NCBI GenBank assembly: GCA_014534235.1
Contig: JACVRW010000017.1
Coordinates: 1-39,371 of the forward strand
Length of the DNA stretch: 39,371 nucleotides
Reading direction: 5' to 3'
From: Thermoleophilaceae bacterium
Lineage (GTDB): Bacteria > Actinomycetota > Thermoleophilia > Solirubrobacterales > Thermoleophilaceae
Part shown: piece after piece, positions 1 through 39,371 of the stretch
Layout of the letters: each line of letters begins with the position of its first letter
Numbering within the stretch: position 1 is the first letter of the stretch
Made by a program: the position numbers and the translations under genes
Notes under the pieces: generated by a model
Database searches by the model: none
Seen by the model: the letters and a program-made list of their open reading frames with translations, nothing else
Told to the model about the DNA's origin: nothing

Positions 1-285
1 ACCTCTTCCGGGGGGAAAACGGCGCGGGCGACCCGCGCGCTTCCTGTCGCTCAACCCCTCGAGGCGCTGCTCGTGAAAGCGTCTTCGCCAGCGCCCCACC
101 ACCTCGGGGCGCAGGTCGAGCCGACGGGCGATCTCGACGTTGTCGAGACCATCCGCCGCGAGGAGGACGAGCTTCGCCCGCTGCACCTCCCGGTGCGGCC
201 GCGAGTAGCACGCCGCCCGCTGCTCAAGCTCCGCACGCTCCTCCTCGCTCAACTGGATCCGCTAGCGGCTCTTGCCCGGCATCAC
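1..285 (-). pseudogene. IS630-type transposase N-terminus, cut by the window edge and carrying an in-frame stop
   Basis: Reading the minus strand from about 285 down to 1 gives a continuous helix-turn-helix segment of the kind that opens IS630-family transposases. It contains LSEEERAELEQRAACYSRPH, then REVQRAKLVLLAADGLDNVE, then IARRLDLRPEVVGRWRRRF and a basic GRPRR linker. These families use this domain to bind the element ends; the DDE catalytic domain would lie beyond the left edge. The frame has an ATG at 282-280 followed by PGKSR and then a TAG at 264-262, where relatives usually carry a residue before RIQLSEEE. A TTG at 252-250 is the next possible start. A Shine-Dalgarno-like GAAGGAG (319-313) and ATG (310-308) lie just upstream but in another frame. 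I therefore read it as a probably inactive copy, although a re-start at the TTG cannot be excluded. Confidence 0.7.
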
Positions 286-291
286 CGCGAC

Positions 292-334
292 AGTTCGGCC
301 CGGTTGTCATAACTCCTTCAAGCCGGACCGAACT
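292..334 (-). repeat. Inverted repeat around the transposase ribosome-binding site, likely near the IS end
   Basis: Arms at 292-303 (AGTTCGGCCCGG) and 323-334 (CCGGACCGAACT) pair over 12 bp with one mismatch. In the minus-strand transcript the 19-nt loop contains GAAGGAG and an ATG. The terminal inverted repeat of the element should lie close by, before about 360, but the other end is outside the window so it cannot be confirmed. Confidence 0.5.
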
Positions 335-387
335 TTCGGCGGGGACCACTAAGCGTCGCCTTGACGCCCTTGTGGCGCCGCCGGTCC

Positions 388-1233
388 ATGAGCGGCCAAG
401 CTAGCACCGTGAAGTCCTTGGGAACCGCCGAGCGCGTGCCCGGCACGCGCGCGCTGCTCGGGGAGGGGCCTCGCTGGGACGTCGAGGCCGGACGGCTCCT
501 GTGGGTCGACATCGACGGCGGCGTCCTCCATGCCGGCGACCGCACGATCGAGGCCGGGGCGAAGGTTTGCGCCGTCGCGCCCTGGGAGGGCGACACAGTG
601 CTGGTCGCGCTCGCCGACGCGCTCGCGGGCGTGGACGTGAGTACGGGGTCGGTGCGCCGCCTGGCCGACATCCCGCACGGGCGCGCCGGGATGCGGTGCA
701 ACGACGCCGCGTGCGACCCTGCCGGGCGCTTCTTCGTCGGCACGATGGCGGAGGACGAGACGCCGGGCGCAGGGGCGCTCTACCGCTACGACCCCGACGG
801 TTCGCTCCGCACGCTGCTGACGGACATCACGCTGTCCAACGGCCTGGGATGGGATCCGTCCGGGCGCCTCATGTACTACATCGACTCCCCCACGCAGCGC
901 GTGGACGTGCTCGACTTCGACGCCGCCTCGGGGACGATCTCGAACCGGCGGCCGTTCGCCGCGATCCCCGAGAGCGACGGCATCCCCGACGGCCTGGCCG
1001 TGGACGACGACGGCGGCGTCTGGGTGGCGCTTCACGGCGGCGGCGAGGTTCGCCGCTTCGCGGCGGACGGCAGCCTCGCTGCACGTGTCGCGGTGCCCGC
1101 CGCCAAGGTGACCGCGTGCTGCTTCGCCGGCCGCCGCCTGTTCGTGACCACGCGGGGCGGCCTGTTCGCGCTCGACGTCCCGTACTCCGGGCCTCCGGCG
1201 CAGCCGTTCGGACGGCCGCGCGTTACGGCCTGA
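388..1233 (+). CDS. SMP-30/gluconolactonase family protein (sugar lactone hydrolase)
   Basis: A six-bladed propeller of the SMP-30/regucalcin family that hydrolyses sugar lactones to sugar acids. Visible family marks are LLGEGPRWD with the first metal-binding Glu, [31 protein letters not shown] with the Asn ligand, and [16 protein letters not shown] with the Asp ligand. The length of about 281 aa is normal. I chose ATG 388; TTG 361 and GTG 409 are also in frame and no clear Shine-Dalgarno decides. The gene begins within about 100 bp of the transposase remnant, so an IS insertion may have replaced its native promoter. Its 3' end overlaps by 11 nt the end of the convergent dehydratase relic. 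With that dehydratase and xylulokinase it suggests a xylono-, arabino- or gluconolactone substrate. That assignment is inference. Confidence 0.85.
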
Positions 1234-2892
1234 GCACCGCTCCCTCGGAGGCGGAGGCGACACACGCCCGGTACCGGGCGAAGACGCCCGATTCGCACGG
1301 CGCCCGCCGCGGAGTGCAGGCGGCGAGCCGCTCGGCGATCTCGCCGTCCGCCAGAGCGACGTCGAGCGAGCCGGCCTCGACGTCCACGGTAACGGCGTCT
1401 CCGTCCCGCAGCGCGGCGAGCGGCGGGCCGCCTCGGACGCTACGTGGCCCACCATCAGCCCGCGGGTCGCGCCCGAGAAGCGGCCGTCGGTGACGAGCGC
1501 GACCGACTCACCGAGGCCCGCGCCCACGACCGACGAGGTGACACTCAGCATCTCGCGCATGCCGGGTCCGCCCGCCGGGCCCTCGCAGCGGATCACCAGC
1601 ACGTCGCCCGCGAACACTCTCCCGAACCGCACCGCCTCGGCACAGGCCTCCTCGGAGTCGAACACCCGCGCCGGGCCCGTCTGCCTGGTCCGCTCGGTGC
1701 CGACGAGCTTACGACGCTGCCGTCCTGGGCGAGGTTGCCCCGGAGCACGAACAGCCGGCCGGTCGGCGCGAAGGGCTGCGCCGCCGTGGACACAACCTCG
1801 CCGTCCGGTCGGGCGCGTGCGCCGTAGCCTGGGCGAGCGTGCCGCCGCCGACAGCCGGGGCGTCCCCGTCCAGGCAGCCGGCGCGGATCAGCTCAGCGGT
1901 GACCGCGGCCGTGCCGCTACGCGGTGGAGGTCCTCGGCCACCCAACGACCGGGACGGCGCGAGGCTCGCGATCACCGGTGTCCGCGCGCCCACTGCGATC
2001 AGCTCATGGAGGGTCAGCGTGACGTCCGCGTCGTGTGCGATCGCGAGCATGCAGCAGGGCGTTGCTCGATCCCCCGGTCGCCGTGACGCCGGCCATGGCA
2101 TTGAGCAGCGCGCGCCGGTCAAGGAACGCGCGCGCCGGCGGGCCCTTGCCGGCGAGGGAGGCGGCGAGCCGGCCGGCGCGCTCGGCGGCCGCCGCCTTCT
2201 CCACTCCCGCCTCCGCCGGAATGAGACCGTCCCCGATCACGGCGATCCCAACGCAGTCGAGCGCGACCGCCATGGTATTGGCGGTGAACTGTCCGGCGCA
2301 GGTGCCCGGTCCCGGGCAGGCGTGTCGCTCGAGCTCGTCGAGCTCCTCGCGCGAAGCGGCGCCCCGCTCGACCGCGCCGACCGCCTCCCATACCTGCTGG
2401 ACGGTCACGACGTCGCCGCGCCATCGCCCGGCCCGCATCGGCCCGCCGTAGAGCACGACCGCGGGCTTGTTCACCCGTGCGAGCGCCATCAGGGCGGCGG
2501 GCACGGTCTTGTCGCAGCCGACGAGGCACAGCACCGCGTCGAAGTCGTGCGCCCTGCACCATCAACTCGATCGAGTCGGCGATGACCTCTCGTGAAACCA
2601 GCGAGGCGCGCATGCCCAGGGTGCCCTGCGCCTGGTTGTCGGACACCGGGATCGTGTTGAACGGGAGCGCCACGCCGCCCGCCTCCTCCACCGCCCACGC
2701 CGCGCGATCGGCCAGGTCGCGCAGGCCGAGGTTGCACGGCATCGTTCCGGTCCAGGTGGACGCGATGCCCACGATCGGCCCGTCGAGCCGCGCGGGGTCG
2801 ATGCCCATCGCGCGGAAGTGCGCTCGGGCACCGGCCCGTTCGGGACCGTCGCGCAGGACCCGGCGGGCCCGCCTGCGCCTCTCCTCGTCCAC
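1223..2892 (-). pseudogene. Dehydratase of the IlvD/Edd family, broken by multiple frameshifts
   Basis: The minus strand encodes, in pieces spread over all three frames, a full-length IlvD/Edd dehydratase. From GTG 2892 one reads MDEERRRRARRVLRDGPERA, FNTIPVSDNQAQGTLGM and SREVIADSIELMVQG. After a +1 slip near 2550 come LCLVGCDKTVPAALMALARV and CPGPGTCAGQFTANTM, which carry the iron-sulphur Cys motifs. After a 2-nt loss near 2050 comes DADVTLTLHELIAVGARTPV. A compensating indel pair lies near 1950 and 1920, with further slips near 1811, 1710 and 1425. The last frame ends at TAA 1225-1223. It lies 36 nt downstream of xylB on the same strand. The family dehydrates dihydroxy-acids (branched-chain amino acid synthesis) or sugar acids; neighbours favour a sugar acid. 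Decay is likelier than sequencing error because flanking genes are intact, but local assembly error is possible. Confidence 0.88.
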
Positions 2893-2928
2893 GGTGCGGG
2901 GAGGTTAGCCGCGCCCCGGGGCCGCCGG

Positions 2929-4356
2929 TTACCCCTCGTGGAGGGGGAGCGTGGCCTCGCGCGTGGCCCGGATCCGCTCCAGCGTCTCGAGGTCGCGCTC
3001 GGGCGGGGGCTCGATCGTGATCCCGTGGCGAGTGTCCCAGCGCCGCGCGACCTCCTCCGGCGGGTCGCCCGCCAGGCAGGCCGCCGCCTGGGCGGCGGCG
3101 CCCAACGCCACCAGCTCATCCGCGTCCGGCACCTCGACGGGCCGCCCCGAGAGCCGCGCCACGGTGCGCTGCCAGACGCGACCGCGGGCGCCGCCCCCGA
3201 CCAGCAGAATCGGGGCGTCGGGGTCGAGCCCGGATCCCTGGTCTGCGAGCAGGTCGAGCGCCTCGATCAGCGAGGCGGCCGCCCCCTCGTAGGCGGCGAG
3301 GAGGATCTCCTCGCGGGTGGTGGCGTGCCGCAGCCCGGCGATCATGCCCGCCGCGCGCGGCAGGTTGGGTGTGCGCTCGCCGTCGAGGTACGGGAGCACA
3401 ACGGCCGTGGTCCGCTCGGCGGCGCGCTCGCGGTCGACGCCGAGCCACGCGGCCACGCGGTCGACGGCCAGCGTCGCGTTCAGCGTCGCGGTCAGCGGCA
3501 GGAAACGGCCGCTCGCGTCGGCGAAGCCGGCCACCGTGCCGCTCGGGTCCACGGCGCGCTCCTCCATCACCGCGTAGGCGGTTCCGGAGGTCCCCAGGCT
3601 CACGACGGGCTCGCCGGGGCGTGCGCCGAGACCGAGCGCGGCTCCCATGTTGTCCCCGGTCCCAGGGCCGACGAGCGCGCCCGCGCGCAGGCCGAGGGCG
3701 CGAGCGGCCGCCGGAGTGACGTCGCCGGCGGCGTCGCGCGGGCCGAGCACCTCCGGCAGCAACCCTCGGTCGAGGCGGATCAAGTCGAGCACCTCGTCGA
3801 CGTAGCGCTCGTCGCGCGTCGACCACCAGGCCGTCCCGGATGCGTCGCCGCGGTCGGTCGCACCCCGATCGCATAGGCGCTCCGTGAGGAAGTCGTGCGG
3901 CAGCCGCACGGCCTCCGCGGCGGCGGCCCGGTCCGGCTCGTGGCGGCGCAGCCAGGCCCAGCGCGTGGCCGTGAAGGACGGGACTGGCACGAGCCCCACC
4001 CGCTCGGCCCAGGCCGCGCCGCCTCCGAGCGCCTCCGTCAGCTCGCGCGCCTCCGCCTCCGAGCGCGTGTCGTTCCAGAGGATCGCCGGTCGAAGTGGGC
4101 GCCCGCGGCGGTCGAGGGTCACGAGCCCATGCTGCTGGCCGGCGATGGAGATCGCATCCACCCCCCCGCCGCGGTCGCACTCGGCGAGCGCGAGGCGCAG
4201 GGCCTCCCACCAGACCTCCGGATCGGTCTGCCGCGCCCCGCCGGCGCCGGTGACCTCGTGCAGCGCGCGCCCGGCCGCGACGACCTCCCCGTCCTCGGTG
4301 TCGACGATCAGCACCTTCGTCGCCTGGGTGGAGGTGTCGACGCCCGCAACCAGCAT
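2929..4356 (-). CDS. xylB: Xylulokinase (FGGY carbohydrate kinase)
   Basis: ATP-dependent phosphorylation of D-xylulose to D-xylulose 5-phosphate, feeding the pentose phosphate pathway. The FGGY fold is clear: the N-terminal phosphate-binding stretch LVAGVDTSTQATKVLIVDT, then DAISIAGQQHGLVTLD and PAILWNDTRS (the sugar-binding xylulokinase signature), GPGTGDNMGAALGLG, VVSLGTSGTAYAVM and the adenosine-binding ILLVGGGARGRVWQ. The length of about 475 aa fits the family. I use ATG 4356, which begins directly with MLVAGVDTS; a longer in-frame start at 4380 adds eight unconserved residues. It is the upstream member of a probable minus-strand operon with the broken dehydratase. The gene itself shows no damage. 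Confidence 0.92.
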   Translation of the reverse strand: MLVAGVDTSTQATKVLIVDTEDGEVVAAGRALHEVTGAGGARQTDPEVWWEALRLALAECDRGGGVDAISIAGQQHGLVTLDRRGRPLRPAILWNDTRSEAEARELTEALGGGAAWAERVGLVPVPSFTATRWAWLRRHEPDRAAAAEAVRLPHDFLTERLCDRGATDRGDASGTAWWSTRDERYVDEVLDLIRLDRGLLPEVLGPRDAAGDVTPAAARALGLRAGALVGPGTGDNMGAALGLGARPGEPVVSLGTSGTAYAVMEERAVDPSGTVAGFADASGRFLPLTATLNATLAVDRVAAWLGVDRERAAERTTAVVLPYLDGERTPNLPRAAGMIAGLRHATTREEILLAAYEGAAASLIEALDLLADQGSGLDPDAPILLVGGGARGRVWQRTVARLSGRPVEVPDADELVALGAAAQAAACLAGDPPEEVARRWDTRHGITIEPPPERDLETLERIRATREATLPLHEG

Positions 4357-4394
4357 CGGCGAAGCGTTGCACGGCACCACCGCCGTCGCGCCGG

Positions 4395-4433
4395 AGCGGA
4401 GCCGGCGGCGCCGCAGGCGCCGCCGATTCCGCT
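4395..4433. repeat. Hairpin in the xylB-nfo intergenic region
   Basis: A 9-bp perfect stem (GGCGGCGCC 4404-4412 with GGCGCCGCC 4416-4424) with a 3-nt loop is extended by outer arms AGCGGA (4395-4400) and TCCGCT (4428-4433). It sits between divergent genes, so a terminator role is unlikely. It could be an operator or a neutral GC-rich repeat. Confidence 0.5.
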
Positions 4434-4459
4434 ATGGCTACGACGCATGGCTACGACGC
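4434..4459 (+). repeat. Tandem 13-bp duplication
   Basis: The 13-mer ATGGCTACGACGC occurs twice back to back at 4434-4446 and 4447-4459, just after the hairpin and about 90 bp before the nfo-like gene. It looks like a slippage duplication. Confidence 0.75.
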
Positions 4460-4549
4460 TGTCGCCGCGCGCGGGGGGTCGAACTCGGCGGGCTCTCGGA
4501 CGCAAGGTCGCGGGGACCCGCGCCCCACGCCGCTGCGACACTGGGCAGC

Positions 4550-5359
4550 GTGGGCGCGCTCCGCTTCGGCCCGTCGTACCTGCCCTCCCGCGAGTCGCCC
4601 GAGGAGGCCGTCGAGCTCCTGGTTGCTCGTGGCTACAGCGCCTGCGAGATCGACTTCGAGGGCCGGTTCTGGATGGACTGGGGCTTCGCGGAGCGTCTCG
4701 GGGAGCTGGCGCGCGACGCGGGCATCGTGCTGTCCGTCCATGCGCCGCTGTTTGCGATCGTCGGCCGGCCGGAGAAGGACAAGAAGCACCGGATGGCGGT
4801 GGGAATGCTCGATCACACGGCCGGGATCGCCGCGGCGTGTGGCGCGGAGCTCGTGGTGGTCCACCCGGGGTACCTGTTCGGGCGCGAGCGCAAGGAGGCC
4901 GTCGACTCCGTCGTCGAGCAGCTCGCCGAGGTCCGGGAGCGCCTCGAGGGCAAGGGACGCGGAGTGCCCTTCGGGGTGGAGGTAATGGGTCGGGTGAACG
5001 AGCTCGGCACGCTCGACGACGTGCGCGCCATCGCCGCCCGCCTCGACTGGGTCCGGCCGGTCCTCGACTTCGCCCATCTCCACGCGGTCACGGACGGCGG
5101 CTTCACCGACGTAGAGCCGTTCGCCGCGGCGCTGGCGGCCGCGGACTCCACGATCCCGCCGGGCGCGCCGTTCCACATCCACTTCTCGGACATCAGCTAC
5201 GCGAACCGAAACGAGAAGTCGCATCTGCGCTACGGGGAGGGCACGCTGCGCGCCGATCCGCTCCGCGAGGCGCTCTTCCGCTTCGAGCGGCCCGCCACGG
5301 TGATCGGCGAGTCTCCGGACGAGGAGTCGAACCAGGCGATCCGGGCGGCCCTGGGGTAG
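4550..5359 (+). CDS. Endonuclease IV (Nfo)-like AP endonuclease, TIM barrel
   Basis: A 269-aa xylose-isomerase-like TIM barrel of the endonuclease IV family, which cuts 5' to abasic sites using a trinuclear zinc centre. Candidate ligands appear in the family order: H64 in SVHAPLF, H105 in VVVHPGYLFG, E144 in FGVEVMGR, D173 and nearby His in VLDFAHLHA, H211 in FHIHFSDI and E254 in VIGESPDEE. I chose GTG 4550 because the protein then opens with MGALRFGPSYLPS, the usual start of this group, and because a -10-like GACACT ends 7 nt before it. The reading frame stays open far upstream, but that sequence lies antisense to xylB. A sugar-isomerase role cannot be excluded next to xylB, but the ligand pattern fits the nuclease better. 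Confidence 0.8.
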   Translation: MGALRFGPSYLPSRESPEEAVELLVARGYSACEIDFEGRFWMDWGFAERLGELARDAGIVLSVHAPLFAIVGRPEKDKKHRMAVGMLDHTAGIAAACGAELVVVHPGYLFGRERKEAVDSVVEQLAEVRERLEGKGRGVPFGVEVMGRVNELGTLDDVRAIAARLDWVRPVLDFAHLHAVTDGGFTDVEPFAAALAAADSTIPPGAPFHIHFSDISYANRNEKSHLRYGEGTLRADPLREALFRFERPATVIGESPDEESNQAIRAALG

Positions 5360-5440
5360 CTTGCCGGCGATGCGGGTCGCGGGCTGTCGAGGCAGACGTC
5401 GGCCGGCTCGTGCACCGGAGCTCGCCGCCGCGTAGCCCAG

Positions 5441-5463
5441 GCCCCGCCGAAGCTCGGCGGGGC
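5441..5463. terminator. Bidirectional hairpin terminator between convergent genes
   Basis: A perfect 10-bp stem (GCCCCGCCGA 5441-5450 and TCGGCGGGGC 5454-5463) has a 3-nt loop. It lies between the nfo-like gene ending at 5359 and the FHA gene ending at 5468 on the other strand. There is no T-tract, as is usual in high-GC actinobacteria. Confidence 0.65.
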
Positions 5464-5467
5464 GCGG

Positions 5468-6028
5468 CTAGGCCAGGGCCGTCCGCTCCCGGTTCGAGCT
5501 GCGCTCGCGGCTCAGGCTCAGGAAGAAGATCCGGAAGCGGCCGATCCCGATCTCGTCGCCGTCCTCGAGCTCGGCCAGCTCGACGCGCTCGCCGTTCTTG
5601 AACACGCCGTTCAGGCTCCGGTCGTCCAGGATGCGCGCCCCGCGTTCGTCGCGGTACACGAGCGCGTGCCGGCGCGACACCGTGGGGTCGTCGAAGCGCA
5701 CATGGGCCGACAGGCTGCGCCCGACGCGCGTCCAGCCGTCCTGGAGCGGCACCACGCGGACTCGGTCGTCGTCGGCGAACGCGAGGTAGTCACCCTTACG
5801 GACGAGCGCCTCGCGCGCCTCGTCGAGCCAGGGCGGAGGGCCCTCCACCTCGTAGCGGTCTGGCCGCTGCAGCATCTCCGCGAAAAGCGACGAGCGGCGG
5901 AACCGGCTCCCGCCACACTCCGGGCATGAGGGGACCTCATCCAGCTCGTGAAGTGCGATGGCGAAGCCGCAAGAATCGCAGCGAAAAGAGCCGGCCCCTG
6001 CCAGGGTTCCGGCGCTGAAGGCTTCCAT
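5468..6028 (-). CDS. Zinc-ribbon plus FHA domain protein
   Basis: A 186-aa cytoplasmic protein with a C4 zinc ribbon at the N-terminus (C17, C20, C35 and C38, in RCDSCGF and PSCPECGG). A C-terminal forkhead-associated domain occupies roughly residues 85-175. FHA marks are VGRSLSAHV, VSRRHALVY with S118 and H121, and SLNGVFKNGERV with N140-G141. FHA domains bind phosphothreonine peptides made by Ser/Thr kinases, so this is a likely phospho-signalling adaptor; its partner is not visible in the window. ATG 6028 is supported by a GAGGAGAG Shine-Dalgarno about 10 nt upstream. The longer open frame upstream to 6457 is antisense to a small zinc protein gene and shows no conserved content. It stands alone, with a terminator hairpin at its end. 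Confidence 0.85.
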   Translation of the reverse strand: MEAFSAGTLAGAGSFRCDSCGFAIALHELDEVPSCPECGGSRFRRSSLFAEMLQRPDRYEVEGPPPWLDEAREALVRKGDYLAFADDDRVRVVPLQDGWTRVGRSLSAHVRFDDPTVSRRHALVYRDERGARILDDRSLNGVFKNGERVELAELEDGDEIGIGRFRIFFLSLSRERSSNRERTALA

Positions 6029-6205
6029 CGAGTCTTTCTCTCCTCGGGGCGGGGTAGGGGGATCGTACAGGGGCCCGGCGGGGCGCCAAGTGCGATCATC
6101 GCTATTTGCGGGGTTTTTGGCGTCGAGGGACAAACGAGCAGGCACCTTTTCGACATCTCGTAGCGGTGCGCAGGATCGCCGGGGGACGCCGCGAATCCCT
6201 AAGGG

Positions 6206-6445
6206 ATGCCAGAGCTCGCTGCCATGCTCCTCCATCACAGCCTGCACGCCGCCGCGCCCGGCGACCGCTGCGCCGGGTGCCGGCGTACGCCGCTGCCGGG
6301 CGAGCGCATGCACGAGATCGAGTCGGGACGCAAGCTCTGCGACCTCTGCTTCGCGGCCCTTCCGAAGGAGCGCCGGCTCGCCGTGCGGACGGAGCGGGTG
6401 CACGTGAGCGAGCGGCGGCTGCTGGTCGCGCGAAAGGCCGCGTAA
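6206..6445 (+). CDS. Small zinc-binding hypothetical protein
   Basis: A 79-aa protein with two CxxC pairs (C22/C25 in RCAGC and C45/C48 in LCDLC), most likely binding one zinc ion. The C-terminal third is strongly basic, with KERRLAVRTERVHVSERRLL, which suggests nucleic-acid or ribosome contact. I do not recognise a named family. ATG 6206 follows CTAAGGG closely; ATG 6224 is an alternative that keeps both cysteine pairs. It lies between the divergent FHA gene and the SRPBCC gene on the same strand, 26 nt upstream of the latter, so the two could be cotranscribed. That it is expressed is inferred from the paired cysteines and compact spacing. Confidence 0.6.
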   Translation: MPELAAMLLHHSLHAAAPGDRCAGCRRTPLPGERMHEIESGRKLCDLCFAALPKERRLAVRTERVHVSERRLLVARKAA

Positions 6446-6456
6446 GTAGTGCCGCA

Positions 6457-6462
6457 TACAAT
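6457..6462 (+). promoter_or_regulatory. -10-like TACAAT before the SRPBCC gene
   Basis: TACAAT ends 9 nt before ATG 6472, too close for a normal 5' leader. It fits a leaderless or very short-leader transcript. No clear -35 is visible. Confidence 0.45.
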
Positions 6463-6471
6463 CCCGGCGCC

Positions 6472-7047
6472 ATGCGCCAGGTCACCGTGTCCACGGTTAT
6501 ATCGGCCCCTCGCGAGGAGGTCTTCGACTTCGTCTGCGACCTCGCCGGCAGGCCCGCCTACACGGACCACTACCTGGAGGACTACCGGCTCGCGCGCGCC
6601 AACCCCGTCGGCGAGGGCGCGGCGGCGCGCTTCAGGCTGAACGCGCCCCTGGCCAAGGAGTACGCGGAGCTCCGGATCACGGAGGTGGACCGGCCGCGCC
6701 GCATCGTCGAGGAGCTCCGGGTCGGCCGCCGCGGCCGGAACCGCTCGCTTGCCGTGTACGACTTCACCCCCGAGGGAGGCGGCGTTACGCGCGTCGAGCT
6801 GACCACCTACAGCGAGCCGGCCACGATCGTGGACCGCCTGAAGGAGATCGGCGCCGTCGGCTGGCTGCGTCGCCAGACGAAGAAGTCGCTCGAGCGGCTG
6901 CGGATGATCTTCGAGGAGCCTCCGAAGGAGCCGCTCAAGCGGGCGACGATCGCCGGCTACGACCCGGGAAAGGCACCGCGGTTCGGCGCGCCGGCCGGCA
7001 TGGACCCCGCGCGCGCCCCCCCGCATGAGCACTCCCCACAGCACTAG
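6472..7047 (+). CDS. SRPBCC (START-like) family protein
   Basis: A 191-aa protein of the polyketide cyclase/dehydrase-like SRPBCC superfamily, a helix-grip fold that binds hydrophobic ligands. The N-terminus MRQVTVSTVISAPREEVFDF, with the VISAPREEVFDFVCDL motif, is the usual opening strand and helix of the fold. Later strands include ARFRLNAPLAKEYAELRITE, RRIVEELRVG and TRVELTTYSEPAT, and a final amphipathic helix follows (RRQTKKSLERLRMIFEE). A Pro-rich tail of about 40 residues follows that is atypical and may be disordered. No membrane segment is visible. ATG 6472 is fixed by the domain start. Its 3' end overlaps by up to 23 nt possible upstream starts of the lipoprotein gene. Ligand unknown. 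Confidence 0.8.
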   Translation: MRQVTVSTVISAPREEVFDFVCDLAGRPAYTDHYLEDYRLARANPVGEGAAARFRLNAPLAKEYAELRITEVDRPRRIVEELRVGRRGRNRSLAVYDFTPEGGGVTRVELTTYSEPATIVDRLKEIGAVGWLRRQTKKSLERLRMIFEEPPKEPLKRATIAGYDPGKAPRFGAPAGMDPARAPPHEHSPQH

Positions 7048-7060
7048 ACTGCGGCGGCCG

Positions 7061-7609
7061 ATGCCCGATCTCCTCCGCCCACTGGCTCTGGCCGCCTGCG
7101 TGGTCGTCCTCTCGGCCGGCGTCGGGGCGTGCGGGGAGGACGAGCCCGGCGTCGACGAGCCCGCTCGGGAGGGACTCGCGCTCGAGCTCGACGGGCTGGA
7201 TTACAACGTGTTCATCACCCGGCAGCTGAACCCGGAGATCCCGCCCGACGACACCTACTACACGGGCCCCGAGGTGCCACCGGACGAGACGCTCTTCGGG
7301 GTCTTCGTCCAGGTCTGCAACAACTCGAACGAGGCCAGGGAGCCGACCGACAGCTTCAAGGTCGTGGACAACCAGGGCAACGAGTTCGAGCCCGAGCAGC
7401 TCCAGGCGGCCGACGTAGTGGCCTACGAACCCCGGCGGCTCGAGCCGAAGGAATGCATTCCCGAGGCCGGGAGCTTGGCGCAGCTCGGCCCGCAGGCGGC
7501 TTCGATGCTTCTCTTCAGGTTTCCCCTCCAGGCGACCGAGAACCGTCCGCTGGAGCTCGAGATCGAAGGCGAGGGAGACGAGCACCTGACCTTCGAGCTG
7601 GACATCTAG
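7061..7609 (+). CDS. Putative secreted lipoprotein, function unknown
   Basis: A 182-aa protein with a signal sequence (MPDLLRPLALAACVVVLSAG) ending in a lipobox-like VGAC, so it is probably anchored to the outer face of the membrane. The mature part is acidic and reads as a beta-sandwich, with DYNVFITRQLN, ETLFGVFVQVCNNSNEARE and SFKVVDNQGNEFEPEQLQ. This resembles the Ig-like extracellular domains of the DUF4352 type, but that is only an impression. ATG 7061 gives the clean signal peptide; an in-frame ATG 7025 would overlap the previous gene. A -10-like TAGACT at 7045-7050 overlaps the stop codon of the SRPBCC gene. It abuts the convergent PBP gene, stop to stop with no gap. Confidence 0.72.
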   Translation: MPDLLRPLALAACVVVLSAGVGACGEDEPGVDEPAREGLALELDGLDYNVFITRQLNPEIPPDDTYYTGPEVPPDETLFGVFVQVCNNSNEAREPTDSFKVVDNQGNEFEPEQLQAADVVAYEPRRLEPKECIPEAGSLAQLGPQAASMLLFRFPLQATENRPLELEIEGEGDEHLTFELDI

Positions 7610-9295
7610 CTACTCGCGGACCTTCAGTCCCGCCTCGAGCACGACCCGCGCCGCCGGCGCGGCCGTCTCGCCGCCCGAGCCGGCCCGCACGAACATGACC
7701 CCCATGGCGATGCGCGGCCGACTCGCCGGAGCGAAGGCGGTGAACCAGGCGTCGGTGTTGGAGCCGTCGGCGGCCGCGGCGTTCGGGCCGCGCGTGTCCT
7801 CCAGCTCCGCCGTGCCGGTCTTGCCGGCCACCTTCACGCCCGGGATGGCCGCCGCCGTTCCGGTTCCCGAGGCGACGACGTCGACCATGAGCGACTTGAT
7901 CGTACGGGCGATCCGCGGCGACGTGACCCGCACCCCGCGCTGGCCCTCGCCCGAGGAAAGCGTGGGCGGGTAGCGGACGCCGCCGGCCGCGATCACCTGA
8001 GAGACCGAGGCCATGATGAGGGGGGTGGCGAGCAGCTTCCCCTGGCCGATCGCGGTGGAGGCCACCTCGAGCGGCGTGCGGATCTCGGCGGCAGGCGGCA
8101 GCGTGCTGGCTACCTCTCCGGGGATCGTCGGCTCCTCGTTCCAACCGAACCGCTCAGCGGCGTCCACGAGCCGCTCCGGCCCGACCTTCTCCCCGAGCGG
8201 GGCGAACACAGAGTTGCATGAGTGGGCGAAGCTCTCACGGAAGGTGCCGCCGCAGGCCTCACCGTTCGCGTTCTCGAGCTCGACCCCGTCGATGATCGCG
8301 GCGGTCTGCACCGGGAACTCGTCCCGCGGCTCGACGAGCCCCGCCTCGAGCGCCGCGGTGGTGGTGACGATCTTGAAGGTGGAGCCGGGTGGTTGGGGCG
8401 CCGAGAACGCTATCCCGGCGAGTGCTCGGATCTCGCCGCCCCGGGGATCGAGCGCTGCGATGCCGCCGAAGCGGCCGGCGAGCGCGACCACCGCCGCCTC
8501 CTGGATGCGCGTGTCGATGGTGGTGCGCACGGGGGGCGCCTTCCGTGGCCGCGCCCGCGCCAGCACCCGCCGGCCCGCCAGGAGCTCGCCGCCGGGGTGC
8601 CCCGCGAGGCGGTCCTCGAACGCCTCCTCGAGCCCGCTCCGGCCGACCGGCCAGCGGCGCGGGAACCCGCGCGCATAGAGAGCGTCCCGCTCGCGCCTCG
8701 TCTCCTCGGGCTCCATGCTTCCGGCGATCGAGCCGGCGAGCTCGGGAAGGGGCGAGCTGCGGTCGTCGGCGGGACCCTCGGCCAGGACCTTCCCGTCCCG
8801 GGAGAGGAGCGTCGCGCGCTCGGGCGGCACACTGTCCCTGCGGAGCCGCTCGCCCTCGCGGAGCTCGGGGAACACAAGCCGCGGCTCCCATTCGACGCGC
8901 TCCTGCTCCACCGGCACCAGAAGCTCTCCCCGCAGGCGGCCGAACACGCGCGTTCGGAGCGTCACCGGCACGACGACGGAGCCGTCACGAGTCCCCTCGG
9001 GGGTGGCCGCCGCTACCGCGATGAGCGTCGCGGTGGCGGCCGCCCGTCGGTAGGCACGACGGAACCGCTCGAACGGGTAGGCGGACCGGGCGGACTGGGT
9101 CAGGCGGGTGTACATGGCGCGCTCGTCGCCGCGCTGCCAGGCCTCGGCGAAGTCGCTTGCGGTCCCCTCCTCCGCGGACGCCGCGAGCGAGCCGACGAGC
9201 GCGCCGGCTGCCAGCGCAACGGCGGCCAGCCCGCCCACGGCGGGAAGCGCGCGATGAGTCAGACGCCTGCGGCGCTCGCTGCTGAGGTGAGTCAC
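7610..9295 (-). CDS. Penicillin-binding protein transpeptidase with NTF2-like N-terminal domain
   Basis: A class B penicillin-binding protein of 561 aa that cross-links peptidoglycan outside the membrane. A single signal-anchor helix lies at about residues 15-40. An NTF2-like domain of the MecA N-terminal type (about 45-140, ASDFAEAWQRGDERAMYTRL) follows, then a dimerisation region. The transpeptidase domain carries all three catalytic motifs: SxxK at S305-K308 (PGSTFKIV), SxN at S359-C360-N361 and KTG at 492-494 (KTGTAE). The architecture matches actinobacterial PBPs and MecA-like proteins. The NTF2-like domain alone does not prove beta-lactam resistance. The start is GTG 9295. It diverges from the MarP-like gene across about 70 nt, which would place two envelope genes under neighbouring control. 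Confidence 0.9.
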   Translation of the reverse strand: MTHLSSERRRRLTHRALPAVGGLAAVALAAGALVGSLAASAEEGTASDFAEAWQRGDERAMYTRLTQSARSAYPFERFRRAYRRAAATATLIAVAAATPEGTRDGSVVVPVTLRTRVFGRLRGELLVPVEQERVEWEPRLVFPELREGERLRRDSVPPERATLLSRDGKVLAEGPADDRSSPLPELAGSIAGSMEPEETRRERDALYARGFPRRWPVGRSGLEEAFEDRLAGHPGGELLAGRRVLARARPRKAPPVRTTIDTRIQEAAVVALAGRFGGIAALDPRGGEIRALAGIAFSAPQPPGSTFKIVTTTAALEAGLVEPRDEFPVQTAAIIDGVELENANGEACGGTFRESFAHSCNSVFAPLGEKVGPERLVDAAERFGWNEEPTIPGEVASTLPPAAEIRTPLEVASTAIGQGKLLATPLIMASVSQVIAAGGVRYPPTLSSGEGQRGVRVTSPRIARTIKSLMVDVVASGTGTAAAIPGVKVAGKTGTAELEDTRGPNAAAADGSNTDAWFTAFAPASRPRIAMGVMFVRAGSGGETAAPAARVVLEAGLKVRE

Positions 9296-9349
9296 GGGAG
9301 GGCCGGGCTCGATGGTAGCCCCCGGCTCGGAGCGGCCGCGGCCCGCAGC

Positions 9350-9355
9350 TACGCT
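9350..9355 (+). promoter_or_regulatory. -10-like TACGCT before the MarP-like gene
   Basis: TACGCT ends 11 nt before GTG 9367. No Shine-Dalgarno sequence is visible in the short gap, so transcription is probably leaderless or nearly so. Confidence 0.4.
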
Positions 9356-9366
9356 GCCTCGGGCGC

Positions 9367-10515
9367 GTGACCCCGCTGGACTGGATCATCGTGGCGTTCA
9401 CGGCGCTGATGGCGATCTGGGGTTACGCCCAGGGCCTGATCGTGGGAGCGCTGTCGCTCGCCGGGTTCGCCGGCGGCGCTCTGCTCGGCTCGCGGCTCGG
9501 CCCGCTCGCGCTCGAGGAAGGATCGCGCTCTCCGTACGCGCCGCTCGTCGCCCTGATCGGAGCGCTGGTCCTCGGAGGGATCCTCGCCGCCGGCCTCGAG
9601 CTGCTCGGGTTCCGCCTGCGTCACCGCCTGGGGAGCACGCTGGGGGCCGTCGACGGCGTCGCCGGGGCGGTCCTCGTGGGTTGCCTCGCGCTCGGGTTCG
9701 CCTGGATCGGCGGCGCCGTCGCGCTCCATACCCCCGGCGCGAGCGAGCTGCGCGAGCCGATCCAGCGCTCGGCGATCCTGCGCGAGCTGAACGAGCGGCT
9801 GCCGCCGTCCGGCCCGATTCTCCAGGCGCTCGCGCGGTTCGACCCGTTCCCGCGGGTCCAAGGGCCCGCGCCCGACGTTCGGCCGCCGGACGCGGCCATC
9901 GCGCGCGACCCGGACGTCGACCACGCCGGGCGCAGCGTGGTGAAGGTGCTCGGCACCGCCTGCGGGCTGGGCGTGCAGGGGTCCGGCTGGGTCGCCGGCG
10001 ACGGCGTGGTAGTCACGAACGCGCACGTCGTAGCCGGCCAGGACGACACCACCGTTCAGGTTCGGGGGGAGGGCCCGCCGCTCGACGCCGAGGCGATCTG
10101 GTTCGACCCGCGAAACGACCTCGCGATCCTGCGCGTCGATGGCGTCTCGGGCGCTCCGCCCCTGCGGATGAACGAGGGCGCGGGAGCGGGCACCGCGGCG
10201 GCGATCCTCGGCTTCCCGGAGAACGGCCCCTACGACGTCCGTCCGGGGCGACTCGGACAGACCACGACGGCGATCAGCCAGGACGCCTACGGGCGGGGGC
10301 CGGTGCGGCGCTCGATCACATCCGTGCGCGGCCTCGTGCGGTCCGGCAACTCGGGCGGCCCGGCGGTGGACGGCGCCGGGCGGGTGGTTGCCACGATCTT
10401 CGCCGCATCCGTATCGGACGGCGGCCAGAGCGGCTTCGGCGTGCCGGACTCCATCGTTCGAGAGGCCCTCGGGCGAGCGGCGGGCCCGGTGGATACCGGC
10501 CCGTGCGCCCGCTAG
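9367..10515 (+). CDS. MarP-like membrane serine protease (CvpA domain plus trypsin-like protease)
   Basis: A 382-aa protein with a CvpA/colicin V production-type N-terminus of about four membrane helices (residues about 5-125), then a chymotrypsin-fold protease domain. The catalytic triad reads H220 in VVVTNAHVVAG, D251 in FDPRNDLAILRV and S329 in RSGNSGGPAV. C199 and C380 sit where the mycobacterial MarP disulphide is found, and that bond regulates activity there. MarP is a periplasmic protease linked to acid and oxidative stress survival; the same role here is inference. The start is GTG 9367. The stop codon interlocks with the stop of the convergent patatin gene in CTAG at 10512-10515. Confidence 0.88.
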   Translation: MTPLDWIIVAFTALMAIWGYAQGLIVGALSLAGFAGGALLGSRLGPLALEEGSRSPYAPLVALIGALVLGGILAAGLELLGFRLRHRLGSTLGAVDGVAGAVLVGCLALGFAWIGGAVALHTPGASELREPIQRSAILRELNERLPPSGPILQALARFDPFPRVQGPAPDVRPPDAAIARDPDVDHAGRSVVKVLGTACGLGVQGSGWVAGDGVVVTNAHVVAGQDDTTVQVRGEGPPLDAEAIWFDPRNDLAILRVDGVSGAPPLRMNEGAGAGTAAAILGFPENGPYDVRPGRLGQTTTAISQDAYGRGPVRRSITSVRGLVRSGNSGGPAVDGAGRVVATIFAASVSDGGQSGFGVPDSIVREALGRAAGPVDTGPCAR

Positions 10516-11420
10516 AGGAGGCCGATCACCGCGTCCAGGTCCGCGTCCCGCGCCGCGATCAGCTCCTCTGCGTGCGCTCGGAGCCGGCGCAGGTTCTCCT
10601 CGCTCGCGTCGTCGAGGTCGTCGCTGGCGCGGGTCAGCTCGACCTGGAACCGCCAGTAGCGCCGCTCGCCGAGCAGTTGCCGAAGCTGGAAATCGACCGC
10701 GTCCGAGATCCCGTCGAACGCCACGTCCAGTATCGGCCGCGCCCACTCGAGCAGGCCCCAGTCCTCGATCTCGGAGAAGCTGCGCCGCCGGGTGCGCTCG
10801 CCGGTGCCAAGCGAGAGCAGCACGACCTCGGTGCTCGGCTCAGAGCGCCGCACCTCCGCGAAGGCCGCCATCGCCGGGTTGACGGCGAAGACGCCGCCGT
10901 CGATCAGAGCGCGGCCGTCGACCGCCAACGGCTCGAAGTAGGTCGGCGCCGCGGAGGTCGCGCGCGCCACCACGGACAGTGGGAAGTCCTCCTCGGCGCT
11001 CCGGCGTGCCTTCGTGGTCTTGAAGAAGTAGGGGCCGGGGGCGGACATGTCGTAGGCGGGGACGATCAGGTCGGGGCGCGCCTGGCTCAGTTGCTTCTCC
11101 GCAAGGAAGCGCGCGAGCGTGCGGTCGAGCGCCGCCGAGTCGTACTTCTCGTCGAGGAGGCCTTCGCCGCTTCTGATCCGCTGGAAGATCGAGCGGTCGA
11201 AGATCTCCGGGCCCTCCTCGGTGTAGAGCGTGACGATCCGGGACGCCGGCAGCGGGTCGGGCGCGCAGAGGGCGCACGCGAGTATGCCGCCGGTCGAGGT
11301 GCCCGCGATCAGGTCGAACAGCTGGAAGGCCCCGCGCCCCGCGCGGCGCTCAAGCTCGGCGAGCACGAGTGCGGGGATGAGGCCGCGGATGCCGCCTCCG
11401 TCGATCGACAGCACGCGCAT
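10512..11420 (-). CDS. Patatin-like phospholipase
   Basis: A 302-aa lipid acyl hydrolase of the patatin family, using a Ser-Asp dyad. The N-terminus MRVLSIDGGGIRGLIPALVL contains the oxyanion motif GGGIRG. The nucleophile elbow is GTSTGG in DLIAGTSTGGILACAL, and the catalytic Asp lies in ALIDGGVFAVNPAMAA (DGG). ATG 11420 begins exactly at the conserved start, so longer in-frame starts up to 11564 are rejected. A -10-like TACCTT ends 7 nt before this ATG. There is no signal peptide, so the enzyme is probably cytoplasmic and could act on membrane or storage lipids. It diverges from the lysyl-oxidase-like gene with only 19 nt between the two start codons. Confidence 0.9.
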   Translation of the reverse strand: MRVLSIDGGGIRGLIPALVLAELERRAGRGAFQLFDLIAGTSTGGILACALCAPDPLPASRIVTLYTEEGPEIFDRSIFQRIRSGEGLLDEKYDSAALDRTLARFLAEKQLSQARPDLIVPAYDMSAPGPYFFKTTKARRSAEEDFPLSVVARATSAAPTYFEPLAVDGRALIDGGVFAVNPAMAAFAEVRRSEPSTEVVLLSLGTGERTRRRSFSEIEDWGLLEWARPILDVAFDGISDAVDFQLRQLLGERRYWRFQVELTRASDDLDDASEENLRRLRAHAEELIAARDADLDAVIGLL

Positions 11421-11439
11421 GCCGTCGAAGGTAACCGGT

Positions 11440-12291
11440 ATGAATGTCGGGGTGCGTGCCGTGGAGGTGACCTTGCTCGCCGCCGTCGCGGCGGCGACCG
11501 CCGGCTTTGACGACCCGCCGGCCGGGGCGGCGCAGCGGGTGCAGGTCGAGCCGAACCCATGCATCGCCGCGGAGGCCGCCGTGCTCCGCTGCCCCGACCT
11601 CGTGATGCGGCGGCCCTACGGGCTCTACACCGACCGGCTGACGAAGCCGGGGCGCACCGTCCTTCGCGGGGGGAACGTGATCGACAGCATCGGGCGGGGC
11701 CCCGCGGAGCTCCGCGGCGTCAGGACGAGCCGCCGGTACATGCGCGCCTATCAGCGGATCTACGCGCGGCGCGGCGGACGAATCGACGTCAACACGGGAG
11801 CCCGGCTCGAATTCAAGTTCGCCCACCAGCACCGCTACTGGTGGAAGTTCGAGCACGCGGCGCGCTTCGAGCTGTGGCGAGTCGACGGGCGCGGGCGGCG
11901 AACCCGCAGGGTGCGCACGGGACCGAAGGTCGCCTATTGCCTCCGCGACCTGACTCATACCCGGCCGCGGCTGCCGCGCTCGCCGTGGCGGGCGGTCTAC
12001 CCGGCGTGCAGCACCGACCCAGGCCGGCGGCGAGTGACGCTCGGCACCTCCGTGGGCTGGGCCGACGTCTACCCGCCGGCGTACCCGGAGCAATGGATCG
12101 ACGTGACCGGCCTCCGCGGCTGCTTCGCGTACGTTCACACGGCCGATCCGAAGAACGGCGTCTACGAGTCGAACGAGGACAACAACCGAGCGCAGGTCAT
12201 CGTCCGCCTGCCGTTCCGCCGTGGCCACCGGCGGGGAGGCTGCCCGGGGAGGGACGTGGGGCGCCGCTTCGAGCCGGGCGACTACTACTAA
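11440..12291 (+). CDS. Secreted lysyl-oxidase-like protein with an altered copper motif
   Basis: A 283-aa protein with an N-terminal secretion signal (VEVTLLAAVAAATAG) and a domain resembling bacterial lysyl oxidases. The core is LEFKFAHQHRYWWKFEHAAR, FELW, then VAYCLRDL, SVGWADVYPPAYPEQWIDVT and the closing HTADPKNGVYESNEDNN. Lysyl oxidases are copper amine oxidases that oxidise lysine side chains. Their copper site is an alternating His run (H-x-H-x-H). Here the run reads H129-Q-H131-R-Y133-W-W135, so only two His remain. Catalytic competence is therefore doubtful. ATG 11440 is used; GTG 11452 or 11461 would also give a signal peptide. The Asn-rich C-terminal motif resembles calcium- or CARDB-like repeats. 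It is followed by a small gene relic. Confidence 0.75.
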   Translation: MNVGVRAVEVTLLAAVAAATAGFDDPPAGAAQRVQVEPNPCIAAEAAVLRCPDLVMRRPYGLYTDRLTKPGRTVLRGGNVIDSIGRGPAELRGVRTSRRYMRAYQRIYARRGGRIDVNTGARLEFKFAHQHRYWWKFEHAARFELWRVDGRGRRTRRVRTGPKVAYCLRDLTHTRPRLPRSPWRAVYPACSTDPGRRRVTLGTSVGWADVYPPAYPEQWIDVTGLRGCFAYVHTADPKNGVYESNEDNNRAQVIVRLPFRRGHRRGGCPGRDVGRRFEPGDYY

Positions 12292-12319
12292 TCGGGCCGA
12301 GCGGCGCCATCCAGTGACG

Positions 12320-12511
12320 CCTGCGTGAGCAGGCGGAGGTCCCGTTCGGCCACGTCCGCCGGGTCCTCATGACGCGGGACTTCAACCGCTCGACCCGAAC
12401 ATCCTCTAGTTCGAGTTCTACGCCCGCGGCGCCGGGCCGGTGCTCGCCCTCGGCGTGTCCGGAGGAGGCGACCGCGAGGAGCTCGTCCGCTTCCGAAGGG
12501 GCCGGCGCTGA
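12320..12511 (+). pseudogene. Small gene relic with a frameshift and a nonsense codon
   Basis: In the gap after the lysyl-oxidase-like gene the plus strand encodes REQAEVPFGHVRRVLMTRDF in one frame. After a 1-nt loss near 12386 it continues as PLDPNIL, a TAG at 12407-12409, then FEFYARGAGPVLALGVSGGG and DREELVRFRR up to TGA 12509-12511. Joined, the two pieces read like the C-terminus of a small conserved bacterial protein that follows the pattern of a tag, TRD, PLDP, FYARGxGPVL and GGxREELVRF. I cannot give it a name. No start codon or upstream portion is recognisable, so only the 3' part of the gene remains. Confidence 0.55.
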
Positions 12512-12549
12512 GGCGCCGCGGCGGGCCGGCGGCCGCTGTGGGCACGGCC

Positions 12550-13971
12550 TTAGCGTCCCACGTGCATTCCGAGCGCGCGCGGCGCGCGGCACACCGCCTT
12601 GGTCACGGGGTCGGCGCGCCGCCCGCGCTCCTCTGCCCGCTCCCGGCGGATCAGCGCCGAGCGCACGGCGGAGCCGCCGAGCCACGCGAGCGGCTCCGGC
12701 GGGACCACGGCCCCGGGTCCCGAGTCGACGATCGGGAGGCGGGTCGCTTCGTCCCGGCGGTCGAGCGCGAGCCCGGCGAGGACGCGGCCGGCGAGGTGGG
12801 ACGGGCCCACACCGTTGCCGGTGTAACCGAACGCGAAGTGGACGGGCGCGCCGGGCAGCGTGCCGAGCTGCGGAATGCGGCTTGGCGAGACGTCGATCGG
12901 ACCACCCCAGGCATGGGTCACGCGTCGGGTCCGCAGGGCGGGGAAGACACGTACGAGGTCGGCGCGAACCCGGGCGGCGACCGCGCCGTCCGCCTCGACC
13001 CGCCGGTCGAGGCGCGCCCCGTAGGCGAGCCGGCCGCCGCCCCAGCCGAAGAGGATTCGCCCGTCGCGCGTGGTGCGGAAGTAGTGGACGAGCGTGCGGG
13101 AGTCGGTGATGCACTCGCCGCCCGCCCAGCCGAGCTCCGCCAGCACGTCCGGCACCGGCTCGGTCAGCACGATATGCGATGAGGTGACCGAGAGCCGGCT
13201 CCGCAGGGCCCGGACGCCCCGGGCCGCCGGCCCAACCGCCAGCACCGCCGAGCGCGCTCGCACGCGGCCGGCCGCAGTCTCCGCGACCACGCCGCCCGGC
13301 CCTCCCCGAAGCGCCCGCACGCTCGAGTGCTCGAATAGGTGCGCGCCCCGCGAGACGAGCCGACGGCGGAGTCCGAGCGCGAGCCGCGCCGGCTGAACCG
13401 TCGCGAAATCGGGGATCAGGACTCCGCCCCGGAAGACCGGGGAGGAGCACCGGGCCCGCACGCCCGCGGGCGAGAGCTCGACCACCCGCTCAGGCGATCC
13501 GAGGGCGGCGGCCGCTCGCGCCGCCCGCCCGCCCACCGCGTCGAACGCGGGAGCGGTCGAGACGCAGATGTACCCGGACTGGTCGAACCAGACGTCGACG
13601 TCGTGCGAGCGGCACCAGTCGCCGACCGCGCTCACCGCCGCGCTCGACGCGTCGAGCAGCGCCCGGGCGGGGGCGTCGCCGAACCGGTCGCGGATGTCCG
13701 CCGCGCGCCTCCACATCGACTCGCAGAACCCGCCGTTGCGGCCGCTCGGGCCGTGGCCACAGACTCGGGCCTCGAGCAGCGCCACCCGCGCGCCGGAGTC
13801 GAGCAGATGCCAGGCCGCCCACATGCCGGTGTAGCCGCCCCCGATCACGACCACATCGGCGTCCACGGAGCCGTCCAGCGCGGGCCGAGGGTCGACCCCC
13901 CCGGCCTCCTCCAGCCACCACCCGGTGGCAGTGTGGCTCCCTATCTGCTTGTCTTGAGAAGGGATGGGCAA
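12550..13971 (-). CDS. FAD-dependent oxidoreductase (DAO/glycine oxidase-like)
   Basis: A flavoprotein of the D-amino-acid-oxidase superfamily that oxidises an amine or hydroxy-acid. The Rossmann motif is VDADVVVIGGGYTGMWAAWH, followed by the ribose-binding ALLEARVCGHGPSGRNGGF. Substrate-domain strands include SHIVLTEPVPDVLAELGW, RILFGWGGGRLAYGAR and the C-terminal flavin contact HFAFGYTGNGVGPSHLAG. The family's usual N-terminal TGWWLEEAGG lies upstream of the Rossmann motif, so the GTG at 13866 is too late. Upstream, only TTG 13971 (8-nt overlap with topB) or ATG 14040 (77-nt overlap) are in frame. I took TTG, but the start is unsettled. Substrate unknown. Confidence 0.82.
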   Translation of the reverse strand: MPIPSQDKQIGSHTATGWWLEEAGGVDPRPALDGSVDADVVVIGGGYTGMWAAWHLLDSGARVALLEARVCGHGPSGRNGGFCESMWRRAADIRDRFGDAPARALLDASSAAVSAVGDWCRSHDVDVWFDQSGYICVSTAPAFDAVGGRAARAAAALGSPERVVELSPAGVRARCSSPVFRGGVLIPDFATVQPARLALGLRRRLVSRGAHLFEHSSVRALRGGPGGVVAETAAGRVRARSAVLAVGPAARGVRALRSRLSVTSSHIVLTEPVPDVLAELGWAGGECITDSRTLVHYFRTTRDGRILFGWGGGRLAYGARLDRRVEADGAVAARVRADLVRVFPALRTRRVTHAWGGPIDVSPSRIPQLGTLPGAPVHFAFGYTGNGVGPSHLAGRVLAGLALDRRDEATRLPIVDSGPGAVVPPEPLAWLGGSAVRSALIRRERAEERGRRADPVTKAVCRAPRALGMHVGR

Positions 13972-16321
13972 GACACTAGTAATCGCCGAGAAGCCGTCGG
14001 TTGCGCGCGATCTCGCGGCCGCGCTGCCGGGTTCCTTCACGCAGGCCAGAGAGAAGACCCACCTGATAGGGGACGACTACGTGGTCACGTGGGCCGTCGG
14101 CCACCTCGTGGGTCTGGCCGAGCCCGACGCGTACGACCCGAAGCTCAAGAAGTGGCGCTTCGCCGACCTACCGATCCTCCCCAGCGAGTTCAAGCTCGTT
14201 CCGAACGACGAGCGCGCTGCGAAGCAGCTGAACGCGATCCACCGGCTGATGGGCGACGACGAGATCGACGAGATCGTGAACGCCTGCGACGCCGGCCGCG
14301 AGGGCGAGCTCATCTTCGCCTACCTCTACGAGACAGCGCCGGTGAAGAAGCCGGTCAGGCGCCTGTGGCTCTCCTCGATGACGAAGAGTGCGATCCAGGA
14401 CGCCTTCCGGCACCTGCGCTCGGGTGGGGAGATGAAGCCGCTCGAGGCCGCGGCGAGGTCCCGGTCGGAGGCGGACTGGGTGGTCGGCATGAACGCCACG
14501 CGCGCCGCGTCGATCCGCCTCCGAGCTGCGTTCGACGGCGCCGTCTCGCTCGGACGCGTGCAGACGCCCACGCTCGCGCTGGTGGCGCGGCGAGAGGAGG
14601 AGATCAGGGCGTTCAAGCCGGAGCCGTACTGGCTCGTGGAGGCCCGGTTTGCCGCGAGCGGCGAGCGCCTCTACCTCGGCCGCTACCTCGGCGGCAAGCG
14701 GCTCACGAGCGAGGACGACGCGAAGGCGATCGTCGACGCCTGCGTCGGCCAGCCCGGCGAGATCACGAAGCTGGAGCGCAAAGAGGAGCGCGAGCGGCCG
14801 CAGCTCCTCTACGACCTCACCTCGCTCCAGCGCCACGCCAACACGCGATACGGCTTCTCCGCCCGCCGCACGCTGGCGGCGGCGCAGCGCCTGTACGAGG
14901 AGCACAAGGCGATCACGTACCCCCGCACGAACTCGCGCTTTTTGACCGGCGACATGGTGGCCGAGATCAAGCCGACCGCCGAACTCGTCGGGCGGAACGG
15001 GGCCTATGCCCGCGCCGCCGAGTACGTCACCTCGCTCGAGCGGCTTCCGCTTCAGCGGGTGGTCAACGACAAGAAGGTCGAGGACCACCACGCGATCATT
15101 CCCACGCGCTCCGAGCACAACCTGGGACGGATGGGTCAGGACGAGCTGAAGCTCTACGACCTGGTCGGCAAGCGGTTCCTCGCGGTCTTCCATCCGGACG
15201 CGGTCTTCGAGCGCACCCGCGTCGAGACCACCGTCAGGGGGAACGTCTTCCGGACGAGCGGCCGGCGGCTTCTCGAGCCGGGCTGGCGGGCCGTCTACGG
15301 TGACGAGGCGGATCCCGATCGGGTCGAGGACGACTCCGGCGGCGACCAGCTTCTGCCGAAGCTCGAGCAGGGCGAGAGGGTCGAGACGCGCTCCGTGGAG
15401 CCCCTGCGGAAGGAGACCCAGCCGCCGCGGCGGTACACCGACGCCTCGCTCCTCGCGGCCATGGAAACCGCGGGCAGGGAGGTCGAGGACCCCGAGCTCC
15501 GCGAGGCGATGAAGGACTCCGGCATCGGCACGCCCGCGACCCGGGCGGCGATCATCGAGCGCCTTGTGGACGTCGGCTACATCGAGCGCGAGGGACGCTC
15601 GCTCAGCGCCACCGACAAGGGCATCCAGGTGATCCGCCTCATGAACGGGCACCCGTTGACCTCCCCGGAGCTCACCGGGAGCTGGGAGAAGCGGCTCGGC
15701 CTCATCGAGCACGGCGAGGACACGCGTCCGGCGTTCATGCGCGACATCGCGAGCTTCACCACCGAGACCGTGCAGGAGCTCGACAAGCTGAAGGGCGTTC
15801 GGATCGAGCGCGCCAAGCTCGGCCCCTGCCCGATCTGCGGGCGCGAGGTCACCGAGAACCGCAAGGGCTACTCGTGCTGGTCGAGGGACGATCCCGGCTG
15901 CGGCTTCGTGATCTGGAAGCGCAAGGCGGGCAAGACGCTGCCGGTGGCCGTGGCGAAGGAGCTGATCGAGTCGCTGCGGCGCTCCCGCGAGGCCGGCGAG
16001 GAGCCCGGCGTCGGCCGCACCGCCAAGCCCGTGCCCGGTTTCCGCGGCCGCTCCGGCCGCACCTTCCGCGCCAAGCTCAAGCTCGAGCAGGACGAGGAGG
16101 GCAGGTGGCGCGTCGACTTCGACGAGGACTGGGCCAAGGAGCCGCCCAAGGACGAGTCCGAGGAGGACCGCGGCGGAGGCGACGCCGGGGCGCGGCGCGA
16201 GGAGGCCGGGGTAGAGGCCGCCGCCGGGCACTCGCGTGCGCCCCGGGAACGGTCCATCCGTGACGCCGGCAACGGCGATGGCGCGCGGTTCGCGCCGCAG
16301 AGACCGGCGCGGGCGCGCTAG
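13964..16321 (+). CDS. topB: Type IA DNA topoisomerase (topoisomerase III-like)
   Basis: A 785-aa type IA topoisomerase, which passes one DNA strand through a break in the other via a 5'-phosphotyrosine. The N-terminus MGKTLVIAEKPSVARDLAAA, with metal-site E9, and DAGREGE (D109 to E113, in NACDAGREGELIF) make up the Toprim site. Y319 in AITYPRTNSRFL is the active-site tyrosine. The DSGIGTPATRA motif of TopB-like enzymes is present. A C-terminal zinc ribbon (CPICGREVTENRKGYSCW to PGCGF, about residues 621-650) is followed by a charged low-complexity tail of about 130 residues. ATG 13964 has AGAAGGG just upstream. It may replace or supplement a canonical TopA elsewhere. Its stop interlocks with that of the next gene in CTAG. 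Confidence 0.92.
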   Translation: MGKTLVIAEKPSVARDLAAALPGSFTQAREKTHLIGDDYVVTWAVGHLVGLAEPDAYDPKLKKWRFADLPILPSEFKLVPNDERAAKQLNAIHRLMGDDEIDEIVNACDAGREGELIFAYLYETAPVKKPVRRLWLSSMTKSAIQDAFRHLRSGGEMKPLEAAARSRSEADWVVGMNATRAASIRLRAAFDGAVSLGRVQTPTLALVARREEEIRAFKPEPYWLVEARFAASGERLYLGRYLGGKRLTSEDDAKAIVDACVGQPGEITKLERKEERERPQLLYDLTSLQRHANTRYGFSARRTLAAAQRLYEEHKAITYPRTNSRFLTGDMVAEIKPTAELVGRNGAYARAAEYVTSLERLPLQRVVNDKKVEDHHAIIPTRSEHNLGRMGQDELKLYDLVGKRFLAVFHPDAVFERTRVETTVRGNVFRTSGRRLLEPGWRAVYGDEADPDRVEDDSGGDQLLPKLEQGERVETRSVEPLRKETQPPRRYTDASLLAAMETAGREVEDPELREAMKDSGIGTPATRAAIIERLVDVGYIEREGRSLSATDKGIQVIRLMNGHPLTSPELTGSWEKRLGLIEHGEDTRPAFMRDIASFTTETVQELDKLKGVRIERAKLGPCPICGREVTENRKGYSCWSRDDPGCGFVIWKRKAGKTLPVAVAKELIESLRRSREAGEEPGVGRTAKPVPGFRGRSGRTFRAKLKLEQDEEGRWRVDFDEDWAKEPPKDESEEDRGGGDAGARREEAGVEAAAGHSRAPRERSIRDAGNGDGARFAPQRPARAR

Positions 16322-17385
16322 GCGGGCGCTCCGAGCAGGACCCGGTCTATCCGCGGCGTCCCGCTGTCGCCCAACCACAGCACCGTGCCGGGCAGGTAGG
16401 GGCTCCGCTCGTTTGCGCGGACGAAGGCCGGCTCGTGGTACCAGTTGCCGCTGTTCCAGAGGCGAATCCCCGACGGGCTCCTCCACTCGGCCGGATCGTC
16501 CTCCCGCAGCGGGCCCGGCCGGTGCGTGTGGCCGAACACCACGTGGTTCGCGTCCGGGGCGAGCGCCTCGGCCACGCGTCCCATCGCGAGCAGCCCCGAG
16601 CGCCGCAGTTCCTCCCCGCTGAGCTCGGCCTTGAAGGGCCCTAGCCGGAGGCGGTTGAGCGCGGCCACGCCGCCCGGGATCGCCAGCCGGCCGAGCACAA
16701 GCCGGCCGAGTCCGGCGTCGCCGTTGACTCTCTGCCAGACGCTGCGCGACGCACGCCCGCCGCGGTCGAGGACCGTGGGCGCGGCGCCCTGCGCCAGCCC
16801 AGCGAGGAAGGCGTACATCGGCGCCAGCGCGCTCTCGTAGTCGGCGGCGCTGGCACAGTCGCGACCGCGCCCGGTGAGCCGCCCCATCACGGCGGCGCCG
16901 ATCGACTCCAGCCGAGGGACGGTCAGGTGCAGGTCGAGATAGTGGCCATGGGTGGCGTAGACGTCGCGGCGCAGCCGGATCCCGGGGTAGGCGAGCGTGA
17001 CCTCGGCGTCCGGCATCCAGGCCGCGATCCGCCCGGCGACGCCGTCGCCCGCTTCCACCGGCCACTCCGACTCCGGCTCGAGCGCCGTCCCCTCCAGCCG
17101 TAGCCGCGAAAGCCACGGCTCGGCGAGGGCGTGGTCGTGATTTCCGGGGACGAGCACGACGCGCCGCCCGGTGGTCGCCACGCCGAGCGCCTCGAAGAAC
17201 GGCCGCACGAGCTCGAGCAGGTGTGCGAGCGGCCGCTGGCGGACCTCCAACGCGTCGCCCAGCAGCACGATCCGGTCGGCCCCCGAGAGCGCCTCCATCA
17301 GACGCCCGCGCGGGATGTCCCCGCGCGCCACGTCGGAACCGGCGAGAGCCCCGAGGTGGAGGTCGGAGACGACCGCCGTGAGCAT
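16318..17385 (-). CDS. Calcineurin-like metallophosphoesterase
   Basis: A 355-aa metallophosphoesterase with all five family motifs: DLH in VVSDLHLGALAG, GDALE, GNHDHALAEPW, THGHYLDLHL and GHTHRPG. It binds two metal ions and hydrolyses phosphomono- or phosphodiesters; the substrate cannot be deduced. The central insert of about 120 residues (VPRLESIGAAVMGRLTGRGR onward) is longer than in the simplest members and carries some hydrophobic segments, which could attach it to the membrane. ATG 17385 begins directly at the first strand. It is convergent with topB and shares the tetranucleotide CTAG (16318-16321) for both stop codons. No operon partner is visible. Confidence 0.85.
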   Translation of the reverse strand: MLTAVVSDLHLGALAGSDVARGDIPRGRLMEALSGADRIVLLGDALEVRQRPLAHLLELVRPFFEALGVATTGRRVVLVPGNHDHALAEPWLSRLRLEGTALEPESEWPVEAGDGVAGRIAAWMPDAEVTLAYPGIRLRRDVYATHGHYLDLHLTVPRLESIGAAVMGRLTGRGRDCASAADYESALAPMYAFLAGLAQGAAPTVLDRGGRASRSVWQRVNGDAGLGRLVLGRLAIPGGVAALNRLRLGPFKAELSGEELRRSGLLAMGRVAEALAPDANHVVFGHTHRPGPLREDDPAEWRSPSGIRLWNSGNWYHEPAFVRANERSPYLPGTVLWLGDSGTPRIDRVLLGAPA

Positions 17386-17490
17386 GCGCTGGATGGTGGC
17401 AGCCGAGCCTGGGACCGCTAGCCGGGACGCGCCGGCGGCCGGTTAGTCTCATGAGAGTTGTCCCGCTTCTGCCGCCATAACCGCCTCACC

Positions 17491-18060
17491 ATGCAGTGCC
17501 CGATCTGCTCGAGCGAGACGGTCGTGGAGGCGCCGCGGAGGCCGGCCCGCCCGCCGCGCGGCTCGTCACGGCGCGCCGGGGCGGGTCGCGGCCCGGCGCC
17601 GGCCACCGCGCGGTCGTCGCGCGGCCCGTTCGTGTCGGTCGGGCCGTACGAGGACGGTCGCGAGATCCGGCTCGAGCGCGTCCCCGGCGGCCTCCGCCTC
17701 GCGGAATGGCAGGCCGGCCAGATCGCGCGGCGGGCGCCGCTCCTGGCGGCCGGCGACGTCTCTCGACTGGTCGAGGAGGCCGCGGGGGAGGAGCTGCTCG
17801 AGCCCGTGCCGGCCGTCGAGGTGGGCATCGTCGGCCATGGACAGTACGGCGCCAGTCCGGGGCGCTCGGGCGAGCTACGCGACGAGCTGCGGGTCGAGCG
17901 CCTCGACAGCGTCCGCGTGCGCATAGCGCGGTGGATCCTGCGTCCGAACGTCGGCTGGGAGCTTCAGGAGGCGCCGGTGATGCTGCCGCCGGCACGCTTT
18001 AAGGAGGCGCTGTCCGCGGCGGCCGAGAAGGGCGTGCTCGCGTCAGAACCGCGGCCCTGA
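17491..18060 (+). CDS. Hypothetical protein with an N-terminal CPIC motif
   Basis: A 189-aa protein that I do not recognise. It starts MQCPICSSETVVEAP with a single CxxC pair, a half zinc ribbon. About 35 basic, proline-rich residues follow, probably disordered. Then comes a folded alpha/beta part beginning FVSVGPYEDGREIRLERVPG, with AEWQAGQIARRAPLLAAGDV, a second strand set VRIARWILRPNVGWELQEAP, and a final helix RFKEALSAAAEKG. ATG 17491 places the CxxC at the start; an in-frame TTG 17458 only adds residues of no obvious character. It lies 53 nt before addB on the same strand and could be cotranscribed with it. Coding is inferred from the stable frame and sensible protein composition. Confidence 0.6.
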   Translation: MQCPICSSETVVEAPRRPARPPRGSSRRAGAGRGPAPATARSSRGPFVSVGPYEDGREIRLERVPGGLRLAEWQAGQIARRAPLLAAGDVSRLVEEAAGEELLEPVPAVEVGIVGHGQYGASPGRSGELRDELRVERLDSVRVRIARWILRPNVGWELQEAPVMLPPARFKEALSAAAEKGVLASEPRP

Positions 18061-18113
18061 CCGCGACTCCACGGCGGGGCGTCCGTCGTGATCACGCGCT
18101 ACACCTGCAGAGC

Positions 18114-21029
18114 ATGCCGCTGACCGTCATCACCGGACCCGCGAACGCCGCCAAGGCAGGCCAGGTCCTCGGCGGCCTGCGCGCGCGGCTCGAGGACGAG
18201 CCGATCCTCGTGGTCCCCACCTTCCAGGACGTCGAGCACGCGCAGCGCGAGCTGGCCGAGCGCGGCGCCGTCTTCGGGGCGCGGGTGCTGCGCTTCGATT
18301 GGCTCTTCCGGGAGATCGGCCACCGGGCGGACTACCGGGAGCCGGTCGCGTCGGAGGTCCAGCGCGAGCTGATCGTGGAGCAGGCCGCGCGCGGCGCGGG
18401 GCTCAGGGTGCTCGCCGCGTCTTCATGCGGGCAGGGCTTTACGCGGGCCGCGGCCCGCTTCGTGGCGGAGCTTGGATGGAACATGGTCGATCCCGGCCGG
18501 CTGACCGAGGCTCTCCGCCGCTGGGCCGGGAACGGCCCCCGCCGGGCCTACGCCGAGGAGGTGGCCGTGATCTACCGCGGCTACCGCGAGCGGCTGGACG
18601 CCGCCGGCCTCGCCGACCCGGAGCTTTTCGCATGGGGCGCCCTCGACGCCCTCCGACGCGACCCGGCGGCTTGGGGGGGAACGCCCCTATTCGTCTATGG
18701 CTTCGACGACTTCACTCCCCTGGAGCTGGACGCGCTCGAGACGGTGGCCCGGCGCTGCGGCGCTGACGTCACCGTGTCGCTTCCCTTCGAGCGCGGCAGG
18801 CTCGCGTTCAAGGCAATCGCCCGCGTCCGCCAGGAGCTGCTCGCGCGCGGCGCGCGGGAGATCGCGCTGCCCCCGCTCGACGACCACTACGTGGAGGCTT
18901 CGCGGCGGGCGCTGCATCACCTGGAACGGGGGCTGTTCGAGCCGGGGCCGGTGGGGCGGGTCGACCCCGACGGCGCGATCGCCTTCCACTCGGCCGGCGG
19001 CGAGCGGGCCGAGGTGGAGCTCGCGGGGGCGCGGGTGCTGGAGCTGCTGCGCGACGGCGTCCGGCCGGGCGAGCTGGCGGTCGTCTTCCGTGATCCCGGC
19101 GCCCAGGCCTCGCTGATCGAGCAGGTCTTCGGTGCCTACGGCATTCCCTACGCGCTGGACCGCTGGATCCCGCTGTGCCACACCGGCGTCGGTCGCGGAC
19201 TGCTGGCGCTCGTCCGCTCCGCGATCCTCGACGGCAGCGCAGACGACCTGCTCGCCTACCTGCGGACGCCCGGCCTGCTCCGTGTGCAGGGCCTCGCGGA
19301 CCGGCTCGAGGCGCAGGTTCGCCGGGAGGGGGCCCACAGCGCAGCCGAGGCCCGCGAGCTGTGGGAGCGGGAGCACTGGAAGCTGGACGACCTCGACCGC
19401 CTGCGCGACGCGCCCGACACCGGGGCGTTCGTGGCTGAGCTCGACCGGCGCCTAAGCGCCCTCTTCGCCGGGCCGTACGAGCGCCGCGCTCCGGTGCTCG
19501 CCGGCCCGGAGGTCGAGGAGGCGCGCGCGCTGGCCGCCGCGCAGGTGGCCCTGGCGGACTTGCGGGCCCTGCTCCAGACGGGCGCCGCCGGCGGGCTCGA
19601 CCGGGCGCGGGTCTACCGGGTGCTCGAGCAGCTGAGCGTCCACGTGGGCGACGATCCGCAGCCGGACCGCGTCCAGGTCGCGACCCCCGAGGCGATCCGC
19701 GCCCGTCGCTTCGCGGTCGTGATCCTGTGCGGGCTCGAGGAGGGCGAGTTCCCGCGGCCGGCCGCGCCGGAGCCGTTCCTGAGCGACGAGGACCGGCGCG
19801 CCATCGCCCGCTCGAGCGGGCTCGTCCTGCCTGTGCACGGGGATCGCCTCGACCGCGAGCGATACCTGTTCTATGTGTGCGCCTCGCGCGCGGAGCGGCT
19901 GCTCGTGCTGAGCTCTCGCTCGAGCGACGAGGAGGGAAACCCCGAGGCCGAGTCGTTCTTCGTCGACGACGTCCGCGACCTCTTCGCCCCGCACGCGGCC
20001 GAGCGGCGGGTCCGCTCGCTCTCGGAGGTGACCTGGAGCCCGAACGAGGCGCCCACGGCCGCCGAGTGGGACCGGGCCCTCGCCGCGGCCGGGCCCGTCC
20101 GAGAGGAGCGGCGACCGGGGCCGCTCCGATGCGAGGCGCTGCTTGGGGAACTGAGCGCCCGGGACCCCGTCTCCGCCGGCGCGCTCGAGCGCTTTGCGGA
20201 CTGCCCGGTGAAGTGGCTCGTGGAGGACGTGCTCCGCCCGACCCAGGTGGCTCCGGATCCCGAGGCGATGGTTCGCGGCGACTACGCGCACTCGGTGCTC
20301 GAGCACACCTACCGGCGGCTGCGCGAGGAGACCGGAGAGCGACGGGTCACGCCCTCCAACCTGGCCCGCGCCGAGCGGATCCTGCTCGAGGAGCTGCGCG
20401 CCCGACGCTCGGTCTTCAAGCTGTCGCCGAAGCACACCCGCGTGCGCGCGGCGGCGCGCCGGCTCGAGTTCGACCTGCTGCGTCACCTCCGAACCGAGGC
20501 GGAGTCCGACGCCGCCTTCGAGCCGGAGTACCTCGAGCTCCGGTTCGGGGACGGCGAGGCGCGGGAGCCGGTCGAGATCGCCGACGGCGTGAGGGTGCGC
20601 GGGCGGATCGACCGGGTGGACACGAGCGACGGCATGGCGCTCGTGCTCGACTACAAGAGCACGAAGCGGGTTGACCGCTACAAGGCGGCGAGCTGGGAGC
20701 GGGAGAACCGCTTCCAGGCCGCGCTGTACATGCTGGTCGTCGAGCGGCTGCTCGAGCTGCGGCCGGCGGGCGGCGTGTACGTCGCGCTCGGCAGCGACGA
20801 TCCCCGCCCGCGGGGAATGGTCGCGGCCGACGTCGAGGAGCTCGGCTCTCGCTTCTTCGCGAACGACAGGCTCGACCCTGACGCCTTCCGCTCCAAGCTG
20901 GCCTGGGCGCTCGACCGGATCCGCGAGACCGACGCCCGCATGCGGCGTGGGGAGCTGTGCAGCTCTCCCGACACCTGCGCGTGGAACGGCGGCTGCTCCT
21001 ACCCCTCGATCTGCCGGAGCGACCGGTGA
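18114..21029 (+). CDS. addB: AddB-like helicase/exonuclease subunit with iron-sulphur nuclease domain
   Basis: A 971-aa subunit of an AddAB-type helicase-nuclease that processes double-strand breaks for RecA. The N-terminal UvrD-like domain has a degenerate Walker A (G8-PANAA-K14-A15, without the Gly-Lys-Ser/Thr core). The C-terminal third is a RecB-type PD-(D/E)XK nuclease: GRIDRVD, LVLDYKSTK and ENRFQAALYMLVVERLLEL. An AddB-type iron-sulphur cluster is indicated by C697 (FADCPVKWLVED) with C949, C955, C961 and C967 near the end (DTCAWNGGCSYPSIC). ATG 18114 is used; a TACACC hexamer lies 8 nt upstream. The next gene overlaps by 4 nt (GTGA), so the two are translationally coupled. Gene order addB-addA is the standard one. 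Confidence 0.88.
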   Translation: MPLTVITGPANAAKAGQVLGGLRARLEDEPILVVPTFQDVEHAQRELAERGAVFGARVLRFDWLFREIGHRADYREPVASEVQRELIVEQAARGAGLRVLAASSCGQGFTRAAARFVAELGWNMVDPGRLTEALRRWAGNGPRRAYAEEVAVIYRGYRERLDAAGLADPELFAWGALDALRRDPAAWGGTPLFVYGFDDFTPLELDALETVARRCGADVTVSLPFERGRLAFKAIARVRQELLARGAREIALPPLDDHYVEASRRALHHLERGLFEPGPVGRVDPDGAIAFHSAGGERAEVELAGARVLELLRDGVRPGELAVVFRDPGAQASLIEQVFGAYGIPYALDRWIPLCHTGVGRGLLALVRSAILDGSADDLLAYLRTPGLLRVQGLADRLEAQVRREGAHSAAEARELWEREHWKLDDLDRLRDAPDTGAFVAELDRRLSALFAGPYERRAPVLAGPEVEEARALAAAQVALADLRALLQTGAAGGLDRARVYRVLEQLSVHVGDDPQPDRVQVATPEAIRARRFAVVILCGLEEGEFPRPAAPEPFLSDEDRRAIARSSGLVLPVHGDRLDRERYLFYVCASRAERLLVLSSRSSDEEGNPEAESFFVDDVRDLFAPHAAERRVRSLSEVTWSPNEAPTAAEWDRALAAAGPVREERRPGPLRCEALLGELSARDPVSAGALERFADCPVKWLVEDVLRPTQVAPDPEAMVRGDYAHSVLEHTYRRLREETGERRVTPSNLARAERILLEELRARRSVFKLSPKHTRVRAAARRLEFDLLRHLRTEAESDAAFEPEYLELRFGDGEAREPVEIADGVRVRGRIDRVDTSDGMALVLDYKSTKRVDRYKAASWERENRFQAALYMLVVERLLELRPAGGVYVALGSDDPRPRGMVAADVEELGSRFFANDRLDPDAFRSKLAWALDRIRETDARMRRGELCSSPDTCAWNGGCSYPSICRSDR

Positions 21030-24000
21030 CGGAGCTCACCCCCGAGCAGCAGCGGGCCGTGGACCGGCGGGACGGGTCGCTCCTCGTGCGGGCCGGCGCC
21101 GGCACCGGCAAGACCGCCGTGCTCGTGGAGCGGTTCGTGCGGGCGGTGGTGGACGACGGAGAGGCGGTGGACTCGATCCTTGCGATCACGTTCACGGAGA
21201 AGGCCGCGGCGGAGATGAAGGCGCGCGTCCGGGCCCGGTTCCTCGAGCTCCGGCGCCGCGAGGAGGCGCGCGCCGCCGAGGGCGCCCTGATCTCGACGAT
21301 CCACGGCTTCTGCGCGCGCATGCTCCGCGCGCATGCCCTCAGCGCCGGGCTCGACCCGCGCTTCCGGGTGCTCGACGAGCTCGAGGCCGAGCGGCTGGCG
21401 GTCGACGCCTTCGACGGCGCCCTCGAGGCGTTCATGTCCGACGATCTCGCCGAGCGGGTCGAGTTCCTCGCTTCGTACACGCCCGACCGCCTCCGGGACA
21501 TGGTCCGCACCGCCCACTCCCACCTGCGAAGCCGCGGCCGGCGCCGGCCGACGCTGGAGGAGGCGCAGGCCCCGCCCCCGGACGACGAGCCGGCCCGGCT
21601 CGAATACCGCCATCACTCGATGCTTCGCTCGCTCCTGGAGCTCTACGGCGAGCGCTACGCGGAGCTCAAGCGGGCGCGATCGGCGCTCGACTTCGAGGAC
21701 CTCGAGCTGATCGCGCGCGACCTGCTGGACCGCGACGCCGGCCTGCGGGAGGGCTACCGGGAGCGCTTCTCCCACGTCCTGGTGGACGAGTTCCAGGACA
21801 CGAACCCACTCCAGAACGAGCTGCTCGGCCTCTTGGCGCGGGACAACCTCTTCCGGGTCGGAGACGACAACCAGTCGATCTACCGGTTCCGGAACGCGGA
21901 CGTGGACGTGTTCCGCCGGCACTGGGCCGAGGCCCGGGCGGCGGGTCGCGGCGAGACGATCAGCGTGAACTTCCGCACCCGCGGCGAGGTGCTCGACGCG
22001 ATCGACCTCGCCTTCGAGCGGCTCTGGGCCGAGCGCTTCGAGCCGCTGCGCGAGGCGCCTGCTGCGCGCACGGCCGCGCCGCCGATATCCCCGCCCGTCG
22101 AGCTCCTGGTGGTGGACAAACCGAAGAGGCGCTGGGACGAGCGCTTCGAGGCGGCGGAGGACCCGCTTGGCTCCGCCATGCACGGGGCTCCGCCCTGGCG
22201 CGCCGTGGAGGCGCGCCTGCTCGCCAAGCGGGTCGGGGAGCTCACGAGCGACGGCCCTTGGAACTTCGGCGACGTCGTTCTGCTCTTCCGGGCGACCACC
22301 GCGATCGGGCTGTTCGAGCGGGCGCTCGAGGAGCGGGGGATCCCGGTTCACGTGATCGGTGGTCGGGGCTATTGGAGCCAGCAGCAGGTGGCGGACCTGC
22401 GCCACTGGCTCTCGGCGCTCGCCAACCCGTTGGATGAGCTGGCGCTCTACTCGGTCCTCGCGTCCCCGCTCGTCGGCGTCTCGCTCGATGCGCTCGCCCT
22501 GACCGGCCTGCATGCAAAGCGGCTGCACCGCGGCCCGCTCTGGCTGCTCGAGGAGGCCCTCTCGAGCGGAGACGGGCGGGGCTCGAACCGGACCGACCCC
22601 GCCCTCGCCGAGGTGCTGCCGGAGGAGGACAGGGGACGGCTCGTCACGTTCCTCGCGCGCTTCCGGTCCGAGCGCCGGGTCGTGGGGCAGGTCTCCCTCG
22701 AGACGCTCATCGACCGCGCCGTGACGCTGACGGGCTACGACCGCCACCTGTTGTCGCTCCCCGGCGGGCCGCGCAGGATGGCGAACGTCCGCAAGCTGAT
22801 GCGAATGGCCCGCGAGTACGAGGCGGAGGAGGGCCGCAACCTGCGCGGCTTCATCGACAGCGTGGCCGAGCGCGACGCGATCCAGGCCCGCGAGGCCGAG
22901 GCTCCGCTCGAGGCGGAGGCGCTCGACGCCGTCCGCCTCATGACGATCCACCGCGCGAAGGGCCTCGAGTTCCCGGTCGTCTGCCTCGCCGACCTGGGAA
23001 AGGACGGGCGCGACGACGAAGGGGCGCTGCGGATCTCCGACGATGGAACCGTCGGACTGCGCCTCGCCCGGCTGGGCGGCGAGGCCGTGAATACCGAGCG
23101 GCTCGAGCGGATCAAGGCGGAGCAGCGGGAGGCCGCCGAGGAGGAGGAGCGCCGGATCTTCTACGTGGCGTGCACGCGCGCGAAGGAGCACCTGATCCTG
23201 AGCGGCGCCACCGACCTCGTGAAGCGCCCCAAGCCGGGGCAGCTGTGCGAGCCGATGCGCTGGATCTGGCGGACGTTCTGCCCGGGCCTGCCGCGCGAGG
23301 GCTCGTCGGGGGAGTACGTGGACGCGCGTGAGGGCCGCGAGGTGCGCTTGCGCTGGACGGCCTGCACTCCGGAGAACGTCGACGAGGCGCTGTCCGAGGC
23401 GGACCGCGCCCCGGCCCGGGCGCCGGCGCCCGCCGGAACCGCCTGTGACGGCTTCCCGCAACCCGAGCTCGAGCTCGGGTTGCCGCCCGCCCCGCGGGCG
23501 CTCCCCGTCAGCCGCCTTAGCTATTCGGGCCTCGAGGCCTACCGCCGCTGCGGCTACCGCTTCTACCTCGAGCGCGCGCTTCGCCTGTCGCCGGTCGAGC
23601 GGCCACCCGGCCACGAGCCGGTTTCCGAGGCCGCGCTGCCGGCACTGGTGCGCGGCACTCTCGTCCACGCGCTGCTCGAGAAGCTTGACTTCCGCCGCCC
23701 GCGCCTCCCGTCCGAGGCGGAGGTCGCGAAGCTGATCGAGGACCACGGAGCGGTTCCGCGGCCGGACGACGTCGCCGACCTGCGCGGGATGGTGGAGCGC
23801 GCGGCCAGTTCGGAGATCGCCGCGCGGATCGCCGGCGCTCGGCGGGTGCGAACCGAGCTCCCGTTCGCGTTCACCCTGGCGCCGCCGGGGGCCGGCGGCC
23901 GGAGCTTGCTCGTGAACGGCGTGGTGGACCTTTTGGCGACGGAGGAGGTAGGAACCCTCGTCGTCGACTGGAAGAGCGACCCGCTGGAGGGCCGGTCGCC

Positions 24001-24310
24001 GGACGAGGTGCTCGCCGACGCCTACCGGACGCAGCGCCTGATCTACGCGCTCGCGGGACTGCGCTCCGGGGCGGAGCACGTTGAGGTCGCCCACTGCTTC
24101 CTCGAGCGCTCCCAGGAGCCGGCGCTAGCGAGCTTCGACGCCTCGGAAGCCGACCGCCTGGAGCACGAGCTGGTGGAGCTCGCGCGAGGTGTGGTGGAGG
24201 GCCGGTTCGAGCCGGCCGCAGAGCCGCACTACGAGCTCTGTGCCGACTGCCCCGGCCGGGCGGCGCTGTGCTGCTGGGGGCCGGAGCAGACGCTGCGGCC
24301 GCGGCCCTAG
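21026..24310 (+). CDS. addA: AddA-like UvrD-family helicase/nuclease subunit
   Basis: A 1094-aa superfamily 1 helicase fused to a RecB-type nuclease, the motor subunit of AddAB. Motifs run in order: Walker A AGAGTGKT (23-30), TFTEKAAAEMKARV, STIHGFCARMLR, Walker B VLVDEFQDTNPLQ, DNQSIYRFRNADVD, SVNFRTRGEVLD, MTIHRAKGLEFPVVCLADLG and FYVACTRAKEHLILSGA. The C-terminal nuclease shows SRLSYSGLEAYRRCGYRFYL, NGVVDLLA and LVVDWKSDPLEG with YRTQRLIYALAG. The cysteines in CADCPGRAALCCW may be structural. GTG 21026 overlaps the addB stop in GTGA. All helicase motifs appear intact, so this is the ATPase of the pair, in contrast to the degenerate AddB. Confidence 0.9.
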   Translation: MTELTPEQQRAVDRRDGSLLVRAGAGTGKTAVLVERFVRAVVDDGEAVDSILAITFTEKAAAEMKARVRARFLELRRREEARAAEGALISTIHGFCARMLRAHALSAGLDPRFRVLDELEAERLAVDAFDGALEAFMSDDLAERVEFLASYTPDRLRDMVRTAHSHLRSRGRRRPTLEEAQAPPPDDEPARLEYRHHSMLRSLLELYGERYAELKRARSALDFEDLELIARDLLDRDAGLREGYRERFSHVLVDEFQDTNPLQNELLGLLARDNLFRVGDDNQSIYRFRNADVDVFRRHWAEARAAGRGETISVNFRTRGEVLDAIDLAFERLWAERFEPLREAPAARTAAPPISPPVELLVVDKPKRRWDERFEAAEDPLGSAMHGAPPWRAVEARLLAKRVGELTSDGPWNFGDVVLLFRATTAIGLFERALEERGIPVHVIGGRGYWSQQQVADLRHWLSALANPLDELALYSVLASPLVGVSLDALALTGLHAKRLHRGPLWLLEEALSSGDGRGSNRTDPALAEVLPEEDRGRLVTFLARFRSERRVVGQVSLETLIDRAVTLTGYDRHLLSLPGGPRRMANVRKLMRMAREYEAEEGRNLRGFIDSVAERDAIQAREAEAPLEAEALDAVRLMTIHRAKGLEFPVVCLADLGKDGRDDEGALRISDDGTVGLRLARLGGEAVNTERLERIKAEQREAAEEEERRIFYVACTRAKEHLILSGATDLVKRPKPGQLCEPMRWIWRTFCPGLPREGSSGEYVDAREGREVRLRWTACTPENVDEALSEADRAPARAPAPAGTACDGFPQPELELGLPPAPRALPVSRLSYSGLEAYRRCGYRFYLERALRLSPVERPPGHEPVSEAALPALVRGTLVHALLEKLDFRRPRLPSEAEVAKLIEDHGAVPRPDDVADLRGMVERAASSEIAARIAGARRVRTELPFAFTLAPPGAGGRSLLVNGVVDLLATEEVGTLVVDWKSDPLEGRSPDEVLADAYRTQRLIYALAGLRSGAEHVEVAHCFLERSQEPALASFDASEADRLEHELVELARGVVEGRFEPAAEPHYELCADCPGRAALCCWGPEQTLRPRP

Positions 24311-24391
24311 GTCGCAGCGGCGTTCCGTCAGGACCCCCGCTTACTCTCCGACCGTCTGACGGACGAGCAATCGGAGGAAAGCGAAGAGCGG

Positions 24392-24847
24392 ATGCCTCTC
24401 TGCTTCATCGAGCCACATGACGCGATCAGGGTCGTCGCCCAGAGCGTCGGGCGCGACGCGCGCCGGCAGCTCCTCGCGGAGGTCGTGCGCGCCTGGGTGG
24501 ACGAGATCCCCGAGGACGAGCTTCAGGTGCACTACGCTAAGGCCGTCGACGAGCTCGACGAGGACGACCTCTCGATGCTCGCGGCGTGGCATGCATCGCT
24601 CGAGGTCGGCCAGCCGATAGCGAACAAGGAGTTCCTGCTCGGCGCGTTCCCCAGGCTCGGCGAGCACCGCCGCGAGGCGCTGCGCATCGCCGCCGGGTTC
24701 AAGGGCGACGACGCCTTCGAGGCGGGCGTGAGCGAGGAACAGGCACTCGATACGGTCCTGCCCTGGCTCTCCGAGGCGCGTGTGAAGGAGCTCGCCGCGG
24801 ACGCGGTGGAGCTCTACTGCTGGGACCGCCTCGGCAGCGACAATTAG
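24392..24847 (+). CDS. Acidic helical hypothetical protein downstream of addA
   Basis: A 151-aa, mostly helical, acidic protein that I do not recognise: MPLCFIEPHDAIRVVAQSVG, then RQLLAEVVRAWVDEIPEDEL, VHYAKAVDELDEDDLSMLAA and EARVKELAADAVELYCWDR. No signal peptide, membrane segment or metal motif is present. ATG 24392 is supported by GGAGGAAA about 12 nt upstream. A -10-like TACTCT at 24342-24347 and an inverted repeat (CCGTCAG 24325-24331 with CTGACGG 24356-24362) sit in the 81-nt gap after addA, so it may have its own promoter. Codon use matches its neighbours. Position after addBA suggests, but does not show, a link to recombination. Confidence 0.7.
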   Translation: MPLCFIEPHDAIRVVAQSVGRDARRQLLAEVVRAWVDEIPEDELQVHYAKAVDELDEDDLSMLAAWHASLEVGQPIANKEFLLGAFPRLGEHRREALRIAAGFKGDDAFEAGVSEEQALDTVLPWLSEARVKELAADAVELYCWDRLGSDN

Positions 24848-24948
24848 CCGGCTGCAGACCGGCGCCTCGCGGCGTCCTCGGTCGCGGACGGGCTACTCGC
24901 CCTGTCCGCTCCCTGCGTGCTTGCGAGGCTTGGTTTTCGCTCGGTTAC

Positions 24949-25455
24949 TTGTCGCTGCTCGCGTTGTTCGCGACCCGCTACTTCTCGCTGCTCGCCTGCC
25001 TGATCGTCATCCTTGCCGGCTGCGCCGGCTCGGCCGACGAGCGCGCTACCGGCGGCACGACACCCGCTCGGGTCACCAAGCACACCGACGGCGACACGCT
25101 GTGGCTCTCGGCCGTTGGCAAGGTGCGCCTGATCGGGATCGACACGCCCGAGGTGTTCAGCGGCCCGGAGTGCTTCGGAGGCAAGGCGGCGGCGTTCGTG
25201 AGGAGGGTCGCGCCGCTCGGCAGCGAGGTGCGCTACCGCCTCGGCGTGGAGGAGCGCGATCGTTACGGTCGGGCTCTCGCGTATGTCTGGCTCGAGGACG
25301 GGCGCTTCCTAAATCGGCTTGTGCTCGCCCGCGGCTACGGGGAGCCGCTCACCGTTCCGCCGAATGACGAGTACGCCGACGCGTTCTCGCGGGCCGCGGC
25401 CGGCGCGCGCCGGGCCGGACGCGGGCTATGGGCCGATCGCGGCTGCCCCCCGTAG
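24949..25455 (+). CDS. Thermonuclease-family (SNase) lipoprotein
   Basis: A 168-aa staphylococcal-nuclease-like protein anchored as a lipoprotein. TTG 24949 gives a hydrophobic signal (SLLACLIVILAGC) ending in a canonical lipobox LAGC with C25. The nuclease domain reads TKHTDGDTLWLSAVGKVRLI, GIDTPEVFSGPECFGGKAAA and ERDRYGRALAYVWLEDGRFL. The metal Asp, catalytic Glu and the two arginines (VRLIGIDTPE and RDRYGRALAY) are all present. It probably degrades extracellular DNA or RNA at the cell surface using calcium. TTG 24964 is an alternative start that keeps the lipobox; no ATG or GTG fits. A lone gene with 101 nt upstream and 26 nt before the next gene. Confidence 0.85.
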   Translation: MSLLALFATRYFSLLACLIVILAGCAGSADERATGGTTPARVTKHTDGDTLWLSAVGKVRLIGIDTPEVFSGPECFGGKAAAFVRRVAPLGSEVRYRLGVEERDRYGRALAYVWLEDGRFLNRLVLARGYGEPLTVPPNDEYADAFSRAAAGARRAGRGLWADRGCPP

Positions 25456-25469
25456 GGTCGCCTGGCCAG

Positions 25470-25475
25470 TAGGGT
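25470..25475 (+). promoter_or_regulatory. -10-like TAGGGT before an alpha/beta hydrolase gene
   Basis: TAGGGT ends 6 nt before ATG 25482. A second TAGGGT lies 17 nt upstream at 25453-25458, overlapping the thermonuclease stop codon. Confidence 0.4.
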
Positions 25476-25481
25476 CACGTC

Positions 25482-26303
25482 ATGCTGCGCCACGTCCGAG
25501 CGCCGGACGGCGTCGCGCTCGCCTGCGAGGTCGCAGGCGACGGTCCGCCCCTCGTCATGGTCCACGGCGCCGGCTCGGCGCGTTGGTCGTTCGATCTGGT
25601 GCGGCCGCACCTCGAACCTCACTTCACCGTGTGGGCGCCCGACCGCCGGGGTCGTGGCGACTCGGAAGACGGGCAGAGCTACTCGATCGAGCAGGAGTTC
25701 GAGGATGTGGCCGCTGTGGTGAGGGCGGCCGGAAGCGACGACACGACGCTGTTCGGACACTCCTACGGTGGTCTCATGTGCGCCGGGGCGGCGATCCGCC
25801 TCGATCGCCTGCGGCGGCTCGTCCTCTACGAGCCCCCGATGGGCGGGGTGCTGGCGGACGAGGCCTGGATCCAGCGCTTCGAGGATCGCATCGCGGGACG
25901 CGAGCGCGCTGCGGGCGTGCGCGAGTTCCTGCACGACATCGGGGGCTACACTCACGAGGAGATCGACGCGATGGAGGGCACGCCGGCCTGGGAGGCACGC
26001 CTCGAGGCGGCGCCGACGGTGCCGCGCGAGCTAAGGTCGGAGCAGGGGCTCTCGCTGGACACGCTCGGCCTCCGCTCGCTCGGCGCGTTGCCGTGCGTGC
26101 TGCTCGTCGGCTCCGAGAGCCCGGACTGGGCGCGCCGCTCGACGGAGGCGTTCGCTGCGGCGATGCGCGGCGCCGAGGTGCGCACGCTTCGGGGTCACGG
26201 CCACGGCGCGGCGGTGAGCGGTCCGGAGCTGCTGGCCATGGAGCTCGAACGGCTGCTCCCGCACGTGATTGAATCGCGGCGTGACGGCGACGCTCCCGCC
26301 TGA
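25482..26303 (+). CDS. Alpha/beta hydrolase
   Basis: A 273-aa alpha/beta-hydrolase. The oxyanion strand is PPLVMVHGAGSARWSFDLV, the nucleophile elbow GHSYGG (S94, in TTLFGHSYGGLMCAGAA) and the likely catalytic His lies in LRGHGHGAAVSGPELL. The usual acid position after strand 6 or 7 (CVLLVGSESPDWARRS) has Asp one step away from the common site. WAPDRRGRGDSEDGQSYSIE is the classic strand-4 region. No signal peptide or membrane helix, so it is cytoplasmic. Substrate unknown; esterase or epoxide-hydrolase-like roles are both possible. ATG 25482 is preceded by TAGGGT. Its end overlaps the start of the flavoprotein gene, so they are probably cotranscribed. Confidence 0.85.
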   Translation: MLRHVRAPDGVALACEVAGDGPPLVMVHGAGSARWSFDLVRPHLEPHFTVWAPDRRGRGDSEDGQSYSIEQEFEDVAAVVRAAGSDDTTLFGHSYGGLMCAGAAIRLDRLRRLVLYEPPMGGVLADEAWIQRFEDRIAGRERAAGVREFLHDIGGYTHEEIDAMEGTPAWEARLEAAPTVPRELRSEQGLSLDTLGLRSLGALPCVLLVGSESPDWARRSTEAFAAAMRGAEVRTLRGHGHGAAVSGPELLAMELERLLPHVIESRRDGDAPA

Positions 26304-27246
26304 GGTTCAACGGGTCTTCGACAGATTCGTCACGACCGAGTTCACGACGATCGATCGCCGTGGTCAGCCGATCACGTGGCCGGTCACCCCCTACTACCGC
26401 CCGGGCGATCCGTGCATCGACGTGACCACCGGCCTCGGCTACCCGAAGAAGGCCAACGACGCGCGGGCGAACCCGAAGGTCGCCCTGCTCTTCTCGGACG
26501 CGACGGGGAGTGGCGTAGAGCACGCGCCGCAGGTGCTCGTCCAGGGAACGGCCGCCGTGGACGACCGCGACCTCGACGCCAACCGTGAGCGCTACATCCG
26601 CGAGTCCAGCGAGAAGCTGCCCGGGGTCAAGGACATGCTGCCGCCCGAGCCCGTCAGAGGCCTCTTCAACTGGTACTTCACGCGCATATACGTCCACGTG
26701 CGTCCCGAGCGGGTGTACGTCTGGGAGGACGGCGACACCACTCGGGAGCCGCGGCTCTTCGACACACACATGGAAGAGGTGCGCTCTGGGCACGACGAGG
26801 AGCCGCCGGCCGAGTACGCCGGGACGGAGGGCGGGGAGGCCGTGTGGGATGCGCGCATGGAGGAGCTGGGGCGGCGCTACCCGACCGCGGTGCTGTCGCT
26901 GGTGGCTCCGGACGGCTTCCCGTTCTCGCTGCGGGTGCCGATATCCGTCGACCGGGGCGCCCGGCGAATCCGCATCGGGCCCGGAGCGCTCGGCCTGCCC
27001 GTCCAGCCGGGACTGACGTGCGTGACCGCCCACGACCACCATCCCATGTTCTTGTGGCAGCGCAACTTCCAGGTTCGCGGCGACCTGATCGAGGAGGACG
27101 GCGGCTGGGCGGTGGTCCCGCACAACGTCATCGGCGGCTTCGAGTTGCCGCCGACGTCGACCTTCCAAAAGTACCGGCTGAACTTCGCCAAGATCCTGCG
27201 CTTCCGGCGGACGGCGAAGGCCGAGCTTCGCGCGCGCGGCAGGTAG
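26281..27246 (+). CDS. Pyridoxamine 5'-phosphate oxidase-like split-barrel protein, tandem
   Basis: A 321-aa protein with two consecutive FMN/F420-binding split-barrel segments. The first (about 5-100) includes RFVTTEFTTIDRRGQPITWP, YYRPGDPCIDVTTGLGYPKK and KVALLFSDATGSG. The second (about 190-320) includes AVLSLVAPDGFPFSLRVPIS, CVTAHDHHPMFLWQRNFQVR and a C-terminal FQKYRLNFAKILRFRR. Members of this superfamily are oxidoreductases or flavin-binding proteins; the real cofactor (FMN, F420 or haem) cannot be read off. GTG 26281 is preferred, and TTG 26269 is the alternative. Both lie inside the 3' end of the alpha/beta hydrolase gene, which suggests translational coupling. No downstream partner is visible before the 286-nt gap. 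Confidence 0.8.
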   Translation: MTATLPPEVQRVFDRFVTTEFTTIDRRGQPITWPVTPYYRPGDPCIDVTTGLGYPKKANDARANPKVALLFSDATGSGVEHAPQVLVQGTAAVDDRDLDANRERYIRESSEKLPGVKDMLPPEPVRGLFNWYFTRIYVHVRPERVYVWEDGDTTREPRLFDTHMEEVRSGHDEEPPAEYAGTEGGEAVWDARMEELGRRYPTAVLSLVAPDGFPFSLRVPISVDRGARRIRIGPGALGLPVQPGLTCVTAHDHHPMFLWQRNFQVRGDLIEEDGGWAVVPHNVIGGFELPPTSTFQKYRLNFAKILRFRRTAKAELRARGR

Positions 27247-27532
27247 CCGGCGGGGCGGAGCCGGCGCGGCGGATGGAATCCGGCCTCGCCGCCGGGCGGC
27301 CGCGCGTCATCCGCACGAAGAGCGAGACGCGGACTTTGCGCTCGAGGTGCGCGCCATTGGGCCGAAACCCGCAGGCGGCGCGGCGAGCCTGACAACCTCT
27401 GGGCTTCGCTCTTTGCGCTCCGTCCGCGTCTCTGGCGGCGAAGTAGATCAGCGCCACGAACGCCGGTCAAGAGGCCCTTTCCCTCCGACCCCGCTAGTTG
27501 CGAGAAAAGCCGGCTCGTGCCCTAAGGACCGT
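27247..27532. other. Intergenic region with nested repeats upstream of tetR
   Basis: This 286-bp gap shows no convincing gene. It contains an 11-bp perfect inverted repeat (GAGACGCGGAC 27324-27334 and GTCCGCGTCTC 27422-27432) and, just inside, a direct repeat TTTGCGCTC (27335-27343 and 27412-27420). This could be a looping operator for the TetR protein or the relic of a small inverted-repeat element. Confidence 0.45.
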
Positions 27533-28153
27533 ATGCTCCGGCCGATGGAGACCACCGATGCCAAGTCACGCAACGGGCGTACCGTGCGAGCGGAACGCAC
27601 CCGGCGCGCGCTCGTCGACGCGCTCCTCTCGCTCCTGGACGAGGGGATGCTCCGTCCGACGGCCGAACGCATCGCGGAGCGTGCCGGGGTCTCCGAGCGC
27701 TCGCTCTTCCAGCACTTTCCCGACCGTGAGCAGCTCTTTGAGGCCGTGGCGCGCGCCCAGTATGAGCGCGTCGTGCACACGCTCGAGCCGGTGGACGCCT
27801 CGCTTCCCCTGCCCAAGCGGATCGACGCGTTCGCAACGCAGCGCTCGCGACTCCACGAGCTCAGCAAGGGCGTGCTGCGGGCGGCGCTGCTGCTCGAGCC
27901 GGAGTCGGGCGCAGTCGCCGGCTGGCTCACGACGGCCCGCAAGGCCGGAGCGGCCGACGTCGAGCGCGTGTTCCGGGGCGAGCTCGAGGCGGCCCCCGAG
28001 GCGGAGCGGGCGGCGCTGCGCGCCGCGCTCGTCTCGGCGTCCGCCTGGACCGCCTGGCAGAGCTACCGGTTCCACCAGGGGCTCGGTTCGGCGCGCGCGC
28101 GTGCCGCGATGCGGACGACGCTCGCCGCCCTACTGGGCGAGCGCCGCCCTTAG
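27533..28153 (+). CDS. TetR-family transcriptional regulator
   Basis: A 206-aa one-component regulator. The N-terminal TetR DNA-binding domain (about residues 19-65) reads RTRRALVDALLSLLDEGMLR, TAERIAERAGVSERSLFQHF and PDREQLFEAVARAQYERVVH. The VSERSLFQHFPDREQLF stretch is the recognition helix region. The C-terminal two thirds form the ligand/dimer domain, with a WTAWQSYRFHQ segment. The ligand is unknown. ATG 27533 follows AAGGA by 4 nt; ATG 27545, starting METTDAKS, is also possible. The upstream gap carries the nested inverted and direct repeats described separately, which are candidates for its operator. The 3' end overlaps by 24 nt the end of the convergent HAD gene. Confidence 0.85.
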   Translation: MLRPMETTDAKSRNGRTVRAERTRRALVDALLSLLDEGMLRPTAERIAERAGVSERSLFQHFPDREQLFEAVARAQYERVVHTLEPVDASLPLPKRIDAFATQRSRLHELSKGVLRAALLLEPESGAVAGWLTTARKAGAADVERVFRGELEAAPEAERAALRAALVSASAWTAWQSYRFHQGLGSARARAAMRTTLAALLGERRP

Positions 28154-28750
28154 CTCGGCGACCGCCTGCTCCGGTCGCTCGAAGTGCACCGCGACCATGC
28201 CGAGCGCGCGAGCGGTCGCGCAGTTCGGCTCGAGGTCGTCGACGAACACGCACTGATCGCCCCGCACCCCGAGCCGCTCCATCGTCAGCTCGTAGATCGC
28301 CGGTTCGGGCTTCCGCATCCCGACGAAGGCGGAGTCGACGACCACCTCGAACAGCTCGTCGATCTCGGGCAGCTTCGAGCGCCAGAGCGGCTCCCACTCG
28401 CGCGCATTGTTCGTGAGCAGCGCGGTGCGGACGCCGCGTAAGCGCACCTCCCGAATGAAGTCGATCATCACCGCGTTGGGCTCGAGCCGCTCGAAGTAGA
28501 CCGTCCGCAGGCGCGTCAGGTCGAACCCCTCGTCGAGGTGCGGCTCGATGCGCGCGCGGAACTCGATCTCGCTGATCTCGCCGCGCTCCAGGGCGAAGAG
28601 CGGGTGGTCACCGTGCTGCTCGGTCGCGAGCGCCATCGCTCGGCCGAGTGCCTCGAGCGAGACGCCGAACTCCTCCTGGTAGGCCGGGAGGCCCTCGTAG
28701 AGCGGCGAGGTAAGCACGCCGCCGAAGTCGCTGATCAGGGCCCTTCTCAC
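28130..28750 (-). CDS. HAD-superfamily hydrolase
   Basis: A 206-aa haloacid-dehalogenase-like phosphatase, subfamily IA. Motif I is ISDFGGVLTSP with nucleophile D8 but Gly at the second usual Asp position (DFGG rather than DxD). Motif II is ALLTNNAREW, motif III the Lys in VGMRKPEPAIYE, and motif IV CVFVDDLEPNCATARALGM. Gly in motif I is seen in epoxide-hydrolase N-terminal-type and some phosphonatase-like members, so its activity may differ from plain phosphatases. The substrate is unknown. GTG 28750 overlaps the previous gene's TGA (GTGA), giving translational coupling. The gene is the last of the three-gene minus-strand set fxsA, unknown, HAD. Confidence 0.85.
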   Translation of the reverse strand: MRRALISDFGGVLTSPLYEGLPAYQEEFGVSLEALGRAMALATEQHGDHPLFALERGEISEIEFRARIEPHLDEGFDLTRLRTVYFERLEPNAVMIDFIREVRLRGVRTALLTNNAREWEPLWRSKLPEIDELFEVVVDSAFVGMRKPEPAIYELTMERLGVRGDQCVFVDDLEPNCATARALGMVAVHFERPEQAVAELRAALAQ

Positions 28751-29454
28751 GCCGCCGCGGGCGGCTCCGCCCGGACCATCACGTCGTATGCGCCGATGCC
28801 CTCCCGGCCGTCCAGCCGCCACCGGAACACGGCTGTGTGCACGCGCAGGCCCTCGAGGTCCAGCGACGACCCGGCCAGAACCGTCCCCGAGCCGCGATGG
28901 GGGAGTTCCTCGCCGGGGAGCCAGAGCTCGAGGCCGGCGCTCCGCTGGCGTCCCGCGCTGTCGTACACCGTCGAGATTCGGGTCTCCTTGACGCCTACGG
29001 CGCGACCCTCGCGAAGCAGCTGCGCGACGACGCTCTCCTGCCCATGGCCCGCGGCGTGCCGGGGCCGGCGCGACAGCGCGATGAAGGCGTTGCCCTCGTC
29101 GACGAGCGTGGAGATCGTCCGCAGGGCGTCGAGCTCCTCCCACCGGGGCGGCGAACGCGTCTCCGCGATCGTTCCGAGGCAGTCGATCGCGCGCCCGGCG
29201 GCGCGGCCGCTGACGCGGCACACCTGCGCCGTCAGCTCGGCGACGTCGACCGGCTCCGCCACCGGAGCGAACTCGAGCTCTAGCACGCCCGTCACATCCG
29301 CCCGCCAGCGTCCCGCGGTCTCCTCCATCGCCGGGCCGGCCGCGTGGGCGACCGCACGGCGGCCCTCGAACAGGATCGTCGCCCCCGACCGGGCGGTCCC
29401 GTAGATGTCGCGCGCCGGATCGAAGAACGAGAGCGCGAGCGGCCCGTCGCTCAC
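28747..29454 (-). CDS. Beta-rich hypothetical protein between fxsA and a HAD gene
   Basis: A 235-aa protein that I cannot name. It starts SDGPLALSFFDPARDIYGTA and continues with long beta-rich segments (ATILFEGRRAVAHAA and WRADVTGVLELEFAPVAEPV). There is an internal helix RWEELDALRTISTLVDEGNA and closing strands QRSAGLELWLPGEELPHRGS. The alternation suggests a lipocalin- or AttH-like barrel binding a hydrophobic ligand, but this is only an impression. No signal peptide or metal motif. Both ends overlap neighbours by 4 nt in GTGA, so it is translationally coupled to fxsA upstream and HAD downstream. That constant arrangement argues for a joint function with the FxsA membrane protein and the hydrolase. 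Confidence 0.75.
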   Translation of the reverse strand: MSDGPLALSFFDPARDIYGTARSGATILFEGRRAVAHAAGPAMEETAGRWRADVTGVLELEFAPVAEPVDVAELTAQVCRVSGRAAGRAIDCLGTIAETRSPPRWEELDALRTISTLVDEGNAFIALSRRPRHAAGHGQESVVAQLLREGRAVGVKETRISTVYDSAGRQRSAGLELWLPGEELPHRGSGTVLAGSSLDLEGLRVHTAVFRWRLDGREGIGAYDVMVRAEPPAAA

Positions 29455-29939
29455 TGCTGCAGCCGCCTGGGCGGGGACGGCTCCTCGTGGGCCGTCTCCG
29501 TCCAGGGGGACGGCTCGTCGCGAGCGGTGCCCTCTACGTCGTAGTACACGCGGCCCCGCGTGGTGGCGGTCACGGCGATTCGGCGCCCGAGCCGACGGAC
29601 GAGCGCGCGGCGGATCAGGGCGCGCGTGGGCGGCAGCAGCAGCAGGATGCCCACCACGTCCGTGATGAAGCCGGGCGTGATGAGGAATGCGCCGCCGAAG
29701 ATGACGAGCACCCCGTCGAGGACCTCGCGGTGGGGCATCTTCCCCTCCGCAAGCGCCGCGTTGAACCGCCGCCAGACACTCCGTCCCTGGGCCCGCAGAA
29801 GCACCGAGCCGAGCACTGAGTCGGCCGCCAGCAGCAGGATCGTCCACACCGCTCCAATCGCCTCGCCGACCTTGAGGATCACGTACAGCTCGGCGAGCGG
29901 GACGAGGATGAACAGCGCGAGCAACGCCAAGAGTGGCAT
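29451..29939 (-). CDS. fxsA: FxsA-family membrane protein
   Basis: A 162-aa inner-membrane protein of the FxsA (UPF0716) family. Membrane segments are MPLLALLALFILVPLAELYV, VWTILLLAADSVLGSVLL and a long one in FGGAFLITPGFITDVVGILL, with the conserved GGAFLITPGFITD loop and PPTRALIRRALVRRL. E. coli FxsA (SuzA) modulates exclusion of phage T7 by F plasmids; its molecular role is not known. The C-terminal 30 residues are acidic and Pro-rich. ATG 29939 is preceded by TAGGGT 7 nt upstream. The promoter region is shared back to back with the DUF59 gene in only 27 bp. First gene of the coupled three-gene operon. Confidence 0.85.
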   Translation of the reverse strand: MPLLALLALFILVPLAELYVILKVGEAIGAVWTILLLAADSVLGSVLLRAQGRSVWRRFNAALAEGKMPHREVLDGVLVIFGGAFLITPGFITDVVGILLLLPPTRALIRRALVRRLGRRIAVTATTRGRVYYDVEGTARDEPSPWTETAHEEPSPPRRLQQ

Positions 29940-29946
29940 GGCTCTG

Positions 29947-29959
29947 ACCCTACTATCCT
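29947..29959. promoter_or_regulatory. Overlapping divergent leaderless-type -10 elements (fxsA and DUF59)
   Basis: In the 27-bp gap, the minus strand has TAGGGT (29952 to 29947) 7 nt before ATG 29939. The plus strand has TATCCT (29954-29959) 7 nt before ATG 29967. A typical start site 7 nt after a -10 falls on or next to both start codons. Neither gene has a Shine-Dalgarno sequence there. No -35 match was found on either strand. Confidence 0.6.
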
Positions 29960-29966
29960 CGTTTCC

Positions 29967-30263
29967 ATGCCGACCGTCGAGGAAGTGCAAGAGGCCCTGA
30001 CCAACGTGATCGACCCGGAGCTGGGCCTCGACTTCGTGGAGCTGGGGCTCATATACGAGGTGGAGATCGAGGACGGAGAGGTGTTCGTGACCTACACGCT
30101 CACCTCGCCGGGCTGCCCGATCGGACCGCAGGTCTCGGAGCAAATCGAGGAGTTCGTGAGCGAGCTCGACGGCGTCTCCGGCGTGTATCCAAAGATGACC
30201 TTCTCGCCGCCGTGGACGCCGGACATGATGAGCGAGGAGGCGAAGTTCGCGCTCGGGTACTGA
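29967..30263 (+). CDS. DUF59/MIP18-type metal-sulphur cluster biogenesis protein
   Basis: A 98-aa single-domain DUF59 protein of the PaaD/MIP18 type, complete from MPTVEEVQEALTNVIDPELG to its end. The family motif is IDPELGLDFVELGLIYEVEI. The conserved Cys lies in TSPGCPIGPQVSEQIEE, and MTFSPPWTPDMMSEEAKF is the C-terminal loop. Such proteins (SufT in SUF clusters, PaaD in the phenylacetate pathway) help assemble or deliver iron-sulphur clusters. No suf genes are visible here, so this is a stand-alone copy. ATG 29967 is preceded by TATCCT with a 7-nt spacer and no Shine-Dalgarno, so translation may be leaderless. The lipoate-ligase-like gene follows on the same strand. Confidence 0.9.
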   Translation: MPTVEEVQEALTNVIDPELGLDFVELGLIYEVEIEDGEVFVTYTLTSPGCPIGPQVSEQIEEFVSELDGVSGVYPKMTFSPPWTPDMMSEEAKFALGY

Positions 30264-30303
30264 CGGGCCGTCCGCTCTCGGCGCTCCCATCCCGACGCTC
30301 CAC

Positions 30304-31047
30304 CTGATCGGCCGGGCCTTCCCGGATGATCCCGCCTTCGACGTCGCGGTCTCCCGGGCGCTCCTCGAGCGGGTGGCGGCCGGAGAGCTCCCGGCGTCGT
30401 TGCGGTTGGCGCGCCCGGGCGCGATGGTCGCGTTCGCGAAGCAGGACGCGGTGGCGCCGGGCTTCGCCGCGGCTGTGGGGGAGGCCCGCGCCGGTGGCTT
30501 CGAGGCGGTGCTTCGCCTTGCCGGCGGCCGGGCGGCCGTCTTCCACGAGTGGACGATCGCGCTGGCTCACGCCGTGCCGCACCCGGAGCCCCGGGCCGGC
30601 ATTCACGCCCGGTTCGAGCGGACCGCGAAACTGATCGCGCGGGCCCTCCGCGGCGTTGGCGTCGACGCGCACCTGGGCGAGGTCTCCGGCGAGTACTGCC
30701 CGGGCGGCTACAGCGTGAACGCTCGCCGAGCGGTGAAGCTCGCCGGCATCGGTCAGCGCATCATCGCCGGCGCCTCCCACATGGGCGGCGTGATCGTGGT
30801 GGGCGATGCGGCTCGCGTGCGCGACGTCCTCGTGCCGGTGTACGACGCGCTCGGGCTCGACTGGGACCCGGCCACGGTAGGGGCGGTCGACGACGAGCTC
30901 GGCGGGCCCGACGGATCCGCTTGGACCGCCGTGCGCGACGCGCTCCTCGCGGAGTACGGTCGGGAATACGACCTCGTGGAGAGCGACCTCGACCGGGCGA
31001 CTCTCTCGCTCGCCCGCCGGCTTGCGCCGGAGCACCGGCCAGGCTGA
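30304..31047 (+). CDS. Lipoate/biotin-protein ligase-like protein, start unclear
   Basis: An LplA-like cofactor transferase domain: AFDVAVSRALLERVAAGELP, then VLRLAGGRAAVFHEWTIALA, the Lys-containing AVKLAGIGQRIIAGASHMGG and a C-terminal helical part. Such enzymes attach lipoate or octanoate to lysines of E2 and GcvH proteins. The conserved N-terminus begins around LIGRAFPDDPAF, but no ATG, GTG or TTG is in frame before it. The first usual start, GTG 30373, removes the opening helix. I set CTG 30304 provisionally. Either a rare start codon is used, or a small upstream indel has cut off the true start. The stop is TGA 31045-31047. Lipoate ligases also occur in iron-sulphur-related operons, matching the preceding DUF59 gene only loosely. 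Confidence 0.65.
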   Translation: MIGRAFPDDPAFDVAVSRALLERVAAGELPASLRLARPGAMVAFAKQDAVAPGFAAAVGEARAGGFEAVLRLAGGRAAVFHEWTIALAHAVPHPEPRAGIHARFERTAKLIARALRGVGVDAHLGEVSGEYCPGGYSVNARRAVKLAGIGQRIIAGASHMGGVIVVGDAARVRDVLVPVYDALGLDWDPATVGAVDDELGGPDGSAWTAVRDALLAEYGREYDLVESDLDRATLSLARRLAPEHRPG

Positions 31048-31122
31048 GGACCGGCCGCGGGGCCGGCGGCCGCCCGGCTGAGTACGCGGGCCGGCCTACA
31101 CGTCGCTGAACCTGAGCCACGG

Positions 31123-31144
31123 GCGGACCGCCGCGGCGGTCCGC
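31123..31144. terminator. 22-bp perfect palindrome downstream of the ligase gene
   Basis: A perfect 22-bp palindrome starting GCGGACCGCC lies 76 nt after the lplA-like stop and 87 nt before the end of the convergent hydrolase. Folded, it gives about a 9-bp stem with a 4-nt loop, a plausible bidirectional terminator without a T-tract. It could instead be a dyad operator. Confidence 0.45.
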
Positions 31145-31230
31145 GACACCTCGACGTGCGCAACACCGATCGGGACCGCACCTTGGTACGAGACGTCACC
31201 GTCAGGACCTCGTTCATCCCGGGAGAGTGA

Positions 31231-32130
31231 CTACGCGGGCTGCGCCGCCGCCGCGCGCTCCGCGCCCGCGACGACGGCGTCGATGATCCTCGGCCAAACC
31301 TCCCTGGGTAGGTCGTGGCCCATGCCGGGGATCGCCACGAACTCGGCGTTCGGGATGGCGCGGGCGGTGGCCACGCCGCCGCGGAACGGGACGAGGGGAT
31401 CGTCGGTCCCGTGAATCACCACGGTGGGCACCGTCAGCCGCCGCAGCTGCGACGTGCGGTCGCCGGACGCCATGATCGCGGCGAGCTGGCGCCCGGTGCC
31501 CGCGGGATGGTGCCCGCGATCGTAAGTGGCCGCTGCGAGCTCCCGCAGGCGGTCCTCGTCGACCGGAAAGCCCGGCGACCCGACCATCCGGAAGACGCGG
31601 ACGAAGTACTCGATGTACTGCTGGCGGTCTCGCGGCGCGCGGCGGAAGAGCACGCCCCAGAGTCGCAGCTTCGGGCGGCCGACGCGGCGCTCGCCGGTGG
31701 TGGACATCACCGACGCCAGCGACAGCACGCGCTCCGGCCGCCGGATGGCCATCGTCTGCGCGATCATCCCGCCCATGGAGACGCCGACCACGTGCGCCCT
31801 CTCGATGCCGAGGTGGTCGAGCACGCCGAACGCGTCGCCCGCCATGTCGTCGAGCAGGTACGGCGCCTTGATCGGGAGCCCAGCCATTGCCCGGACGAGG
31901 TTGGGGACGGGCGCCTTGATCTTCGTCGAGCGCCCCGCGTCGCGGTTGTCGAAGCGGATCACGCGGAAGCCCCGCTTGGCCAGCTGCTCGCAAAACTCGA
32001 GATCCCAGTGGATGAGCTGCGAGCCCAGCCCCATCACGAGCACGAGCGGAGGATCGTCGGCGTCGCCGAGTGTCTGGTAGGCGATCTCGAGCTCGCCCAC
32101 CCGGGCGAACTGGTCGTTCATCTCGGCCAT
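31231..32130 (-). CDS. Alpha/beta hydrolase
   Basis: A 299-aa alpha/beta-hydrolase with clear catalytic marks: VLVMGLGSQLIHWDLEFCEQ (oxyanion region), the elbow GVSMGG with S118 (HVVGVSMGGMIAQTMAI), the acid in VVIHGTDDPLVPFRGGV and the His in AIPGMGHDLPREVWPR. It opens with a complete first strand MAEMNDQFARVGELEIAYQT. It lacks a signal peptide, so it is cytoplasmic. It resembles actinobacterial lipase/esterase or haloalkane-type hydrolases, but the substrate is unknown. ATG 32130 is preceded by TAGCGT with a 10-nt gap. It sits 27 nt downstream of the WS/DGAT gene on the same strand, so the two may act together on storage lipids. Confidence 0.85.
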   Translation of the reverse strand: MAEMNDQFARVGELEIAYQTLGDADDPPLVLVMGLGSQLIHWDLEFCEQLAKRGFRVIRFDNRDAGRSTKIKAPVPNLVRAMAGLPIKAPYLLDDMAGDAFGVLDHLGIERAHVVGVSMGGMIAQTMAIRRPERVLSLASVMSTTGERRVGRPKLRLWGVLFRRAPRDRQQYIEYFVRVFRMVGSPGFPVDEDRLRELAAATYDRGHHPAGTGRQLAAIMASGDRTSQLRRLTVPTVVIHGTDDPLVPFRGGVATARAIPNAEFVAIPGMGHDLPREVWPRIIDAVVAGAERAAAAQPA

Positions 32131-32157
32131 CAGACCGCGAACGCTAGAGGCTTCGAA

Positions 32158-33639
32158 CTACTCCCCGTCGGAGGCCTTTGCCGCGGCGCGGCCTCGGTTC
32201 GCGGTCGACGTCTCGCCACCGTTCGCACGCGCGGACGCCGCCGACTGCTTCCGTGCCACCGCCAACAGCTCCTCGAGGGACTCCTCCAGGGTGCGGCCGA
32301 CGTCCTCCAGGTCGGGCATCGCGTCGTAGTCGCCGAGCAGCCCGAAGTCGACCTTGCCGTTGTAACTCATGATGGCGATCGCGAGCGCGTGGCGCTCGGG
32401 CAGGAAGGCGATCGGCACGATCGTCTCCATCTCCCGCCCCAGCAGGTAGAGGGGGAACTGGGGCCCCGGCACGTTCGTGACGATGAGGTTGAAGAGCCGG
32501 GTCGAGAAGTTGATCCGCGAGGCCTGCGCCAGGAGCGTGGGCGGCGCGAAGCCCTGTAGGCCGGCGATCACCTCGGCGCCGAGCGCCTGCTTGGACTGCT
32601 TCAGGTTCCCCATCGCCCGCTGCACCAGGCGAAGGCGCTCGATCGGGTCGCGCACGTAGACGGGCAACGGCCCCCGCATGGCGGCGATCCGGTTGCCGAG
32701 CCGCCCATGCTCGTCCTGCGTCCGGATGGAGACCGGCACGAGCGCGCGCAGCTCGAGGCCCTCCGTGCGCACCCCGCGGCTACGCAGCCACCGGCCCAGC
32801 GCGCCGGCCACCACCGCCAGCACCACGTCGTTGACCGTGCCGCCGAGCGCGTTCTTGATCTCCTTGAACTCGGAGAGGCGCCTCTCGACCCACCACACCC
32901 GCCGATGCGGGCCGATCTCCACGTTGAGCGGCACGTCGGGTGCCGGGTTGAGCCCGGCCCACACCAGCTCGCCGATGCCCTCGGCGACCTCGCGAACCTG
33001 CTCCGCCGATCGCCCGGGATCCTGCAGCGCGCCGATGGCGCGGCTCACCAGGCTCAGGGGCGTGCGCACGAGCCCGGCGACGCCCTCCGCCACGAGCTCC
33101 GCGTCGGACGGCTCGGGGGCGGGCGTCCATGGCTCGGCCGCCATCTCCGCCGGCACCGGCTGCAGGTCGAAGAGCACCGTGGCGATGTCGACACCGGCGA
33201 CGCCGTCCACCAAGGCGTGGTGTGTCTTCGAGATGAGCGCGAAGCGACCGCCCTCGAGGCCCTGTACGAGCCAGACCTCCCACAACGGCTTAGAGCGATC
33301 GAGCCGCTGGGAGAAGATACGGCCCACGAGCAGGCGAAGCTGATCGTCGCCGCCGGGCCGGGGCAACGCCGTGTGGCGCACGTGGTAGTCGACGTTGAAG
33401 CTCGGGTCGTCCACCCAAAATGGCCGGCCCATCTCGAGCGGCGGGAAGGCCAGCTTCTGGCGGTAGCGCGGTACGAGGGACAACCGCGACTCGAGGTGGC
33501 GGCGGAAATCCTGGAGCTCGGGCGGCGGCCCGTCGAACGTCAGCAGCGCACCGACGTGCATATGCGACGACTGCTTCTCCTGATGCAGGAACGACGCGTC
33601 AATCGCCGAGAGACGGTCCCTATGCCCCTGGTTCGCCAC
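32158..33639 (-). CDS. Wax ester synthase/diacylglycerol acyltransferase (WS/DGAT)
   Basis: A 493-aa acyl-CoA-dependent acyltransferase that makes triacylglycerol or wax esters. The catalytic HHxxxDG motif is H140-H141-ALV-D145-G146 in SKTHHALVDGVAGVDIAT. The opening LSAIDASFLHQEKQSSHMHV and the C-terminal domain marks NLIVTNVPGPQFPLYLLGR and LAIAIMSYNGKVDFGLLGDY are family-typical. Charged linker residues trail off at the end (SARANGGETSTANRGRAAAK). GTG 33639 is preceded by TAGGCT 6 nt upstream. With the patatin, the M28 gene and the alpha/beta hydrolases it suggests a storage-lipid metabolism typical of actinobacteria. Activity with wax or diacylglycerol cannot be told apart. Confidence 0.9.
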   Translation of the reverse strand: MANQGHRDRLSAIDASFLHQEKQSSHMHVGALLTFDGPPPELQDFRRHLESRLSLVPRYRQKLAFPPLEMGRPFWVDDPSFNVDYHVRHTALPRPGGDDQLRLLVGRIFSQRLDRSKPLWEVWLVQGLEGGRFALISKTHHALVDGVAGVDIATVLFDLQPVPAEMAAEPWTPAPEPSDAELVAEGVAGLVRTPLSLVSRAIGALQDPGRSAEQVREVAEGIGELVWAGLNPAPDVPLNVEIGPHRRVWWVERRLSEFKEIKNALGGTVNDVVLAVVAGALGRWLRSRGVRTEGLELRALVPVSIRTQDEHGRLGNRIAAMRGPLPVYVRDPIERLRLVQRAMGNLKQSKQALGAEVIAGLQGFAPPTLLAQASRINFSTRLFNLIVTNVPGPQFPLYLLGREMETIVPIAFLPERHALAIAIMSYNGKVDFGLLGDYDAMPDLEDVGRTLEESLEELLAVARKQSAASARANGGETSTANRGRAAAKASDGE

Positions 33640-33645
33640 ACTGGG

Positions 33646-33651
33646 AGCCTA
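33646..33651 (-). promoter_or_regulatory. -10-like TAGGCT before the WS/DGAT gene
   Basis: On the minus strand TAGGCT is followed by CCCAGT and the GTG start, a 6-nt gap. No Shine-Dalgarno sequence is seen, which fits a leaderless transcript. Confidence 0.5.
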
Positions 33652-33670
33652 GCCAGGCAGAATCGAAGGT

Positions 33671-34552
33671 GTGAAGCTGCTCGGAGTCGTGCTGGCGATT
33701 CAAGTGACGCTCGCTCTCGCCCTGGTATCGCTTGTGGCGACCGACAGCCTGCCCTTCGCCGACGGAGAGGCGGAGACACCGCGTTCCCCGCGGCCGACGG
33801 TGGACCGCTTCGACGGCGAGGCGGCGTTCCGGCTGCTGCGCGAGCAGGTCGAGCTGGGGCCGCGGCCCGCGGGGTCTGAAGCGTCGCGACGCCTCGCCGA
33901 GCGGCTGCGCGGGCTGCTCCCGCGGGGTCGCTTCCAGGAGGTCCCTGGCGGCCTGCGCAACGTGATCGGCACGGTGCCCGGCCGCGAGCCCGGCTTCGTC
34001 GTCGTCGGAGCGCACTACGACACAAAGGACATCCCCGGTTTCGTGGGCGCAAACGACGGGGCGTCGGGTACGGCCGTCGTCACGGAGCTGGCCCGCACGA
34101 TCCGCCGCCCTCGCCACACGATCCATTTCATCCTCTTCGACGGCGAGGAGAGCCCGCGCGGCACGCCCGACGCGGACTTCGCGGAGGAGGGGCTGCGCGG
34201 CAGCAAGGTCGCCGCGCGCGCCTTCCGGGACGCGCGGGCGATGGTGCTCCTCGACTTCGTCGGCGACCGGCGGCTCAGCATCCCCCGGGAGGCCTACTCG
34301 CGGCCCGGCCTGTGGCGTCGGCTGCGCGCGGCGGCCAAGCGGGTCGGCGCCGCGCGGGTGTTCCCGCCGGAGACCTCGGCGGCCGTGCTCGACGACCACA
34401 TTCCGTTCCTCCGCCGGGGCGTGCCCGCCATTGACCTGATCGACTTCACCTTCCCCTGCTTCCATCGGCCCTGCGACGACCTCTCGGCGGTATCGGAGCG
34501 CAGCGTGGACGCTGTCGGGGAGACGGTGTACGAGCTGCTGCGGACCCTCTGA
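33671..34552 (+). CDS. M28-family zinc peptidase (glutaminyl cyclase/aminopeptidase-like), membrane-anchored
   Basis: A 293-aa M28 peptidase-fold protein with a single N-terminal membrane anchor (MKLLGVVLAIQVTLALALVS). Metal ligands and general-acid residues are visible in order: VVGAHYDTKDIPGF (H115), GANDGASGTAVV (D129), ILFDGEESPRG (E159-E160), VLLDFVGDRRL and CFHRPCDDLSAVS. The shape (short insert, closing HRPCDD) is nearer to glutaminyl-peptide cyclotransferases than to aminopeptidases, so it may form N-terminal pyroglutamate or trim peptides outside the cell. GTG 33671 begins directly with the anchor. It diverges from the WS/DGAT gene across 31 nt. Confidence 0.82.
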   Translation: MKLLGVVLAIQVTLALALVSLVATDSLPFADGEAETPRSPRPTVDRFDGEAAFRLLREQVELGPRPAGSEASRRLAERLRGLLPRGRFQEVPGGLRNVIGTVPGREPGFVVVGAHYDTKDIPGFVGANDGASGTAVVTELARTIRRPRHTIHFILFDGEESPRGTPDADFAEEGLRGSKVAARAFRDARAMVLLDFVGDRRLSIPREAYSRPGLWRRLRAAAKRVGAARVFPPETSAAVLDDHIPFLRRGVPAIDLIDFTFPCFHRPCDDLSAVSERSVDAVGETVYELLRTL

Positions 34553-34639
34553 GCTTCAGTGCGTCGCACCGCCCTGTGTGCAGCCGCCCGTCGGCTCGCA
34601 GCGCATCGAGCAGCCGAAGCCGGTCGCGCAGCTGATCGC

Positions 34640-34645
34640 TAGCCT
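34640..34645 (+). promoter_or_regulatory. -10-like TAGCCT before ispH
   Basis: TAGCCT ends 8 nt before ATG 34654. The spacer reads GGGAGGCG, a possible Shine-Dalgarno, so this start may use a very short leader rather than none. Confidence 0.4.
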
Positions 34646-34653
34646 GGGAGGCG

Positions 34654-35625
34654 ATGCGGGCCGCACCCGAGAAGCTCCTGCTGGCTGCGCCGCGCGGGTA
34701 TTGCGCGGGCGTCGATCGCGCCGTTCAGACCGTGGAGCACGCGCTCGAGCTCCACGGTCCGCCGGTCTACGTGCGCAAGGAGATCGTGCACAACAAGCAC
34801 GTTGTGGAGCAGCTCCGGGCACGCGGCGCGGTGTTCGTGGAGGAGGAGACCGAGGTGCCCGAGGGCGAGACCGTGATCTTCTCCGCGCACGGTGTCTCCC
34901 CTGCGGTGCACGCCAATGCAGAGATGCGGCGGCTGAAGACGATCGACGCGACCTGCCCGCTCGTCACGAAGGTCCATGTGGAGGCCAGGAAGTTCGCCGC
35001 TGAGGGGTACACGATCGTGCTGGTCGGGCATCAGGGTCACGAGGAGGTCGAGGGGACGATGGGCGAGGCGCCCGAGCACTTCTCCCTGATCGAGACCGAG
35101 GACGACGTGGAGGAACTCGAGGTGGACGATCCGGACAGGGTGGCCTACCTGACGCAGACGACGCTGTCGGTCGACGAGACCGACCGCATCATCCGCCGCC
35201 TCCGTGAGCGCTTCCCCAACATCGCAGGGCCCAAGTCCGACGACATCTGCTACGCGACCACCAACCGCCAGCTCGCCGTGCGCCAGATGGCCCGGGAGTG
35301 CGACCTCGTGCTCGTCATTGGCTCACGCAACTCTTCGAATTCGAACCGGCTGGTGGAGGTCGCACGCGACCACGGCGCCGACTCGTACCTGATCGACAAC
35401 GAGTCGCAGGTAAGCGACGAGTGGCTGGAGGGCAAGCGTGTCGTGGGCATCACCTCCGGGGCGAGCGCTCCAGAGGAGCTCGTGCAGCGGCTCGTCGACT
35501 TCTTCCGCGCGCGGGGGACCGAGCAGGTCTCCGAGTTCGAGGTGGTACAGGAGGACGTCCGGTTCATGCTCCCGAAGGAGATCAGGCAGGCCCTGGCCAC
35601 GCGTTCGCTCCCGGTCGCCGGGTAG
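34654..35625 (+). CDS. ispH: 4-hydroxy-3-methylbut-2-enyl diphosphate reductase
   Basis: IspH (LytB), last enzyme of the MEP (non-mevalonate) isoprenoid pathway, converts HMBPP to IPP and DMAPP using a [4Fe-4S] cluster. The three cluster cysteines are C17 ([16 protein letters not shown]), C101 ([15 protein letters not shown]) and C199 ([16 protein letters not shown]). Other conserved pieces are [57 protein letters not shown] and [14 protein letters not shown]. The length of 323 aa is normal. ATG 34654 fits the family start. It is a single gene here; the rest of the MEP pathway is not in the window. Assignment is firm. Confidence 0.97.
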
Positions 35626-35651
35626 CCGGGCCGGCGCGGGCCAAAAGGGCC

Positions 35652-36428
35652 CTACTTCCGCGGCGGCAGCGGCGTGAACTGCACGCCGTGTAGCCGGAGG
35701 CCCGGAGAGCCGGCCTCCACGACGCCCTCCGCCTCGTAGAGCCCAGGCTCGACGTTGGCGCCCGACAGCACCGCGAACGCGCCGCCGGCCGTGTAGGTGA
35801 AGCGGGCGGCCGCCCCCGCATCGGCGGCCTCGATCCAGTCCTCGCCGTCGCTCCAGTCGCGCACCAGCTCGAGCCGCCCACGGTCGCGCGGCAGCGCTAT
35901 GTCGGCGGTCTGGGGCTCGAGCAGCACGCCCGGCGCGTCCTCCGGACGCAGCGGTTCGAGCGGGTCCATCCGTCGGCCGACGCACTCCTGGATCGCGCGC
36001 TCCGTGTCCAGGTACTCCCCCTCGCCGTAGTGCACGAAGCGCAACAGTCCCTTCCGGTCGAACAGGTATCGCCCCGGCCAGCCCCGATTGCCGTAGAGAC
36101 GCCACACCACGAAGTCCGGGTCGAGCAGCACGGGATAGGCGATCTCGAGCCGATCCACCGCCCGCGCCACGACATCGCGGTCCCGTCCGAACGAGTAGCC
36201 GGGCGAGTGGACCGCGACCACGCGCAGTCCCGCGTCGGAGTAGCGCTCGTGCCACGCCTTCAGGTAAGGCATCGTGCGGAGTGAGTTCACCCGGGCGAAG
36301 TCCCAGAACTCGACCAGTACCGCGCCGCGTCCCATGAGCGTGTTCATTCGCAGGAAGGCGACGTTCAGCCACTCCAGGCGCGCGGGGAACTCGGGAGCGT
36401 AGATGTCGGCGTCCTCGGGGGGGCGCAT
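35652..36428 (-). CDS. Cysteine-less thioredoxin-like protein (DipZ/TlpA type)
   Basis: A 258-aa protein with a thioredoxin-like fold of the DipZ/TlpA group and a C-terminal beta domain of the Thioredoxin_10 type. Family pieces are RGAVLVEFWDFARVNSLRTM, YLKAWHERYSDAGLRVVAVH, PGYSFGRDRDV, YPVLLDPDFVVWRLYGNRGW, PGRYLFDRKGLLRFVHYGEG and VLLEPQTADIALPRDRGRLE. Where relatives carry the redox-active CxxC (as in CINCIRT), this protein has R46-V-N-S49, so both active-site cysteines are missing. It has no signal peptide, so it would be cytoplasmic unless a start is misplaced. It must therefore act as a binding or structural protein, not as a disulphide reductase. ATG 36428 is used. Confidence 0.78.
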   Translation of the reverse strand: MRPPEDADIYAPEFPARLEWLNVAFLRMNTLMGRGAVLVEFWDFARVNSLRTMPYLKAWHERYSDAGLRVVAVHSPGYSFGRDRDVVARAVDRLEIAYPVLLDPDFVVWRLYGNRGWPGRYLFDRKGLLRFVHYGEGEYLDTERAIQECVGRRMDPLEPLRPEDAPGVLLEPQTADIALPRDRGRLELVRDWSDGEDWIEAADAGAAARFTYTAGGAFAVLSGANVEPGLYEAEGVVEAGSPGLRLHGVQFTPLPPRK

Positions 36429-36478
36429 GCCGCCGACAGCATGGCTGACCCGGCCGCGACTCGGCGCTCGCGCGCCGT

Positions 36479-36484
36479 TAGGCT
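36479..36484 (+). promoter_or_regulatory. -10-like TAGGCT before a small membrane protein gene
   Basis: TAGGCT ends 9 nt before ATG 36494 with no Shine-Dalgarno sequence in between. Confidence 0.4.
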
Positions 36485-36493
36485 GCCGACGGC

Positions 36494-36772
36494 ATGATGG
36501 CCTGCCTCGTCGTCCTGCTGGCGCTGATCTCGCCGCGGCTTGCGTTGATCGCGGTCGGGCTCTTCACCGACGTGCTGAGCGATGCGTTCGGCAGCTGGGT
36601 CGTCCCCCTGCTCGGGTTCTTCTTGCTGCCGTGGACGACCCTCGCCTACGCCGTCATGTGGGCGGCCGGGTCGAACACCGTCTACGGCTTCGAGTGGTTC
36701 ATCGTGATCCTGGCCTTCGTGGTCGACCTCGGATCGTGGGTCGGCGGGGGCCGCGGGCGCGGACGCGACTGA
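36494..36772 (+). CDS. Small conserved-type membrane protein
   Basis: A 92-aa hydrophobic protein with about three membrane helices: MMACLVVLLALISPRLALIA, the middle VVPLLGFFLLPWTTLAYAVM and GFEWFIVILAFVVDLGS. A short basic, glycine-rich cytoplasmic tail ends in GGGRGRGRD. The pattern LLGFFLLPWTTLAYAVMW recurs in small actinobacterial membrane proteins that I cannot name or assign a role. No metal or active-site motif. ATG 36494 starts with MM; the second Met is also possible. It ends 3 nt before the end of the convergent quinone oxidoreductase gene. It probably stands alone. Confidence 0.75.
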   Translation: MMACLVVLLALISPRLALIAVGLFTDVLSDAFGSWVVPLLGFFLLPWTTLAYAVMWAAGSNTVYGFEWFIVILAFVVDLGSWVGGGRGRGRD

Positions 36773-36775
36773 CGC

Positions 36776-37768
36776 CTACGGCCGCGAGACCTCGAGCACG
36801 ACCTTGCCAGTCGCGCCTCGCGAGTCGATGAGCTTGAGAGCATCCGCCGCCCGCTCGAGCGGGAAGCGGGCGCCGACGATCGGCTTGACGTGGCCATCCT
36901 CGACCAGCCGCCCGACCGCGGCGCCGATCTCCCGGGCGACCTCGGGCTTCCCCCTGACGTAGGCGCCCCAGCCGGCGCCGACGACCTCGATGTTGTTCAG
37001 TAGCAGGCGGTTCACCCTGACCTCCGGAATCGAGCCGCCGGTGAAGCCGACCACGACACAGCGGCCGCTCTGCCGCAGCGAGCGAAGGCTGTCCGTGAAG
37101 CGGTCGCCGCCGACCGGATCGACCACGACGTCGACGCCGCCATCTGACAGCTCTTTCGCCTGCTCGCTCCAGGGACCGTCCGAGCGCACCACCTCGTCGG
37201 CGCCCGCGGCACGCGCGACCGCCTCCTTCTCGTCGCTCGAGACGACCGCGATCGTCCGGGCGCCGACGCCCGTCGCCACCTGCAGCGTCGCCGTGCCGAC
37301 GCCGCCTGCTGCGCCGTGCACGAGCACCGTCTCGCCCTGGCCCAGCCGGCCGCGCAACCTCAGGGCGAAGTAGGCCGTGTGGTAGTTGAGGACGAGGCCG
37401 GCGCCCTGCGCGAAGTCGAGCCCGCCCGCGAGCGGGAACGTGAGCCACTCCGGCGCGACGGCCACCTCGGCGAATCCGCCCAGCATGCAGAACGCGGCCA
37501 CGCGGTCCCCCTCCATCACCGCGGAGCCGGCGGGGGCGCTGCGGACGACTCCGGCGACCTCGCTCCCGGGCACGAAGGGCAGATCCGGCTTGAACTGGTA
37601 CTCGCCGCGCGTCTGGAGCACCTCGGGGAACGACACGCCCGCGCCGTGGACGTCGACCACGACGCCGCTCCCGGGCGTGAGCGGGTGAGACGGCTCAGGC
37701 TCCGGGAGATCGAGCTCGCGCAGCGACCCGTCCGGCCCCCTCAGCTCGGCTATCTGGATCGCGCGCAC
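36776..37768 (-). CDS. Zinc-independent NADPH:quinone oxidoreductase-like protein (MDR family)
   Basis: A 330-aa medium-chain dehydrogenase/reductase of the quinone oxidoreductase class. It opens MRAIQIAELRGPDGSLRELD, with GVSFPEVLQTRGEYQFKPDL and PFVPGSEVAGVVRSAPAG forming the catalytic domain, then the Rossmann dinucleotide site ETVLVHGAAGGVGTATLQVA and the NADPH-binding stretch TIAVVSSDEKEAVARAAGAD. No structural-zinc Cys cluster is seen, matching quinone reductases rather than alcohol dehydrogenases. It reduces quinones or other alpha,beta-unsaturated carbonyls; the real substrate is unknown. GTG 37768 follows TAGATT by 9 nt. It is a single gene. Confidence 0.88.
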   Translation of the reverse strand: MRAIQIAELRGPDGSLRELDLPEPEPSHPLTPGSGVVVDVHGAGVSFPEVLQTRGEYQFKPDLPFVPGSEVAGVVRSAPAGSAVMEGDRVAAFCMLGGFAEVAVAPEWLTFPLAGGLDFAQGAGLVLNYHTAYFALRLRGRLGQGETVLVHGAAGGVGTATLQVATGVGARTIAVVSSDEKEAVARAAGADEVVRSDGPWSEQAKELSDGGVDVVVDPVGGDRFTDSLRSLRQSGRCVVVGFTGGSIPEVRVNRLLLNNIEVVGAGWGAYVRGKPEVAREIGAAVGRLVEDGHVKPIVGARFPLERAADALKLIDSRGATGKVVLEVSRP

Positions 37769-37777
37769 GGTCGCGGG

Positions 37778-37783
37778 AATCTA
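37778..37783 (-). promoter_or_regulatory. -10-like TAGATT before the quinone oxidoreductase gene
   Basis: On the minus strand TAGATT is followed by a 9-nt spacer and GTG 37768. It lies in the 53-nt divergent gap with xthA, whose own TACGGT is at 37809-37814. Confidence 0.45.
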
Positions 37784-37808
37784 GCGGGACGGTCAGGCAT
37801 GCCACGGG

Positions 37809-37814
37809 TACGGT
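37809..37814 (+). promoter_or_regulatory. -10-like TACGGT before xthA
   Basis: TACGGT ends exactly 7 nt before GTG 37822. This favours that GTG over the one at 37813, which lies inside the hexamer. Confidence 0.5.
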
Positions 37815-37821
37815 GGGGTCG

Positions 37822-38685
37822 GTGCGGATAGCGACCTGGAACGTCAACTCGGCGAAGCAGCGCGTGCCACGGCTGCTGCCCTGGCTGGACGAGCGGCGGC
37901 CGGACGTCGTCTGTTTCCAGGAGACGAAGCTCGCCGACGACGCGTTCCTCGACCTGCTCGGCAACGAGCTCTCCGGCCGCGGCTACGCCGTGGCGGTTCA
38001 CGGGGAAGCCACGTGGAACGGGGTCGCGATCCTCTCGCGGGTGGGGATGGACGACGTGGTGAAGGGACTCGATGGCGCGCCGGGCTTCCCGCATCCGGAG
38101 TCCCGCGCGGTCTCCGCCACGTGCGCGGGGATCCGGTTCGTCTCCGTGTACGTCCCGAACGGGCGCGCCCCCGGCTCGGAGCATTACGAGTACAAGCTCG
38201 CCTGGCTGGCCTCGCTGCGCGCGACCGTCGCCGCCAGCCCGGAGGCGACGGTCGTCTGCGGCGACATGAACATCGCACCGACCGACGACGACGTGTTCGA
38301 TCCCGACGCCTACATCGGGCAGACCCACGTCACGCGGCCGGAGCGGCACGCGCTCGCGGAGCTGCAGGCGCTCGGCCTCCGTGACGTCGTGCGCGATCGC
38401 TGGCCGAATGAGCGGGTCTTCACCTACTGGGACTACAGGGCTGGGATGTTCCACCAGGACCTCGGGATGCGCATCGACTTGGTCCTCGCCGGCGCCCCGG
38501 TCGCCGACCGGGTCCGCGCCGCTTGGGTGGACCGCCACGCTCGCAAGGGGACTGGAGCCAGCGACCACGCGCCCGTCATCGTCGATCTGGACGAGGCGCC
38601 GGACGGGGACATTGGGCCGGTCGTGCCGCCGCCCTCCCGTCCGGTGGTCAAGCGGGGCGCGAAGAAGCTGCCGCAAGCGCCCTAG
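37822..38685 (+). CDS. xthA: Exodeoxyribonuclease III family AP endonuclease
   Basis: A 287-aa member of the EEP nuclease superfamily, ExoIII type, which cuts at abasic sites and removes 3' blocking groups. The opening MRIATWNVNSAKQRVPRLLP has the catalytic Asn. ETKLADDAFLD holds the metal-binding Glu, CGDMNIAPTDDDVFDP the Asp-Asn pair, and GASDHAPVIVDLD the catalytic Asp-His. FQETK, RIDLVLAG and YWDYRAGMFHQDLGM are the remaining family pieces. The tail after residue 260 is Pro/Lys-rich and not conserved. GTG 37822 is preferred over 37813 because it gives the family start and follows TACGGT. Its stop interlocks with that of the LigD-type gene in CTAG. Confidence 0.93.
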   Translation: MRIATWNVNSAKQRVPRLLPWLDERRPDVVCFQETKLADDAFLDLLGNELSGRGYAVAVHGEATWNGVAILSRVGMDDVVKGLDGAPGFPHPESRAVSATCAGIRFVSVYVPNGRAPGSEHYEYKLAWLASLRATVAASPEATVVCGDMNIAPTDDDVFDPDAYIGQTHVTRPERHALAELQALGLRDVVRDRWPNERVFTYWDYRAGMFHQDLGMRIDLVLAGAPVADRVRAAWVDRHARKGTGASDHAPVIVDLDEAPDGDIGPVVPPPSRPVVKRGAKKLPQAP

Positions 38686-39371
38686 CCACCCCCACTTTTC
38701 CGGTCGCGGTCGCGGGAGGGCTGAACGCGCTTTGGCTCTCCCGGCATCTTCGGGTAGTCGGGCGGGTAGGGCATGTCCCCGCGCCCCTCCGCCTCGTCCC
38801 GCTCGTACATGTCGAGCAGCGGCTGGAGCGAGTGGTAAGCGTCGTCGATCGCGGCGTGACGATCGCCCACCTGGGCAAAGCGCGCTGGCATCGTCGCGAC
38901 GGTGAAGTCCTCGGGCGCCACCTCGGCGAGCTCGTCCCACGTCACCGGCGCGGAGACCGGCGCACCCGGTTTCGGCCGGATGCTGTACGCCGAGGCGATC
39001 GTGCGATCGCGCGCGTTCTGGTTGTAGTCGACGAAGATGCGCTCGCCCCGTCCCTCCTTCCACCAGCTGGTCGTCACCCGGCCCGGCAGGCGCCGCTCGA
39101 GCTCACGCCCAAAGGCGATCGCCGCGTGGCGGACGTCGGTGAACGTCCAGCGCGGCTCGATGCGCACGTAGATGTGCACGCCGCGGCCGCCCGAGGTCTT
39201 GGGGTAGCCGGTGTAGCCGAGATCGCCGAGCAGCTCGCGCGCGGTGCCCGCCACGCGCACGGCGTCCGCGAAGTCGGTGCCCGGCTGCGGGTCGAGGTCG
39301 AGCCGCAGCTCGTCGGGGTGGTCGACGTCGTCGCTGCGCACGGGCCACGGGTGGAAGGTGATCGTGCCCAT
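38682..39371 (-). CDS. LigD-type DNA polymerase domain protein, cut by the right window edge
   Basis: The C-terminal 229 residues of a primase-polymerase (AEP family) domain of the LigD PolDom type, which fills gaps in bacterial non-homologous end joining. Marks are DDVDHPDELRLDLDPQPGTD (metal Asp pair in LDLDP), GYPKTSGGRGVHIYVRIEPR (catalytic His in GVHIYV), WWKEGRGERIFVDYNQNARD and ASAYSIRPKPGAPVSAPVTW. It ends after YPPDYPKMPGEPKRVQPSRD, without a ligase domain downstream, so it looks like a stand-alone polymerase or the last module. The Met at the window edge (MGTITFHPWP) matches an internal position in relatives, so the true start lies outside. Stop shared as CTAG with xthA. Confidence 0.88.
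   Translation of the reverse strand: MGTITFHPWPVRSDDVDHPDELRLDLDPQPGTDFADAVRVAGTARELLGDLGYTGYPKTSGGRGVHIYVRIEPRWTFTDVRHAAIAFGRELERRLPGRVTTSWWKEGRGERIFVDYNQNARDRTIASAYSIRPKPGAPVSAPVTWDELAEVAPEDFTVATMPARFAQVGDRHAAIDDAYHSLQPLLDMYERDEAEGRGDMPYPPDYPKMPGEPKRVQPSRDRDRKSGGG

What the first reader, a model, noticed from the sequence alone, without database searches (positions are those of the whole stretch)
35652..36428. Thioredoxin-fold protein with both active-site cysteines lost
The CxxC site is RVNS while all flanking family residues are kept, including the C-terminal sandwich domain. The fold is maintained without redox chemistry, which suggests a scaffold or ligand-sensing role.
Basis: partly seen in the sequence, partly recalled or inferred. 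Interest (0 to 1): 0.5.

Follow-up and report, generated by a model that had tools for sequence, protein, structure and literature searches.

The report
Thioredoxin-fold protein without redox cysteines
One order of bacteria keeps a two-domain thioredoxin-like protein whose two working cysteines were replaced long ago by a largely fixed new set of residues, which points to a binding rather than a redox job, possibly near iron-sulfur cluster assembly.

Summary
The 258-aa minus-strand ORF at 35652-36428 has RVNS (aa 46-49) where its nearest solved relative, M. tuberculosis DipZ, has CINC. Its confident model (pLDDT 96.5) matches both domains of the DipZ C-terminal module (Z 26.3 over 246 residues). 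It is not a recent loss or an error. Of 61 genomes (own plus 60 relatives), 58 carry the ortholog. None of the 58 has CxxC, 56 have Ser at the second position, 46 have Arg at the first, and 58 have a new acid at residue 43, where all 22 DipZ-type comparison rows have Thr. The group is one branch (support 100/100), under purifying selection (dN/dS 0.13-0.27), shows no signal peptide by hydropathy, and in the samples searched was found only in this order of Thermoleophilia. Two single-contig genomes show no DipZ beside it. The gene converges with ispH across the order and is last in a suf iron-sulfur operon in one Solirubrobacteraceae-type clade. My reading: a cytosolic redox-dead binding module, tentatively linked to Fe-S/sulfur metabolism. 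It is a new variant of a known kind; its function is untested.

The parts
35652..36428 (-). gene of the redox-dead DipZ-type thioredoxin-fold protein (258 aa, stop codon 35652-35654)
35970..36428 (-). thioredoxin domain, about aa 1-153
36282..36293 (-). RVNS (aa 46-49) in place of the catalytic CxxC
36300..36302 (-). D43, family-specific acid (D/E in 58 of 58; Thr in 22 of 22 comparison rows)
36075..36080 (-). W117-P118, retained cis-Pro position of the thioredoxin fold (cis geometry assumed from the fold, not measured)
35655..35936 (-). C-terminal beta-sandwich domain, about aa 165-258 (DipZ second domain / Thioredoxin_10 type)
34654..35625 (+). ispH (LytB, Fe-S enzyme of isoprenoid synthesis), convergent neighbour kept across the order

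Best explanation
This is a standalone, probably cytosolic copy of the C-terminal module of DipZ (thioredoxin domain plus sandwich domain). It has lost its CxxC and is kept as a non-catalytic binding protein. Shown here: the predicted fold, the absence of CxxC in all 58 sampled orthologs, one branch in the tree, purifying selection, the replacement quartet E40-D43-R46-S49 in 46 of 58, and no hydrophobic signal or membrane segment. Inferred from the tree: a single loss at or before the base of the order. Inferred: the old active-site groove (N-terminus of helix 1 plus the cis-Pro loop) still binds a partner or ligand, with the polar/charged set in place of the nucleophilic thiol. It would therefore hold a client without forming a mixed disulfide, as an adaptor or holdase. 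Inferred more weakly: the partner belongs to Fe-S/sulfur metabolism (SUF machinery or an Fe-S client such as IspH). My odds: redox-inactive conserved binding module about 0.85; Fe-S/sulfur partner about 0.3.
For: No CxxC in 58 orthologs; S49 in 56 of 58, acid at 43 in 58 of 58, W117-P118 in 58 of 58; no conserved Cys column. One branch, support 100/100, against 22 DipZ-type rows, 21 of them CxxC. In the 72-row alignment E40, D43 and R46 are invariant (this set is biased). dN/dS 0.13-0.27 in 9 pairs. Model pLDDT 96.5; Z 26.3 to DipZ over 246 residues. Highest mean hydropathy of any 19-residue stretch among the 58 proteins is 1.59. Neighbourhood: ispH downstream and convergent in 55 of 63 loci with at least 3 kb of downstream DNA and in 10 of 11 loci of family f3; SufB hit ending 11-253 nt upstream on the same strand in 12 of 54 Solirubrobacteraceae-type loci, with a SUFBD-SufS-SufU-SUFBD gene order supported by Pfam in two of these; a SufB-like hit (49-58% identity, tblastn only) within 7 kb upstream, same strand, in 8 of 11 f3 loci. 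An ordinary thioredoxin, TrxB, is reported to interact with the SufU homologue Rv1465 in M. tuberculosis (PMC10371808, one passage).
Against: No binding partner is shown. The whole locus is broadly syntenic: neighbours with no Fe-S role that I know of are kept too (WS/DGAT in 46 of 80 loci, M28 peptidase in 24 of 80), so ispH next door proves little. ispH is convergent, hence not co-transcribed. The 12 tight sufB cases lie in one clade of 13 (SH-aLRT 84) and may be a single event. In the window's own group SufB was seen upstream on the same strand in only 4 of 23 loci, 2.6-4.7 kb away, and once on the other strand (12 of the 23 had about 5 kb upstream). In the window's own genome suf lies on another contig, and in a single-contig relative it is about 410 kb away. 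R46 is not universal: family f3 has Q/E/H/D there.
Confidence: 0.5

Rival explanations
1. A new non-thiol enzyme: E40, D43, R46, S49 with H74 at the old active site form a hydrolytic, transferase or anion-binding catalytic centre.
For: E40-D43-R46-S49 occurs as a set in 46 of 58; D/E43 in 58 of 58, S49 in 56 of 58 and H74 in 54 of 58. By topology of the secondary structure, 43-49, 74 and 117-118 should lie at the same edge of the sheet (inference).
Against: H74 is kept in 22 of 22 comparison rows too, so it is not new; R46 is Q/E/H/D and E40 is His or Ala in the 12 f3 rows, unusual for a catalytic set. Pfam and NCBIfam show only thioredoxin-fold families. No coordinates were available to measure distances.
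Confidence: 0.15
2. A monothiol or persulfide carrier: in Solirubrobacteraceae-type members a Cys directly before the motif (FWDFCRxNS) receives sulfur from SufS/SufU or binds a cluster.
For: Cys45 in 54 of 54 Solirubrobacteraceae-type loci of the named set; suf, or ThiS-like and ThiF-rhodanese genes, lie upstream in part of them.
Against: In the less biased sample Cys45 is in 8 of 12 f2 members and 8 of 58 overall; the window's group has Ala in 23 of 23. It cannot be the function shared by the family.
Confidence: 0.1
3. A decaying or recently damaged gene.
For: Loss of both catalytic cysteines.
Against: 58 of 61 genomes carry it, with no stop inside any of the matches (two of the frames, L034 and L058, are cut by contig ends); dN/dS 0.13-0.27; S49 and D/E43 nearly fixed.
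Confidence: 0.01
4. A regulator or decoy partner of the CxxC DipZ paralog in the same cells.
For: 26 of the 58 genomes also show a match in a frame of 489-695 aa; the motif was read in 8 such frames (L063-L070), all CxxC, one of them from a genome without the family gene.
Against: Two single-contig genomes (G005, G047; 95 and 97% complete) hold the family gene and no second match at E<=0.001. DipZ's thioredoxin domain is extracytoplasmic (recalled), whereas these proteins show no export signal.
Confidence: 0.07

Closest known systems
DipZ (Rv2874) C-terminal module, PDB 2hyx/5cyy
   Same: Both domains, order and fold; alignment over 246 residues at Z 26.3, 26% identity
   Different: No CxxC, no long N-terminal membrane part and no export signal (DipZ's CcdA part is recalled), shorter second domain
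TlpA/ResA-type thiol-disulfide oxidoreductases (NCBIfam PRK03147.1; YkuV 2b5x)
   Same: Thioredoxin domain; weak profile and sequence hits
   Different: Catalytic CxxC absent; curated cut-off not reached (38.9 of 170 bits)
SOQ1 and NHLRC2 thioredoxin-like domains (7djj/7djk, 6gc1)
   Same: Next-best sequence and structure matches after DipZ
   Different: NHL repeats in those proteins (NHLRC2 by its record title, SOQ1 recalled); CINC in 7djj and 6gc1, while 7djk is a mutated form with SINS (alignments, title)
CxxC-less DipZ-like domain of Clostridium butyricum GH126 proteins (PMC7479077, passages read)
   Same: A DipZ-type thioredoxin fold in which the Cys-Ile-Asn-Cys motif has no counterpart
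   Different: N-terminal domain of GH126 family proteins in Firmicutes; not shown there to be an order-wide conserved family
CnoX chaperedoxins (PMC6282202, abstract and outline read)
   Same: Precedent for a thioredoxin-fold protein with holdase function; analogue of the proposed way of working
   Different: Thioredoxin plus TPR (recalled); a different family; abstract describes redox properties as well

Membership tests
DipZ C-terminal module | thioredoxin domain followed by beta-sandwich domain | tested here: met
   (predicted model)
DipZ C-terminal module | CxxC active site (CINC) | tested here: not met
   RVNS in the window; 0 of 58 orthologs with CxxC
DipZ C-terminal module | fusion to a CcdA-like membrane domain (feature recalled) | tested here: not met
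   258-aa ORF, open frame 303 aa, starts at the thioredoxin domain; no hydrophobic segment in the 58 proteins
TlpA/ResA thiol-disulfide oxidoreductase | curated profile score reached | tested here: not met
   NF002854 38.9 bits against cut-off 170
AhpC-TSA (Pfam superfamily level) | gathering score | tested here: met
   26.3 bits against 26, marginal
Thioredoxin_10 (PF17991) C-terminal domain | profile match | tested here: inconclusive
   7 of 30 family members at E<=0.01, not the window protein
SUF Fe-S assembly component | encoded directly behind suf genes | tested here: inconclusive
   12 of 54 Solirubrobacteraceae-type loci; not in the window's genome
SUF Fe-S assembly component | physical or functional interaction with SUF proteins | not testable with these tools
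   needs experiment
CnoX-like holdase | chaperone activity | not testable with these tools
   needs experiment

The most novel reading that the evidence does not exclude
This order of Thermoleophilia turned a DipZ-type thioredoxin module into a thiol-free accessory factor of SUF-dependent Fe-S cluster assembly or Fe-S client maturation (IspH), using a charged E-D-R-S site where the redox cysteines were.
Probability: 0.25. Interest if true: 0.65.

Novelty: new variant of a known kind. Interest (0 to 1): 0.4.

Why it matters
Thioredoxin folds without their cysteines are known as single cases; here most sampled genomes of an order keep one under strong constraint with a largely fixed replacement site. 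That gives a clean case for asking what the fold does when it cannot do redox chemistry. If the suf/ispH association is functional, it would add an unknown accessory factor to Fe-S assembly in a little-studied branch of Actinobacteria that has cultured members (Conexibacter, Solirubrobacter records).

Tried and rejected
Recent loss or sequencing error: rejected (58 of 61 genomes, none of the 58 with CxxC). Of the 106 rows, 70 places were fetched; the other 36 (mostly DipZ-length frames and weak matches) were not, so the motif of many DipZ-type frames was not read. The 3 genomes of 61 without a family gene are G006 and G028 (only DipZ-type matches) and G031; G031 also shows no ispH match, so its locus is probably missing from the assembly. 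One family row (L058) is only 125 aa and one (L034) lacks its N-terminus, both at contig ends.

The 80 of 80 Arg count is biased: one of its two search patterns required R or Q at the first position and Ser at the second, and only the best 80 of 172 relatives were kept; part of the 80 are the same contigs as. I therefore rest motif counts on the 58. The labels f1, f4 and 'Solirubrobacteraceae-type' for the 80 loci are my own; the split 26 versus 54 is one branch in the tree. Pfam and NCBIfam gave only superfamily-level hits. Louvain clustering of flanking ORFs was spoilt by shadow ORFs in this GC-rich DNA and was replaced by tblastn with chosen neighbours. One of the 22 comparison rows (L057) has CINW, not CxxC. 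In 7 genomes of the class outside the order no relative lies within about 1.5 kb of ispH. The class and phylum searches scored at most 21 and 8 candidates per genome, so absence outside the order is good but not complete. The own genome has 14 AhpC-TSA matches, which I did not examine one by one.

Literature: the listed titles of six searches (several lists capped, e.g. 10 of 74 and 10 of 134) show no paper on this family. Read: passages of PMC6544083, PMC7479077 and PMC10371808, and the abstract and outline of PMC6282202. Signature proteins in PMC6544083 are listed by accession and I did not compare their sequences, so this protein may be among them.

Full report
What is there. The minus-strand ORF 35652-36428 encodes 258 aa starting at ATG. 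RVNS occupies residues 46-49 (codons at 36282-36293, read). The best solved relatives by sequence are M. tuberculosis DipZ chains 2hyx and 5cyy (E 7.3e-29 and 7.7e-29), whose CINC lies opposite RVNS. Pfam gives only a marginal AhpC-TSA match (26.3 bits against 26) and NCBIfam a weak ResA-like match far below its cut-off.

It is a conserved family, not a lesion. Of 61 genomes (the window's own and 60 relatives), 60 have some match to the protein. I fetched 70 of the 106 matching places, translated them and separated orthologs (245-293 aa apart from two cut by contig ends) from DipZ-like and short CxxC proteins. Fifty-eight of the 61 genomes carry the ortholog. In these 58, CxxC occurs in none; position 46 is R in 46, Q in 8, E in 2, H in 1, D in 1; position 49 is S in 56, G in 1, C in 1; position 43 is D in 53 and E in 5. 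In the 22 comparison rows position 43 is T in all, position 46 C in all, position 49 C in 21 and W in 1. The quartet E40-D43-R46-S49 occurs as such in 46 of 58; the other 12 rows, family f3, have H or A at 40 and Q, E, H or D at 46. No cysteine is conserved: the most frequent column holds 11 of 58. Nine close pairs give dN/dS of 0.13 to 0.27.

One branch. A tree of the thioredoxin domains (91 rows) puts the 69 family rows on one branch with support 100/100 against the 22 DipZ-type rows, and the subclades follow the taxonomic families f1-f4 (root at the midpoint). In a sample of 119 genomes of the class, the 22 best matches, each over the whole model at E 3e-69 or better, are all from the same order; matches from other families of the class are at best 4.8e-54 and lie in long, DipZ-like frames. 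In 296 genomes of the phylum, the only match under 1e-50 outside the order is a 232-aa frame with CVNC. A scan of named genomes kept the best 80 of 172 relatives, with titles such as Thermoleophilaceae, Solirubrobacteraceae, Solirubrobacterales, Conexibacter and Solirubrobacter (part of them are the contigs). All 80 have R at 46, 75 have S, 4 N and 1 C at 49; this count is biased because a search pattern contained the motif. One hit is titled Actinomycetospora but sits inside the Solirubrobacteraceae-type clade. The order's name, Solirubrobacterales in the GTDB sense, is my inference from these titles.

Structure. AlphaFold2 with 72 aligned sequences gave mean pLDDT 96.5, pTM 0.92. Foldseek ranks the DipZ C-terminal module first. 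VIA-align gives Z 26.3, rmsd 2.3 over 246 residues of the model's 1-252, so both domains are matched. Seven of 30 family members are matched by Pfam Thioredoxin_10, the second domain of the two DipZ-like proteins scanned. No stretch looks like a signal peptide or membrane helix (highest mean hydropathy over 19 residues 1.59 in 58 proteins).

Neighbourhood. In the window, ispH converges on the gene with 26 bases between the two ORFs. Among the 80 named loci ispH is found in 59, always convergent; among the 63 with at least 3 kb downstream, in 55. In family f3 it is present in 10 of 11 loci. Downstream of the gene, 47 of 54 Solirubrobacteraceae-type loci carry a metallophosphoesterase-like gene (Pfam in two loci). 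Upstream on the same strand, a SufB hit ends 11-253 nt before the start in 12 of 54 Solirubrobacteraceae-type loci. In L136 and L144 Pfam supports the order SUFBD - class-V aminotransferase (SufS) - NifU_N (SufU) - SUFBD - this gene, with 13-15 nt between the last SUFBD gene and this one (starts chosen by me). I call the first SUFBD gene sufD and the second sufB because a SufB query matches them at about 23-25% and 86-93% identity. In the two f4 loci with enough upstream DNA, sufB is followed by a SpoIIM-like gene and then this gene (the SpoIIM-like gene was checked by Pfam in L093). In 8 of 11 f3 loci a SufB-like hit lies within 7 kb upstream on the same strand (49-58% identity, no Pfam check). 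In the window's own group f1 it was seen on the same strand in 4 of 23 loci, 2.6-4.7 kb upstream, and once on the other strand.

Against a functional reading of this: WS/DGAT (46 of 80) and M28 (24 of 80) genes, with no Fe-S role that I know of, are kept too; the tight sufB cases fall in a clade of 13 rows, 12 of them adjacent (SH-aLRT 84); and suf is elsewhere in G000, G005 and G054. Part of the Solirubrobacteraceae-type loci have a ThiF-rhodanese gene (24 of 54), a ThiS-like gene (19) and a cysteine-synthase-like gene (15) upstream on the other strand (Pfam in L102 for the first two; the synthase name rests on recognising the sequence).

How it most likely works. The fold, the cis-Pro position and the sandwich domain are kept while the thiol chemistry is gone and a new charged set is fixed at the same place. 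The simplest reading is a binding module: the old substrate groove holds a partner or ligand without a covalent step. No export signal is seen, so the place of action should be the cytosol, unlike DipZ (recalled). A role tied to DipZ is unlikely, since two single-contig genomes (G005, G047) show the family gene as their only match, although 26 of the 58 genomes do have a second match in a DipZ-length frame. The suf/ispH surroundings suggest Fe-S or sulfur metabolism, but general synteny could explain them; I give this about 0.3. A lead from elsewhere: M. tuberculosis TrxB is reported to interact with the SufU homologue Rv1465 (PMC10371808, one passage).

Compared with what is known. By descent it belongs beside the DipZ C-terminal module but fails two of its defining features (CxxC, membrane fusion), so it should not be called DipZ or an oxidoreductase. 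A precedent for a DipZ-like domain without the motif exists (C. butyricum GH126 proteins, PMC7479077, passages read), and CnoX (PMC6282202, abstract) shows that a thioredoxin-fold protein can act as a holdase. I therefore rate it a new variant of a known kind.

Noticed in passing
L136:198-5753 and L144:538-5741 (+): suf gene order sufD-sufS-sufU-sufB with the CxxC-less thioredoxin-fold gene behind it, 13-15 nt after sufB.
   Followed up: yes
L102:23-1487 (-) and similar loci: A ThiF-rhodanese gene lies upstream of the family gene on the other strand in 24 of 54 Solirubrobacteraceae-type loci, a ThiS-like gene in 19 and a cysteine-synthase-like gene in 15.
   Followed up: partly
L057 (G038:C8, about 16600-17350, -): A separate DipZ-like protein with CINW instead of CINC, i.e. 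another cysteine loss in the wider family.
   Followed up: no
L110, L112, L114, L115: These Solirubrobacter records have RVNN, with Asn instead of Ser at the second position (L122, S. soli, has RVNS).
   Followed up: no
Solirubrobacteraceae-type loci such as L102:5001-5756: A Cys directly before the motif (FWDFCRxNS) is in 54 of 54 named loci of this type, and Ala in 23 of 23 of the window's group.
   Followed up: partly
window 36494-36772 (+): Small 92-aa hydrophobic-looking ORF, divergent from the gene, without Pfam match.
   Followed up: no
L200 (G054 ispH): The ispH match in G054 contains one TAG stop in frame.
   Followed up: no
L108: A record titled Actinomycetospora carries a family member nested among Solirubrobacteraceae-type sequences; possible mislabelled or mixed MAG contig.
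   Followed up: no
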